Source of the DNA: Ruminiclostridium sp.
GTDB taxonomy: Bacteria; Bacillota; Clostridia; Oscillospirales; Ruminococcaceae
Direction of reading: 5' to 3'
Length of the DNA stretch: 49,471 nt
Assembly (NCBI GenBank): GCA_017625405.1
Contig: JAGALB010000056.1
Coordinates: forward strand, 1-49,471
The first letter of the stretch is position 1. Every line of letters starts with the position of its first letter. The notes under the pieces are model-generated. The model did not search any database. It had not been told where the DNA came from and saw only the letters and a list, made by a program, of their open reading frames with translations. This document shows, piece after piece, positions 1 through 49,471 of this stretch. The position numbers and the translations under genes are program-made.

Positions 1-16
1 AGACTTTAATAATGAT

Positions 17-53
17 TTAAGCCTGACAGGGTAAATTACCCTGTCAGGCTTAA
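17..53. terminator. Perfect palindromic hairpin at the window edge, possible terminator
   Basis: Two 18-base arms (17-34 and 36-53) are exact reverse complements around a single central base; the core is CCTGACAGGG against CCCTGTCAGG. It probably ends a gene left of the window. No clean T-run follows on either strand, so terminator activity is inferred only from position and stem strength. Confidence 0.5.
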
Positions 54-82
54 ATTAAAATTAAAAGTTTTCGGAAAGGAGT

Positions 83-119
83 CTGAGGAAAAGCCCTTTT
101 ACAAAAGGGTTTTCCTCAG
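83..119. other. Second strong stem-loop in the same intergenic region
   Basis: The arms CTGAGGAAAAGCCCTTTT (83-100) and AAAAGGGTTTTCCTCAG (103-119) pair over 17 bp with one bulged G and a two-base loop. No T-run follows. It could be a second terminator, a processing site or a copy of a short palindromic repeat. Apart from this, the hairpin at 17-53, a direct repeat near 190 and a promoter near 355, I see no gene in 1-411. Confidence 0.45.
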
Positions 120-183
120 TAATGCCTGTAAAGCTTCTATATGAGTACCGCTCTTAACGAAGGCCGCTTTTCTTATTCTTTTT

Positions 184-203
184 AGGTTACAAAAAGGTTA
201 CAA
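184..203 (+). promoter_or_regulatory. AGGTTACAA direct repeat with 11-bp period
   Basis: AGGTTACAA occurs at 184-192 and 195-203, an 11-bp period. Nearly the same block (TTTAGGTTACA, three bases, AGGTTACAAT) recurs at 29238-29260. Direct repeats at one helical turn are typical of PhoP/OmpR-family response-regulator sites. It lies about 140 bp above the -35 box of the first operon, so its target is uncertain. Confidence 0.4.
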
Positions 204-340
204 TTGATGATTTTTATGGAAAGTTTCATGTTTGAAACAGCTTTCAACAGCAAACTGTAATTATGAGTAGTTGGTTTGACGAAAAACAATAATTTTTTTT
301 GTTCAAATTGGCAATTTCGCTGTAAAAAATTAAAAAAAGG

Positions 341-369
341 TTGCAATATTAGTGGAAAAGTAGTATAAT
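341..369 (+). promoter_or_regulatory. Sigma-A promoter of the SNF2-like/GHKL operon
   Basis: TTGCAA (341-346) and TATAAT (364-369) are separated by exactly 17 bp. Transcription would start near 376, giving a leader of about 36 nt before the ATG at 412. GAAAGGA (396-402) is the ribosome-binding site. Confidence 0.75.
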
Positions 370-411
370 GTAAGTTGAAAAACTGCATTCTGACGGAAAG
401 GATGATATGAA

Positions 412-2373
412 ATGAATGAAAATGATTTAAAGTGGATTGCGGTCAATGGTCTTGATCTCGACACGTTTAATATCTGTTTGTCCGAAAAGCTTGAAAAATA
501 TGGCTGGTGCGTGGATTTCAGCGGCTTCGGCGAAGGAAAATGCCATAAGGCACAGCTTTGCATGTTTGATATAATAAACCGCAAGGAAAAGCCCAACATC
601 ATGATTGTATGCAGCGGCTCTTCCTGTCCCAGCTGGTATAACTCCCTGCTTATGGGTCTTGGAATTGACTTCAAGTTCCTTTCAGGGGCACGTGATGCCG
701 TGACTTACTATTCCAAGGAGCTTTCCAACCTCTTCATCATAAGTGAAGATGTGCTTGCTGACGCAGAAAACAACACCGTTCTTTCTCAGATGAAGAATGA
801 CGGCATTGTCTGGGATCTGATCGTTATTGATACAAGTGAGTGCATCGACGGTATCAATCCCTCTTTATATACCGAAAATATCGGCATGAAGGCTGACCGT
901 GTGCTTGTATTTGCACCTACTCCCGCAGCATATACGGATTCTCCCGATTGCGTAAAGGAAATCGTAACAGCTCTTTCGGCGAAGGAAGCTGACGTTTCTG
1001 CGCCCATAAATGCTGATACAATGAAATTCTCAATGGATAATCCGTATCTCAACTATCCCGACGAAAGCAATACTTTTGCAGAGATAAAGCCCGTATACTA
1101 TTCTTTCAGCGAAAGCGCAATTCCTCAGAATCTTCACATTGAAGAAATGCAGTCGGGCGTGCGTTACAGCGCAGGCGGCAACATCTTTGAAGAATACAAT
1201 CTTCCCGAAAGAAAGATTTATCTCAAGCCCAGATACAACAGAGCTGACGCAGAAACACTCAAGGAAGTGGACAAGAAGCTTGAAGCCTTCCTCAGCGTTA
1301 TCGAGCCTGTCATGAATTCAGATGACAAGACTGCGGTTGTTTATTTCGATACACCCGCAACCATGAACTATGTGGAAAAGGTTCTTTCCGCTATTTACTA
1401 CGATAAGGTAAGCAGCATTGCGGTATTTGCCAAGAACGTATTTGATACACGCCGCTTAAAGCAGTGGTATGAATCTGTCGGCGAGCAGAAGGTACGTGTT
1501 GTTCTTGCAAACGATGACCTTGATGATAACTTCGGCGTTTACAGCCCTGTTACACATATCATCAACTACGAGCTTCCCGACAACCCCGTAATTCTTCAGC
1601 AGCGCTTCAAGCGCCGTGGACTTATGGGCGGCAATGACCCCGAATTCGTGGTATTTGCCGATGAAAACGGTATGTTCGACAGCCGTATCCTGTTCAAGGT
1701 TCTCCCCGGCAATCTCTATAAGGCTTTCCGCCGTGAGCTTGCAGGTGAAAACGTTCTGTTCAGGGTAAGAGGCATGGACAAGGCTTTTGCGGATATGCTT
1801 GCTGATATCAAGTATATTGCGGATTATACAGGCGCAGTCGGCTCAAGCTTTGACGTTATCGCACGTTTCAAGCTGGATTACAACATTCCTGCCGCACGTA
1901 ACCTTACAACGGCTGCAAAGACCAACGAATATTCAATCAAGAAGCTTGGTCTTCTCGTAAACGCTCTGGGCGTACGTGATATCGTGGCAGAAAAGGATAT
2001 TGACAAGGAAGCTCTTGTTTCCGCAGTATCCGTCAAGATTGATGAAATCAAGAACGGCTTTACATATTTTGACGAGAATATGGTGCTCAGAACCGTACCC
2101 CGTCATTATACCGAAAACGATGAATACAAGAAATTCTCCGGCTTCTTAAGCGGTAATCCCTGTCTTGTGGGACGTGACCGTGCAAAGGTGAAGCTCAAGG
2201 AGATGACGGAAGGAAACAGTGGTTTTGCTTATTTAAAGAACGAGCTTGCGGATCTTTCCGATTCCATGAGAGCTGCTGTTATCTATAACATCTGGCGCTG
2301 CTGGCACAAGGAAATGGGCATCGGCGGTTCTTATGAAGAAATGATTAAAGCTTATAACGAAGGGGTGATCTGA
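412..2373 (+). CDS. SNF2/RapA-like helicase-fold protein with degenerate motifs
   Basis: This 653-residue protein has the layout of a SNF2-type superfamily 2 helicase, but most catalytic motifs have decayed. Residues 38-44 read GFGEGKC where motif I should be G-x-G-K-T/S. IMIVCSGSSCPSW (63-75) matches motif Ia of SNF2 proteins. Motif II is WDLIVIDTSE (134-143) instead of DEAH. VLVFAPTP (about 164-171) matches motif III (LLLTATP). In the C-terminal RecA-like lobe, HIINYELPDNP and QQRFKRRG (about 381-402) match SNF2 motif VI but lack its full arginine set. ATP hydrolysis is therefore doubtful and it may act as a DNA- or protein-binding scaffold. The next gene starts one base after the stop, so the two are translationally coupled. 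Codon use resembles the well-expressed flagellar genes. Family assignment rests on motif reading alone. Confidence 0.7.
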   Translation: MNENDLKWIAVNGLDLDTFNICLSEKLEKYGWCVDFSGFGEGKCHKAQLCMFDIINRKEKPNIMIVCSGSSCPSWYNSLLMGLGIDFKFLSGARDAVTYYSKELSNLFIISEDVLADAENNTVLSQMKNDGIVWDLIVIDTSECIDGINPSLYTENIGMKADRVLVFAPTPAAYTDSPDCVKEIVTALSAKEADVSAPINADTMKFSMDNPYLNYPDESNTFAEIKPVYYSFSESAIPQNLHIEEMQSGVRYSAGGNIFEEYNLPERKIYLKPRYNRADAETLKEVDKKLEAFLSVIEPVMNSDDKTAVVYFDTPATMNYVEKVLSAIYYDKVSSIAVFAKNVFDTRRLKQWYESVGEQKVRVVLANDDLDDNFGVYSPVTHIINYELPDNPVILQQRFKRRGLMGGNDPEFVVFADENGMFDSRILFKVLPGNLYKAFRRELAGENVLFRVRGMDKAFADMLADIKYIADYTGAVGSSFDVIARFKLDYNIPAARNLTTAAKTNEYSIKKLGLLVNALGVRDIVAEKDIDKEALVSAVSVKIDEIKNGFTYFDENMVLRTVPRHYTENDEYKKFSGFLSGNPCLVGRDRAKVKLKEMTEGNSGFAYLKNELADLSDSMRAAVIYNIWRCWHKEMGIGGSYEEMIKAYNEGVI

Positions 2374-2374
2374 G

Positions 2375-5300
2375 ATGAGCTATGAAGAAACAAAAGCGCG
2401 CGAGGCCAAGGCGCAGGAGTTAAAACAATATATAGGCGATTTCTACGAGGGTCACGCAGCAAATGACCGTGAAAAGCAGGATGCGGCTCTGAAGAAGATT
2501 CAGACTGCCCTCTTTACAGGTGATTCAGACAGTGAACCCTTCAAGGATTATTTCAACGAGGTGTTCAGCGGACGTACCGCCTTCAATACTCTCCTCAGTA
2601 TCAACGACTATCCCAAGGAAAGTATTTTAAGAGAACTTTTACAGAACACCTTCGGCTGTCACTATGAAACAAAGGATATTAAGGTCCTTCTGAACTTCTC
2701 CACAAACCAGCATCAGGTAAGCCTTTCCTACAACGAAGTGGGCTTTACCATGGAACAGATTCTCTACTACCTCAGCTTCGGCCGTGGTGAACGTGACTCT
2801 TCAGGCACAAGAGAAGGCCGTTTCGGTGTCGGTGCAAAGAGCGTATTCCTGAACGTTGAATGGCTGTCTCTCAAGTCAAACAACTTCAGCTTCAAAATCA
2901 AGAACGATAACGGTAACCTCAAGATTCTTGAACTCGACCTGTTCGGCACACAGTTCAAGGGCACCGAAATCGTGTTCAAGGTACGTGGTGACGAATTCAA
3001 CGCCATCATGGACAACTATCTTACACTTACTGACAAGCGTGGCGACTACATGAACCTCATGGAGCTCTGCTTCGCCTTCAACCGTAAGAAGTATATGGAT
3101 ACCCGTACAGGCAAGCCCGAGGAAGCTACTGACCGTACTTTCAACATTGCCGTTAAGGTAAACGATGAGCTTAAGACTATCTATAAGATCATGCAGTACC
3201 ATAAGGAGGGTGACAAGAATCCTACAATCCGCTTCATGCAGAACAACAAGAGCGTTATCGACTTCCTCTGCTATGAAAACGGCGGCTTCTCCTACCTTAT
3301 TCCTTATGCTGTTGCAAACGCAAAGAGAGCTGAGCTTGTAAAGCTTCTCTGCAACAAGTACAACTATTTCTCAACCTATGAGCTTACAGGTCTTTACAAG
3401 GAAAACTGTGAAGCCTTCATTGACGAGCATCTTTCCGCATTCTTCATCAGCGTCCCCAATGACTATATCACTCCTCACAGAACAGGTATCCGTCATGACA
3501 GCGAAAATGAAGTAACCGAAAGAATCGAAAAGGACCTTACCGAAATGGTAAAGGCGTACCGTCAGTACTTTGTACTGGCTATGCAGCCTGTTTCGGAAGG
3601 AAGCGACAAGTACTTCCTGTTCCCCAAGTCCTACGCATTTGAGTTCTTCAAGAACTTTATCCAGACAAGCAAGTTCGGCAAGAAGATTGAAGGCGAATTC
3701 CAGAACAGCCTTTCTGTTGTATTCCCCGGCGAAGCTGCACCCGTTCCTTATGAAGAAATCAAGGAAACAGGCTTCCAGTCCGTAGCTGAAAACGTGCCCG
3801 CTGAACGTCACGAAGACGGTACAGCCTACACCGAATATATCACAAATGCCCTTGACACACTCCGTGAGCAGGTTGACGAAGACGGAAACAAGTCCCTTTA
3901 CGTGGCTTACACATGGGAAAAGGAAGAGGGCGTTCAGGGTGGAAGAGAATACCTCTACGAGTTTACAAGAAACGGAAATGTTATATACGTTGACTCCAAG
4001 GCTTCTCCCAACCGTTCCGACAACAAGCTCTACTACGGCTTCAGCTCACCTGCAAAGAAGATGGCAGGCGCATTCTTAAAGGACAACGTTGTCCACAACG
4101 AAGTTGAGCTTGAACAGCTGATGGCAATGTATGACGAGATTTACTACGAAGATTACAAGATCGTAATGAAGTATTATCAGTTCTACATTTCCCACGGCGA
4201 AGAACAGCAGCATTATGAAGTGTCCAAGATGAATATCGGCAACCTCAAGAATGCCATGGACACTATCCAGAAGCGTCAGAACCGCTTTGATACACATCAG
4301 AACTACAATGAAGTAGTATCCATGATCATCAATACCTTTACACAGGGTAAGGATACTATGACATTCCTCAGAGAAATCAAGGAGCAGGGCGGTAAGATCA
4401 CTCTCCAGCTGGATATCAACAAGCGTTACCGCTTCAGCGCATACAATAAGCAGTTTATGATTCCTCCGTCCGTTTCCAACCAGGAAATGCTTGACCTTAT
4501 CGGTGACGCAGGTATGCTTATCAAGTGCGGTATGCTTGACGGCAGAGTGTTTGACTTCCCGCACACAAAGAGCCGTTTTGCTTTCGACAAGAATCTTCTT
4601 TCCGAAATGTTCGTTTCGGATACACTTACAGATGAAGATATTGCTGACCGTGCAGACAAGATGTATATCTGCGATCTTAAGATTGACAGAATTGCACTTA
4701 TCGGCGAAAATGACAAGATTATCAAGATTATCGAAGCAGGCACTGAAATCACACCTGAATGGCGTGAAAAGACACAGAAGTATATCGCTCTCAGAGGCGA
4801 CTATACAAAGCCTGAATTCGCAGATGTTGCCGAATATATCATCACAGGCGAAGCAGGCACCCGTCTCAGCGCACATTACCTCACTGCGGAAGAACCCAAC
4901 AAGGTTATTCCTGACCAGATTCCTTATTATTTCAAGCCCCTCCCCACTATTTCAAAGAGAGAGTTTGAATATTTAAGACAGCAGTGCCGTGATATTGCGC
5001 AGTATCGTGAAAACCGTTCCTACAAGAACTATTTCGCAAAGGATGTAAGCGGCAAGCTCTTCGGTTACGGCGGAAGCTGTTCTGCCTGCGGTTTTGAATC
5101 CCGTGTCATCAACAGCTTTGAGCTTAAGGACTTCGAAGTTGAAGTTCTTACAGCTGAAAGCGAAGAATTATTCCGTTTCAGCCTTTACTTATGCGCTAAT
5201 GACGCAGCTGCAGCGGGCGGCTGGCTTATCAGCGATGTAAGCATCGGCGGCATGTCCCCTGTAAGATGGCTTGAAGAAATCTCCAAGGCTGATACTATTC

Positions 5301-5476
5301 CGCCTGAGTTCTTATTCTGCCATATCAGCTACCGCACTCAGATTACATATGATATCTTAGGCGGTGACAGCAAGGCAAGCGGTGAAGTTATGTTCGATAC
5401 AGACCGCAAGGAGCTTGATATCACACTTACACCTCTTATGGCTGCCAAGTGGGTTGAAGACAACAAGCGTGACTAA
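2375..5476 (+). CDS. Large sacsin/NOV-like GHKL (Hsp90-type) ATPase
   Basis: This protein has 1033 residues. Its N-terminal region carries GHKL ATPase motifs: the N-box RELLQN (about 85-90), a G1-like box YNEVGFT (about 118-124) and the G2 box GRFGVGAKSVF (about 148-158). The last closely matches the KFGIGFKSVF style of the sacsin and NO VEIN families rather than MutL or gyrase. The usual G1 aspartate is Asn here, as in some sacsin-type domains. The remaining 850 residues have no fold I can name. Near the C-terminus SCSACGF (about 900-906) gives a single CxxC that could bind metal or form a disulfide. It follows the SNF2-like gene with a one-base gap, and AAGGGG lies upstream of the ATG. Bacterial GHKL ATPases paired with helicases often belong to DNA-defence or DNA-handling systems; here that role is inferred, and no nuclease or methylase is adjacent. 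Confidence 0.7.
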   Translation: MSYEETKAREAKAQELKQYIGDFYEGHAANDREKQDAALKKIQTALFTGDSDSEPFKDYFNEVFSGRTAFNTLLSINDYPKESILRELLQNTFGCHYETKDIKVLLNFSTNQHQVSLSYNEVGFTMEQILYYLSFGRGERDSSGTREGRFGVGAKSVFLNVEWLSLKSNNFSFKIKNDNGNLKILELDLFGTQFKGTEIVFKVRGDEFNAIMDNYLTLTDKRGDYMNLMELCFAFNRKKYMDTRTGKPEEATDRTFNIAVKVNDELKTIYKIMQYHKEGDKNPTIRFMQNNKSVIDFLCYENGGFSYLIPYAVANAKRAELVKLLCNKYNYFSTYELTGLYKENCEAFIDEHLSAFFISVPNDYITPHRTGIRHDSENEVTERIEKDLTEMVKAYRQYFVLAMQPVSEGSDKYFLFPKSYAFEFFKNFIQTSKFGKKIEGEFQNSLSVVFPGEAAPVPYEEIKETGFQSVAENVPAERHEDGTAYTEYITNALDTLREQVDEDGNKSLYVAYTWEKEEGVQGGREYLYEFTRNGNVIYVDSKASPNRSDNKLYYGFSSPAKKMAGAFLKDNVVHNEVELEQLMAMYDEIYYEDYKIVMKYYQFYISHGEEQQHYEVSKMNIGNLKNAMDTIQKRQNRFDTHQNYNEVVSMIINTFTQGKDTMTFLREIKEQGGKITLQLDINKRYRFSAYNKQFMIPPSVSNQEMLDLIGDAGMLIKCGMLDGRVFDFPHTKSRFAFDKNLLSEMFVSDTLTDEDIADRADKMYICDLKIDRIALIGENDKIIKIIEAGTEITPEWREKTQKYIALRGDYTKPEFADVAEYIITGEAGTRLSAHYLTAEEPNKVIPDQIPYYFKPLPTISKREFEYLRQQCRDIAQYRENRSYKNYFAKDVSGKLFGYGGSCSACGFESRVINSFELKDFEVEVLTAESEELFRFSLYLCANDAAAAGGWLISDVSIGGMSPVRWLEEISKADTIPPEFLFCHISYRTQITYDILGGDSKASGEVMFDTDRKELDITLTPLMAAKWVEDNKRD

Positions 5477-5480
5477 ATAA

Positions 5481-5506
5481 AAAAGGCGGCGAAAGCCGCC
5501 TTTTTG
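5481..5506 (+). terminator. Rho-independent terminator of the GHKL operon
   Basis: A 10-bp stem AAAAGGCGGC/GCCGCCTTTT (5481-5490, 5495-5504) is capped by a GAAA tetraloop and ends in a T-run, five bases after the GHKL stop codon. Confidence 0.9.
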
Positions 5507-5561
5507 AATGAATGATTAAAGTGAAATTTAAGGTGTGCCACTCGTCAAAAAAGGAGAAAAT

Positions 5562-6206
5562 ATGGCTTATTCATCGTACAGTCCTAACGAAGAGCGCTTC
5601 GGTTTCAGCACGAAAGGGAGCTTCCGTGTGGGATATGACAGCGAAAGGCTGATTGTATTAATATTTCTCATAGCTTTGGCGGCTATCCTCGTGGGTATGA
5701 TAATATGCTTTGCCCTTTGCTATGAAATGCTGTTTACGCCTGTGGATATAAATGCTGCAGCAGCGGCAGGTGATCGTGGCGAAAGACAGCTTTTCGGCTT
5801 CAATCCTGCTGAATACGGGTTGACTGCAATGGGTATGGTGTTTCTTTTCTGGCTGGAGATTGTGGGTATCATAGCATTCTGCATAACGCTTGCTGTCCTG
5901 AAATGGGGAAAGACCTGCACCTTCAGGGCCAATGAAAACTACATGGAAATTGTGGAACAGGGTAAAAAGCCCAGGACAACGGTGATTTATTACAATGACG
6001 TTATAAACATTGCGGCTACGCAGCGGAAATTCCTGTTTATAGGCGGCCTGAATATCACAATATATACGAAGAAGAACTCCTTTGAGTTCCGTTATTCCCA
6101 TGACCATTTATCCAGAACAGGCGGCCTTTCAGAAACACCGTTCAACATCATACTAGAGAGAGCGGAACTTGTAAGCAAGCCGAAATATATGCCGGGTAGT
6201 CATTGA
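5562..6206 (+). CDS. Two-span membrane protein with a PH-like C-terminal domain
   Basis: The ATG at 5562 is chosen because AAGGAG (5551-5556) sits five bases upstream; a GTG at 5535 would lengthen the protein without a ribosome-binding site. The 214-residue product has two hydrophobic segments (about residues 26-54 and 80-110), with the connecting loop probably outside the cell. A cytoplasmic tail of about 100 residues (from CTFRANENYMEIVEQGKK) shows the strand-rich pattern of bacterial PH-like domains. It stands alone between two strong terminators and I see no clear promoter in the 55 bases upstream. I do not recognise a named family. Its function is unknown; a membrane-associated or signalling role is possible. 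Confidence 0.7.
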   Translation: MAYSSYSPNEERFGFSTKGSFRVGYDSERLIVLIFLIALAAILVGMIICFALCYEMLFTPVDINAAAAAGDRGERQLFGFNPAEYGLTAMGMVFLFWLEIVGIIAFCITLAVLKWGKTCTFRANENYMEIVEQGKKPRTTVIYYNDVINIAATQRKFLFIGGLNITIYTKKNSFEFRYSHDHLSRTGGLSETPFNIILERAELVSKPKYMPGSH

Positions 6207-6222
6207 TTGTCTTTGAAACAAA

Positions 6223-6255
6223 AAACAGGCGGAACGCTGTGCGTTCCGCCTGTTT
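6223..6255. terminator. Bidirectional terminator between convergent genes
   Basis: A perfect 15-bp stem (6223-6237 and 6241-6255, core ACAGGCGGAACGC) has a TGT loop. A-rich flank on the left and T-rich flank on the right let it serve both the plus gene ending at 6206 and the minus anti-sigma gene ending at 6264. Confidence 0.9.
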
Positions 6256-6263
6256 CATTTAAT

Positions 6264-7178
6264 TTATTCTGATAACAGATTTCTCAGGTTTTCTGCAATT
6301 CCGTCGATTTCATACAAACCGTAATAAACCGCAGGATTTGTCGGCATGGTGGTTTCGTATTCAACAATATTTCCGCCGAAAAAGTCGGTAAGCCCCTTTT
6401 CAGCTTCGTTAAGAGACTGGCTTCTTACTGCGCCGTAGGAAATTCCGTCAATCTCGTATATATCGTAATTGAAAACATAGCTGAAGCGTTTTCTGTACCC
6501 CTTGCTTTCGTCTTTTTTCTGTAAAACCACTGCAAGAGAATCGCCTGTGGCATAAGGCGGACAGCCTTCCTCGCACGGGATTCTTACAATTATGGTTTCG
6601 TTTCCTGCCGCTTTGCCGATATAATCATATTCTATAATAGCGTTATAGAAAAAGGCTTCCGAATCAAGGTCGGGGTCATAGCCTTTGAGCTGTGATGCTT
6701 CTGATGTGTCCAGAGTGTCCGCTATTCTGAGAAGATAAAAGGAATCAATTTCGTCATATCGTCCGTTCATTATTTCTTCGAAGGATGAAGGGAGCCCTTT
6801 TGTCACAGGATTTATATCAAGGTTTTCATAAGCGTTCTTATTCTGATATTCAGGCAAGCTGACAGAAAGTGTTTCTTCCGTTTTTGCTTCATCGGTTGCG
6901 CTGGTTTCGACAAAATCCTTTTCCAGAGAATAACCCGACGCATCCGCAACGGCAATATCGGGTGTTGTGGATTCGCTGCCCTTGCCGAAGAAAGAAACCG
7001 CCCCAACGGCTATAAGGCACACCGCCGCCGCCATTGCGCCCCATTTTGCAACATTCAGATATATGGGCTGTTTCGGTTTTTCCGCCTCTTCCGCCATCAT
7101 CTGCGAAACCCTTGAAAGAAGCTCGTCAGACGGCGATATTCCGTCGAGGTTATTATGCAGTTTTTCACGGAATGTCAT
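6264..7178 (-). CDS. Putative membrane-anchored anti-sigma factor
   Basis: This 304-residue protein is encoded directly behind the ECF sigma gene and overlaps its last 14 bases. The ATG at 7178 is preferred because GGAAGGAG (minus strand, 7188-7195) lies nine bases upstream; a TTG at 7187 would abut the ribosome-binding site. A short N-terminal cytosolic segment of about 40 residues precedes one transmembrane helix (AKWGAMAAAVCLIAVGAVSF), followed by a long extracytoplasmic domain. I see no HxxxCxxC zinc motif, so it is not a ZAS-type anti-sigma factor. Single-span topology and coupling to the sigma gene support the role: it would hold the sigma factor at the membrane until an envelope signal acts on the outer domain. 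No catalytic motif was seen in that domain. Confidence 0.75.
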   Translation of the reverse strand: MTFREKLHNNLDGISPSDELLSRVSQMMAEEAEKPKQPIYLNVAKWGAMAAAVCLIAVGAVSFFGKGSESTTPDIAVADASGYSLEKDFVETSATDEAKTEETLSVSLPEYQNKNAYENLDINPVTKGLPSSFEEIMNGRYDEIDSFYLLRIADTLDTSEASQLKGYDPDLDSEAFFYNAIIEYDYIGKAAGNETIIVRIPCEEGCPPYATGDSLAVVLQKKDESKGYRKRFSYVFNYDIYEIDGISYGAVRSQSLNEAEKGLTDFFGGNIVEYETTMPTNPAVYYGLYEIDGIAENLRNLLSE

Positions 7179-7686
7179 CAAACTCAACTCCTTCCAGCAG
7201 CTCTTTCAGCATGGCTCTGCCACGGGAAAGCTGCGATTTTACTGCGGATTCGCCTGCGCCTGTTGCTTTTGCAATCTGCGCTACGGACAAATCCTCATAA
7301 TAGAATAAATGTATAGCTGTACGGTATTTCTGCGGCAGCTTCAGCAATGCGCCGTAGACCTCGGATTTTGTTTCGATATCCGAAAGCCGCTTGTCGTAGC
7401 CGCCTGTGTTTTCATCAGCCTCGGCAAAGTCCCTGTGACGGTTCCAGGCGGAGGTTAGAAAGGATTTGGTACAGTTTATGGTGATTTTCAGAAGAAACGC
7501 CTTGCGGTGTTCTTCGTCGTTATATGTCTTGTCTGCCTTTATGTAACGCAGAAAAACCTCTTGCAGTATATCGTCGGCGTCGGCGGGATTTCCCGTTCTT
7601 GACAGGGCAAGGCGGTAGACCATATCCGAATAATGCCGCATGACTGCATCAAAGCTCTCCCTTGTACATAAGGAAAGTTCTGTCAT
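7165..7686 (-). CDS. ECF-type RNA polymerase sigma-70 factor
   Basis: The ATG at 7686 gives a 173-residue protein, the usual ECF length; AAGGAC just upstream is the likely ribosome-binding site and the longer TTG-type start is rejected. Region 2 shows ADDILQEVFLRYIKA (core-binding and -10 recognition). Region 4 shows LPQKYRTAIHLFYYEDLS followed by VAQIAKATGAGESAVKSQLS, the helix-turn-helix that reads the -35 element. There are no sigma regions 1.1 or 3. It is translated with the overlapping anti-sigma gene and probably controls an envelope-stress or surface regulon, including its own operon. The subgroup cannot be fixed by eye. Confidence 0.9.
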   Translation of the reverse strand: MTELSLCTRESFDAVMRHYSDMVYRLALSRTGNPADADDILQEVFLRYIKADKTYNDEEHRKAFLLKITINCTKSFLTSAWNRHRDFAEADENTGGYDKRLSDIETKSEVYGALLKLPQKYRTAIHLFYYEDLSVAQIAKATGAGESAVKSQLSRGRAMLKELLEGVEFDDIP

Positions 7687-7744
7687 TTTCACGTCCTTAC
7701 CTTTCTGCGGAAAAGGCGGGTAAGGTGTCATTATTTCCGCTTTT

Positions 7745-7781
7745 CGTATATAACACCTTACATTTTTTCAAAAGGTTGCAA
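7745..7781 (-). promoter_or_regulatory. Candidate autoregulated ECF promoter
   Basis: On the minus strand TTGCAACC is followed 16 bp later by GGTGTTATATACG, which resembles the AAC-containing -35 and GT-containing -10 of many ECF promoters. It lies about 60-95 bp upstream of the sigma ATG. No good sigma-A pair with 17-bp spacing is present there. The assignment is tentative. Confidence 0.3.
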
Positions 7782-7796
7782 ATATTTTATGGTAAA

Positions 7797-8675
7797 TTAT
7801 TCCTTGACGGTGATTGATTTTGCAACAGCGGTTTGTCGCCACATTGTATCCGAATATCCCATGACTATTTCTGCGAGGTTTATTTCGGCAGAAACATTTA
7901 CAGAAGAACTTCCGTCGCCGATTATATCGGACACCATTTCATAAAGCTCAGAATCCTTATGGATATTTCCCAGGTCAAGCAATGGTGAGTCGCAGTATAC
8001 AACCTTATCGAATGTATATCGTGATGGATATTCGTTTGAAAAATAAGCCCATAATGTGGGGTCTGCATGCGGCAAGCCTATATATGAGCCGTCGGGCTTG
8101 AATTTAATATCGCCTGCACTGACATAAGGCTGTTCTTCGGTAAAATAATAGAGCTCTCCTGAAAGAATTATATCGCCGCTTATGATTATTTCGTTGTAGA
8201 AAAAAGGGATAAAATCGTCAGCAATACTGTTATCTTCGGGAATATTGAAAGAACAGCTTGTTTTAATGTTATAGCTGTCGGAGGAAAAATCTGTTATCCA
8301 TTCCTGCTCGTTTGCCATAGCTTCACCCAGAAAATCAGGGTGACCTTTTTCGGTATAACCGAAAAGTTCGGGGTTAAGAAAATTATCGTAGTATGTTCCT
8401 TTTGAAACAAAACCTTTTGCTTTGCCGGTATAGGTTGCCACGGACTGATTTTTGCCGTATGGAGTTATACTGTCGGCGTCTTCGAGGTAGAATTCCACTC
8501 CGTCGTAGGAGAGGAGAAGTGTTTTTTCTTCAGATTCCTGAGTTTGTGTTACATCAGTACCACTTTTCGCATCAGTCGGAATTGTTTCGGCGGGAGTGGT
8601 TGCATCCGGAGCTTTATTGCCGCAGGAGCACAGAAAAATTGCGGCGGCAAGCAAAAGTGATAAATCTTTTCTCAT
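7797..8675 (-). CDS. Secreted lipoprotein of unknown function
   Basis: The 292-residue product starts with a short lipoprotein signal peptide (MRKDLSLLLAAAIFLCSCG); LCSC is a good lipobox, with the last Cys as the acylated residue. A Thr/Glu-rich linker follows, then a domain with no motif I can name. GGGAAGG upstream of the ATG on the minus strand is the ribosome-binding site. The gene lies upstream of the ECF sigma operon in the same direction, separated by about 110 bp that carry a candidate promoter of the sigma gene. It has its own sigma-A promoter, with phased TGTAA motifs above it. It might sense or respond to the same envelope conditions as the sigma/anti-sigma pair, but that rests on proximity only. 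Confidence 0.75.
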   Translation of the reverse strand: MRKDLSLLLAAAIFLCSCGNKAPDATTPAETIPTDAKSGTDVTQTQESEEKTLLLSYDGVEFYLEDADSITPYGKNQSVATYTGKAKGFVSKGTYYDNFLNPELFGYTEKGHPDFLGEAMANEQEWITDFSSDSYNIKTSCSFNIPEDNSIADDFIPFFYNEIIISGDIILSGELYYFTEEQPYVSAGDIKFKPDGSYIGLPHADPTLWAYFSNEYPSRYTFDKVVYCDSPLLDLGNIHKDSELYEMVSDIIGDGSSSVNVSAEINLAEIVMGYSDTMWRQTAVAKSITVKE

Positions 8676-8717
8676 ATTATGTAGTTTTCCTTCCCTTTTT
8701 ATGTATTTTATGCTATA

Positions 8718-8746
8718 ATAATAGCATGCTTAAAAAATTTTGTAAA
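8718..8746 (-). promoter_or_regulatory. Sigma-A promoter of the lipoprotein gene
   Basis: On the minus strand TTTACA (8741-8746) and TATTAT (8718-8723) are 17 bp apart. The -10 lies inside the palindrome ATGCTATAATAATAGCAT. Confidence 0.6.
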
Positions 8747-8777
8747 TAGATTACGAAGTTTTGTAATCAAATTGTAA
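8741..8777 (-). promoter_or_regulatory. Phased TTACA array upstream of the lipoprotein
   Basis: TGTAA on the plus strand (TTACA on the minus) begins at 8741, 8762 and 8773, spacings of 21 and 11 bp, about two turns and one turn of the helix. The copy at 8741 is part of the -35 box. The arrangement matches the TTACA repeats near 190, 29250 and 27300. Confidence 0.35.
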
Positions 8778-8826
8778 CTTTTTGGCCTGAGGATGAAGAA
8801 AAATACGTTTTTTTATATTAAAAAGC

Positions 8827-8853
8827 TAAAGTTTTGATAATTTCCGCCGATAT
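8827..8853 (+). promoter_or_regulatory. Sigma-28 (SigD) promoter of the late flagellar operon
   Basis: TAAA (8827-8830), exactly 15 bases, then GCCGATAT (8846-8853): this equals the Bacillus SigD consensus TAAA-N15-GCCGATAT. It sits about 50 bp before the flgM ATG, so flgM, which encodes the anti-sigma-28 factor, is itself under sigma-28 control. Confidence 0.9.
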
Positions 8854-8902
8854 AACAAATGTATCAAAATATCTGCATTTAAACACAAAAGGAGTTGAGT
8901 TT

Positions 8903-9181
8903 ATGGAAATTAAAAATTTGCAGAGCAGCATGATTAATATGTACAAGAAAACTGCAGGTATCAGCACTCCCAAGAAGTCTTCTTCCGTTTCGAGAACAAC
9001 AGTCAATACTGACAGAGTTGAATTTGATTTCGGCAGATACCTTGAGACTGCCAAGGCTGATGCAGCAGCAAAAACCGACGCTATGGCAAGTGAAGACAGA
9101 CTTGCAGAACTCCGCAATCTCTACGCAGGAGATAATTGCCCCGTTTCCGCAGAGGAAACAGCCGCAGCGTTTCTCGCATAA
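8903..9181 (+). CDS. flgM: FlgM, anti-sigma-28 factor
   Basis: The 92-residue protein starts at the ATG at 8903, behind AAAAGGAG (8887-8894); an upstream TTG at 8834 would place the start inside the promoter. The C-terminal half has the FlgM pattern: DRVEFDFGRYLETAKA, then SEDRLAELRNLYAGDNCPVS and an AEETAAAFL helix. In the family this half binds sigma-28 and blocks it until the hook is complete. The N-terminal half is polar and probably disordered, as usual. It is the first gene of the flgM-flgN-flgK-flgL operon and gives negative feedback on its own promoter. Confidence 0.85.
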   Translation: MEIKNLQSSMINMYKKTAGISTPKKSSSVSRTTVNTDRVEFDFGRYLETAKADAAAKTDAMASEDRLAELRNLYAGDNCPVSAEETAAAFLA

Positions 9182-9210
9182 TCCCGTGATTTTTTAAGGA
9201 GGTATCGGAA

Positions 9211-9687
9211 ATGACAATCAACACTGCCAAAGCGGTTATTGAATTTATGGAAAAATATAATAAACACTTTGAGGAGCTGTATGTGTTCGTTTCCGAAAAG
9301 AAGGCGAAGGTTATCGCCGACGACCTCGTGTGGCTTCTGGACTCCCTTACAAAGGAGCAGAAGCTTGTGATGGCAGGGAATGATCTCGAAGCGAAGCGTC
9401 TGGCGCTTTTTGAGGAACTGGGCATCTCGGGTGTTAAAGCAAAGGAGCTTATTGAGGAGTGTCCCGAGGAATACCGTTCAAAGCTCCATCTTGAATGTTC
9501 CACAATGGAAAAGTATGTAGACGCAATCAGAAAGACAAGTGCAGATATTATTGAAATGGTAGAAAGAAAGCTTTCTATACAGGAAAAACTTGCGAATCAG
9601 CCTCATTCGACCATGGAAACATACACCGGCAGAGGCATGAAGGTAAAGAAGCACAACACCTCAGGCGGATTTTTCGGCGAGGTATAA
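9211..9687 (+). CDS. flgN: FlgN-like export chaperone for FlgK and FlgL
   Basis: The 158-residue, largely helical protein begins at 9211 behind a perfect AAGGAGG (9196-9202). It lies between flgM and flgK, the fixed place of flgN in Bacillota. The sequence is weakly conserved, as in the family; heptad-like helices span residues 5-120 and the C-terminal tail ends in SGGFFGEV. Family members bind the C-terminal helices of the hook-junction proteins and bring them to the export gate. Assignment rests on position, length and helical character more than on motifs. Confidence 0.75.
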   Translation: MTINTAKAVIEFMEKYNKHFEELYVFVSEKKAKVIADDLVWLLDSLTKEQKLVMAGNDLEAKRLALFEELGISGVKAKELIEECPEEYRSKLHLECSTMEKYVDAIRKTSADIIEMVERKLSIQEKLANQPHSTMETYTGRGMKVKKHNTSGGFFGEV

Positions 9688-9707
9688 CAGTAAAAGAGGT
9701 ATAGAAA

Positions 9708-11324
9708 ATGCGTTCATCATTTTTAGGATTTGAAGTTTCCAAGCGTACTATCCAGCTTGCTCAGAAAGCCCTGGATATTACCGGAAGCAACATTTCAAAT
9801 GTAAACACCGAAGGGTACACCCGTCAGAGAGTTGACGTTTCGTCCCTTTCGCTCAATAAATACACAAGCTGGCAGACAAAGTCCTCCAGAATGTCCCTTG
9901 CAGGTCAGGGTTCAACCGCATACGGCGTAAATCAGATACGTGATGCGTATATTGACAAGCGTTATCGTGAATCCGCCTGCTTCGTTTCCCAGTACAGCAC
10001 AACGGCAGACGTTCTCGGAGAAGTTGAAACAGTTCTCGACAACATCGTAAGCGACGGTCTTACATACCAGATGGATAAGTTCACCGACGCTCTCAAGAAA
10101 TACGCAGAACAGCCTGACAGCGAAGAGCTTGCAAGTATCGTACGTAACGAAGCGTACAACATCACAAACCTTCTTCACTCCTACCAGACAGACCTGGAAG
10201 AACTGAAGGAAACAAACCTTGAAGCGCTCCAGACAACAATGGACGCTACAAATGATGTTATCAAGGAAATCGTTGAATACAACAAGCTTATCGTAAACGA
10301 ATACTCGGTAATGGCAACAGGTAAGCTGGGACCCAACGAATCCGTAACAGGCAGCTACGGCCCCAACGAAATGCTTGACGCACGTAACCTGCTTATTGAC
10401 GAGCTTGCATATTACGGAAACATCTCCGTTTATGACAATCCCGACGGTTCTGTAAGAATCCTTATGGACGGTGTTGAAATCATCGACGGCGAAAAATACG
10501 AGCAGATTTACATGAGAAGCAGTACAAAGGTTCAGAACGCTGATCAGTTTGAATCAGAGCTCCTCCGTGACTACGCCGCATACGATTCAGCGGTACTCCG
10601 CTGGACTTCCGGTGACGCTGCCGACCCTGCTTCCGGTGAGCTTCGTTCTTATCTTGACGTTCTCAACGGCAACGGCGTTTACAAGACAGGTTATCAGAAC
10701 GACACATACGGCATTCCCTACTATGAATCGGTAATCGACTCATTCGCAAACGATTTTGCAAACCATATGAACTTCCTCAACGGCGCAATCGACCAGAACG
10801 GAATGCTTATAAACAAGGACAGACTTCTTTTCTGTACACAGAAATGCAATGAAGGCGCTGAGGATTTCGGCGACCATACAATGACAGCCGATACAATCAG
10901 AATTGCCGACAGCTGGATGAACGACGCTACAATGGTGGGCGAGGTTCAGAATCCCGAAACAGGAAAATGGGAATTAAGCCTTGACGGTGACCACATCAAC
11001 CAGATGGCGGTAAGCGTTACATCAACACCTCTGAAGTTCGGTACAAAGGGCGATTTCGAGGGTACGATATACGACTACCTCCTCTTTATCAACAACCGTC
11101 TCGGTCAGCAGATCGACTACAACAAATCACAGTATGAATCCTCATATGATACCACAGACGCACTTCTTGACAGCCGTGACGCTGTTTCGGGCGTAAGCGC
11201 TGTCGAAGAAGGTATCAATATGATGACTTACCAGAACTGGTATACAGCAACATCAAGAATGATGACAACCCTTGACGACTGTCTTGAAAAGCTTATCAAC
11301 GGCACAGGACGAGTTGGATTATAA
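9708..11324 (+). CDS. flgK: FlgK, flagellar hook-associated protein 1
   Basis: 538 residues, normal for FlgK. The N-terminal D0 region contains LDITGSNISNVNTEGYTRQR (about 24-43), the rod/hook-family signature, after FEVSKRTIQLAQ. The C-terminal region has SGVSAVEEGINMMTYQNWYT (about 488-507), which forms the matching D0 helix. FlgK is the first junction protein between hook and filament and is exported outside the cell. It is followed by flgL 31 bases downstream. Lys is mostly AAG and Arg often CGT, suggesting good expression. Confidence 0.95.
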   Translation: MRSSFLGFEVSKRTIQLAQKALDITGSNISNVNTEGYTRQRVDVSSLSLNKYTSWQTKSSRMSLAGQGSTAYGVNQIRDAYIDKRYRESACFVSQYSTTADVLGEVETVLDNIVSDGLTYQMDKFTDALKKYAEQPDSEELASIVRNEAYNITNLLHSYQTDLEELKETNLEALQTTMDATNDVIKEIVEYNKLIVNEYSVMATGKLGPNESVTGSYGPNEMLDARNLLIDELAYYGNISVYDNPDGSVRILMDGVEIIDGEKYEQIYMRSSTKVQNADQFESELLRDYAAYDSAVLRWTSGDAADPASGELRSYLDVLNGNGVYKTGYQNDTYGIPYYESVIDSFANDFANHMNFLNGAIDQNGMLINKDRLLFCTQKCNEGAEDFGDHTMTADTIRIADSWMNDATMVGEVQNPETGKWELSLDGDHINQMAVSVTSTPLKFGTKGDFEGTIYDYLLFINNRLGQQIDYNKSQYESSYDTTDALLDSRDAVSGVSAVEEGINMMTYQNWYTATSRMMTTLDDCLEKLINGTGRVGL

Positions 11325-11355
11325 TTACTAACCCTTCTGAGAAAGGAAATACGTT

Positions 11356-13146
11356 ATGAGAATTGCAGGCGGCGCAATCCGCAGAAACTTCTTACGCAAC
11401 TATGAGCTGAACAGCACCTCCAAGTTTGAGTCTGAACAGAAAATCTCAACAGGACGTCAGTTCCAGCGTGCAAGTGAAAATCCCATAAATGCTGCTAAGG
11501 CTCTGCGAGTAAGAAAATCAATGGCAGACCTGGAAACACACCAGAAGAATCTTGAATCTGCCGACTCCATATATCAGGTTGCCGAGGATTCTCTTCTTAC
11601 AGTTTCCTCCCTCATCCAGAACACCTACGAAAAGCTTGTACAGGGTGCTCACGGCACATACAACCAGAACGATATGGACATTATTGCTTCGGAAATCGAA
11701 CAGTATGCAGAGGAAATGGTTCAGGTAATGAACGTTGATGTTGCAGACAGAAAGATTTTCGGCGGCGTAAACAACGAAACAAACGCTTTTGAAATCAAAG
11801 GGCCTATCGGCAGCCAGTATGTAACCTACAACGGCATTCCTGTTGATTCGGCATCCGACCCGAAATCTTATCCATACAGTGAGGTTTCATTCCTTGATGT
11901 CGGTATCGGTATGTCGGTAGACGGCTCCACAAACAGAATCGACGACCAGACAGCACTTCCCATTACCTTCAACGGTGTTGACTGCACAGGCTGCGGCGTT
12001 ACACAGAGAACCGTAAAGCTTGACCTTGAAGGTATTCTTCCCGGCAAAGCATACAAGCTTGAAGTAAGCGTAGGTTCAAACGAACAGATCGTTGAATTCA
12101 ACGGCGGCGATACAATCGAAAATACTATTGAGAATATAAATGCGGCTCTTTCAGATGCCTTCATGGTAACTCCTCAGGTAAATGAGGACGGCGAAATTCT
12201 TTACATCCAGAATATCGACGGTTATGACGGCACTTTCCTCTGTCCTTACGAAAACGCTGCTATCGCTGACAATGCAGTGGATATCGGCGCTATGAAGAGC
12301 GATACGTATTATTCTCTTGAAGTTACCTCAAACGGTATGACAAGAGTTATCGACTTTGAGGGTGCTGACGACGTAAACCTTACACTTACAAATATCCGTA
12401 CAGAGCTTGAAAAGCAGTTCGGTGAATTTGCTCCCAAGATTTTCTCCGACGGTCAGTTCGTAGACAAGAACGGCGGCGTGTGCAGCGTGAAGAATACCGC
12501 TGATTACTCCAACAGTTCAGATATTACCGCAGGCGAAGAAATCAATTACGCTGCTGCGGAAGAAGGAAAAACCTACTCCTTCAACCTTAACGGTACAAAG
12601 GTTACCTTTACAGGCGGTGCAACTCCTGAAGAAACCCTTACAAACGTAAACGAAGCTTTATCTTCGGGTCTTGCTTTCGGCAACTCAAATGTCCCCTATA
12701 TCAATGACGATTCGGGTATTATTTACTACGACAAGAGCGATGATGTAATCTACGTCACAAACGCTCCCGACGCTGATAACAACGTTGATTACAGCAATTA
12801 CGGCGGATATGCCAAGAATATCATGCAGCTGGTTCTTGACGCTGCGGGATATTTAAGAGAAGGCGACCAGGATATGGTTGCACGCTATGCCGACCTTATA
12901 TATGCGGCGCAGGCTCCCCTCTCCGTTGCAATTGCAGAGCTTGGTACAAACGACCAGTTCATCGAATTCAACGAAACAAGAATTGAAAACACACTGCTCA
13001 ACCTTTCCGATAAGCAGAACGACCTCGAAATCACCGATCTGCCTACGGAAATCACAAACTACAAGGTGCTTGAAACAATTTACAACGCAACCTTACAGAT
13101 GGGCGCACAGATGATTCCCATGTCCATCTTCAACTACATGAAATAA
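11356..13146 (+). CDS. flgL: FlgL, hook-associated protein 3, with three repeat modules
   Basis: The N-terminus RIAGGAIRRNFLRNYELNST, the flagellin-like stretch TGRQFQRASENPINAAKALR and the C-terminal helix identify FlgL, which joins FlgK to the filament. At 596 residues it is about twice the usual 300. The extra length is a central insertion (about residues 190-480) built of three diverged modules, starting near GILPGKAYKLEVSVG (225), GAMKSDTYYSLEVTS (309) and AAEEGKTYSFNLNG (400). Each has a Y-x-[LF]-x-V strand, an [IV]-x-F-x-G-[GA] turn and an N-[IV]-x-x-x-L helix. FliD in this operon carries the same module. The insertion probably forms outer, surface-exposed domains. Confidence 0.9.
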   Translation: MRIAGGAIRRNFLRNYELNSTSKFESEQKISTGRQFQRASENPINAAKALRVRKSMADLETHQKNLESADSIYQVAEDSLLTVSSLIQNTYEKLVQGAHGTYNQNDMDIIASEIEQYAEEMVQVMNVDVADRKIFGGVNNETNAFEIKGPIGSQYVTYNGIPVDSASDPKSYPYSEVSFLDVGIGMSVDGSTNRIDDQTALPITFNGVDCTGCGVTQRTVKLDLEGILPGKAYKLEVSVGSNEQIVEFNGGDTIENTIENINAALSDAFMVTPQVNEDGEILYIQNIDGYDGTFLCPYENAAIADNAVDIGAMKSDTYYSLEVTSNGMTRVIDFEGADDVNLTLTNIRTELEKQFGEFAPKIFSDGQFVDKNGGVCSVKNTADYSNSSDITAGEEINYAAAEEGKTYSFNLNGTKVTFTGGATPEETLTNVNEALSSGLAFGNSNVPYINDDSGIIYYDKSDDVIYVTNAPDADNNVDYSNYGGYAKNIMQLVLDAAGYLREGDQDMVARYADLIYAAQAPLSVAIAELGTNDQFIEFNETRIENTLLNLSDKQNDLEITDLPTEITNYKVLETIYNATLQMGAQMIPMSIFNYMK

Positions 13147-13175
13147 TCAGATTGCGGCAAGGAGGCTGAAATTCT

Positions 13176-13808
13176 ATGATTGACAATAATCTTCTTGAGA
13201 TTACGACGGTTCCGATAAAAGTCGAGATAAATATCACGAAGGGCAGCTTCACAAACCCCAGAGTGAATAACCCCGACAAGGCTTTCAAAATGGATATCCA
13301 GACCAACAACGGAAAGCTTGAAATTCATTCAGAACCGCAGAAAATCAATATTGACACCTATGCGGCACGTTCCAGCATGGGTTACGGACAGTACAACAAC
13401 ACAGACCTTATCAAGACAAAGGGTCAGGATGCAATCCGCCTCGCATACGAGGGTACTGCAAGAATTGCAAGCCAGGGCAACCAGCTTGCAAGAGGCGCAA
13501 CCTCGGCGGAAATCGCTGCCCAGAACGCAAGAGCAGGTCAGACAATCCAGACAATAATGGACTTCATTCCCAAGACAGGCGCAGATATCACATTTGACAA
13601 GGGTGTACTCAACATCAACGTTGAAGCCTCCGATGTGAATATCGACTGGGAAAACGCAGCAATGATGCCCTATGAATTCACACCAGGTAAGGTTGAATTC
13701 TCGGTAGCACAGATGCCCAGCGTGGAAATCGAGTACACAGGCGGTCCCATTTACGTACCTGCAAGCTCAGATCCCGACTACGAACCTGCACTTGACACAA
13801 GAGGATAA
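13176..13808 (+). CDS. yviE: YviE-like protein (DUF6470 type) of the flagellar operon
   Basis: A 210-residue protein between flgL and fliW, exactly where Bacillus has yviE. AAGGAGG lies about ten bases before the ATG. It has three parts: a strand-rich start containing KMDIQTNNGKLEIHSEPQKI, a helical Ala/Gln/Arg-rich middle (about residues 85-130) and a second strand-rich part with ADITFDKGVLNINVEASDVN. No catalytic motif, signal peptide or membrane span is visible. The family is widespread in flagellated Bacillota and, as far as I know, lacks a settled function. Confidence 0.75.
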   Translation: MIDNNLLEITTVPIKVEINITKGSFTNPRVNNPDKAFKMDIQTNNGKLEIHSEPQKINIDTYAARSSMGYGQYNNTDLIKTKGQDAIRLAYEGTARIASQGNQLARGATSAEIAAQNARAGQTIQTIMDFIPKTGADITFDKGVLNINVEASDVNIDWENAAMMPYEFTPGKVEFSVAQMPSVEIEYTGGPIYVPASSDPDYEPALDTRG

Positions 13809-13836
13809 AATTTCATAAGCAGAAAGGAAAAAAGCT

Positions 13837-14277
13837 ATGATAAAGATAAACACCCGTGATTTTGGCGAAACAGAAGTTAATGAATCTGCTGTTTTCAGTT
13901 TTCCCAACGGTGTATTTGCTTTTGAGGATGACAGAAACTTTGCCTTACTCTCACCCCTCGGTGATGACACATACCCCATGTGGTTACAGTCTATGGATCA
14001 TCAGGAGCTTTGCTTCATAGTATTTGACCCTTCGCTTATAGATGACAAATATCAGGTAAGCCTGAATCCCGGTGAAAAGAGAATCCTTAACCTCAAGGAC
14101 GGCGACGAAATCCGCTGTCTTGCAATTGCAAAGGTTCCTGAGGATTTCAGACAGACAACGGTGAATATGAAATCTCCCATTGTTATCAATCCTGAAACAA
14201 ATACAGCACTTCAGGTTATTCTTCCTCTCGATTATCCCTTCAGACATCCGATTTACGAGTCAGGGGAGGTGGAATAA
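13837..14277 (+). CDS. fliW: FliW, flagellar assembly factor and CsrA antagonist
   Basis: 146 residues, normal for FliW. Recognisable segments are INTRDFGETEVNESAVFSFP, GVFAFEDDRNFALL and the SPIVINPETNTALQVILP block near the C-terminus. FliW binds either free flagellin or CsrA; when flagellin has been exported, FliW takes CsrA away and hag translation resumes. Its stop codon overlaps the csrA start (TAATG), so the two antagonists are made together. The target site is present here, in the leader of the flagellin gene. Confidence 0.95.
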   Translation: MIKINTRDFGETEVNESAVFSFPNGVFAFEDDRNFALLSPLGDDTYPMWLQSMDHQELCFIVFDPSLIDDKYQVSLNPGEKRILNLKDGDEIRCLAIAKVPEDFRQTTVNMKSPIVINPETNTALQVILPLDYPFRHPIYESGEVE

Positions 14278-14507
14278 TGCTGGTAGTTACAAGAAAAATC
14301 GAAGAAAGCATTATTATCGCCGACAATATCGAAATAGTAGTGCTTGAGGTGGGAAAAGACCGTGTAAAGCTCGGTGTTACAGCCCCCAAGGACATTAAGA
14401 TTATCAGAAACGAACTCAGAAAAGCACAGGACGCTAACCTTGATTCTTCAAAGGCTGTTTCAAAGGCAGCAATTGATGCAATGCTGCAGTTTAAGAAAAA
14501 GTCCTGA
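14277..14507 (+). CDS. csrA: CsrA, RNA-binding translational regulator
   Basis: 76 residues. MLVVTRKIEESIIIADNIEI and VKLGVTAPKDIKIIR are the conserved CsrA core; the GVTAPKDI[KE][IV]xR block forms the RNA-binding edge of the dimer. The tail beyond residue 50 (KAQDANLDSSKAVSKAAIDA) is longer than in enterobacterial CsrA and fits the FliW-binding extension seen in Bacillota. It is coupled to fliW by a one-base overlap. CsrA binds GGA motifs over ribosome-binding sites; the best candidate in this window is the hairpin at 27414-27438 plus the flagellin ribosome-binding site. Confidence 0.97.
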   Translation: MLVVTRKIEESIIIADNIEIVVLEVGKDRVKLGVTAPKDIKIIRNELRKAQDANLDSSKAVSKAAIDAMLQFKKKS

Positions 14508-14546
14508 GAAATTACAGTTCCCGATTGAGAAAGGAATGGTTTGAAT

Positions 14547-17399
14547 ATGGCACAGCCTCTCAGAATGAGCGGTATGAATTCAGGTCTTGATACTGAATCC
14601 ATTATCAACGCACTTACCGCTAACAGCAAACTTAAAATTACAAAGCAGGAGCGTCAGTTGCTTAAGTATCAGGCCACACAGGACGCTTACCGTGATGTTA
14701 TTTCAAAGTTCCAGAATATCCAGAAGAAATACTTCGATATTCTCAACAAAAAGACAAACCTCAAGGGTTCTACCATGTGGAGCCAGTTTGCTTCCAAGAC
14801 AAGTGTTGACGGCGTGGAAAAGGCAATCGCAGGCCTCAGCGTTTCCACCTCCGTAAACTCCACGGCAGGAAGCTACAAGGTTAAGGTAAACAATACCGCT
14901 ACCCAGTCCAAGGTTACAGGTTCTTCCTTAAGCGGCGGCGCAAAGGTTGACCTCGCCAGCTTTGAAGAGGGTAAGGAATACGGTTTTACCATTACAGTCG
15001 GTGACGAAACCGCCAACATCACCTTTACAGGCGGTGCAGACGCTACCGAAAACAAGGAAAATATCAGAAAAGCCCTTACCGAAGTATTCGGCGAAAGCAA
15101 CAGCTCTGCTGCAAACGGCCACAATGCAGGTATGGTATATGTTGATACCAAGGGTCAGTTTGTTTCCAGAGCAGGAAAGGGTATCACCATTTCCGGCATA
15201 GGCACTATGGAAACCTCCGCAAGCCTTGATTTAAGCGATATCGAATCAGGTAACAACAGCATTTCCGTACGTGTGGGTGACGAGGTTGTAAACCTTTCCT
15301 TCCAGACTATCAAGGACGGCTATTTTGATGAGATTTTCGACGAAAACGGCGAAATAAAGACAGAAGGTCTTACCGCAGAGCAGGACGCAAAGGTAAAGCT
15401 CTATGAACAGGTAAAGGCTGACTATATCGAAAAGCAGAAGTACGAAGAATATCAGGCATGGGAAAAGACTGCATCCGATGAAGACAAGGAGCAGTTAAAG
15501 CAGACAGCTTTCCAGCAGGCTTCCGAAAAGCACCGTGCTGAATATCTTGACAAGTATCTCTCCAAGGAATATGTAAAGTATGCAGACAATCTTCCCGAGG
15601 GCGAAGAACAGCTCAATCTGGAAGACTGGAAGGCTGCAAACTACGTTGAAGGCGACGAAAGCAACGAGCTTTATGCAGGCTTCAAGGATTATTACTACGA
15701 TAAGACTGAGCTTTCCGCTGAGCAGATTGCTGAACGTGATGAAAAAATTGCGGTTTTCACAAAAGACCACAATGATGCTATGCAGAGCGAATACAACAGT
15801 GTTTATCTGAAGCAGTGCGAAGAAAACGGCACAGAGCCTTTAAGCTATGATGAATGGTATGAACAGGAAGGTCTTGGAGCTGAACTTGAAGAAGGTATTC
15901 AGAAGATAAGCGATTCCTATAAGCCTGAAGTCGGCTACGAGCTTGATTATGAAGGCTGGGGCACACTTTCCTACAATGAATACGAAGCATACAAGGAAAA
16001 CCTCGGTACAGTAAAGGACGAAGATGTTGAAGCAAGCCTTACAGCTGCCGATATTGTTGACCACTACAACGAAACAGCTCTCAACAACAGCATCGGTGCA
16101 GCCGAAACCAAGAGCGGCGTAAAGCTTTCCGTAACTGTTGAAGGCGATAACGCAACAATCACAGCTGCCGACAAGGACGGCAACGAGGTTGCAGTTTCCG
16201 TAACAAGCGCACAGGGAAGCACCAATAACTTTGGTACATCTGTTGCACAGAATTCCATTTCCCAGATTTCCAACTCTACCGTACTCTCTGACTTAGGTCT
16301 TACAGCAGACGAAAACGGCAAGTATAACTTTACAATCAACGGCGTTGATTTCTCCTTTACAGGCGATACCAATGTCAAGGAAATGATGAGAACAGTCAAC
16401 TCCTCAACAGCAGGCGTAAAGATGACCTACTCATCTCTCGACAATGCGTTTACCGTAACATCAAACGAATACGGCGTAAACAGCAGCATTGAAATCACCA
16501 ACGATTCCCAGGGTCTTATGTCCGCAATCGGTCTTATGTCCGGCTCCAAGTACACACAGGGCAGCAACCTTCAGGTTGAAATCAACGGTAAGGTTCTCGA
16601 AAGCGACGGCAACTCCATCGAAGCTGACGGAACAACATTCACCTTCGCAGGCGTTGAAGCAGGCAGTGAATTCACAATCGACGTTGAAAAGGACAATTCC
16701 GCTATTGCTGATACAATCAAGGGTTTTGTTGAAGATTACAACAAGCTTATTGAAGAAGTTTACAAGTATCTTGACGAAGAGCCTGACGAGGATTATTACT
16801 TCCTTGCTGATCAGGATAAGGAAGATCTTGCGCTTACAGAAAAGCAGGAAGAAAAGTGGGAAGAAAAGGCTAAGCTTGGTCTTTTACACAACGATAATAC
16901 AATCAGCTCCATTATGTCAAAGCTGAGAGTTGCTCTTATGGGCAGCGTTGACGCAGCCGACGGTTCAAAGCTCGGTCTTGCACAGCTCGGTATTCTTACC
17001 TCCTCCGATTATCAGGAGCACGGTAAGCTTGAAATCGACGAGGATAAGCTCAACGCGGCTATCGACACCTACGGTGCAGATATATCCCGTCTGTTCAGCG
17101 ACAAGGATAACGGCATAATGACAAAGTTTGACGCAGCTCTTGAAAGTGCAGTCGGCACAACCGGCGACAGAGGCACGCTCATCAACAAGGCAGGCTTAAA
17201 GACCGGCTCGAGCGCTACCGATAACGATATCTACGACCAGATGAAGCGTATCACTCAGAAGATTTCCACTCTTGAAGAAAGATACGAAAACGAACAGAAC
17301 AGACTCTGGAAGAAATACTCCGCTATGGAAAGTATGCTTGCTAACCTCAATAGTCAGCAGTCATCCTTCTCCTCTTATTTCGGCGGAGGAATGATGTAA
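14547..17399 (+). CDS. fliD: FliD, filament cap protein, unusually long
   Basis: AQPLRMSGMNSGLDTESIIN at the start is the FliD signature; the C-terminal coiled region (LEERYENEQNRLWKKYSAME) closes the family match. The ATG at 14547 is preferred over TTG at 14541. At 950 residues it is far longer than typical FliD (about 450-650). Residues about 133-215 carry the same [DE]EGKxYxF...ITFTGG module as the FlgL repeats. Residues about 260-495 form an insertion extremely rich in Glu, Lys, Asp, Tyr and Gln (for example YIEKQKYEEYQAWEKTASDE), predicted helical, which seems to split a second copy of the module. Residues about 590-650 match the flagellin-hook IN motif. FliD folds new flagellin at the filament tip; the insertion would lie on its outside. 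Confidence 0.93.
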   Translation: MAQPLRMSGMNSGLDTESIINALTANSKLKITKQERQLLKYQATQDAYRDVISKFQNIQKKYFDILNKKTNLKGSTMWSQFASKTSVDGVEKAIAGLSVSTSVNSTAGSYKVKVNNTATQSKVTGSSLSGGAKVDLASFEEGKEYGFTITVGDETANITFTGGADATENKENIRKALTEVFGESNSSAANGHNAGMVYVDTKGQFVSRAGKGITISGIGTMETSASLDLSDIESGNNSISVRVGDEVVNLSFQTIKDGYFDEIFDENGEIKTEGLTAEQDAKVKLYEQVKADYIEKQKYEEYQAWEKTASDEDKEQLKQTAFQQASEKHRAEYLDKYLSKEYVKYADNLPEGEEQLNLEDWKAANYVEGDESNELYAGFKDYYYDKTELSAEQIAERDEKIAVFTKDHNDAMQSEYNSVYLKQCEENGTEPLSYDEWYEQEGLGAELEEGIQKISDSYKPEVGYELDYEGWGTLSYNEYEAYKENLGTVKDEDVEASLTAADIVDHYNETALNNSIGAAETKSGVKLSVTVEGDNATITAADKDGNEVAVSVTSAQGSTNNFGTSVAQNSISQISNSTVLSDLGLTADENGKYNFTINGVDFSFTGDTNVKEMMRTVNSSTAGVKMTYSSLDNAFTVTSNEYGVNSSIEITNDSQGLMSAIGLMSGSKYTQGSNLQVEINGKVLESDGNSIEADGTTFTFAGVEAGSEFTIDVEKDNSAIADTIKGFVEDYNKLIEEVYKYLDEEPDEDYYFLADQDKEDLALTEKQEEKWEEKAKLGLLHNDNTISSIMSKLRVALMGSVDAADGSKLGLAQLGILTSSDYQEHGKLEIDEDKLNAAIDTYGADISRLFSDKDNGIMTKFDAALESAVGTTGDRGTLINKAGLKTGSSATDNDIYDQMKRITQKISTLEERYENEQNRLWKKYSAMESMLANLNSQQSSFSSYFGGGMM

Positions 17400-17422
17400 A
17401 GGCAAAGAGAGGATAACCCGTT

Positions 17423-17800
17423 ATGAACAATGCTTATTCAGCTTATAAAAAGCAGTCTATTTCTACGCTTACACCTATGGAAATTGTTGTGAAGCTTTAT
17501 GATGAAGCAGAAAAGCAGATAAACATTGCAATTGTTTCAATTGAAAAAAAGGACTATGCAACCGCTAATAAGTGCCTTCAGAAATCTCAGGATATCGTGA
17601 ACGCCCTTCGCTCCGTACTGGATATGAGCATTCCGATTTCTACCCAGCTTGACGCTCTTTATGATTTCTTCAACAGACAGCTTATTTCGGCAAACGTAAA
17701 AAAGGATACCGAGATTTTAAAGGAGCTTCTCCCTATGCTCGCAGAGCTTAAAGACGCTTTTGCGCAGATTGCGGCGATGCCCAGAAGTCAGGTAGGCTGA
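17423..17800 (+). CDS. fliS: FliS, flagellin export chaperone
   Basis: 125 residues, the usual length. The N-terminus YSAYKKQSISTLTPMEIVVK and LYDEAEKQINIAI are the FliS signature that wraps the flagellin C-terminus and keeps it soluble before export. It follows fliD by 23 bases, and GAGAGGA precedes the ATG. It is the last classical gene of the operon. Confidence 0.95.
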   Translation: MNNAYSAYKKQSISTLTPMEIVVKLYDEAEKQINIAIVSIEKKDYATANKCLQKSQDIVNALRSVLDMSIPISTQLDALYDFFNRQLISANVKKDTEILKELLPMLAELKDAFAQIAAMPRSQVG

Positions 17801-17840
17801 GCGATGTAACAGACGGCTCAGGTCCCGTTATGCAGCTATA

Positions 17841-17872
17841 TTCCGCCGTGCGGCACACGCCGCACGGCGGAA
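17841..17872. other. 14-bp perfect GC-rich hairpin after fliS
   Basis: TTCCGCCGTGCGGC (17841-17854) and its exact complement (17859-17872) flank an ACAC loop. There is no T-run, so it is unlikely to be a simple terminator. It lies between fliS and the next operon gene, and its GC content stands out. It could stabilise the 3' end of the upstream mRNA or mark a processing site. Confidence 0.6.
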
Positions 17873-17900
17873 TGTTGGTATTTGAAAGGAACGGTTTTTT

Positions 17901-18389
17901 ATGACAGAGCAGGTAAAAAATGAGATAATAGCAAAAATCGGCGAGGCTGAAAGTATAATCGGCGAGTATATGGCGAAGACTAATGAAATACTGACCACCG
18001 ATATTGACGAAACTCTTGAAGATATAATTGACGCAAGAAGCGAGCTTATCAGCAGGCTGGATCGGATAGTATGCGAAATTGATGAAATCGCTACAAGATC
18101 CTGCGACGAAACAGAGAAAATGTATATTGAAAACTCTCTTCGCAACAAGCATCTTCCCCTGGGACTTACAACAGAGATAAAGGAAGTGCGCCGTGCGGCA
18201 GTAAAAATGCATTCTCTCTTCACCGAGGCGGTGGAAAAGGACAGACAGGCAGAAAAAAGAGTCGGCGCAAGAGTCGAGGAACTGAGACTGAGCCTTGAAA
18301 ATCTGCGTGAGGATAAAAAAAGAATTGATTTTTATGCCCACAATAAAATAGGAGTAAATAAAGGCGGTTCTTTCAACGAAAAGTTGTAA
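17901..18389 (+). CDS. Helical protein in the fliT position, possible flagellar chaperone
   Basis: 162 residues, almost entirely helical and charged, with long coiled-coil stretches (about 1-60 and 100-145). GAAAGGA (17884-17890) precedes the ATG. It sits after fliS, where fliT lies in many Bacillota. Its C-terminus (GVNKGGSFNEKL) resembles the C-terminal tail of the FlgN-like protein of this operon (NTSGGFFGEV), which suggests a FlgN/FliT-type export chaperone. No enzymatic motif, signal peptide or membrane span is seen. The assignment rests on position and general character only. Confidence 0.6.
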   Translation: MTEQVKNEIIAKIGEAESIIGEYMAKTNEILTTDIDETLEDIIDARSELISRLDRIVCEIDEIATRSCDETEKMYIENSLRNKHLPLGLTTEIKEVRRAAVKMHSLFTEAVEKDRQAEKRVGARVEELRLSLENLREDKKRIDFYAHNKIGVNKGGSFNEKL

Positions 18390-18410
18390 TTCCGCTGAAA
18401 ATGATGTATA

Positions 18411-19208
18411 ATGTATATTGACAGCCATATTCATGCCTTTGCAGACTCAATTGCTGAAAGGGCAGTAAAGAAATTGGAAGAAACGGCAAACATCAAAGCA
18501 TACACCGACGGTACAATCAGAGGTGCACAGGCTTTGCTGGAAAAGACAGGTGTTGATTACGGCGTGCTGCTGCCAGTGGCTACAAAGCCTACCCAGCAGA
18601 CAACCATAAACAACTGGGCAAAGGAAGAGTACAAGGGAAGATTCATTTCCTTCGGTACTGTCCATCCCCGTGCCGAAGACGCATGCGACGAGCTGGACAG
18701 AATAAAAAGCCTGGGACTCAGAGGCGTGAAGCTTCATAACGATTATCAGGGCGTGTTCATTTTTGAAGAATGCTGCAAGCCCGTTTATAAACGCTGTGAG
18801 GAGCTTGGACTGCCCGTAGTTTTCCATATGGGCTATGACCCTGTTTCGCCCCGTGTTCATCGCGCCATGCCCTATGACCTGCTTGAGCTTCACGAAAATT
18901 ATCCCAAGCTTAAAATCATCGGCGCACATATGGGCGGTGAAGAAGCGTGGGAGTCTGTTTATCATTATGTTGCAGGTGTCAGGAATATATGGCTCGATAC
19001 CGCCTTTACTGCGGGAATAATCGACGAAAAGCTCTTTTGCGGAATTGTAAAGAAGCACGGTGCTGACCGTGTGCTTTTCGGCAGTGACCTGCCATGGAGC
19101 AGCCCTGACAGAGAAATTGCCATGATTGACAGGCTGCCTGTAAGCAGTGAAGAAAAGGAAAAAATTTACTGGAAAAACATTGCGGAGCTGCTTCAGCTTT
19201 CGCTTTGA
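18411..19208 (+). CDS. Amidohydrolase-2 family metal-dependent hydrolase
   Basis: 265 residues forming a TIM-barrel hydrolase of the amidohydrolase-related type. Metal ligands are visible in order: the HxH of YIDSHIHAF at the start, VVFHMG (about residue 142), IIGAHMGG (about 174) and FGSDLPW (about 223), whose Asp completes the site. These fit decarboxylases and hydrolases of small carboxylic or lactone substrates; the substrate is unknown. The start has no convincing ribosome-binding site, and a TATAAT at 18407-18412 overlaps the ATG. No in-frame alternative start exists upstream before a stop. It is either translated by read-through from the flagellar operon or by an unusual short leader. 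Confidence 0.8.
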   Translation: MYIDSHIHAFADSIAERAVKKLEETANIKAYTDGTIRGAQALLEKTGVDYGVLLPVATKPTQQTTINNWAKEEYKGRFISFGTVHPRAEDACDELDRIKSLGLRGVKLHNDYQGVFIFEECCKPVYKRCEELGLPVVFHMGYDPVSPRVHRAMPYDLLELHENYPKLKIIGAHMGGEEAWESVYHYVAGVRNIWLDTAFTAGIIDEKLFCGIVKKHGADRVLFGSDLPWSSPDREIAMIDRLPVSSEEKEKIYWKNIAELLQLSL

Positions 19209-19237
19209 TAAAACAAGAAAGGGAAAGGAACAAAAAT

Positions 19238-21226
19238 ATGTTTTGTAAGAAATGCGGAAAGGAACTTTCCGAAACAGCGAATTTTTGCCCCCAGTGCGGC
19301 AGTACAACAGAGGTTACCGAAGAGGCAAAGGAAGCAGTTGAGGCAGTTGAAGAAGTAACTGCGGAGGCTAAAGAAGAAGCGGCAGCTGTACAGGCAGAGG
19401 AAACACCTGCTGTAACAATTGCTGAAATGGAAAGCGAGGCTGTAAAGACAGCGGTAGCTGTTGAGGAAAGACCTGCAGAACAGCCTGAAGAAAAAGCAGA
19501 AGCTCCCGTACAGCAGGAAGCAACCACAGAAAATATATCTCTAGGTGTATATTCAGAGGAAACTGAAAAGCCTGCTAAAAAGAGTAAGACGGGCGTTATA
19601 ATCGGCGCTTCTGCTGCTGTTGCTGTGGCAGGTGCTGCGGCTGTGGGATATTTCTGCTTCAGCAATGAAATAATGCATCTCTTTATGGGCGATGCAGGCT
19701 TTGCGGGAATGGTTGAAAGCAATTCCATGGATTACATAAGCGGCGGAAATCTGGATACAGATGAATTGGATACAGCTCTTGCGGATTATGCCGAAACAAT
19801 TTTTTACGGCGATGAAATGGAAGAAGCTGAGCTTTCAAAGACCGTGCTTGATGAAATGTTTGCTGTAAGCGGCAACAGCTCGGTTACCATCACCACCAAG
19901 GTTGACCCCGGTATGATTCTTGCTCTGGCTGATACAGACGGTCTTTTTGACCTTTTCAATCTGGAATTCGGCATGGAAGCTGTACAGGGCGATGACTGCA
20001 ACAGATTTTCCTATGCGCTTATTGAAAACGGTGAGCGTACTATCGGCGCAGACCTCTTTATAAATGACGAAGATATAGCTATGCTTCTCCCTGAGCTTAC
20101 AGGTCAGACCTTTATAGTTGAAGCCGAAAAGGACGAAAGCGAAGAAGCTCCCAAGGAAAAGCAGGAATTCTCCGAAGCGGAAATGAAGCGCATCAGAGAA
20201 AAGCTTGTTGACATTTACAACAGCAATCTTAAGAATGCGGGAATTGAATACGTAAAGGGCGGTACAGAGCTGGTAGTTTCCGGTGCTCCCGTTGACAGCG
20301 AAAGAGTAATTGTAAAGTTTTCCGCTGAAAACCTCAACGCTATGCTCAAAGAAATGGGCGATTTCCTCAGAAACGATGAATATCTGAGAAATTATTACGT
20401 TACAGCAACAGAAGAAGAAATTACCGAATACGAAAAGTCTTTTGATGAAGCGGAATACGACGGTACAGCAAGCCTTACAATTGAAACCTACATAACAGAC
20501 CATGCAAAGGTAACAGGTAAGAAGATTATTCTCACCGAAACCGATCCCGAAACATCCGAAACCTTTGATTTCAATTTTGAAACAACTCTCGGAAACTGTG
20601 ATTTCTACATCGGTGATGAAGACCTGTCCATTACCCTTACTCAGAGAAAGACTGACGAAACAAGCGGAATCATGGAGCTTACCGTTGACGGCGAGGAACT
20701 GGGCGCTCCCCTTGTTCTTGAAGTAAGCTACACCGACGCAGGTGTTGCCGAATACTGCGGACAGCCCGTAAACACAGGCACATACCTTTTAAAGGTTTCC
20801 GAAAAGGATGAATTCTTTGACTATATTGCAAAGGAATCCCAGAATGACGAAGTCTATGACTCCGACATGATGATGGTGGAAGAGGTTGACCCCACTTCTG
20901 ATATGGATACAGCTGCAATATTAGGTATGCTTAAGGATATGGAAATCGAAACCAGCGTAAAGTGTGACGGAAACAGCGTTTCCTCTTCCTTCTCAATGAA
21001 CATACCGCTGTTCTTTGAAATCTCCTTTACAGCCGATGTGAAGCCTCTTGAAAACGCAGAAAAGCCCGTTATGCCCGATTGTTCAGACGCAATTGTCATG
21101 AATGAGGATTTTGAGGCGGAGGATTACCCCGAACTCAGCAAGGAAGTCGGCGAAAAGTTCCTTATTGTGGCTGAAAAGAGCGAATTTATCGGAAAGATAA
21201 TGGAACTTGCAGGTATTGAATTTTAA
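19238..21226 (+). CDS. Zinc-ribbon, single-span membrane protein with large outer domain
   Basis: The ATG at 19238 follows GGAAAGGA (19222-19229). The 662-residue product begins with a zinc ribbon, FCKKCGKELSETANFCPQCG, then an acidic Ala/Glu/Val-rich linker (about 25-115), a transmembrane helix (VIIGASAAVAVAGAAAVGYF) and about 500 extracytoplasmic residues. The outer part is acidic, rich in strands and Thr, and contains no catalytic motif I recognise. Proteins with an N-terminal zinc ribbon, one span and a large outer domain are common in clostridia and usually unassigned. It is 29 bases downstream of the amidohydrolase gene and may be co-transcribed with it. A role in envelope sensing or adhesion is possible but not shown. 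Confidence 0.75.
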   Translation: MFCKKCGKELSETANFCPQCGSTTEVTEEAKEAVEAVEEVTAEAKEEAAAVQAEETPAVTIAEMESEAVKTAVAVEERPAEQPEEKAEAPVQQEATTENISLGVYSEETEKPAKKSKTGVIIGASAAVAVAGAAAVGYFCFSNEIMHLFMGDAGFAGMVESNSMDYISGGNLDTDELDTALADYAETIFYGDEMEEAELSKTVLDEMFAVSGNSSVTITTKVDPGMILALADTDGLFDLFNLEFGMEAVQGDDCNRFSYALIENGERTIGADLFINDEDIAMLLPELTGQTFIVEAEKDESEEAPKEKQEFSEAEMKRIREKLVDIYNSNLKNAGIEYVKGGTELVVSGAPVDSERVIVKFSAENLNAMLKEMGDFLRNDEYLRNYYVTATEEEITEYEKSFDEAEYDGTASLTIETYITDHAKVTGKKIILTETDPETSETFDFNFETTLGNCDFYIGDEDLSITLTQRKTDETSGIMELTVDGEELGAPLVLEVSYTDAGVAEYCGQPVNTGTYLLKVSEKDEFFDYIAKESQNDEVYDSDMMMVEEVDPTSDMDTAAILGMLKDMEIETSVKCDGNSVSSSFSMNIPLFFEISFTADVKPLENAEKPVMPDCSDAIVMNEDFEAEDYPELSKEVGEKFLIVAEKSEFIGKIMELAGIEF

Positions 21227-21232
21227 AATTAT

Positions 21233-21257
21233 GAAGCTCCTTCTTGCAGGGAGCTTC
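21233..21257 (+). terminator. Hairpin, probable weak terminator after the zinc-ribbon gene
   Basis: GAAGCTCC (21233-21240) pairs with GGAGCTTC (21250-21257) around a nine-base loop, followed by ACCTTTATT. The T-tract is weak, so read-through into trmO is plausible. Confidence 0.6.
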
Positions 21258-21277
21258 ACCTTTATTAAGGGAGTATT

Positions 21278-21958
21278 ATGAAAATTATAGCATACATCGA
21301 AAACGACTTTACCGAGAAATTCGGCATACCCAGACAAAGCGGACTTTCTCCCATTGTGTCACGTATCGTTTTTAAAAAGGAATACCGTGTCAAGGAAGCG
21401 TTCAGGGGACTTTCGGGATATTCGCACCTGTGGCTTATCTGGAAATTTTCCAAGGCGGAGCGTACGGACTGGTCGCCCACAGTAAGACCGCCAAGGCTGG
21501 GCGGAAATACCCGTATGGGCGTGTTTGCCACACGTTCGCCCTTTCGCCCGAATCCTGTGGGACTGTCCTCGGTAAAGCTGCTGAAAGTTGACCTGGACAG
21601 CCACGACGGTCCTGTTTTATACGTTGAGGGTGCGGACCTCATGAACAGGACGCCCATATATGATATAAAACCTTATCTTGCCTATACCGACGCTCACCCC
21701 GAGGCGGTTGACGGGTTTGCCCTCACCAGAAAAGAAGGAATTCTCACAGTGGATTTCCCCGAAGAGCTGAGGGATATGTCAAAGGAAAGATTTGAAACCC
21801 TTATGAGCATACTTTCCCAGGACCCCAGACCCCAGTATCAGGATGAGCCTGAAAGAGTGTATAATATGGCATTCGGAGGTTATGACATAAGCTTTACGGT
21901 TTCAGGCAACACTCTCAAAGTCTGCGGAGTTGTCAAAATTGTTGACAAAAAGCATTAA
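21278..21958 (+). CDS. trmO: TrmO-like tRNA t6A37 N6-methyltransferase
   Basis: 226 residues. The signature blocks of the TrmO/YaeB/VirR family are intact: GLSGYSHLWLIWKF, the SAM-binding PRLGGNTRMGVFATRSPFRP with following NPVGLSSVKL, and PIYDIKPYLAYTD. In E. coli TrmO methylates N6 of threonylcarbamoyladenosine at position 37 of tRNA-Thr, using SAM. The neighbour is thrS, which charges tRNA-Thr, so the two genes act on the same tRNA. The thrS promoter lies inside the end of this gene, so the two can be expressed separately. Confidence 0.88.
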   Translation: MKIIAYIENDFTEKFGIPRQSGLSPIVSRIVFKKEYRVKEAFRGLSGYSHLWLIWKFSKAERTDWSPTVRPPRLGGNTRMGVFATRSPFRPNPVGLSSVKLLKVDLDSHDGPVLYVEGADLMNRTPIYDIKPYLAYTDAHPEAVDGFALTRKEGILTVDFPEELRDMSKERFETLMSILSQDPRPQYQDEPERVYNMAFGGYDISFTVSGNTLKVCGVVKIVDKKH

Positions 21959-21970
21959 AAGTGCTACAAT
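21942..21970 (+). promoter_or_regulatory. Consensus sigma-A promoter of thrS inside trmO
   Basis: TTGACA (21942-21947, perfect) and TACAAT (21965-21970) are 17 bp apart. The -35 lies within the last codons of trmO. The transcript would start near 21977. Confidence 0.85.
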
Positions 21971-21973
21971 GTA

Positions 21974-22028
21974 TTTTATGGTCGGGAGTCTGTTTTGTTT
22001 TCAGGCTTTTAAGAACACGGCCATAAAA
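21974..22028 (+). promoter_or_regulatory. Stem-loop leader of thrS
   Basis: TTTTATGGTC (21974-21983) pairs with GGCCATAAAA (22019-22028) over ten positions (one G-U), enclosing 35 nt at the very start of the predicted transcript. The leader is only about 77 nt, too short for a T-box, and no T-box sequence is seen. It might protect the 5' end or bind ThrRS, as in enterobacterial thrS autoregulation; that is speculation. Confidence 0.4.
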
Positions 22029-22053
22029 ATAAACCGAAAGGATGGTATGATTT

Positions 22054-23997
22054 ATGAAAATCACATTAAAAGGCGATGTAATCAAAGAATTCCAGAGTGG
22101 ATTAACCGCATATGACATCGCTAAGGAAATCAGCGGCGGCCTCGCAAGAGCAGCCTGTGCGGCAAGAATAAACGGTAAGGTGTGTGATTTACGAACTACC
22201 ATCACCGAGGATTGCTCACTTGACATTCTCACTTTCGATGACGAAGACGGAAAGAAGGCTTTCCGTCACACAGCTTCCCACATTTTAGCCCAGGCAGTAA
22301 AAAGACTTTTCCCTGCTACAAAGCTTGCTATCGGTCCTGCTATTGAAAACGGCTTCTACTATGACTTTGACGTAGAAAAGCCCTTCTCTCCCGAGGATAT
22401 TGCAAAAATCGAAGCTGAAATGAAGAAAATCGTCAAGGAAGGCATTGCTTTAGAACAGTACGAGCTTTCTCCCGCGGAAGCTATTGAATATTTAAAGGGT
22501 ATAGGCGAAGATTACAAGGTTGAACTCTGCGAAGAACACGCAGGCAAGAACGAGCCTATCTCCTTCTACAAGCAGGGCGATTTTACAGACCTCTGCGCAG
22601 GCCCTCACCTTATGAATACAAGCAGCATAAAGGCTGTAAAGCTTACAAACTGCACAGGTGCATACTGGAGAGGCGATGCAAAGGGCAAGCAGCTCTGCCG
22701 TGTATACGGTACAGCTTTCCCCAAGGCATCCGAACTTGAAGAATATTTAAAGCAGGTTGAAGAAGCAAAGAGCCGTGACCACAACAAGATCGGCCGTGAG
22801 CTTGAATACTTCACAACTGTTGACTATATCGGTCAGGGTCTTCCCATTCTTCTTCCCAAGGGTGCAAAGACAATCCAGACTCTTCAGAGATGGGTTGAAG
22901 ACGAAGAATATAAGAGAGGCGGTCTTTTAACCAAAACTCCTTTTATGGCAAAGCGCGACCTTTATAAAATTTCAGGCCACTGGGATCACTACCGTGACGG
23001 TATGTTCATCTTAGGCGATCCCGATGACGAAACAAAGGAATGCTTTGCTCTGCGTCCCATGACCTGCCCCTTCCAGTATCAGGTATTCTTAAACAGACAG
23101 CGTTCATACCGTGATCTGCCTATGAGATTGGTGGAAACATCAACTCTTTTCAGAAACGAAGACAGCGGCGAAATGCACGGTCTTATCCGTGTACGCCAGT
23201 TCACAATTTCCGAGGGACATTACATTCTTACTCCCGAACAGCTTGAAGAAGAATTCAAGGGCTGTCTTGAGCTTGCGAAATATTTTCTTGAAACAGTAGG
23301 TATGCTTGAGGACTGTACCTTCCGCTTCTCTCAGTGGGATCCCGAAAACCCCAAGAACAAGTACGAGGGCACAAAGGAACAGTGGGAAACAGCTCAGGCT
23401 ACAATGAAGAAGATTCTCGACAATCTCGGTGTAAACTACACTATCGGTATTGACGAAGCGGCATTCTACGGTCCCAAGCTTGACATTCAGTACAAGAACG
23501 TATTCGGTAAGGAAGATACAATCGTTACAATCCAGATTGATATGCTTCTGGCTGAAAAGTTCGGTATGGAATATGTTGACGTTGACGGCACAAAGAAGAA
23601 CCCCTACATCATTCACCGTACAAGCCTCGGCTGCTACGAAAGAACACTTGCATACCTCCTCGAAAAGTATGCGGGTGCACTTCCTCTCTGGATGTCTCCC
23701 GAACAGGTTCGTATCCTGCCCATTACAGACAGAGCAAAGGAATACGGTGAAGCAATCTCCGCTAAGCTTGAACAGCTCGGTATCCGTACTTCCGTTGATA
23801 ACAGAAGCGAAAAGATCGGTTGGAAGATCCGTCAGGCTCAGCTTGAAAAGGTGCCTTACTTCTTCATCGTAGGCGATAAGGAAGTCGAAGACAACACTGT
23901 TGCTCTCCGTTCAAGAAAGGAAGGCGACTTAGGCGCTTCTCCTCTCGACGAAGTAATCAACAGAATCGTTATGGAAAACGCAACAAAATCACGATAA
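22054..23997 (+). CDS. thrS: Threonine-tRNA ligase
   Basis: 647 residues, full length. Order of domains: TGS (1-62), the N2 editing domain with HTASHILAQAV and a later CAGPHL (its His and Cys residues line the site that removes Ser-tRNA), the class II catalytic core and the anticodon-binding domain (from about 540). In the core, RPMTCPFQYQVF and GEMHGLIRVRQF hold the zinc ligands Cys and His, and GCYERTLAYLLE is motif 3. GAAAGGATGG upstream of the ATG is the ribosome-binding site. It charges tRNA-Thr; the promoter and leader are described separately. Confidence 0.97.
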   Translation: MKITLKGDVIKEFQSGLTAYDIAKEISGGLARAACAARINGKVCDLRTTITEDCSLDILTFDDEDGKKAFRHTASHILAQAVKRLFPATKLAIGPAIENGFYYDFDVEKPFSPEDIAKIEAEMKKIVKEGIALEQYELSPAEAIEYLKGIGEDYKVELCEEHAGKNEPISFYKQGDFTDLCAGPHLMNTSSIKAVKLTNCTGAYWRGDAKGKQLCRVYGTAFPKASELEEYLKQVEEAKSRDHNKIGRELEYFTTVDYIGQGLPILLPKGAKTIQTLQRWVEDEEYKRGGLLTKTPFMAKRDLYKISGHWDHYRDGMFILGDPDDETKECFALRPMTCPFQYQVFLNRQRSYRDLPMRLVETSTLFRNEDSGEMHGLIRVRQFTISEGHYILTPEQLEEEFKGCLELAKYFLETVGMLEDCTFRFSQWDPENPKNKYEGTKEQWETAQATMKKILDNLGVNYTIGIDEAAFYGPKLDIQYKNVFGKEDTIVTIQIDMLLAEKFGMEYVDVDGTKKNPYIIHRTSLGCYERTLAYLLEKYAGALPLWMSPEQVRILPITDRAKEYGEAISAKLEQLGIRTSVDNRSEKIGWKIRQAQLEKVPYFFIVGDKEVEDNTVALRSRKEGDLGASPLDEVINRIVMENATKSR

Positions 23998-24006
23998 AAT
24001 CAGAAC

Positions 24007-24031
24007 GAGCAGCAGTCTTTGACTGCTGCTC
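24007..24031 (+). terminator. Hairpin after thrS, partial terminator
   Basis: GAGCAGCAGTC (24007-24017) and GACTGCTGCTC (24021-24031) pair perfectly with a TTT loop. Only a short, mixed AT stretch follows (TGATTATATA), so read-through into the next gene is likely. Confidence 0.5.
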
Positions 24032-24051
24032 TGATTATATACGGAGGAATT

Positions 24052-24387
24052 ATGAAAAAAGAAATCAGCGCATATATGGATTTTGTAAGGCTTCAGATAA
24101 AAGAAAAGAATGTAACCAATGAATTTCTTGAAATGCTCCTTACCCGTATAAAATTCTATCAGCATGAAAGGCTTATACATTTAATTGTAACCATGACCTT
24201 TGCCATTATGACGGTTATTTCCATTTTTATGCTGGTCACAGAGGGTACAGCGGCGGCTGTGCTGCTGTCGGTACTGTTTCTCTGCCTTACCGTACCTTAT
24301 GTAATGCACTACTATTTCCTGGAAAACAGCGTACAGGCGCTTTATAAGCTTTACTATGAAGCAAAGGGGCTTTACGGTGACAAGTGA
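24052..24387 (+). CDS. Small two-span membrane protein
   Basis: The ATG at 24052 follows ACGGAGGAAT. The 111-residue protein has a charged helical N-terminus (KKEISAYMDFVRLQIKEK) and then two membrane helices (about residues 44-64 and 68-90) in a hairpin, with a short cytosolic tail. I do not recognise a family. It overlaps the next gene by 11 bases, implying coupled translation with the membrane-anchored nuclease-like protein, possibly as its partner. Confidence 0.65.
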   Translation: MKKEISAYMDFVRLQIKEKNVTNEFLEMLLTRIKFYQHERLIHLIVTMTFAIMTVISIFMLVTEGTAAAVLLSVLFLCLTVPYVMHYYFLENSVQALYKLYYEAKGLYGDK

Positions 24388-25096
24388 GTTTATTTACATC
24401 GGTGCAGGGCTGCTTGTAATTATCCTTGTAATTGTCTGCGTGCTTGCATTCCGCAGAAACGATGACGAGGAAGAAATAGATACCATGTCGGGCACTGAAT
24501 TCGAGGATTTCATGGCGGAAATCCTTCACAGAAGCGGCGTTGAAGTGCTTGAGCTTACAAAGGCAAGCGGCGATTTCGGCGCAGATATAATCGTGCTGCA
24601 CGAGGGCGAGCGTACAGCGGTGCAGTGCAAGCGGTATTCCCGTCCCATCGGCGTCAAAGCTGTGCAGGAGGCGGTTTCCGCAAAGGATTACTACAAATGC
24701 ACCAAGGCGGCGGTCATTACAAATTCCACTTTCACACGTCAGGCAGCGGAGCTTGCGGCGGAAAGCGGTGTTATTCTCTGGGACAGGGATGCGGTTTACG
24801 GCTTTATGGCGTCGGCACAGGATAAATCAGCACGGAAAGCCTGCGCAGCGCTCAGGTTCAGCCGTCTTGAATCAGGGAAATATGCCGATGAGGAGATAGA
24901 TATATATATAAATAATAGTGTATATACTCTTCCGCCTCATAAATCCACAGTTATAAGCGTACCCGCAGGGGAATGCAGGATTTCCATAAAGTGCGGAATA
25001 AAAAAATGCAGGTTCAGAATAAATTTATCGGAGGAAACACGTAATTTTGCGGCGGGGTACTATAAAAATAAGCCGTTTTTAGAGGAAATCTGTTGA
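24377..25096 (+). CDS. Membrane-anchored Mrr-like restriction-endonuclease-fold protein
   Basis: I choose the GTG at 24377 because AAAGGGG (24363-24369) lies seven bases before it; an ATG at 24356 has no such site. The 239-residue protein starts with one membrane helix (YIGAGLLVIILVIVCVLAF), then the Mrr catalytic domain: MSGTEFEDFMAEILHRSG, the active-site Asp in GDFGADIIV and the QxK of AVQCKRY, followed by GVKAVQEAVSAKDYY and AAVITNSTFT. All catalytic residues (D, QxK) are present. The last 75 residues form a separate strand-rich domain of unknown role. Such TM-Mrr proteins occur widely; in some species they cut modified or foreign DNA, but the role here is not known. Confidence 0.85.
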   Translation: MTSEFIYIGAGLLVIILVIVCVLAFRRNDDEEEIDTMSGTEFEDFMAEILHRSGVEVLELTKASGDFGADIIVLHEGERTAVQCKRYSRPIGVKAVQEAVSAKDYYKCTKAAVITNSTFTRQAAELAAESGVILWDRDAVYGFMASAQDKSARKACAALRFSRLESGKYADEEIDIYINNSVYTLPPHKSTVISVPAGECRISIKCGIKKCRFRINLSEETRNFAAGYYKNKPFLEEIC

Positions 25097-25121
25097 TTTC
25101 AGCGTAATTATCTGATATAAT
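25093..25121 (+). promoter_or_regulatory. Sigma-A promoter of the glycosyltransferase gene
   Basis: TTGATT (25093-25098) and TATAAT (25116-25121) are 17 bp apart. The -35 overlaps the end of the Mrr-like gene. The same TTGATT/TATAAT pair with 17 bp precedes the gene at 35324. Confidence 0.75.
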
Positions 25122-25149
25122 GTAAAAAACAAAACAGGAGGTCCGGAAA

Positions 25150-27192
25150 ATGCTTTTGACAATCGGAATGATAGTAAAAAACGAAGAAAAATACCTTGAA
25201 AGGTGTCTTAACGGAATCAAGCCTATTCTTGAACAGATCGACAGCGAACTTATTATTGCCGACACAGGCTCAACGGACCGTACTGTTGAAATTGCACGCC
25301 AGTTCACGGATAACGTATTTTACTTCGAATGGATAAAGGATTTTGCTGCAGCACGTAACTCTACCCTTGAAAAGGCACAGGGCGAGTGGTATATGTTTGT
25401 AGATGCAGATGAAATCTTTGAATCCTGTGATGAGATAATATATTTCTTCAAGTCCGGAGAGTATAAAAAGTATAATTCGGCGTCATATATTGTGAGAAAT
25501 ATTCTTTATTTCGAGGGTGGACAAAGATATTCGGACTTTAAAGCGCCACGACTTACAAAGATATTACCTGAAACCAGATTTGTCAATCCTATACATGAAG
25601 TCATTAATACATTCGGATTTCCAATAAAAGTTTTTAATGACTATGCGCTTCATTACGGCTATGTTCATAAGTCGGACAGCGAAGAAGGAAAAGCAAAATT
25701 CCAGAGAAATGCCGAACCGCTTTTGAAAAGATATGAAAACGGAGAACGTACAGGTATGCTGTATGTTCAGCTTTATGAAGGATTTGCCCAGTATGAGCCT
25801 GAAAAGGCTGATAAATTTCTTGCGGAGGGTATTGAGTTCTGCAAGAAAAATTCAGATAACACGCTCCCGGTTCTTTATGCCGAATATGCTTCTACATTAT
25901 ATGGCGATGCCAAGGATTATGAAGGGGTGCTTAAAGTCTGCGATGATTATTTCAACATGGATAAGGCTATACGTCCCGGTCCTCTCGGAACGGATGTTGA
26001 TATTATCTGCGCACAGGCTCTGGCTTTGTTCAAGCTCAACAGATATGATGAATGTATAGAAAAATTTATAAAGTTTTTTGATATATTCAAGGATTATCAT
26101 AATGGTAAGCTTAATACCGCAGAGAGCTTTATGTCAACCTTTGCTTTTGCAAGAGACGATAATTTCCTTCCCGTTCTTCAGTTTTTCACCCTTTCGTGTA
26201 TCAATACAGGGAAATACAAGCTTGCAGCTGACTATCTCAAAAAATTGCCTATAAGCAAATATTGTCTTGTTCCTTCTGCTGTTTATACTTCCGTTTTGCA
26301 GGAAATGGATATTTTCGATAAGCTCGGGTATTCGGATGCGGCAAAGTTTTATCATCGCTTTAACGATTATGGCAAAGAAGTATTCAGAGATATACTTTAT
26401 AAGAAGCTTTTCAAAGAGGATAATAAGCTTGAAATAGCAAAAGCGCTCCTTTCCCTTGAAAAGGATGACGAATTCAATGCGGCAATTGAAATTTATCATG
26501 ATTTCTTCAATGATGTTTCCATAACATATGATCGGCTGGTTGAATATATCGGAAAATATGATGTGAATAAGCATCCTTCCATGCTTTATATTGTTCTGGC
26601 AGCAAAAGCTGATTTATCAATGCTTTTTAAACACCCCGGTTTCAAAATGAAAGAAGCCATTTGTTACGGCTATGCTCATATAAAGGATTTTCACAGAGCT
26701 ATGATTCAGTACGGGACACAGTATATTTCCGATGAGGATAGTATTCCCGATTTTGCGGATTTCCTGATATCTGCAATGAAAGCGGCAATTACAGTGAAAT
26801 TCAGGGGTCGTGTATTTTTTGTAAGAAGTATTGATGAACTTTTCGAAACTTATTCATCACTCGGCATTGAGAAAACCGCAACCGCCGCAGAGATTGTAAA
26901 GAGCAGAAAAGCAAAGGATTACAAGACCTGCATTGCCAAAATGCGTGAAATAATTGAGGAAAACCCTGAAATTGCGGCAGTTATCGCCGAATATCGCAAG
27001 GGCGTAATTTCCGAATATGAAGAATCACAGCCAAAGAACGAGATGCAGAAGCTTGCGGCTATGATAAAAAGCAATATCAGAAATTATATTTCTTCAGGAG
27101 ATTTCTCGGCAGCGGAGAAAACTCTTGATGAATACGAAAAAATCAATCCAAATGACCCTGATATACAGGTGTTGAGAGAACAAATACGCTGA
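25150..27192 (+). CDS. Family 2 glycosyltransferase with long helical repeat region
   Basis: 680 residues. The first 230 form a GT2 domain: LTIGMIVKNEEKYLERCLNG, IIADTGSTDRTVEIA (nucleotide-sugar binding), FEWIKDFAAARN and the metal-binding MFVDADEIFE. FVNPIHEVI and LHYGYVH follow, as in the SunS-type subgroup that glycosylates peptides and proteins. The remaining 450 residues are helical with TPR-like pairs, likely for recognising the target protein. It lies directly upstream of the flagellin gene in the same direction, the usual place for a flagellin O-glycosyltransferase. Lys is often AAA and the gene is richer in A+T than neighbouring flagellar genes. Sugar donor unknown; GlcNAc is a guess by analogy with clostridia. 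Confidence 0.85.
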   Translation: MLLTIGMIVKNEEKYLERCLNGIKPILEQIDSELIIADTGSTDRTVEIARQFTDNVFYFEWIKDFAAARNSTLEKAQGEWYMFVDADEIFESCDEIIYFFKSGEYKKYNSASYIVRNILYFEGGQRYSDFKAPRLTKILPETRFVNPIHEVINTFGFPIKVFNDYALHYGYVHKSDSEEGKAKFQRNAEPLLKRYENGERTGMLYVQLYEGFAQYEPEKADKFLAEGIEFCKKNSDNTLPVLYAEYASTLYGDAKDYEGVLKVCDDYFNMDKAIRPGPLGTDVDIICAQALALFKLNRYDECIEKFIKFFDIFKDYHNGKLNTAESFMSTFAFARDDNFLPVLQFFTLSCINTGKYKLAADYLKKLPISKYCLVPSAVYTSVLQEMDIFDKLGYSDAAKFYHRFNDYGKEVFRDILYKKLFKEDNKLEIAKALLSLEKDDEFNAAIEIYHDFFNDVSITYDRLVEYIGKYDVNKHPSMLYIVLAAKADLSMLFKHPGFKMKEAICYGYAHIKDFHRAMIQYGTQYISDEDSIPDFADFLISAMKAAITVKFRGRVFFVRSIDELFETYSSLGIEKTATAAEIVKSRKAKDYKTCIAKMREIIEENPEIAAVIAEYRKGVISEYEESQPKNEMQKLAAMIKSNIRNYISSGDFSAAEKTLDEYEKINPNDPDIQVLREQIR

Positions 27193-27196
27193 AAAC

Positions 27197-27233
27197 AGCT
27201 CCGATTTTGTGCAAGATGTGCAAAATTGGAGCT
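27197..27233 (+). terminator. Terminator of the glycosyltransferase gene
   Basis: AGCTCCGATTTTG (27197-27209) pairs with CAAAATTGGAGCT (27221-27233), one G-U, and TCTTTAT follows. It separates the glycosyltransferase from the flagellin transcript. Confidence 0.7.
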
Positions 27234-27281
27234 TCTTTATACTGTAATTTTAACAAACTGAAATTTTTTTCAAAAAAAAGC

Positions 27282-27308
27282 TAAAGTTTTTCCAGGTTAC
27301 ACCGATAT
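27282..27308 (+). promoter_or_regulatory. Sigma-28 (SigD) promoter of flagellin
   Basis: TAAA (27282-27285), 15 bases, ACCGATAT (27301-27308), one base off consensus. The preceding context GCTAAAGTTTT is identical to the flgM promoter. TTACA at 27297 and 27308 straddle the -10 with an 11-bp period, the same repeat found at three other promoters. Confidence 0.88.
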
Positions 27309-27378
27309 TACAGTTGTAAAGGTTAAAACAGGTTTTCGAAAACAAAACAACCAAAACAAAACACACAAACATTCACAC

Positions 27379-27454
27379 GATTGATCGCAAGAGGCGACAA
27401 TCCAAACCACAGGAGTTACCGAACGGATTTCGGTAACTTAAGAATCAAGGAGGA
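27379..27454 (+). promoter_or_regulatory. Flagellin leader with CsrA-type GGA hairpin
   Basis: AGTTACCGAA (27414-27423) and TTCGGTAACT (27429-27438) form a perfect 10-bp stem with loop CGGAT, placing GGA (27425-27427) in the loop as CsrA prefers. A second GGA site is the ribosome-binding site AAGGAGGA (27447-27454). A further hairpin (27379-27402, GATTG/CAATC plus TCGC/GCGA) lies upstream. This matches the two-site CsrA control of Bacillus hag; csrA and fliW are in this window. Confidence 0.75.
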
Positions 27455-27459
27455 ACACT

Positions 27460-29091
27460 ATGGGTATGGTAGTACAGCACAATATTAGCGCTATGAATGC
27501 TAATAACGCAATGACAAGAAACGTAAGCGGCTTAGGCAAGTCCACTGAAAAGTTATCTACAGGTTATGCTATTAACCGTGCAGCTGACAACGCAGCAGGC
27601 CTCGCAATTTCCGAAAAGATGAGATCTCAGATCCGTGGTCTCTCTCAGGCTACAAGCAACGCTAACGACGCTATCAGCTTAATCCAGACAGCTGAAGGCG
27701 GTCTCCAGGAAACAGAAGACATTCTCCAGAGAATGCGTGAACTTTCCGTACAGTCCGCTAACGGCACATACACAGACGAAGACAGAGATCAGATCCAGCT
27801 CGAAGTTGACGCTCTCAAGGCTGAAATCGACAGAATCGCTGAATCCACAGAATTCAACGAGATGAAGTTACTCGACGGTTCTCTTGACGGTGGCGTAGGC
27901 AACACAGGCGAATACGGCGCACGTTACGGTCTTGAACTCGTTCAGGAAGGCGCAGCTACACTCGCAAACAACGTATCTCTTGAAGGCTCCACAATTACCT
28001 CCAGCGTAAGCGGAGTTACATTAGCATTAAAGGACGCAGCATCCGGTGCAGGCGGCGAAAGTGCTGAATGGGACGCAACAGGTACAACATTAACCCTTAA
28101 CCTCAAGGCTGGTCAGACTTATACTCAGAACCAGATTGATGATTTAATCAAGAATGCTACACAGGCTAAGGCTGGCGATCAGACAAATACACCTTCCGAA
28201 TTAAGCTTTGATCTTAAGAATGGCATCTTTACATTTACAACTGCTGAAAGCTTCAAGACTGAAACAGGTGTAAGAGCAACTACTGCTGAAACAGACGTAA
28301 CAGGACTTCTTATGTCCGGTGGCGTAGCTAACGATAAGTATGCAGATACTATCAAGTTCACAGCTAACAACTATGGTGAAGATACTCGTTCAATCAAGAT
28401 CGCTACTGACGTTGCTGCAGGCAAGGAATGGGTAGAAACCAAGACTGCTGACAGCGTAAACTCCAAGGACGGCGCATTTACAATTCACCTTTCTACAGGC
28501 GTTGAATACTCCGAAGAAGATCTTGAAAAGTTACTGGCTAAGAACGGTCTTGACTATGATGTAACATTAAGCGACGCAGAAACACCTGACGGTGACACTG
28601 TTCTCTTCGCTCAGACAGCTACTAAGACTGGCGTATCTGTTACATTACAGAGCGGTGCAGGTCTCGGTGCTGATAAGAACTTTGGTACAGGCGAAGGCTT
28701 AACATTCCAGATCGGTGCTAACGGCGTTGAAGACCAGAGACTTACAGTTAACGTATCCGATATGAGCTCCACAGCTCTCGGCGTTGGTTCTCTCGACATC
28801 TCCACACAGGATGGCGCTAACTCTGCAATCAACAAGATTGACGACGCTATCAAGACAGTATCTTCTCAGAGAGCTGCTCTCGGTGCTGTTCAGAACAGAC
28901 TTGAACATACAGTTAACTCTTTAAGCACAGCTGAAGAAAACCTTCAGTCCGCTGAATCTCAGATTCGTGATACTGATATGGCTTCTGAAATGATCAAGTA
29001 CACTAAGTCCAACATCCTTCAGCAGGCATCTCAGTCCATGCTCGCACAGGCTAACCAGCAGCCTCAGGGCGTTCTCCAGCTCCTCGGCTAA
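27460..29091 (+). CDS. hag: Flagellin, major filament subunit
   Basis: 543 residues. The D0/D1 regions are typical: [20 protein letters not shown] and [20 protein letters not shown] at the start, and [20 protein letters not shown] with [14 protein letters not shown]-like C-terminal helix at the end. About residues 145-425 are a Thr/Ser/Ala-rich variable domain exposed on the filament, the likely site of O-glycosylation. It is controlled at transcription by sigma-28 and at translation by a CsrA-type leader, and is exported with FliS. It is the only flagellin in the window. Ribosome-binding site AAGGAGGA is five bases from the ATG. Confidence 0.97.
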
Positions 29092-29144
29092 TAACAGCCT
29101 GAACGAATTGGAAATCGCTTAATGCGAACTAACTAAATGAACAT

Positions 29145-29170
29145 ACCCCCGAAGCGAAAGCTTCGGGGGT
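29145..29170 (+). terminator. Flagellin terminator
   Basis: ACCCCCGAAGC (29145-29155) and GCTTCGGGGGT (29160-29170) pair perfectly around a GAAA tetraloop, followed by TAATTC. The T-run is weak, but the stem is very strong and may mainly stabilise the abundant mRNA. Confidence 0.8.
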
Positions 29171-29239
29171 TAATTCAGAAAATCAGATAGCATAATCAAC
29201 AAATTCCGAAAGTTGCTTTTGTAAGCTTATACGAAATTT

Positions 29240-29259
29240 AGGTTACACAGAGGTTACAA
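29240..29259 (+). promoter_or_regulatory. AGGTTACA direct repeat upstream of the small RNA
   Basis: AGGTTACAC (29240-29248) and AGGTTACAA (29251-29259) repeat with an 11-bp period, ending 12 bp before the -35 box. This spacing fits an activator that touches RNA polymerase. It is nearly identical to the block at 181-204. Confidence 0.5.
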
Positions 29260-29271
29260 TCCGAATTTTTA

Positions 29272-29300
29272 TTGACATTTGATCAAAAAAGTGCTATACT
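29272..29300 (+). promoter_or_regulatory. Strong sigma-A promoter of the candidate small RNA
   Basis: TTGACA (29272-29277) and TATACT (29295-29300), 17-bp spacing. No open reading frame with a ribosome-binding site follows. Confidence 0.85.
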
Positions 29301-29306
29301 GATAGC

Positions 29307-29442
29307 AGACACAAGAAGTCTGGCGCACATGTGATGTGCGGGAATTTTTTACAGCTATTAATTTGTAGATTGCTTCTGCGGAATGCAATGAATTAATACA
29401 GAAAAGGCCCCCGAGCTGCGGTTCGGGGGTTTAGTCTTTTTT
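29307..29442 (+). ncRNA. Candidate structured small RNA of about 135 nt
   Basis: A strong promoter and a terminator enclose a short non-coding stretch. Hairpin one: CGCACAT-GTG-ATGTGCG (29324-29340). Hairpin two: TATTAATT/AATTAATA (29356-29363, 29391-29398), then an internal loop and ATTGCTTC-TGCG-GAATGCAAT with one bulge (29369-29389). The terminator is CCCCCGA/TCGGGGG (29408-29414, 29423-29429) followed by TTAGTCTTTTTT. It does not look to me like 6S, SRP, tmRNA or RNase P RNA. The upstream direct repeat suggests regulated expression. It could act as an antisense regulator or bind a protein; nothing in sequence says which. Confidence 0.6.
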
Positions 29443-29458
29443 ATGATAACAAAAAATT

Positions 29459-29484
29459 AAAAGCCCGACGTTAGTCGGGCTTTT
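29459..29484. terminator. Terminator of the tRNA-Gln gene (works on both strands)
   Basis: AAAAGCCCGAC (29459-29469), GTTA loop, GTCGGGCTTTT (29474-29484). On the minus strand it begins one base after the tRNA CCA end and is followed by a T-rich stretch. Confidence 0.85.
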
Positions 29485-29485
29485 T

Positions 29486-29561
29486 TGGTTGGGGTGGAAG
29501 GATTTGAACCCTCGAAATGGCGGAGTCAGAGTCCGATGCCTTACCACTTGGCGACACCCCA
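29486..29561 (-). tRNA. tRNA-Gln (anticodon CTG)
   Basis: Read on the minus strand, the 76-base gene has a perfect 7-bp acceptor stem (TGGGGTG/CACCCCA), D-stem GCC/GGC, an anticodon loop CTCTGAC with anticodon CTG (plus-strand CAG at 29527-29529), a TTCGAAT T-loop and an encoded CCA end. Sequence and anticodon fit tRNA-Gln. The outermost anticodon-stem pair is a T/C mismatch and the T-stem has one G-U pair. Confidence 0.95.
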
Positions 29562-29589
29562 GTATGCATTTGCTGTATTCAGCTTATAT

Positions 29590-29618
29590 ATAATATCACA
29601 TTTATTGCGAAATGTCAA
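29590..29618 (-). promoter_or_regulatory. Sigma-A promoter of tRNA-Gln
   Basis: On the minus strand TTGACA (29613-29618) and TATTAT (29590-29595) are 17 bp apart, about 30 bp before the tRNA. Confidence 0.85.
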
Positions 29619-29669
29619 GAGTTTTTTGAAAATATTTTTCAAAAAATGCAGGTTTTTGTATTTTTCCTC

Positions 29670-29698
29670 TTGTAAAAGCCTTTATTTTATGATAGAAT
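29670..29698 (+). promoter_or_regulatory. Sigma-A promoter of purB
   Basis: TTGTAA (29670-29675) and TAGAAT (29693-29698), 17-bp spacing. GAAAGGAAAG precedes the ATG at 29737. No purine riboswitch is visible in the short leader. Confidence 0.55.
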
Positions 29699-29736
29699 AA
29701 GATGAATAATTTGATTTTTAGAAAGGAAAGTCCTTT

Positions 29737-31173
29737 ATGAGTAAATACGAAACCTATGAAAGCCCATTCTGCACCCGATATGCGAGTAAGGAAATGCAGT
29801 ATGTGTTTTCCGCTCAGAAGAAGTTTTCTACCTTCAGAAGACTCTGGGTTGCACTTGCAAGAGCAGAAATGAAGCTCGGTCTTGACATCACAGAAGAACA
29901 GGTTGCTGAGCTTGAGGCAAATGTTGACAACATCGACTTTGAAATTGCCGAAGCCCGTGAAAGGGAAGTGCGCCACGATGTAATGGCACACGTTTACACC
30001 TACGGCGTTGCCTGTCCCAAGGCAAAGGGTATCATCCACCTTGGTGCTACCTCCTGCTATGTAGGCGATAACACCGATATTATCGTAATGCGTGACGCTA
30101 TGGATATTATTCACCGCAAGCTGGTGAATGTAATTGCCAACTTAGCTGATTTTGCTGCAAAATACAAGGCTATGCCCTGTCTTGCATATACACATTTACA
30201 GCCTGCCCAGCTTACAACAGTCGGCAAGCGTGCAACTCTATGGATGCATGAGCTTTTAATGGACCTCGAAGAGCTTGAATACCGTATGTCCACACTCAAG
30301 CTTCTCGGTCAGAAGGGCACAACAGGTACTCAGGCAAGCTTTGTTGAGCTTTTCGGCGGTGACAGCGAAAAAATCAATCAGCTGGAAAAAATGATTGCCG
30401 AAGAAATGGGCTTTGAAAGCTGCTATCCCGTAAGCGGTCAGACCTACTCCAGAAAGGTTGACTATCAGGCACTCAGCTGCCTTGCGGGAATTGCGGAAAG
30501 CTGCTCCAAGTTCAGCACAGATTTACGTATTCTTGCAAGCTTCAAGGAAATTGAAGAGCCCTTTGAAAAGAAGCAGATCGGTTCTTCCGCTATGCCTTAT
30601 AAGCGCAACCCCATGCGTGCGGAAAGAATCACAGCTCTTTCACGTTATGTAATGATTGACTCCCTCAACGCTGCATTTACAGCAGGTACACAGTGGTTTG
30701 AACGTACACTTGATGACAGCGCAAACAAGAGAATTGCTGTTGCAGAAGGCTTCCTTGCTGTTGACGCAATACTCAACATTATGCTTAACGTAACCAGCGG
30801 TCTTGTTGTTTACGAAAAGGTTATCCGTCAGCGTGTAATGAGAGAATTACCCTTCATGGCTACCGAAAACATCATGATGCAGGCAGTAAAGAAGGGCGGC
30901 GACAGACAGGAGCTTCACGAACAGATAAGACTCCACAGCATTGCCGCAGGTAAGGTTGTCAAGGAAGAGGGCGGCGAAAACGACCTTGTTGACAGAATCG
31001 CTTCTGACCCTATGTTTATGATTACAAAGGAAGAAATCCTCGCTACATTACAGCCTGAACAGTTCACAGGACGTTCTTCAGAGCAGGTTGATGAATTCCT
31101 GAAGAACTTTATCCAGCCCGTTCTTGATGCCAATCGTGAAATTCTCGGTGAAAAAGCGGAGCTTTCGGTATAA
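29737..31173 (+). CDS. purB: Adenylosuccinate lyase
   Basis: 478 residues, full length. The fumarase/aspartase-superfamily signature SSAMPYKRNPMRAERI (about 287-302) forms the mobile catalytic loop. HDVMAHVYTYG, HLGATSCYVGDNTD and AYTHLQPAQLTTVGKRA carry the substrate-binding and catalytic His residues. It catalyses two steps of purine synthesis: SAICAR to AICAR plus fumarate, and adenylosuccinate to AMP plus fumarate. It is transcribed alone from its own promoter. Confidence 0.97.
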   Translation: MSKYETYESPFCTRYASKEMQYVFSAQKKFSTFRRLWVALARAEMKLGLDITEEQVAELEANVDNIDFEIAEAREREVRHDVMAHVYTYGVACPKAKGIIHLGATSCYVGDNTDIIVMRDAMDIIHRKLVNVIANLADFAAKYKAMPCLAYTHLQPAQLTTVGKRATLWMHELLMDLEELEYRMSTLKLLGQKGTTGTQASFVELFGGDSEKINQLEKMIAEEMGFESCYPVSGQTYSRKVDYQALSCLAGIAESCSKFSTDLRILASFKEIEEPFEKKQIGSSAMPYKRNPMRAERITALSRYVMIDSLNAAFTAGTQWFERTLDDSANKRIAVAEGFLAVDAILNIMLNVTSGLVVYEKVIRQRVMRELPFMATENIMMQAVKKGGDRQELHEQIRLHSIAAGKVVKEEGGENDLVDRIASDPMFMITKEEILATLQPEQFTGRSSEQVDEFLKNFIQPVLDANREILGEKAELSV

Positions 31174-31209
31174 ATTTCTTAAAAAACGTTGTTACAGAGT
31201 CAAAAACTC

Positions 31210-31238
31210 TTGACTAACAGGCAAAATTGTTTTATAAT
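31210..31238 (+). promoter_or_regulatory. Sigma-A promoter of secDF
   Basis: TTGACT (31210-31215) and TATAAT (31233-31238), 17 bp apart, about 50 bp before the secD start. Confidence 0.8.
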
Positions 31239-31291
31239 AATATGGTATGCTTGGCTTAGTGCCAGAAAATCTTGAAAGGTCGTGAAAATAA

Positions 31292-32704
31292 TTGAAACAC
31301 GTTAAAAAGCCCGTATTTTTTGTTGTTTTCCTGCTTATTGCGGTATTCACATATTTCTCAATCGCAGGCTTCAGCACTTTCTACGGCGATATTGAAACAG
31401 TTCATGTCCGTGGCATTGACGATATCCGCTGGGGTATTGACATCAGAGGCGGTGTTGACGTAACATTCACTTCCACAGAGGACTATGACGCAGAAAACGG
31501 TGAGATGGACTCCGCAAGAGCAATCATCGAAACCCGTCTTGTAAGCAACAACATCACAGACTATGAAATCTATGTTGACTACAACAGTGACCGTATTATC
31601 TGCCGTTTCCCCTGGCAGGCTGACGATGAGAACTTCGATCCCGAAGCAGCTGTAAAGGAGCTTGGCGAAACTGCTATGCTCACTTTCCGTAAGGGCTTCA
31701 GCGGCGAACTTGCTGCTGGTCAGACATACGAAGATCTTCCCCTGGTTCTTTCCGGTGCGGATGTGTCCAAGGCTACTGCTTACTACGACACATATGAAAA
31801 CATCTACGCTGTACAGCTTGAGCTCAACGACAGCGGTAAGGCAGCATTCAAGGACGCCACTTCCGAAGCTTATGTGAATAAGGGCAGAATTTCCATCTGG
31901 ATGGACGATACTGAAATTTCCGCACCTTCCGTAAGCGCAGTAATCGCTGACGGTGTGGCAACAATTTCCGGCGGCTTTGCTGATTACGATGACGCTTATG
32001 ACCTTGCTACAAAGATCAACGGCGGTGCGCTTCCCTTCAAGCTTGTAACCGACAGCTTCAGTACAATTTCTCCTACTCTCGGTACAGGCGCACGTGACGC
32101 TATGGCAATTTCCGGTATCATCGCATTTGCTTTCATCGCAATTATGATGATTGCACTGTACAGACTCCCCGGTGCTGTTGCTGTAATCTCCCTTGCAGGT
32201 CAGGTTGCAGGTACATTTGCCGCTATCACAGGCTTCTTCTCCTTCAACGACAGCTTCACACTCACACTTCCCGGTATCGCCGGTATCATCCTTTCTGTTG
32301 GTATGGGCGTTGACGCCAACGTTATCATCAACGAGCGTATCAAGGAAGAATTACACATCGGCAAGACAATTGACGGTGCTCTTTACACAGGCTTCAAGCG
32401 TGCTTTTGCCGCAATCTTCGACGGCAACATCACAATGCTTATCATTGCTGTAATCTTAATGGGCGCTTTCGGTACTCCCGACAGCATCTGCTCCATTATT
32501 CTTACACCTATCTTCACATGGTTCGGCGTTTCTACCGCAGGTTCCATCTACTCCTTCGGCTATACCCTTGCAGTGGGTGTTGTTCTGAACTTCCTGTTCG
32601 GTATCTTCACAACAAGACTTATGACAATGTCCCTCTCAAGATTCAGGGTATTCCGTAAGCCCGCATTATATGGCGGAAAAAAGGCGGAAAGGAGCGGTAA
32701 CTAA
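31292..32704 (+). CDS. secD: SecD, protein-export membrane protein
   Basis: 470 residues. RWGIDIRGGVDVTF is the conserved D1 motif after the first membrane helix; the periplasmic-type P1 domain follows and then five membrane helices with PGIAGIILSVGMGVDANVII and NERIKEEL, the family's D4-D5 region. With SecF it uses the proton gradient to pull proteins through SecYEG. Translation probably starts at TTG (31292), eight bases after GAAAGGTCGTG; no ATG is closer. The stop overlaps the secF start by one base. yajC is not adjacent. Confidence 0.92.
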   Translation: MKHVKKPVFFVVFLLIAVFTYFSIAGFSTFYGDIETVHVRGIDDIRWGIDIRGGVDVTFTSTEDYDAENGEMDSARAIIETRLVSNNITDYEIYVDYNSDRIICRFPWQADDENFDPEAAVKELGETAMLTFRKGFSGELAAGQTYEDLPLVLSGADVSKATAYYDTYENIYAVQLELNDSGKAAFKDATSEAYVNKGRISIWMDDTEISAPSVSAVIADGVATISGGFADYDDAYDLATKINGGALPFKLVTDSFSTISPTLGTGARDAMAISGIIAFAFIAIMMIALYRLPGAVAVISLAGQVAGTFAAITGFFSFNDSFTLTLPGIAGIILSVGMGVDANVIINERIKEELHIGKTIDGALYTGFKRAFAAIFDGNITMLIIAVILMGAFGTPDSICSIILTPIFTWFGVSTAGSIYSFGYTLAVGVVLNFLFGIFTTRLMTMSLSRFRVFRKPALYGGKKAERSGN

Positions 32705-33642
32705 TGAAAAAGTTTGATTTTGATTTTATCGGAAAGCGTAAGATTTTCTTCATTATTCCGATTGTTATCGCTGTTATCACAATTCTTACAGCACTTATCG
32801 CAGGCGTGCCTGTTGATATTGAGTTCAAGGGCGGTACAATGCTCACATACAGCTATGTAGGCGACCTTGATACAAAGGCAGTTCAGACTGCAGTTCAGGA
32901 TATGAACCTCGGTACAGTAGGCGTTACAACAGGTTCTGCTTTCGGTACCGACTTGGAAACAGTACAGATTTCCTTCTCCTCTGATGAAGGTCTTACTGCT
33001 GAAGTTCAGTCAAGTGTTACTGATACTCTGGTGGCAACATTTGCTGACAATACACTTGAGCTTGTAAACAGCCAGGACGTAAACCCCTCTTCAGGTTTCT
33101 CCTTCTTCCTCAAGTGCTTCGTTGCGGTTATCTTCTCCTTTGTTCTTCTTGTAATCTACATCGCATTCAGATTCAAGAACATCGGCGGTTGGTCCGCAGG
33201 TGTATTTGCTATCGTTGCTCTTTTCCATGACGTATTCATGGTATTTGCTTCTTTCGTATTCTTAAGACTTCCTGTCGATGCAAACTTTATGGCGGTTATT
33301 CTTACGATTCTTGGTTATTCTATTAACAGTACAATCGTTATGTTCGACCGTGTGCGTGAAAACAGAAAGCTTTACGGTAAGAAGTATACAATCCCTGAGC
33401 TTGTAAACGTAAGTGTCAATCAGACCTTAGGACGTTCCATCAAGACAACAATCACAACAGGTGTTGCAGTTCTTGCAATGTGCATTGTAGCTCTTGTATG
33501 CGGCGTTGAGTCTATTGTAAGCTTTGTATTCCCCTTATTCGTAGGTCTTATTGCAGGTGCTTATTCCTCTATCTTCATCAGCGGTCCCCTCTGGGCAATG
33601 TGGAAGACAAGACCTCAGGCAGATACAAAGAAATCCAAGTAA
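32704..33642 (+). CDS. secF: SecF, protein-export membrane protein
   Basis: 312 residues. FDFIGKRKIFFIIPIVIAVI (first helix), GVPVDIEFKGGTMLTY (the F1 motif), then LTILGYSINSTIVMFDRVRE in the fourth helix region. Six membrane helices and one outer domain are visible, as in the family. The ATG overlaps the secD stop (TAATG), which keeps the two subunits in equal amounts. Some Bacillota fuse the two genes; here they are separate. Confidence 0.95.
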   Translation: MKKFDFDFIGKRKIFFIIPIVIAVITILTALIAGVPVDIEFKGGTMLTYSYVGDLDTKAVQTAVQDMNLGTVGVTTGSAFGTDLETVQISFSSDEGLTAEVQSSVTDTLVATFADNTLELVNSQDVNPSSGFSFFLKCFVAVIFSFVLLVIYIAFRFKNIGGWSAGVFAIVALFHDVFMVFASFVFLRLPVDANFMAVILTILGYSINSTIVMFDRVRENRKLYGKKYTIPELVNVSVNQTLGRSIKTTITTGVAVLAMCIVALVCGVESIVSFVFPLFVGLIAGAYSSIFISGPLWAMWKTRPQADTKKSK

Positions 33643-33648
33643 TATTTT

Positions 33649-33677
33649 TCCGCCCTGTCCGTTATGAACAGGGCGGA
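33649..33677 (+). terminator. Hairpin after secF
   Basis: TCCGCCCTGT (33649-33658) and ACAGGGCGGA (33668-33677) pair perfectly; GTGCATTTTT follows. Probably a terminator, since malQ is functionally unrelated, but the T-run is displaced by five bases. Confidence 0.65.
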
Positions 33678-33709
33678 GTGCATTTTTAATCTGAAAGGAA
33701 AAATGAAAT

Positions 33710-35179
33710 ATGCGAAGCTGCGGTATTCTTATGCATATAACCAGCCTGCCGTCACCCTACGGTATCGGTACTTTCGGCGATGAGGCTGAAAGATTTGTGG
33801 ATTGGCTGAAAAGCGCCGGACAATCATACTGGCAGGTGCTGCCCGTAGGCCCTACCGGCTACGGTGATTCTCCCTATCAGTCCTTTTCAACCTATGCGGG
33901 AAATCCGCTGCTGATTGACCTTGATGCTCTTGTAAGGGCAGGGCTGCTTTCTCAGGAGAAATGCAGGGCGGCAGATTACGGTGCAGACCCCACATACGTT
34001 GATTTCGACAAAGTGAACAACACCAAAATGGCGCTTCTGCGCGAGGCTTATAAAAGCTTTGAAGAGGATACAGGCTATGTGGCTTTTGAAAGAAATGAAG
34101 CTGAATGGCTGGATGATTACTCGCTTTTCATGGCTCTGAAAACCGAAAACAACCTCGTTTCCTGGACTCAGTGGAGTGATGACCTGCGTTTCAGAAAGCC
34201 CGAAGCGCTTGAAGAAGCAAGAGAACGACTCAAGGATGAAGCAGGCTTCTGGAAATTTATCCAGTACACCTTTTACAGCCAGTGGGAAAGACTGAAATCC
34301 TACGCAAACAAGAACGGCATTCAGATTATCGGTGATATACCGATTTATGTAGCCTCTGACAGCTCCGATGTGTGGGCAAACACCTCGCTTTTTGAAATGG
34401 ATGAAAGGCTGAATCCAAGAAGAGTTGCGGGTGTTCCGCCCGACTATTTCTCGGAAACAGGTCAGCTGTGGGGCAATCCTCTTTATGACTGGGAGGCTAT
34501 GAAAAAGGGAAAGTATTCCTGGTGGATAAGCCGCATCAGAAAGGCTGCAAAGCTTTATGATGTAGTGCGTGTTGACCATTTCCGTGCCTTTGATACCTAT
34601 TGGGCAGTGCCCTATGGTGATCCCACAGCAATAAACGGAAAATGGGAGCAGGGCCCCGGAATGGATCTCTGGAATGAGGTCAGAAACCAGCTGGGTGAAG
34701 TGAATATCATCGCTGAGGATCTGGGTGATATTTTTGACAGCGTCAAGGAGCTTCTCAAGGCTTCGGGATTCCCCGGAATGAGAGTTTTACAGTTCGGCTT
34801 CAACCCCGAATCGAACGACAACGATCATCTTCCTCATCGTTATCCGCCGAACTGCGTGGCATACACGGGAACACATGACAATTCAACGGTTATGGGTTGG
34901 TACAAGGCGGCTGATGTAAAGAGCCGTGCGATGTGCCGCAGATATTTAAAGCCCATGCTTTTCGAGAAAATCAACAAGGCCTTTATACGTGAGCTTTACA
35001 AAAGCAGCGTAGGGCTTGCAATCGTTCCTATGCAGGATGTAATCGGACTTGATGATCGTGCAAGAATGAACATTCCGTCAACTCTGGGCGGAAACTGGAA
35101 ATGGCGTGCACTGAAAAAGCAGATTAATCCTGATTATGCGGAAATGATGAAGGATTTTGCGGGGACTTATTACAGATAA
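33710..35179 (+). CDS. malQ: 4-alpha-glucanotransferase
   Basis: 489 residues, a GH77 enzyme of full length. SCGILMHITSLPSPYGIGTF at the start, PVGPTGYGDSPYQS, VVRVDHFRAF (the nucleophile Asp), IIAEDLG (the acid/base Glu) and GTHDNSTVMGW (the third Asp) are all present. It transfers alpha-1,4-glucan segments between maltodextrins in the cytoplasm, for maltose or glycogen use. No other glycogen or maltose gene lies near it. GAAAGGAAAAATG lies upstream of the start. Confidence 0.96.
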   Translation: MRSCGILMHITSLPSPYGIGTFGDEAERFVDWLKSAGQSYWQVLPVGPTGYGDSPYQSFSTYAGNPLLIDLDALVRAGLLSQEKCRAADYGADPTYVDFDKVNNTKMALLREAYKSFEEDTGYVAFERNEAEWLDDYSLFMALKTENNLVSWTQWSDDLRFRKPEALEEARERLKDEAGFWKFIQYTFYSQWERLKSYANKNGIQIIGDIPIYVASDSSDVWANTSLFEMDERLNPRRVAGVPPDYFSETGQLWGNPLYDWEAMKKGKYSWWISRIRKAAKLYDVVRVDHFRAFDTYWAVPYGDPTAINGKWEQGPGMDLWNEVRNQLGEVNIIAEDLGDIFDSVKELLKASGFPGMRVLQFGFNPESNDNDHLPHRYPPNCVAYTGTHDNSTVMGWYKAADVKSRAMCRRYLKPMLFEKINKAFIRELYKSSVGLAIVPMQDVIGLDDRARMNIPSTLGGNWKWRALKKQINPDYAEMMKDFAGTYYR

Positions 35180-35183
35180 ATTT

Positions 35184-35216
35184 AAAAGCTATGCAATGAA
35201 CATTTGCATGGCTTTT
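35184..35216 (+). terminator. malQ terminator
   Basis: AAAAGCTATGCAA (35184-35196) and TTGCATGGCTTTT (35204-35216) pair with one G-T position; AGTTTTTA follows. Confidence 0.8.
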
Positions 35217-35226
35217 AGTTTTTATA

Positions 35227-35255
35227 TTGATTTTAAATAAATGGTGTGCTATAAT
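35227..35255 (+). promoter_or_regulatory. Sigma-A promoter of the TagF-like fusion gene
   Basis: TTGATT (35227-35232) and TATAAT (35250-35255), 17 bp apart, the same boxes and spacing as the flagellar glycosyltransferase promoter at 25093. Confidence 0.75.
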
Positions 35256-35323
35256 TATTATATCAGTAAATTCAGAATGATTATTTATCATAAGATGGAA
35301 ATAATTGATCGGGAGGCTTTTTT

Positions 35324-37990
35324 ATGCGGTATAATAATTATAAGATTGTTTCTGAGCTTTGTAATTCTGTTTATGAAGCTGTTACATATATGCATAACGA
35401 GAAAAACACAGAACTTTTACAGGATTGCAGAGACGTGGTTTCAGTTATTTCATCTATGATTAACGAGAATAAAGCATCTGCTTCTTCCGAAATAATAAAG
35501 CTGACAGATAAAATCAACTGTATTTTGAATTCTGAAAATATTGATTTTGAAAAAATCAGTTCTTTAAAAGAGGATTGTGAGAATCTTAAGGAGCTTTGCA
35601 GGACTGATATCAACTATAAATTCAGAGTTTTATTTGTTGCCGAGCTCGCAGGGAAATGGGATTCCATGGAAAGCGTGTACAGAGCATTCAAAGCCCGCAA
35701 TGATTGTGAGGTGGATGTTGTTATTGAGCCTATTTTCCGTTCGATAAATCTTCCTGAAGGCAAAACACGTACGGAAACAGTATACGTTGACTATCTGACG
35801 CCCATGGGAATAAGTCACATTCTTTACAAAGACTATGATTTTGAAAAGATGCAGCCCGACATAACATTCATCAGTCAACCGTACGAGTCGGTGACGATAC
35901 CTATGTTTCATCCGGAAAATATAGCGAAGTACAGCAGACTTGTATACCTTCCTTATTTTACTGCACTGACTATTAATCCTCATATTTCTTCATCCTATGA
36001 CTCATTTTTCAAGCTTAATACCCAGAAATATTCATGGAAAATAGCTTGTCAGTCCGAGATAATGAAGCAATACTATAAAAATGCAGGCTCGGAAAAGGGA
36101 CGTAATGCTGTTGTAAGCGGCATTCCAAAATGGGATTATGTTATAGGAAAAACAAAGCAGGATGTGGCTATTCCTGAAAAATGGAAAAAAAGAATAGACG
36201 GCAGAAAAGTATTTCTCTGGAACACTCATTTCACGTCTACCGCAACATCTTTGATTGAATCCGTCAATGCTATGGTGGAGATATTTGAAAACAATTCCGA
36301 TATAGCCTTGATATGGCGTCCGCATCCCATGACTGAAACTATAATAAAGGTATATCAGCCGGAGATGCATAAGGACTATCTGAATACAATAAAAAGGGTA
36401 AATGCGGCTCAGAACATTATCGTTGATACCGGTGAATCATATCTGCCCGCTTTTGTTTGTTCTGATGCTTTCATTACGGTTTTCAGCTCGCTCCTTGAAC
36501 AATATCTGCTTACGGATAAGCCGATTCTTTTATCAATGAATGAGCCTGTTTCTGCTGCAAAGCGTAAATTTACAACTGTAGACAGACTTTTCGATTTCTC
36601 TCTTATTCCTATGGCGCATACAACAGAAGAAATCAAGGAATTTATAGATAAAATTGTTTCCGGCGAAGATGAATGGCGTGAAGACAGAAGCAAGCTTATT
36701 AAACAATATTTCCCTAATGCTGATGGTAAAACAGGTGAGCGTTTAGCGGACTACCTTATTGATGAATTGATTAAGGAATTCGAAACAGGTACATCAGAAA
36801 ACGAAATAAGAATTGATAAAGTTCTTGTAGTTGGTAACGAAGAGCTGAGCGATATCTGTGTAAAGCAGCTCAAAGAAAAGGAAATCAATTTCTGCTTATG
36901 CGAAGAATTTTCTGCATCGGATAAAAATACCGCTGCGCTGTGTGATATAAATGCAGAGGATTTTGACCTTTACATTATCACAGAACACGATACTTCGGGA
37001 ATAAAGGAATTCCTTATGAATACGAAAGGTATTCCGGAATCTAAAATATTCTGTTTCTGGGAGCTTTATTATGCCAATGTTCCTCATATGGTCTGTGATA
37101 AGGTGTTTCAGAATCCGGATGCGAACGATTGTGAAGGCATCATATTAGGTATAAGTCATACAGAAGTCGGAATTTGTGAGAAAAAGCTCAAGAAAAAATT
37201 CTGTAATATTGCGGTTTCCTCTCAGGATATTTATTATCAGCAGAAAACCCTTGAATATTGTATAAAGACATATCCCGAAAAGCTGAGAAAGCTCAGATAT
37301 GCCATTATTGATGTTTATGACTATCACTATTTTAATTACAACAATTCAATGTCAAAGGTTGCGGTTAATTATCTTAAATGGGGCGGATATAATCTTGAAC
37401 CCCACAATTTCAATGACAACAAGAATTTTAATATAAAGCATGAAGACATTGTTGATGCTATTAAGAAGAGTAAATCTGAAGGAATATCCGAATTGAATTT
37501 TGATATCTGGAATGCTGTTTTCCAGGATGTTTACAAGCATAACGGCTATAAGGATTTTTGCAAAAATTTCAGCGAAATCGACAAAAGAGTAAAACTCGTA
37601 GCTCCTAAAGAAATTAATGCATTCGAATACGACCGTTCAACCATCTCGGTTATAAGAAAAGAAACCATAGTAGAAAATGTCACGGCCTTCGAAAAGATGC
37701 TTAAAATGTTGTATGCAGTCAATCCCGATATTAAAATATACACAATTATTGTGCCGAAATTCATTGAAACAGAAGCACTGGATGCGGCCGGATTAAGTAG
37801 CCATAAGGGATATTTCAATAATATTCTAGCTGATTTGCAGAGCAAGTATAATTTCACGCATCTGGATTTCAAGGAAATATCGGATATTGCGTTAAATAAG
37901 AGTTATTATTTCGACGCAGCACATCTTAACTATTTTGGGGCGCTTAAGCTTACAAAAGAATTGAACGACATTATTTTCAAGGATGAATAA
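35324..37990 (+). CDS. TagF/TagB-like polyol-phosphate transferase fused to an SGNH-like domain
   Basis: 888 residues in three parts. Residues 1-95 are helical, likely coiled coil. About 100-490 resemble CDP-glycerol glycerophosphotransferases: FRVLFVAELAGKWDSMESVY, VFLWNTHFTST, IALIWRPHP (catalytic-type His) and DAFITVFSSLLEQYLLTDKP. About 500-888 contain a nucleotide-fold-like stretch (KVLVVGNEELSDICVKQLKE) and a C-terminal domain with SGNH/DltD-like features: GIILGISHTEVG and the final YFDAAHLNYFGALKL, whose D-x-x-H would complete a triad. No membrane span or signal peptide is visible, so it works in the cytoplasm. It converges on a nucleotidyltransferase-aminotransferase gene and probably moves a CDP-activated phosphate group onto a protein or glycan; flagellin is my favoured target. 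GGGAGG precedes the ATG. Confidence 0.7.
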   Translation: MRYNNYKIVSELCNSVYEAVTYMHNEKNTELLQDCRDVVSVISSMINENKASASSEIIKLTDKINCILNSENIDFEKISSLKEDCENLKELCRTDINYKFRVLFVAELAGKWDSMESVYRAFKARNDCEVDVVIEPIFRSINLPEGKTRTETVYVDYLTPMGISHILYKDYDFEKMQPDITFISQPYESVTIPMFHPENIAKYSRLVYLPYFTALTINPHISSSYDSFFKLNTQKYSWKIACQSEIMKQYYKNAGSEKGRNAVVSGIPKWDYVIGKTKQDVAIPEKWKKRIDGRKVFLWNTHFTSTATSLIESVNAMVEIFENNSDIALIWRPHPMTETIIKVYQPEMHKDYLNTIKRVNAAQNIIVDTGESYLPAFVCSDAFITVFSSLLEQYLLTDKPILLSMNEPVSAAKRKFTTVDRLFDFSLIPMAHTTEEIKEFIDKIVSGEDEWREDRSKLIKQYFPNADGKTGERLADYLIDELIKEFETGTSENEIRIDKVLVVGNEELSDICVKQLKEKEINFCLCEEFSASDKNTAALCDINAEDFDLYIITEHDTSGIKEFLMNTKGIPESKIFCFWELYYANVPHMVCDKVFQNPDANDCEGIILGISHTEVGICEKKLKKKFCNIAVSSQDIYYQQKTLEYCIKTYPEKLRKLRYAIIDVYDYHYFNYNNSMSKVAVNYLKWGGYNLEPHNFNDNKNFNIKHEDIVDAIKKSKSEGISELNFDIWNAVFQDVYKHNGYKDFCKNFSEIDKRVKLVAPKEINAFEYDRSTISVIRKETIVENVTAFEKMLKMLYAVNPDIKIYTIIVPKFIETEALDAAGLSSHKGYFNNILADLQSKYNFTHLDFKEISDIALNKSYYFDAAHLNYFGALKLTKELNDIIFKDE

Positions 37991-38025
37991 AGAAATGGCA
38001 GCGTTATTACAACGCTGCCATTTCT
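37991..38025. terminator. Bidirectional terminator overlapping the end of the minus-strand gene
   Basis: A perfect 15-bp stem AGAAATGGCAGCGTT/AACGCTGCCATTTCT (37991-38005, 38011-38025) with loop ATTAC and TATTTT after it. The right arm and loop are also the last codons and stop of the minus-strand gene, so the hairpin is partly coding. Only 16 bases separate the convergent stops. Confidence 0.85.
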
Positions 38026-39821
38026 ATTTTAATTGACTGTACAAGTTTATCGTTGTCATTTTCGTCACGTATGGCAATACGAACATACTGACGAGTTCCG
38101 ATTGCTGATTTTCCTGTCAGATCTTTTATGAGAATATTGTGGTTGATAAGCAGTTTTTTGGTAAGCTCTGTTGCGGAAATCCTGTCGGTTAATTCAACAA
38201 GCAAATAATTTGCCTGCGAGGGAATTACACGGATTTCCTGAATTTCAGAAAGTGATTCAACAAATAATCGTCTTGTGTTTCTGAGCTTTTCAAGTGAGGC
38301 TGTGTAATCTGCATTATACTTTTCAGCAATCTGCATATAGAATTCACCTATTGAATTTATATTCCATATAGCTACGTCTTTCTTCATTTCAGAAACCAGT
38401 TTGTTGTCTGCGGAAACCAGTATGCCGAGTCTGAGTCCTGGTACACCGTAAGATTTTGATATGGATTTGATTATAATCAGATTTCTGAACTGATTGATAA
38501 CGTCTTCGTTTATCAGAGTTTTTCCTTCATCAGCAAAATCGCAGAAGCTTTCATCGACAATTATTCTTATATTTTTGTCTGAGCACCATTTAATGAGCGA
38601 TAACAAATCGTTGTATGGAATGTAATTTCCGCTGGGATTATCAGGATTTATCAGAACCAGTGTTCCGATGTTCTTGTCAGCGTAAAAATCCATTAAATCT
38701 TTTGCGGTATATGACAGATCAGTATTATCGGGAACAAAAATGACACTTTCATTATTATATCTGTTAGGATATTCTTCGAAAGTAGGTTTGATAAAACCGA
38801 TTCGCCCTGTTGTTTTTTCCATTATAGACTTTATGAGTTCGGCAGCGCCGTTACCAACAAGGATATGTTCCTGAAAAACGCCGAAGTTTTTAGCCGCAAG
38901 CAGACTGTTTACACTCATACCTGAGGGGTACTGTGTAATAAGCTTATCAAGATTTGCTTTTATTTCATCCATAAGCTTGCGTGGGGGATAATATGGATTT
39001 ACAAGATAACAGAAATCAAGCAGATGGGGATATCTCCAGTAACCGCCGTATCTGTTTTGTATTTTCTTTACCCTGTCATCAGGTTCTGCCGCAAACATAG
39101 AGGAGGCAATATCGAGATCCTGTATATCGTCTATTTCATACCAGAGTTCTCCGTCGAGCTTTTTAGCTTTTATTTCGGGGTCGTCAAGCATAGTGATTAC
39201 TCTTAAAACCTGTTCATAATATTCGTTATTTCCCAGAGCTTTGGAATACGCATTAAGAAAGGGAACATACCGTGATTCTGAAAAGCTTTTGCTGAATTTA
39301 TATATGTTTACGGTTTTATAGTAATCGGGAATATCTTCAAAAACAAATTTCTTGCCGGGAATAAAGGTTTCAATAGTGTCATTATCTCCGATAGTAACAC
39401 ATGTGCCGTCCATCCAGCTTTCGTATTTATCAACAAGCGCAAGCGTTTCTCTCGGATCATTGAGCAGAACATCAAGGACGGCATCTTCAAAAATCAGATC
39501 AGATTCAAGAAGAAGGGTATCATCTTCAAGAAGATAGTTTTTCGCAAGCGCAAGAGAGTAGATATTATTGGTTTTGTCGTATATCTTATTTTCAACATAG
39601 CAGATTTCAGTTTTGATATTGAGGGTTTCAATATAATCTACAAGCTTCTGTCCTTCATAACCGATTACGATTATTACACGTGAAAGGTTAAGCTTGTCAA
39701 GCTGGCGCAGAACACGTTCAATTAATGTTACGCCATTTACCTGTACCATACATTTGGTATTGTTCCTGGTCAGCTCTTTCAGACGCTTTCCCATACCTGC
39801 TGCTAAAATTAATCCTTGCAT
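38007..39821 (-). CDS. Bifunctional nucleotidyltransferase (LicC/PntC-like) and PLP aminotransferase
   Basis: 604 residues. Residues 1-235 form an NTP-transferase fold: QGLILAAGMGKRLKELTRNN and TKCMVQVNGVTLIE (nucleotide-binding loop and Lys), ENKIYDKTNNIYSLALAK and LLLESDLIFED, closest by eye to CTP:phosphocholine cytidylyltransferases. Residues about 250-604 are a fold-type I aminotransferase of the HisC/CobD kind: VGNGAAELIKSIM, NPDNPSGNYI, IIVDESFCDF and the PLP lysine in SISKSYGVPGLRLG. The same two-domain fusion occurs in loci that add phosphate-linked amino compounds to glycans, as I recall for the C. difficile type A flagellin genes, and in PntC-type enzymes that activate aminoethylphosphonate. 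The likely product is a CDP-linked amino compound. It is ten bases downstream of the opine-dehydrogenase-like gene in one operon. Confidence 0.78.
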   Translation of the reverse strand: MQGLILAAGMGKRLKELTRNNTKCMVQVNGVTLIERVLRQLDKLNLSRVIIVIGYEGQKLVDYIETLNIKTEICYVENKIYDKTNNIYSLALAKNYLLEDDTLLLESDLIFEDAVLDVLLNDPRETLALVDKYESWMDGTCVTIGDNDTIETFIPGKKFVFEDIPDYYKTVNIYKFSKSFSESRYVPFLNAYSKALGNNEYYEQVLRVITMLDDPEIKAKKLDGELWYEIDDIQDLDIASSMFAAEPDDRVKKIQNRYGGYWRYPHLLDFCYLVNPYYPPRKLMDEIKANLDKLITQYPSGMSVNSLLAAKNFGVFQEHILVGNGAAELIKSIMEKTTGRIGFIKPTFEEYPNRYNNESVIFVPDNTDLSYTAKDLMDFYADKNIGTLVLINPDNPSGNYIPYNDLLSLIKWCSDKNIRIIVDESFCDFADEGKTLINEDVINQFRNLIIIKSISKSYGVPGLRLGILVSADNKLVSEMKKDVAIWNINSIGEFYMQIAEKYNADYTASLEKLRNTRRLFVESLSEIQEIRVIPSQANYLLVELTDRISATELTKKLLINHNILIKDLTGKSAIGTRQYVRIAIRDENDNDKLVQSIKIEMAAL

Positions 39822-39831
39822 AGTAACCTCC

Positions 39832-40902
39832 TTATATTTCGTACAAATTTAAAAACTCTTCTTTGGAACATTTTAATACAAAGTGATCCTGATTCTCCTT
39901 TTCCTGAATCGAATCATACCATTTCCATACAATGTCTATATTGGGTGTTTCAACAGAAAAAAGACCGGCTATATCCTTTATTATTTTAAGACCATATGAA
40001 AAATCGGAAACAAAATACCTTGAAGAAAAGTCGGGTTTAAATTTATCTCCACATTTTTTCATCGGCGAAAGTATGCCTCTGAAGGCTTTGATGCTTTTTA
40101 GTTTTTCAGTCAATTTCTGAGAATCAGCAGATTCGTAGTGCTTTCTCAGCGAAACAACTTCATCCAGCTCAACAGGTATTGTGTCGCATAACATTTTAAG
40201 TTCGTCATCACAGGCTAAAAGCATATCAGATGACGTGTCATCCCATTCTTCGTAAAACAGGGTGTTTTTGTCATAAGAAATATCTGCATTGTAGTCTTTA
40301 AACATGGAATAAAGGCGGGTTGTGTGCAGAATAGGATTTGAAGGAGTGAGGGTCACGGAAAGATAGTTTTTAAGCGGGGATGTTTTAATTCCGAACATAT
40401 GTTCTATTTCTTCGCATATTGAATCCACACTTGCTTTGGGGATTGAGGCAAGTTTCAGTTCGTTCTTTCGTCCTAATGAATAAACGGATTTACCGTATTC
40501 CTTTATACGGGATATGCAGTGAACACGTTGAAATCCGAACAATATGCATCCCTTTTCAATCAGATTTAAAAACGCGAATTCAGCTCCGCCACTTCCGGGG
40601 ATTATACCAAGCTTAGTACCTTTTTGCAGGTGCGGGAGCAATTTTTCCGAAGTTGATCCAAACAGCTGTGCAGGCACAGTAACAAACACATATTCAGCTC
40701 CGGTAACAGCGGTACTCAAATCATCAGTTGCCATACTTATGTGGCTTTTTAGCAGCAGAGTGTTTTCTGCATCGTACACTTCGATTTCTTTTGACCACAA
40801 GTGTGGTTTTGATGTATATACCGCAATCTCATATCCGGCAGAAGATAATTCTGCCGCCATAAGGGTTCCTATATTTCCGCCACCGATAATCGCAACCTTC
40901 AT
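39832..40902 (-). CDS. Opine/octopine dehydrogenase-like NAD(P)-dependent enzyme
   Basis: The ATG at 40902 follows GAGGT; a GTG two codons earlier lacks spacing. The 356-residue protein starts with a Rossmann motif, VAIIGGGNIGTLMAAELSSA, followed by VFVTVPAQLFG and GIIPGSGGAEFAF. The second half has the helical domain of octopine/nopaline dehydrogenases, with TPSNPILHTTRLYSMF (about 209-224) matching their N-P-x-x-H motif that holds the catalytic His. Family members reductively join an amino acid and a 2-keto acid. It is first in an operon with the nucleotidyltransferase-aminotransferase, so its product may be the amino-acid-like group that is activated there. Substrates are unknown. Confidence 0.78.
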   Translation of the reverse strand: MKVAIIGGGNIGTLMAAELSSAGYEIAVYTSKPHLWSKEIEVYDAENTLLLKSHISMATDDLSTAVTGAEYVFVTVPAQLFGSTSEKLLPHLQKGTKLGIIPGSGGAEFAFLNLIEKGCILFGFQRVHCISRIKEYGKSVYSLGRKNELKLASIPKASVDSICEEIEHMFGIKTSPLKNYLSVTLTPSNPILHTTRLYSMFKDYNADISYDKNTLFYEEWDDTSSDMLLACDDELKMLCDTIPVELDEVVSLRKHYESADSQKLTEKLKSIKAFRGILSPMKKCGDKFKPDFSSRYFVSDFSYGLKIIKDIAGLFSVETPNIDIVWKWYDSIQEKENQDHFVLKCSKEEFLNLYEI

Positions 40903-40941
40903 AAGCACCTCGTATGCAAAAAGAGATAATTCTTATTGATA

Positions 40942-40969
40942 ATATCGTCAGAATCAAAATAAATCTTTA
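40942..40969 (-). promoter_or_regulatory. Candidate sigma-28 promoter of the opine-dehydrogenase operon
   Basis: On the minus strand CTAAAG (TAAA at 40966-40969), 16 bases, GACGATAT (40942-40949). It shares CTAAAG and CGATAT with the flgM and flagellin promoters but has one base more in the spacer and one mismatch in the -10. It lies 40-67 bp before the ATG. No better sigma-A pair is seen there. Confidence 0.5.
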
Positions 40970-41012
40970 GAGTATTTGGTTTTAAAAAATCGCATAATTT
41001 ATATTTTAAAAA

Positions 41013-41044
41013 TAGCGGATTGCGCAATTATGCGAAATCCGCTA
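41013..41044 (-). terminator. nrdR terminator
   Basis: TAGCGGATT (41013-41021) pairs with AATCCGCTA (41036-41044), extended inside by CGCA/TGCG with an ATTA loop. On the minus strand it is followed by TTTTTAAAAT. It lies 33 bases after the nrdR stop. Confidence 0.8.
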
Positions 41045-41076
41045 ATATATTTTCTGATATGTAATCAATCAGCAAA

Positions 41077-41520
41077 TCATTCCCCGAGTTCGGAAATAAT
41101 TTTGATAAAGCTGTCTGCGTCGGTAAAATCCTTGTAAACGGAAGCGAAACGGATATATGCAACGCTGTCAACTTCCTTGAGCTTCAGAAGAATTGCTTCG
41201 CCGATTTTATCGGAAGGAACTTCACGCTGAAGCTTGTTCTTGAATTCCGATTCGATTTCGTAAACCATATCTTCAATCTGATTCAGAGAAATGGGACGTT
41301 TTACCGATGCACGAAGAAGTCCGTCGATAAGCTTCTGGGAATCGAAAGGCTCTAAGGAATTATCCTTCTTGATAACCATAAGGGGTATATTTTCAACGAT
41401 TTCATAGGTTGTAAAACGGCACTTGCAGGAAAGACATTCACGTCTTCGTCTTATTTTTCCGTCTGTGGGACGTGAGTCGATAACTTTGCTGTCGTCAAAG
41501 CCGCATTCAGGACACTTCAT
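41077..41520 (-). CDS. nrdR: NrdR, ribonucleotide reductase repressor
   Basis: 147 residues. The N-terminal zinc ribbon has [19 protein letters not shown] and [17 protein letters not shown] (four Cys ligands), followed by the ATP-cone ([20 protein letters not shown] to the C-terminus). NrdR senses dATP/ATP and represses ribonucleotide reductase genes. No nrd gene is in the window. Its promoter overlaps the end of the gene upstream. Confidence 0.96.
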
Positions 41521-41558
41521 ATAAGAACCTAACCTTTCAAAATATTACTCTTTGTATT

Positions 41559-41587
41559 ATTATATCACTTTTTATCAGATTTTGCAA
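41559..41587 (-). promoter_or_regulatory. Sigma-A promoter of nrdR
   Basis: On the minus strand TTGCAA (41582-41587) and TATAAT (41559-41564) are 17 bp apart. The -35 and spacer lie within the last codons of the TIM-barrel gene. Confidence 0.7.
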
Positions 41588-42359
41588 TAATTTCTTCAAT
41601 TTTTTTCATTCCGTCATATAGTTCCGAATACTCTCCGTAATTATGACGGTAAAGCTCAATGAACATTGCGCCGTTATAGTCGATTTTTCTCAGCTCTGCT
41701 ACCAGCTTGTCAAAATCAAATGTTCCCTTGCCGACGGGCAGGCAATCTGCTTTTTCGCTGTTGTCGCTGATGTGTACATGGATTATATCCTTGCCGAGGC
41801 GGGCAATTATTTCAAAAGGCGAAATGCCCGTTCTCACAGCCTGCTTTATATCAAGAACATATTTAGTGCGGCTGCCGCAGTTTTCTCTCAGTCGGTCAAG
41901 GAAATCCAGATCCTTGCTTTTGCAGTAGCAGATATTTTCCTGTGCGATAGTTACACCGAATTCATCTGCTGCGTCCATCAGCATGGAAAATCTTTCAAAA
42001 TAACGCTCATCTGAGCATTTTGCACTGAGAATAGCGCCGTGAAGAACAAAAATCTTTGCGCCAAGCTGATTCATGCATTCAAAATACCGCTTGTACATAT
42101 CAATAAGGGTATCACGTCTGCGGTCATAATCGGAAAACAGGAAAAGGCTTTCCATAGGTGATGAAAAGGGATGAACAGAAACGATATTCATTTCGTTTTC
42201 CTTTACTGTTTTCAGAATATCGGAAAAAATCCCGGTCTCGGTTTCGGAAATGTCATTTATGAAAATTTCGGCATTCCGCACGCCCATTTTTGCCAGTTCA
42301 CGTACAGCGTCTTCTGTGTGAAGAGGGTACATTGAAGCACTGGATATTCCTGCCAGCAT
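41565..42359 (-). CDS. Sugar phosphate isomerase/epimerase-like TIM-barrel protein
   Basis: 264 residues of the xylose-isomerase-like/AP-endonuclease-2 superfamily. Conserved metal-ligand positions are visible: VSVHPFSSP (His, about 61), FVLHGA (about 105), IAQENICYC (Glu, about 139), YVLDIKQAVRTG (Asp, about 168), DIIHVHISDNS (His-x-His, about 190) and a final FIELYRH (Glu). Such proteins isomerise or epimerise sugars or polyols with a divalent metal. It is 40 bases downstream of the sialate O-acetylesterase-like gene and probably in its operon, which suggests use of host or plant-derived sugars. Exact substrate unknown. Confidence 0.8.
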   Translation of the reverse strand: MLAGISSASMYPLHTEDAVRELAKMGVRNAEIFINDISETETGIFSDILKTVKENEMNIVSVHPFSSPMESLFLFSDYDRRRDTLIDMYKRYFECMNQLGAKIFVLHGAILSAKCSDERYFERFSMLMDAADEFGVTIAQENICYCKSKDLDFLDRLRENCGSRTKYVLDIKQAVRTGISPFEIIARLGKDIIHVHISDNSEKADCLPVGKGTFDFDKLVAELRKIDYNGAMFIELYRHNYGEYSELYDGMKKIEEIIAKSDKK

Positions 42360-42399
42360 AAATGCATCATTCCTTTCCGCGAAACTCTCTGTTCATAAG

Positions 42400-43896
42400 T
42401 TACTTGCTCCTGAACGGCGCAACAGGAAGTCCGTTTTTGCCGTAAAGAGTAACATTTCCGTAATTTGTCCACTGATAGCGGACGCTTACAGGTTCGGTGA
42501 TTTCATTGTTAAAAACAAGAATTTTGTCATCTTTTAGTATAAAATCTGATGTTTTATACTCTCCGTCTACTCCTGCGACTTCAAAACCGCACTTTTCTCC
42601 TCTGATTTCAAAGCCGTCAGCGTAGTCAAAGGTGATTTCGATTTTTCCGTTTTTTACAAGATGTGAACGGTAAAGAGGCGAAAAAGCATTTGTTTCTTTA
42701 TCGCCGTATACAAGATTCATAGCCTGGAGATACAGTCTGTGTCCGACCTGCTCCTTATCCTTGGGGTGGATTTCATTGAATTCACCACAGTCAAGAATAA
42801 CAGCAAGGCCTGTGTTCTTTATAGTACGGAACACCTTTTCCTGCGCTTCACGGATAAGACACCAGTTTTTTCTGTCCTCATCGGCTTCATAGCGATGCAT
42901 GGGCAGCTGAACAATAAGGAAGGGCAGTTCATCATCGCCCCAGTCATCACGCCAGAGGGTTATAAGCCCACGGAGCATCTTATAGTAATGCTGCGGTCTG
43001 TCATCATCGCTTTCGCCCTGATAATACATAAAGCCTGCAATAGTATAGGGTGCAATACGCTTTATCATGCTTTCGTAAAGTGCAGTTGCATGGAATGGGT
43101 TGCGGGGACAGAAAGGACCGGGGTATTTGTTTTCCCCGCAGTACTCAAGGCAGCCGTCCCATGTGGGATTTTCGGTGGTAGAGTAGTACTCTGCACTTTT
43201 CTTTTCCCACGCCGTATGATAATCAATATATTCCTGATATATTCTGTCAAGCTCTTCGGCAGTTTTATCCTTGCAGTATTCGTCGTAAAGGTCCAGGTCA
43301 TAACGCATATCCCTGTCCGCTTCAAGGCTTTCACGGCTCATCCAGTGGCACGCCTTTGTTCCGCCCCAGTTACAGCCGATTACACCTACAACACAGCCGA
43401 GCTTTTCGGATAATTTCTTGGCAAAGATATAGCCCACTGCGGACCAGCACTTCGGGGAATCGCCCTCAAACTTTGTCCAGCCCATTTTCGCCTCATCCTC
43501 AAGGAATTTTTCATCAATGAATGCATTTTTCTGTGTATAGTAATATCTTACACGGGGATTGTCATTTTCCAGATGTGTTTTACCCGTAGTGCAGTTTTGA
43601 AGCTCGAATTCCATATTGGACTGACCGCCTGCAAACCATACTTCACCTACGGCAATGTCTGAAAACTGTCTTACATCAGTGCCGCAGCGGATTGTCATAG
43701 TAAGATTTTCCGCTTCCTTGTGAGCAGGGAGAACAGCAAGCCATCTGCCGTTTTTTACTATGCTTTTTGCAGTATTTCCGTCAAATTCGATTTCTATAAT
43801 TTCGTTTTCTGCGCCTGTGCCGAAAACGTTGATATTCTTATTTCTCTGAAGTACCATTCTGTCGCTGAAAACAGAAGCAATTCTGAAGGCTGACAT
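42400..43896 (-). CDS. Sialate O-acetylesterase-like SGNH hydrolase
   Basis: The ATG at 43896 is chosen because AAAGGTG (43905-43911, minus strand) is eight bases before it. The 498-residue product is cytoplasmic (no signal peptide). FRIASVFSDRMVLQRNKNIN is the usual start of this family, VWFAGGQSNMEFEL holds the catalytic Ser, GFMYYQGESDDD the oxyanion Gln-Gly-Glu block and EFNEIHPKDK the catalytic Asp/His region. Relatives remove O-acetyl groups from sialic acid or from plant polysaccharides. The cytosolic location means it acts on imported sugars. It leads a two-gene operon with the TIM-barrel isomerase. Confidence 0.87.
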   Translation of the reverse strand: MSAFRIASVFSDRMVLQRNKNINVFGTGAENEIIEIEFDGNTAKSIVKNGRWLAVLPAHKEAENLTMTIRCGTDVRQFSDIAVGEVWFAGGQSNMEFELQNCTTGKTHLENDNPRVRYYYTQKNAFIDEKFLEDEAKMGWTKFEGDSPKCWSAVGYIFAKKLSEKLGCVVGVIGCNWGGTKACHWMSRESLEADRDMRYDLDLYDEYCKDKTAEELDRIYQEYIDYHTAWEKKSAEYYSTTENPTWDGCLEYCGENKYPGPFCPRNPFHATALYESMIKRIAPYTIAGFMYYQGESDDDRPQHYYKMLRGLITLWRDDWGDDELPFLIVQLPMHRYEADEDRKNWCLIREAQEKVFRTIKNTGLAVILDCGEFNEIHPKDKEQVGHRLYLQAMNLVYGDKETNAFSPLYRSHLVKNGKIEITFDYADGFEIRGEKCGFEVAGVDGEYKTSDFILKDDKILVFNNEITEPVSVRYQWTNYGNVTLYGKNGLPVAPFRSK

Positions 43897-43937
43897 ACAT
43901 TTTTCACCTTTCATTTATCAGAATATTTATATAAAAT

Positions 43938-43966
43938 ATTATACCTTTTTTTATATAATTTGTCAA
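43938..43966 (-). promoter_or_regulatory. Sigma-A promoter of the esterase-isomerase operon
   Basis: On the minus strand TTGACA (43961-43966) and TATAAT (43938-43943), both perfect, 17 bp apart. No operator was recognised. The stretch 43897-44199 otherwise holds only the divergent gdhA promoter and its leader. Confidence 0.88.
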
Positions 43967-44094
43967 CGTGTTAATTTATTATCAAAAAATCGCAATCTAT
44001 GAAATATTTTGCACAAAATCCTGCCGATTTTAAAGCTTGTCATATTGTGTTTTGCGGTTTTTTGAAAAAATTTGAAATTTTTTCATCAAACATA

Positions 44095-44123
44095 TTGCAA
44101 AAACACGTAAAATATGATATGAT
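44095..44123 (+). promoter_or_regulatory. Sigma-A promoter and leader of gdhA
   Basis: TTGCAA (44095-44100) and TATGAT (44118-44123), 17 bp apart. The leader of about 70 nt holds a stem CGTCGTG/CACGGCG (44144-44150, 44163-44169) and GTGAAA/TTTCAC next to the ribosome-binding site CAGGAGG. Confidence 0.65.
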
Positions 44124-44199
44124 GCTATTGTTAATTAAATTATCGTCGTGCAGTCAGTTGCTCACGGCGTGAAAAATTATTTCACAGGAGGAATTTCCA

Positions 44200-45552
44200 A
44201 TGGCAATCAAGAATCAGTATCTTAACGATTTACTTGAAAGAGTTAAGAAAAGAAATGCAGGCGAACCTGAATTTATTCAGACAGTAACAGAAGTTTTAGA
44301 GAGCATCGAACCTGTTGTTGAACAGCGTCCCGATTTCGTAGAAGCAGGCGTTCTCGAAAGAATCGTAGAACCCGAAAGACAGATTACTTTCCGTGTACCG
44401 TGGGTAGATGACAACGGTAAGACACAGGTTAACAGAGGCTTCCGTGTACAGTTCAACTCCGCTATCGGTCCTTACAAGGGCGGTTTAAGATTTGCTCCCA
44501 ACGTATACAGCGGTATCATCAAGTTCTTAGGCTTTGAACAGACATTCAAGAACTCCCTCACATCCCTTCCTATGGGCGGCGGTAAGGGTGGTTCCGACTT
44601 CGACCCTCAGGGCAAGTCCGACGCAGAAGTTATGCGTTTCTGCCAGAGCTTCATGACAGAGCTTTCCCGTCATATCGGTCCTGACCTCGACGTTCCCGCA
44701 GGCGACATCGGTGTTGGCGCACGTGAAATCGGTTATATGTTCGGTCAGTACAAGAGACTCAGAAACGAATTCACAGGCGTTCTTACAGGTAAGGGTATCC
44801 AGTACGGCGGTTCTCTTATCCGTCCCGAAGCAACAGGCTACGGCGCAGTTTACTACACAGTAGAAATGCTCAAGCACTTCGGTGATGACATCAAGGGCAA
44901 GACAGTTGCTATTTCCGGTTTCGGTAACGTTGCATGGGGCGTTGCTCTCAAGGTTACAGAGCTCGGCGGTAAGGTTGTTACAATTTCCGGTCCTGACGGT
45001 TACGTTTACGATCCCGATGGTATCAACACTCCCGAAAAGATCGGCTTCATGCTCGAAATGCGTGCTTCCTGCCGCAACAGAGTACAGGATTACGCAGATA
45101 AGTTCGGCGTACAGTTCTTCGCAGGTCAGAAGCCCTGGGGAACAAAGGCTGACATCATCATGCCCTGCGCTACACAGAACGAAGTTGGTATGGCTGAAGC
45201 TGAACAGATCGTTGCTAACGGCGTAAAGTACTACGTAGAAGTTTCCAACATGCCTACAACTAACGAAGCTGTTGCATTCCTCAAGTCCAAGGGTGTTATC
45301 GTTGCTCCTTCCAAGGCTGTTAACGCCGGTGGTGTTGCTGTTTCCGGTCTTGAAATGTCCCAGAACTCCATGAGATACAGCTGGACAGCTGAAGAAGTTG
45401 ACGCTAAGCTCAAGAGCATCATGAAGAACATCTTTGAAGCTTCTGTAAACGCTGCCAATACATACGGTCTCGGCGATGACCTCGTAGCAGGCGCTAATAT
45501 CGCAGGCTTCTTAAAGGTTGCTGAAGCTATGAAGGCTCAGGGTTGTGTATAA
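44200..45552 (+). CDS. gdhA: NADP-type glutamate dehydrogenase
   Basis: 450 residues, the length of the hexameric small-type enzyme. PMGGGKGGSDFDPQGKSDAE holds the catalytic Lys; DLDVPAGDIGVGAREIGYMF and VAISGFGNVAWGVALKVTEL (NAD(P)-binding loop) follow; KAVNAGGVAVSGLEMSQNS is near the C-terminus. It interconverts 2-oxoglutarate plus ammonia and glutamate; this group usually assimilates ammonia with NADPH. Codon use is strongly biased to AAG, GAA and CGT, as expected for an abundant enzyme. It is a single-gene transcript. Confidence 0.96.
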   Translation: MAIKNQYLNDLLERVKKRNAGEPEFIQTVTEVLESIEPVVEQRPDFVEAGVLERIVEPERQITFRVPWVDDNGKTQVNRGFRVQFNSAIGPYKGGLRFAPNVYSGIIKFLGFEQTFKNSLTSLPMGGGKGGSDFDPQGKSDAEVMRFCQSFMTELSRHIGPDLDVPAGDIGVGAREIGYMFGQYKRLRNEFTGVLTGKGIQYGGSLIRPEATGYGAVYYTVEMLKHFGDDIKGKTVAISGFGNVAWGVALKVTELGGKVVTISGPDGYVYDPDGINTPEKIGFMLEMRASCRNRVQDYADKFGVQFFAGQKPWGTKADIIMPCATQNEVGMAEAEQIVANGVKYYVEVSNMPTTNEAVAFLKSKGVIVAPSKAVNAGGVAVSGLEMSQNSMRYSWTAEEVDAKLKSIMKNIFEASVNAANTYGLGDDLVAGANIAGFLKVAEAMKAQGCV

Positions 45553-45583
45553 TTTATAAAGAAAATATCAAGTGTGGAGCAGG

Positions 45584-45640
45584 AAAGCAGGATAAAAGCG
45601 GATTATATCCGCTTTTATCCGTGCACCTGCTTTGCTTTTT
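45584..45640 (+). terminator. gdhA terminator with nested stems
   Basis: An inner perfect hairpin (GATAAAAGCGGA, loop TTATA, TCCGCTTTTATC; 45591-45619) is enclosed by AAAGCAG/CTGCTTT (45584-45590, 45627-45633), and GCTTTTTT follows. Confidence 0.75.
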
Positions 45641-45657
45641 TATCAAGGAGGATAAAA

Positions 45658-46545
45658 ATGAACTTTTTAAATCTGCTTGCTGCAGAAACTGTTGAAGAAA
45701 GTGTTGCAGCCGCTGAACAGAGCGTAAACCGTATCAATGACATGGTAAACAGCATCTGGGACAGCTTTGTGGGCAAGCTTCCCACAATCATTATTGCAAT
45801 TATTATTCTTGCAATCGGTATGATTATTTCAAAAATTATACTCAAAATCATGGGTAAGGCTATGGATAAGTCCAAGCTTGATGTTACAATTTCACGCTTT
45901 GCACAGTCCGCTGCAAAAATTGTGCTTAATGTATTTGTAATAATCATCGTGCTTACTTTCTTAGGCGTTCCTATGGATTCAATCATTGCTGTTGTTGCAA
46001 CAGCAGGTGTTGCCGTAGGTCTTGCACTTCAGAACAGCCTTTCAAATCTTGCTGGTGGCTTCCTTATTCTTATTGAAAAGCCCTTCAGGGTTGGCAGCTA
46101 CATAAAGTGCAGCGGCGAAGAAGGTACAGTTGAAGCGATTTCCATTCTCTACACAAAGATTATGACTGTGGACAACAAGGCGGTATATATTCCTAACGGC
46201 GTTGCTTCCTCCGCAGTTTTAGTAAACTTCTCGGATCCCGAAACACGCCGTATTGACCACCTCGTTTCCATTTCCTATGAAGAAGATCTGGACAGAGCTA
46301 TCGCTTCAATCAACAAGGCTATCGAAGGCAACGCCAAAATTATCCGTGACGGCGACAAGGCTCCTTTTATCCGTCTTTGCAGCATGGATGCAAGCAGCAT
46401 CGGTATTACTGTACGTCTCTGGGGCAAGTCCGCTGATTACTGGGATATTTATTTCGATTCTATCGAAGCTATCCGCAGACAGTTTATCAAGGACGGTATT
46501 GATGTACCCTACAACAAGCTGGATGTTACAGTAAAGAACAAGTAA
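45658..46545 (+). CDS. mscS: Small-conductance mechanosensitive channel (MscS family)
   Basis: The ATG at 45658 follows a perfect AAGGAGG (45645-45651). The 295-residue protein has three membrane helices; the third, IIAVVATAGVAVGLALQNSL plus SNLAGGFLILIEKPFRVGSY, is the Gly/Ala-packed pore helix and the start of the beta domain. The cytoplasmic vestibule follows (EEGTVEAISILYTKIMTVDN, PNGVASSAVLVNFSD). It opens under membrane tension to release solutes in hypo-osmotic shock. It is about 100 bases after gdhA, with the gdhA terminator between. Confidence 0.95.
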   Translation: MNFLNLLAAETVEESVAAAEQSVNRINDMVNSIWDSFVGKLPTIIIAIIILAIGMIISKIILKIMGKAMDKSKLDVTISRFAQSAAKIVLNVFVIIIVLTFLGVPMDSIIAVVATAGVAVGLALQNSLSNLAGGFLILIEKPFRVGSYIKCSGEEGTVEAISILYTKIMTVDNKAVYIPNGVASSAVLVNFSDPETRRIDHLVSISYEEDLDRAIASINKAIEGNAKIIRDGDKAPFIRLCSMDASSIGITVRLWGKSADYWDIYFDSIEAIRRQFIKDGIDVPYNKLDVTVKNK

Positions 46546-46548
46546 AAA

Positions 46549-46566
46549 ATAAGGCAGACGCCTTAT
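46549..46566 (+). terminator. Short hairpin after mscS
   Basis: ATAAGGC, AGAC loop, GCCTTAT, directly after the stop; no T-run follows, so a stronger hairpin at 46598 probably ends the transcript. Confidence 0.5.
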
Positions 46567-46597
46567 TCAGATATGTAGAACAAAAGAAATATACAGG

Positions 46598-46632
46598 ACC
46601 GCACAGCGTAAGCTGTGCGGTTGAGTTTTTTT
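46598..46632 (+). terminator. Main terminator of mscS
   Basis: ACCGCACAGC (46598-46607), GTAA loop, GCTGTGCGGT (46612-46621), then TGAGTTTTTTT. Confidence 0.9.
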
Positions 46633-46771
46633 GTGGGGATAGGGGAGAGGCGGCAGCGCAGCTGCCGCCGGAGGGCGGCGTGCCAACGGCACGCCGCTGT
46701 CATTTTACGCCAACGGCGGAAAATGACAATTGCGGAGCGGCTATGCCGCTCCGCAATTGTCTGCACCCCAC
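46633..46771. repeat. Cluster of four GC-rich palindromes inside a closing stem
   Basis: GTGGGG (46633-46638) and CCCCAC (46766-46771) enclose four hairpins set almost end to end: a 9-bp stem 46649-46669 (loop GCA), a 10-bp stem 46675-46697 (loop AAC), a 13-bp stem with one mismatch 46699-46727 (loop AAC) and a perfect 17-bp stem 46725-46761 (loop TAT). The last two share three bases. No open frame or promoter is convincing. It could be a mobile palindromic repeat cluster (REP/MITE-like) or a branched structured RNA. Together with the flanking terminators it fills the gene-free gap 46546-46908. Confidence 0.65.
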
Positions 46772-46778
46772 TTAAGTC

Positions 46779-46821
46779 AAAAACGGACTAAGGGACGGCA
46801 GATGCCGCCCCTCGTTTTTTT
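46779..46821 (+). terminator. Terminator closing the palindrome cluster
   Basis: AAAAACG (46779-46785) and CGTTTTT (46813-46819) enclose GGGACGGCA/TGCCGCCCC (one mismatch); the right side runs into TTTTTTT. Because mscS already ends upstream, this suggests that something between 46633 and 46779 may be transcribed. Confidence 0.65.
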
Positions 46822-46908
46822 GTAGATACTTATACTTTCCTGCCGTTATGCTTGTTCTGAAAAATTCTGATACTTGCAAAAGGCAGGAATTATCCGAGGC
46901 GATTCGCC

Positions 46909-47049
46909 TCAGCAGCAACCGTTGTTACAGCCGCAGCCGTTGTTGCAGCCACAACCGTCGTTGTTTGCGCTTGCGCCGCAGCCGTTACCGCAGCAGCAGA
47001 ATAAGAGAATAAGAACGATGATCCAGATACAACTGTTGTTACCAAACAT
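46909..47049 (-). CDS. 46-residue Cys/Gly/Asn-rich membrane miniprotein
   Basis: On the minus strand an ATG at 47049 opens 46 codons ending in TGA, with a strong GGAGGA seven bases upstream. After MFGNNS the hydrophobic stretch CIWIIVLILLFCCC forms one short membrane helix; the rest alternates Gly, Asn and Cys, with the repeated unit NN-[DG]-GCGC and a final NNGCC. Twelve of 46 residues are Cys. I do not recognise the family for certain; small Cys- or Gly-rich proteins of similar build occur in sporulating Bacillota and in metal binding. It is divergent from the Clp ATPase gene and shares an operator-like palindrome with it. The plus-strand frame over the same bases has no ribosome-binding site. 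Confidence 0.7.
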   Translation of the reverse strand: MFGNNSCIWIIVLILLFCCCGNGCGASANNDGCGCNNGCGCNNGCC

Positions 47050-47073
47050 GATTGTGTCCTCCTGATTAAATAT

Positions 47074-47091
47074 TTATGAAACGTTTCATAA
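47074..47091. promoter_or_regulatory. 18-bp palindromic operator, LacI-family type
   Basis: TTATGAAACGTTTCATAA is a perfect inverted repeat with the central AAACGTTT typical of LacI/GalR-family (RbsR, PurR, CcpA-like) operators. It touches the -10-like TATAAT (47092-47097) of the Clp gene and lies 25 bases before the start of the Cys-rich gene, so one repressor could block both. No heat-shock operator (CIRCE or CtsR type) is seen. Confidence 0.6.
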
Positions 47092-47149
47092 TATAATATA
47101 TGAGACTTTCGTAAAAATGTTACAGATTTATTCAAGGAAGGAAACTGAT

Positions 47150-49471
47150 ATGACAGAATTCAGAGGCTTTACAGAAAAATCCAATACCGCCCTGAACAAA
47201 GCGCTTGATCTTGCAATGGCTCTCGGTCACACTTTTGTAGGCAGCGAGCACATACTTTACGGCCTTTGTGCAGGGAAAGACGGTGCGGCAGCACTTGTTC
47301 TTTCCCGTCACGGAGTGCATGAAAGCGAAATAGCGGCAGGGATAGAGAATTCTATGGGCAGAGGAGTGGCTACAAAGCTTACTGTCCGTGATTTTTCACC
47401 TAAGGCAAAGCAGATTCTCGAAAAAGCTATCGAGCTTTCCCACAGGGATGGTAAAAATCAGGCAGGCACAGAATATCTTCTTTCCGCAATTGTCAGCTGC
47501 GGTGATTGCTGCGGATTTATGCTGCTGAGAGAAGCAGGCGTCGATACCGACAGGCTTGAACGGGATATAAAGGGGAAGAGCAGATCTGATAATGCGGTTG
47601 AAAAACGCAGCGAAAAGCTGTGTGCCTTGAAAAAGTATGCAGTTGACCTTACAAAGCAGGCGAAAGACGGAAAGCTTGACCCTGTATTCTGCCGTGAAAA
47701 GGAAATTACAGAGGCTATAAAGGTTTTGCTCAGGCGAAGAAAAAACAACCCGTGCTTTATAGGAGAAAGCGGAGTAGGTAAAACTGCGGTTGCTGAAGGC
47801 ATAGCTCTGTTGATTGCTTCGGGTGATATTCCTGACGCACTCAGCAGGAAAAGAATATTCACTCTTGATATTCCTGCCATGATAGCGGGGGCGAAGTACA
47901 GAGGCGACTTTGAGGAAAGGCTGAAAAGCGTGATTTCCGAGGTTGCGGATTCAGGGAACATTATACTTTTCATTGATGAGATACATGGTCTTGTGGGTGC
48001 AGGCGCAGCCGAAGGTGCAATAGATGCGGCAAATATTCTGAAGCCTGCCTTGTCACGTGGAGATATTCAGGTCATCGGTGCTACAACCACCGATGAATAT
48101 CGCAGGTATATAGCAAGGGATTCTGCACTTGAAAGGCGTTTCCAGCCTGTCACTATTGACGAGCCTGACGAAAGCACAACAATTGAAATTCTTAAAGGTA
48201 TCCGTGAAAAATATGAAGATTATCATGGCGTGAAAATAAACGATGACGCAATTTATTCGGCTGTTAAATTGTCAAATATCTACCTAGACGATAGAAAACA
48301 ACCTGATAAAGCCATTGATTTAATAGATGAAGCCTGTGCGGCGGTAAAAATAAATCAGGCTGACAACAAGCCTGATACAGAAATAAGAAAAAGATTGAAG
48401 GAGCTTTCTCAGGAAAAAGAAACCGCTGTTCTGCTACAGGATTTTGACCTTGCCGCAAAAATAAGAGAGGAAGAGCGCAGACTTGAGGAACAAGCCGCTT
48501 CTTTGAATAAAGAGGAGATACCATTTCTTATTGATGAAAAAAGTATAAACGAGGCTGTGCAGCGTCACAGCAAAATTCCTGTTACAAGCACAGATACAGA
48601 AAACAAAGCCGCACTCACTCTTGAAAACAAGCTGAAAAAACGCATAATAGGTCAGGACGAGGCAATAACTGCCATAAGTGCCGCCATAAAAAGAAGCACC
48701 TCGGGAATCAGCCGTAAAAACCGACCTCTCGGCACATTCCTCTTTGCAGGACCTACGGGCGTCGGAAAAACCGAGCTTTCAAAAACATTGTCCGAGCTTA
48801 TGTTCGGAGAAAGCAATTCGCTTATTCGCTTCGATATGTCGGAATTTATGGAAAAGCACAGTATATCCGCACTTATCGGCGCACCTGCAGGCTACGCAGG
48901 ATATGAGGACGGCGGAAGGCTTGTGGAAGCGGTGCGCAAAAAGCCCCACAGCGTTATTTTGTTCGATGAAATCGAAAAGGCGCATCCCGATGTGCTGAAT
49001 CTTCTTCTTCAGGTGCTTGATGACGGACAGGTAACTGCCGCAGACGGAAGAAAAGCAAATCTGAAAAGCTGTATTATAATAATGACCACCAATGCAGGCT
49101 CACAGCGGACCGAATCATCAGGCATCGGTTTTGGAGCAGTACAGGAGGAACAGAAGGAAAGGGCGCTGAACGGCATATTCCGCCCCGAATTCCTCAACAG
49201 GATAGACGAGATAGTATATTTTCATTCCCTCACAAAGGAAAACATCATGGAAATCTGCCGCAATATGCTTGACGAGCTTGAAGCAAGGGTGAAAGAGGCA
49301 GGCTATACCCTTAAAATCACTCCTGAGGCACAGGAGTTACTGGCTGTAAAAGGGTACAGCCGACGTTACGGCGCAAGAAATCTCAGGCGCAGCATAACAA
49401 GGTTTGTAGAAAATCCTGTTTCCGAGGAAATACTGAAAGGTGCAGGTGAGGTTATTATTTTTGATAAGGAA
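47150..49471 (+). CDS. Clp protease ATP-binding subunit (ClpC/ClpA-like), cut by window end
   Basis: An open frame of 774 codons runs off the right edge without a stop. The ATG at 47150 follows AAGGAAGGA (47134-47142). Order: Clp N-domain (FTEKSNTALNKALDLAMALG, HTFVGSEHILYGL), first AAA+ module with Walker A GESGVGKTA (usually GEPGVGKTA) and Walker B ILFIDEIHGLVGAG, a short middle domain with KIREEERRLEEQAASLNKEE, second AAA+ module with GPTGVGKTELSKTL and VILFDEIEKAHPDVL. The loop SSGIGFGAV holds the IGF tripeptide that docks on ClpP, so this is a protease unfoldase, not a ClpB disaggregase. Full-length relatives have about 810 residues, so little is missing. No ctsR, mcsA or mcsB precedes it, unlike the usual clpC operon. 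Confidence 0.93.
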   Translation, partial: MTEFRGFTEKSNTALNKALDLAMALGHTFVGSEHILYGLCAGKDGAAALVLSRHGVHESEIAAGIENSMGRGVATKLTVRDFSPKAKQILEKAIELSHRDGKNQAGTEYLLSAIVSCGDCCGFMLLREAGVDTDRLERDIKGKSRSDNAVEKRSEKLCALKKYAVDLTKQAKDGKLDPVFCREKEITEAIKVLLRRRKNNPCFIGESGVGKTAVAEGIALLIASGDIPDALSRKRIFTLDIPAMIAGAKYRGDFEERLKSVISEVADSGNIILFIDEIHGLVGAGAAEGAIDAANILKPALSRGDIQVIGATTTDEYRRYIARDSALERRFQPVTIDEPDESTTIEILKGIREKYEDYHGVKINDDAIYSAVKLSNIYLDDRKQPDKAIDLIDEACAAVKINQADNKPDTEIRKRLKELSQEKETAVLLQDFDLAAKIREEERRLEEQAASLNKEEIPFLIDEKSINEAVQRHSKIPVTSTDTENKAALTLENKLKKRIIGQDEAITAISAAIKRSTSGISRKNRPLGTFLFAGPTGVGKTELSKTLSELMFGESNSLIRFDMSEFMEKHSISALIGAPAGYAGYEDGGRLVEAVRKKPHSVILFDEIEKAHPDVLNLLLQVLDDGQVTAADGRKANLKSCIIIMTTNAGSQRTESSGIGFGAVQEEQKERALNGIFRPEFLNRIDEIVYFHSLTKENIMEICRNMLDELEARVKEAGYTLKITPEAQELLAVKGYSRRYGARNLRRSITRFVENPVSEEILKGAGEVIIFDKE

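Follow-up and report, generated by a model that had tools for sequence, protein, structure and literature searches.

A probable SNF2-type pseudo-helicase paired with a sacsin-type GHKL ATPase in Ruminiclostridium, and its candidate kinship with mobile defence-type modules

DISARM consists of a DrmD/DrmA helicase together with DrmB, DrmC and a methylase. Prokaryotic restriction-modification (R-M) operons that combine MORC or paraMORC ATPases with SF-II helicases were described by Iyer et al. 2008 (PMC2292703); in the portions of that paper used here, the helicases include SWI2/SNF2 types, the operons commonly carry nucleases or methylases, and the MORCs have an S5 motif. Hma is centred on a DUF499 protein and related to BREX, and its component HmaA is a Swi2/Snf2 helicase of RapA-like architecture, according to excerpts of PMC8565338 and PMC12839542. 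The excerpts of PMC12839542 also describe catalytically dead Swi2/Snf2 domains in PglZ and DndH, each a single P-loop domain inside a larger protein, for which a sensor role has been proposed. Our search of the open-access literature found no paper on an SNF2 plus GHKL/sacsin pair, either of the type reported here or of the mobile type described below.

The window is the whole stretch of 49,471 nucleotides analysed from Ruminiclostridium sp.; it starts at the end of its contig, so that only 411 bases are visible upstream of the first gene. Two open reading frames (ORFs), 412-2373 and 2375-5476, lie on the + strand with one base between them, exactly as an earlier note on this DNA had described. 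The features of the locus are as follows.

341..369, + strand: candidate sigma-70-like promoter, TTGCAA-N17-TATAAT (promoter scan, 10/12 matches)
395-401: RBS-like GGAAAGG, read from the sequence
412..2373, + strand: predicted SNF2/RapA-like pseudo-helicase, 653 aa (family profiles; catalytic motifs decayed)
523..543, + strand: degenerate Walker A, GFGEGKC, aa 38-44 (GVGKT in intact mobile cousins)
826..840, + strand: degenerate Walker B, IDTSE, aa 139-143 ([VI]DEAH in mobile cousins)
1597..1617, + strand: motif VI remnant, QQRFKRR region, aa 396-402, including R398 (conservation counts)
2375..5476, + strand: sacsin-type GHKL ATPase, 1033 aa (family profiles, conserved motifs)
2630..2647, + strand: N-box RELLQN, aa 86-91 (REL[LFM]QN in 84/85)
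2729..2746, + strand: G1-box equivalent YNEVGF, aa 119-124 (YNExGF in at least 79/85, six commonest variants)
2816..2848, + strand: G2 box GRFGVGAKSVF, aa 148-158 (GRFG[VLI]G[AS]KSVF in at least 83/85, six commonest variants; one gapped)
5078..5203, + strand: putative C-terminal zinc site, C902xxC905...LYLC940AND (cysteine conservation)
5480..5505, no strand assigned: perfect hairpin, AAAAAGGCGGC-GAAA-GCCGCCTTTTT

The earlier note credited the unit with a clean shared promoter and a strong terminator. The promoter candidate is plausible, but the scan that produced it performed near chance overall (11 found against 8.5 +/- 3.0 expected). The hairpin was listed on the - strand only, but it can be read both ways and is a probable bidirectional terminator. 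No nuclease, methylase or mobile DNA was seen near the pair in a Pfam scan of 20 window ORFs, so that the note's statement to this effect holds for those ORFs, in a window that extends just 411 bases upstream of the first gene. Like the MORC operons, the pair sets a GHKL ATPase beside an SF-II helicase, but neither a nuclease nor a methylase was found with it among those ORFs, and a regular-expression scan for the S5-domain motif GhXhhpXXRhl, as we rendered it from part of PMC2292703, found it in 0/85 GHKL proteins. Within the same scanned ORFs and 411 upstream bases, Hma is represented by HmaA-like similarity only, with no HmaB methylase or HmaC (DUF499) ATPase, and DISARM by weak similarity to DrmD, with no partners. 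Pfam scans matched no DnaJ or HEPN family.

Taken alone, the window helicase has no match in Pfam and its SNF2 layout is weak, with a PADLOC match to HmaA (E 6.5e-12). The layout becomes firm in the family: HmaA matches 62/70 homologues, Pfam Helicase_C and SNF2-rel_dom match 40/70 and 9/70, respectively, and the family profile aligns with RapA structures in two stretches (E 1.6e-8). The protein is predicted to have two RecA-like lobes with SNF2 motifs, which would place it in the SNF2/RapA type of SF2. For motif counts, homologues sharing their last 100 residues were merged to 87, and 86 were counted, L165 being omitted for a masked stretch. A GK[T/S] Walker A is present in 15/86 and a DE Walker B in 26/86; the two together, as expected of an active SNF2 ATPase, occur in 0/86, and the window copy has GKC and IDTSE. 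The residues K43 (79/86), D140 (86/86), R398 (86/86) and R401 (76/86) are conserved. Because the motifs are lost across the clade while the phosphate contacts K43, D140 and R398 are retained, the protein is, judged by its sequence, probably a hydrolysis-dead pseudo-helicase, in line with the earlier note. The reciprocal pattern of motif loss might mask some remaining hydrolysis. Fitch reconstruction gives 'absent' at the root for Walker A and Walker B alike, and therefore no intact ancestor is demonstrated within the clade. The protein resembles HmaA in type and RapA-like architecture, but is shorter and motif-dead (compared with excerpts of PMC8565338 and PMC12839542); it resembles the PglZ and DndH domains in keeping a Swi2/Snf2 scaffold that appears catalytically dead, but differs in having two lobes and in being encoded as a separate protein (excerpts of PMC12839542).

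The second protein has the N-box (E-N), G1 and G2 boxes and signature of a sacsin-type GHKL ATPase, with RELLQN and GRFGVGAKSVF where the first reading of the sequence had placed them. Among 30 homologues, NCBIfam P_loop_sacsin matches 29 (best 2.4e-9), the PADLOC TmtA model 22, Pfam HATPase_c_3 12 and SACS 9. The window protein alone falls under the curated cut-off (24.2 against 50 bits), and its PADLOC match to TmtA is partial, with residues 87-183 covering 96/1302 model positions. The protein shares the sacsin-type ATP-binding domain with sacsin/HSP90-like ATPases, but belongs to a prokaryotic two-gene unit with an SNF2 partner. About 800 aa of it, and its C-terminal domain, have no convincing match in Pfam and PDB searches. 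The C-terminus, for which the earlier note had no known fold, is not featureless: C902 and C940 are invariant and C905 is conserved in at least 90% of 69 GHKL sequences. From this pattern we infer, tentatively, that CxxC...LCxN[DH] may be a degenerate HNH/treble-clef. In one homologue ORF (L083) the GHKL G2 box is gone and the helicase is retained.

The earlier note knew of no named system with this pair alone, but the pair does have kin, and PADLOC contains a TmtA model for the GHKL family. An intact SNF2 gene lies directly before a sacsin-type GHKL gene at L238, L239, L241, L242, L243 and L245; such pairs occur in two of the genus's genomes and on plasmids of Rhizobium, Ensifer and the archaeon Methanomethylovorans. 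The plasmid loci examined come from the best 5 of 10 plasmid records matched by the L239 GHKL (H2-H6). These cousins have 0-5 bp between the genes, GHKL proteins of 1034-1142 aa, and helicases of 1015-1191 aa with the intact motifs GVGKT, DEAH and QRIGRIDRxGQ. L238 adjoins type III R-M genes, L243 sits on a conjugative plasmid, and the L239 GHKL matches TmtA over residues 3-800 (9.5e-61). When cousins were sought by their GHKL, SNF2 was upstream at just 4 of the 8 loci. In profile-profile comparison the helicases align over 445 columns through both lobes (prob 98.1, E 9e-14), leaving the last ~180 columns unaligned, and the GHKL proteins over 101 columns of the ATPase domain (prob 91.4, E 9e-7). 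The window pair shares with the mobile pairs the gene order, the near-zero spacing, a collinear SNF2 core, an N-terminal sacsin GHKL and a C-terminal CxxC...LC site in register with their CQxC...LCPNC, although this last match is non-significant (E 0.26). The mobile pairs, in the loci examined, are sporadic and associated with plasmids or R-M genes and have intact helicases, whereas the window lineage has a motif-dead helicase of 653 aa and a pair that is near-universal in its genus, with no mobile context seen. On these traits it would count as a derivative of the mobile pairs, not as one of them.

We consider, with a probability of roughly 0.56, that the pair descends from a mobile defence-type module of two genes, and that it has been domesticated and is passed on vertically. 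This reading is supported because inheritance is genus-wide and mostly single-locus and because cousins with intact helicases share the gene order. The ~800 aa of GHKL protein lacking a match and the want of significant cousin similarity beyond the ATPase domain would also suit an origin within the lineage, in which an orphan GHKL joined an SF2 helicase of cellular stock and the likeness to the mobile pairs is at superfamily level only; this is unlikely, given the shared order and spacing, the similar GHKL length, the like-placed cysteines and significant profile matches for both partners. The helicase itself may come from another SNF2 stock, because most homologues match HmaA, not DrmD, and the last ~180 profile columns are unaligned.

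Defence genes are usually patchy within a lineage. Of 71 surveyed genomes of the genus, 66 have the helicase and 69 the GHKL, and the pair is adjacent, mostly at a single locus, and near-universal among some 70 sampled species. In a 247-genome family sample, which the helicase profile search covered, both genes are full-length in two other genera as well, and the eight genomes with a full-length GHKL are also those with a full-length helicase. The order and class samples did not yield this GHKL outside the genus, and plasmids gave no match to it; all samples are draws from species and include many incomplete MAGs. The two genes coevolve, and the neighbourhood survey suggested earlier, comprising 75 loci, showed core-type neighbours (cell-wall and glycolysis genes) in many relatives. 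Among those loci, L202-L204, short GHKL matches in genera g216 and g231, were set aside as HSP90-like proteins of 583-619 aa without the pair, no SNF2-like neighbour being recognised on reading. Helicase and GHKL distances correlate at 0.83 and, with species distance removed, at 0.79 (permutation p 0.002, 24 loci), although FtsL-MraZ, which are ordinary neighbours, correlate as well (partial value 0.42, p 0.002). The distances of both proteins also correlate with those of housekeeping genes, but, by tree distances, both track these genes less tightly (helicase 0.39-0.62, GHKL 0.49-0.57) than the housekeeping genes track one another (0.44-0.72). The GHKL gene has codon bias of the highly-expressed type (CAI 0.657, 7th among 32 window ORFs; ribosomal-protein leave-one-out mean 0.751), as had been claimed for both genes; the claim suits the helicase (0.539) less well.

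These data bear on whether the pair is instead a still-active, constitutive anti-phage system, a fixed innate immunity with the pseudo-SNF2 as sensor of foreign nucleic acid and the GHKL as effector switch. Both proteins are nearest to defence families (HmaA/DrmD, TmtA), dead Swi2/Snf2 sensors have been proposed in PglZ and DndH (excerpts of PMC12839542), and the helicase has a mean distance of 2.27, compared with 0.69-1.15 for four housekeeping proteins (FtsL 1.73), a two- to threefold faster evolution that might be expected of a component facing invaders. The pair is, however, near-universal and mostly single-copy, has core-type neighbours in many species and a codon-biased GHKL gene, and no nuclease or toxin partner was seen in the window; this is unlike patchy defence systems, and makes the reading quite unlikely.

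Under the domestication reading, the ancestor would have joined an active DrmD/RapA-like SNF2 translocase to a sacsin-type GHKL of ~1050 aa with a C-terminal zinc site. In the window lineage the SNF2 protein would have been shortened and its hydrolysis switched off, with the two-lobe scaffold and the contacts K43, D140 and R398 kept. The GHKL would then be the sole motor, closing on ATP as a dimeric clamp, and the pseudo-SNF2 its partner from the same mRNA, which may sense nucleic acid or nucleotide state and so load or gate the clamp. The complex would be made constitutively and would probably act on DNA, either that of the cell itself or DNA that enters it. A proteostasis machine, with the GHKL as a sacsin/Hsp90-like chaperone and the pseudo-helicase as adaptor, is improbable: the ATPase domain bears a sacsin/HSP90 signature (PRK14083 in 4/30 homologues; a non-significant PDB match to htpG, E 1.3) and the codon bias suits an abundant protein, but the genome already has a gene for an HtpG-like protein (L212, named from its sequence), R-M genes lie beside or near some mobile cousins, and an SNF2 partner suggests nucleic acids.

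The earlier note had offered a core machine or a domesticated defence unit; domestication is the supported branch and leaves room for the other, since both can be true at once in an exapted module. A doubtful extension is that an antiviral-type SNF2-sacsin module became an abundant, possibly essential chromosome or RNA machine, so that exaptation would have given bacteria an equivalent of MORC-type DNA clamps, with the GHKL clamp doing all ATPase work and the ex-motor serving as a nucleotide-locked sensor. A near-universal defence-type pair in which one enzyme is conserved while its partner appears to be dead offers a tractable case of an immune module turning into a housekeeping part, and the mobile SNF2-sacsin pair of bacterial and archaeal plasmids is brought to attention as a phage-defence candidate.

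Other readings were discarded. The pair is not a stand-in for a lost housekeeping GHKL or SMC protein, as far as the proteins looked for show: the genome encodes HtpG-like, MutS-MutL-region, SMC-like and RecG-like proteins, some of them named by reading their sequences. A phage origin was rejected as well. L208, a viral-contig match obtained with A3, is a GHKL of generic type, with 25% identity over ~130 residues. The sole 'phage' match, the UNVERIFIED record MT835670.1, is a mislabelled bacterial contig, ~99% identical to genome G108 of the genus over the pair and its neighbours.

The gene pair in question consists of H, a SNF2/RapA-like protein that is probably a pseudo-helicase, followed by G, a sacsin-type GHKL ATPase. 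The features are as follows.

341-369: plausible promoter, 5' of H
412-2373, + strand: H, ORF of 653 aa
2375-5476, + strand: G, ORF of 1033 aa, one base after H
5480-5505: perfect hairpin, 3' of G

Because the window begins at a contig end, the view 5' of the pair is limited to 411 bases. On the 3' side lie a small ORF, an ECF sigma factor and then the flagellar genes FlgN, FlgK, FlgL and FliD; a minus-strand ORF with the sigma factor is, by position, probably its anti-sigma factor. A Pfam scan of 20 window ORFs matched no nuclease, methylase or transposase families. Elsewhere in the same genome (L211:325-3073, minus strand, contig C55 of G000), a 559-aa ORF with a GHKL domain lies directly 3' of a cytosine-methylase-like gene; read from their sequences, the two are probably a MORC-type restriction-modification unit.

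Judged by its motifs and profile matches, G is a sacsin-type GHKL protein. P_loop_sacsin matches 29 of 30 G homologues (best 2.4e-9), the PADLOC model TmtA 22 and HATPase_c_3 12. The N-box REL[LFM]QN is present in 84 of 85 G sequences and the G2 box GRFG[VLI]G[AS]KSVF in 83, counted among the six variants shown, and our own rendering of the MORC S5 motif was found in none of the 85. PDB and Pfam searches matched nothing convincing in the remaining ~800 residues. The C-terminal part has a putative zinc site, CxxC...LYLCAND, with C902, C905 and C940 as its cysteines; C902 and C940 are invariant and C905 is conserved in at least 90% of 69 sequences.

As a single sequence, H matched no Pfam families, and PADLOC returned HmaA (6.5e-12) and DrmD (7.1e-7). 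Across 70 H homologues, PADLOC matched HmaA in 62, DrmA in 55 and a DrmD model in 50, and Pfam Helicase_C was recognized in 40. An H profile found RapA in the PDB at 1.6e-8, in two stretches, and these profile matches argue that H is a SNF2 relative. H appears CATALYTICALLY dead from its motifs. Among 86 homologues (87 distinct sequences minus L165, which was masked), GK[TS] is retained in 15 and the Walker B DE in 26 (including four with DE shifted by one), and both are retained in none. By column, K43 is present in 79 of the 86, D140 and R398 in all, R401 in 76 and E141 in 22. The window H has GKC at Walker A and IDTSE at Walker B; in homologues that do have the Walker B DE, those of other genera among them, Walker A is decayed (EFGSEKY or similar). 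Fitch parsimony on the midpoint-rooted GHKL tree required 10 changes for GK[TS] and two for E141; because the root state was 'absent' for both motifs, we do not claim an intact ancestor within the clade.

Weak extra helicase matches in the genus scan led to two genomes of the same genus in which a SNF2 protein with intact motifs (GVGKT, VDEAH, QRIGRIDRxGQ) precedes a sacsin-type GHKL protein.

L239:1195-7419, - strand: pair with GHKL protein of 1059 aa, 0 bp after SNF2
L238:1278-8282, - strand: pair with GHKL protein of 1142 aa, 3 bp after SNF2

The L238 pair adjoins a type III restriction helicase and a methylase-like ORF. PADLOC identified the L239 SNF2 protein as DrmD (1e-97) and the GHKL protein as TmtA (9.5e-61). 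A search with the latter returned 10 plasmid records, of which we examined the best five; in four of them, the GHKL gene is immediately preceded, at 0-5 bp, by a helicase that matches the L238 and L239 SNF2 proteins. These are plasmids of Rhizobium (two), Ensifer (conjugative) and Methanomethylovorans (with a restriction endonuclease gene nearby); the fifth, from Chryseobacterium, has a different helicase. No SNF2 match lies beside the GHKL gene in the viral contig L240 or in L248 and L249, genomes from two other families of the class that have single sacsin-type frames of 1591-1623 aa (L248:5759-10531 and L249:2901-7769). A transposase-like ORF, named by sequence reading, adjoins the L249 frame. 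Thus SNF2 lies upstream in four of the eight loci reached from the GHKL side, and in four of the five with a GHKL protein of ~1030-1115 aa of the CQxC...LCPxC type. In the class sample, the cousin GHKL profile matched two of 391 genomes, neither with SNF2. The mobile pair (L238, L239, L241, L242, L243 and L245) joins a DrmD-like intact SNF2 protein to a ~1050-aa sacsin-type GHKL protein with a C-terminal CQxC...LCPxC; it occurs on bacterial and archaeal plasmids and beside restriction-modification genes, and the literature searches turned up no description of it.

In profile-profile comparison, H aligns with the six intact SNF2 proteins over 445 columns through both lobes (probability 98.1, E 9e-14); nothing in H corresponds to the first ~140 cousin columns, and the C-terminal ~180 H columns do not align to the C-terminal ~335 of the cousin profile. 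This alignment indicates that H is a descendant or close relative of cousin-type SNF2 proteins. Between G and the cousin GHKL proteins the match is significant in the ATPase domain only (E 9e-7), and the putative zinc sites are in register at a non-significant E of 0.26. Given the shared gene order and spacing, the similar GHKL length and the position of the zinc site, common descent of the pair is the simplest account. The window pair would best be explained as a domesticated descendant of a mobile defence-type module.

ATP binding causes GHKL proteins to dimerise. Two papers offer precedents: MORC and paraMORC ATPases have been suggested to form DNA loops together with SF-II helicases (PMC2292703), and the dead Swi2/Snf2 domains of PglZ and DndH have been proposed as sensors (PMC12839542). 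On these grounds, we propose a clamp that would be driven by G alone, for which H may serve as a nucleotide-locked nucleic-acid sensor. We infer all functions of the pair from sequence and distribution.

The pair is nearly universal in its genus: 66 of the 71 genomes carry H (39 of the 41 good ones) and 69 carry G (all 41 good ones), counts that include some fragment matches. In the family sample (n=247), full-length G occurs in eight genomes of three genera and full-length H in the identical eight; the remaining hits (three for G, two for H) match other GHKL or helicase proteins, over part of the length. Searched with G only, the order and class samples yielded eight of 245 and two of 391 genomes, all of the window's own genus. 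A relative is encoded in 121 stretches of the named genome collection. Of these, 80 were kept; most of them are MAGs under the titles Ruminiclostridium sp., Oscillospiraceae bacterium or uncultured Clostridia, and some titles name deer, goat or rumen samples. A plasmid search with G gave no match. One phage match, L209 (MT835670.1, 1-22331; 'Bacteriophage sp.', UNVERIFIED), was rejected as a mislabelled bacterial contig, being ~99% identical to the genus genome G108 throughout the pair and the adjoining genes.

Among 69 pairs, H and G are separated by -1 to 2 bp in 39 cases, by 3-105 bp in 28 and by 224 bp in one; the last pair shows a 125-bp overlap that depends on the ORF start chosen. Five genus genomes (completeness 72-96%) lack an H match. 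The genus profile scan found neither gene in G301, G is shortened or diverged in G283 and G284, and just its C-terminal half is present in G256 (L101:3162-4652) and G249 (L106:6496-6981, cut by the contig end), where neither the G ATPase domain nor H was matched. The C-terminal module of G may have its own function. In G251 (L083), H accompanies a G ORF without the G2 box, and in G261, where G was not found, a fragment of H lies at the end of a contig.

In 75 non-redundant loci, 72 of which hold the pair's GHKL gene, neighbours were named from translations, without family search. Genes like mraZ-rsmH-ftsL-spoVD-mur-mraY lie downstream in 26-28 (including a genome of another genus, g219), pgk/tpiA/gpmI-like genes upstream in 14-16 and rnf-like genes downstream in 12-13 (including three genomes of another genus, g214); the window has none of the mraZ/mur-type, pgk/tpiA/gpmI-like or rnf-like neighbours. 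Across 26 loci, pairwise identities of G and H correlate with those of RsmH, Mur and SpoVD (p 0.001, Mantel 0.38-0.48) to about the same degree as those of RsmH do with those of Mur (0.35). By ML tree distances (24 loci) this tracking is weaker: against four housekeeping proteins H gives 0.39-0.62 and G 0.49-0.57, and the four among themselves 0.44-0.72. Mean tree distances are 2.27 for H, 1.34 for G, 0.85 for RsmH, 1.12 for SpoVD, 1.15 for MurE, 0.69 for MraY, 1.73 for FtsL and 1.36 for MraZ. The correlation between H and G is 0.83, or 0.79 (p 0.002) with species distance removed; as controls, H or G against FtsL or MraZ gave -0.19 to 0.08, and the neighbours FtsL and MraZ 0.42 (p 0.002).

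Codon bias served as a proxy for expression. Against 22 ribosomal-protein genes of the window's genome, picked from translations, the CAI is 0.657 for G and 0.539 for H, compared with a ribosomal leave-one-out mean of 0.751 (0.632-0.844), 0.815 for flagellin and 0.861 for glutamate dehydrogenase. With a glycolytic-gene reference, means over 14 loci are 0.702 for G, 0.677 for H, 0.740 for Pgk, 0.709 for TpiA and 0.633-0.680 for dcw-type genes. Among 11 gene sets, which span differing locus numbers, G has the lowest mean Nc (45.2), with Pgk at 46.0 and H at 46.6.
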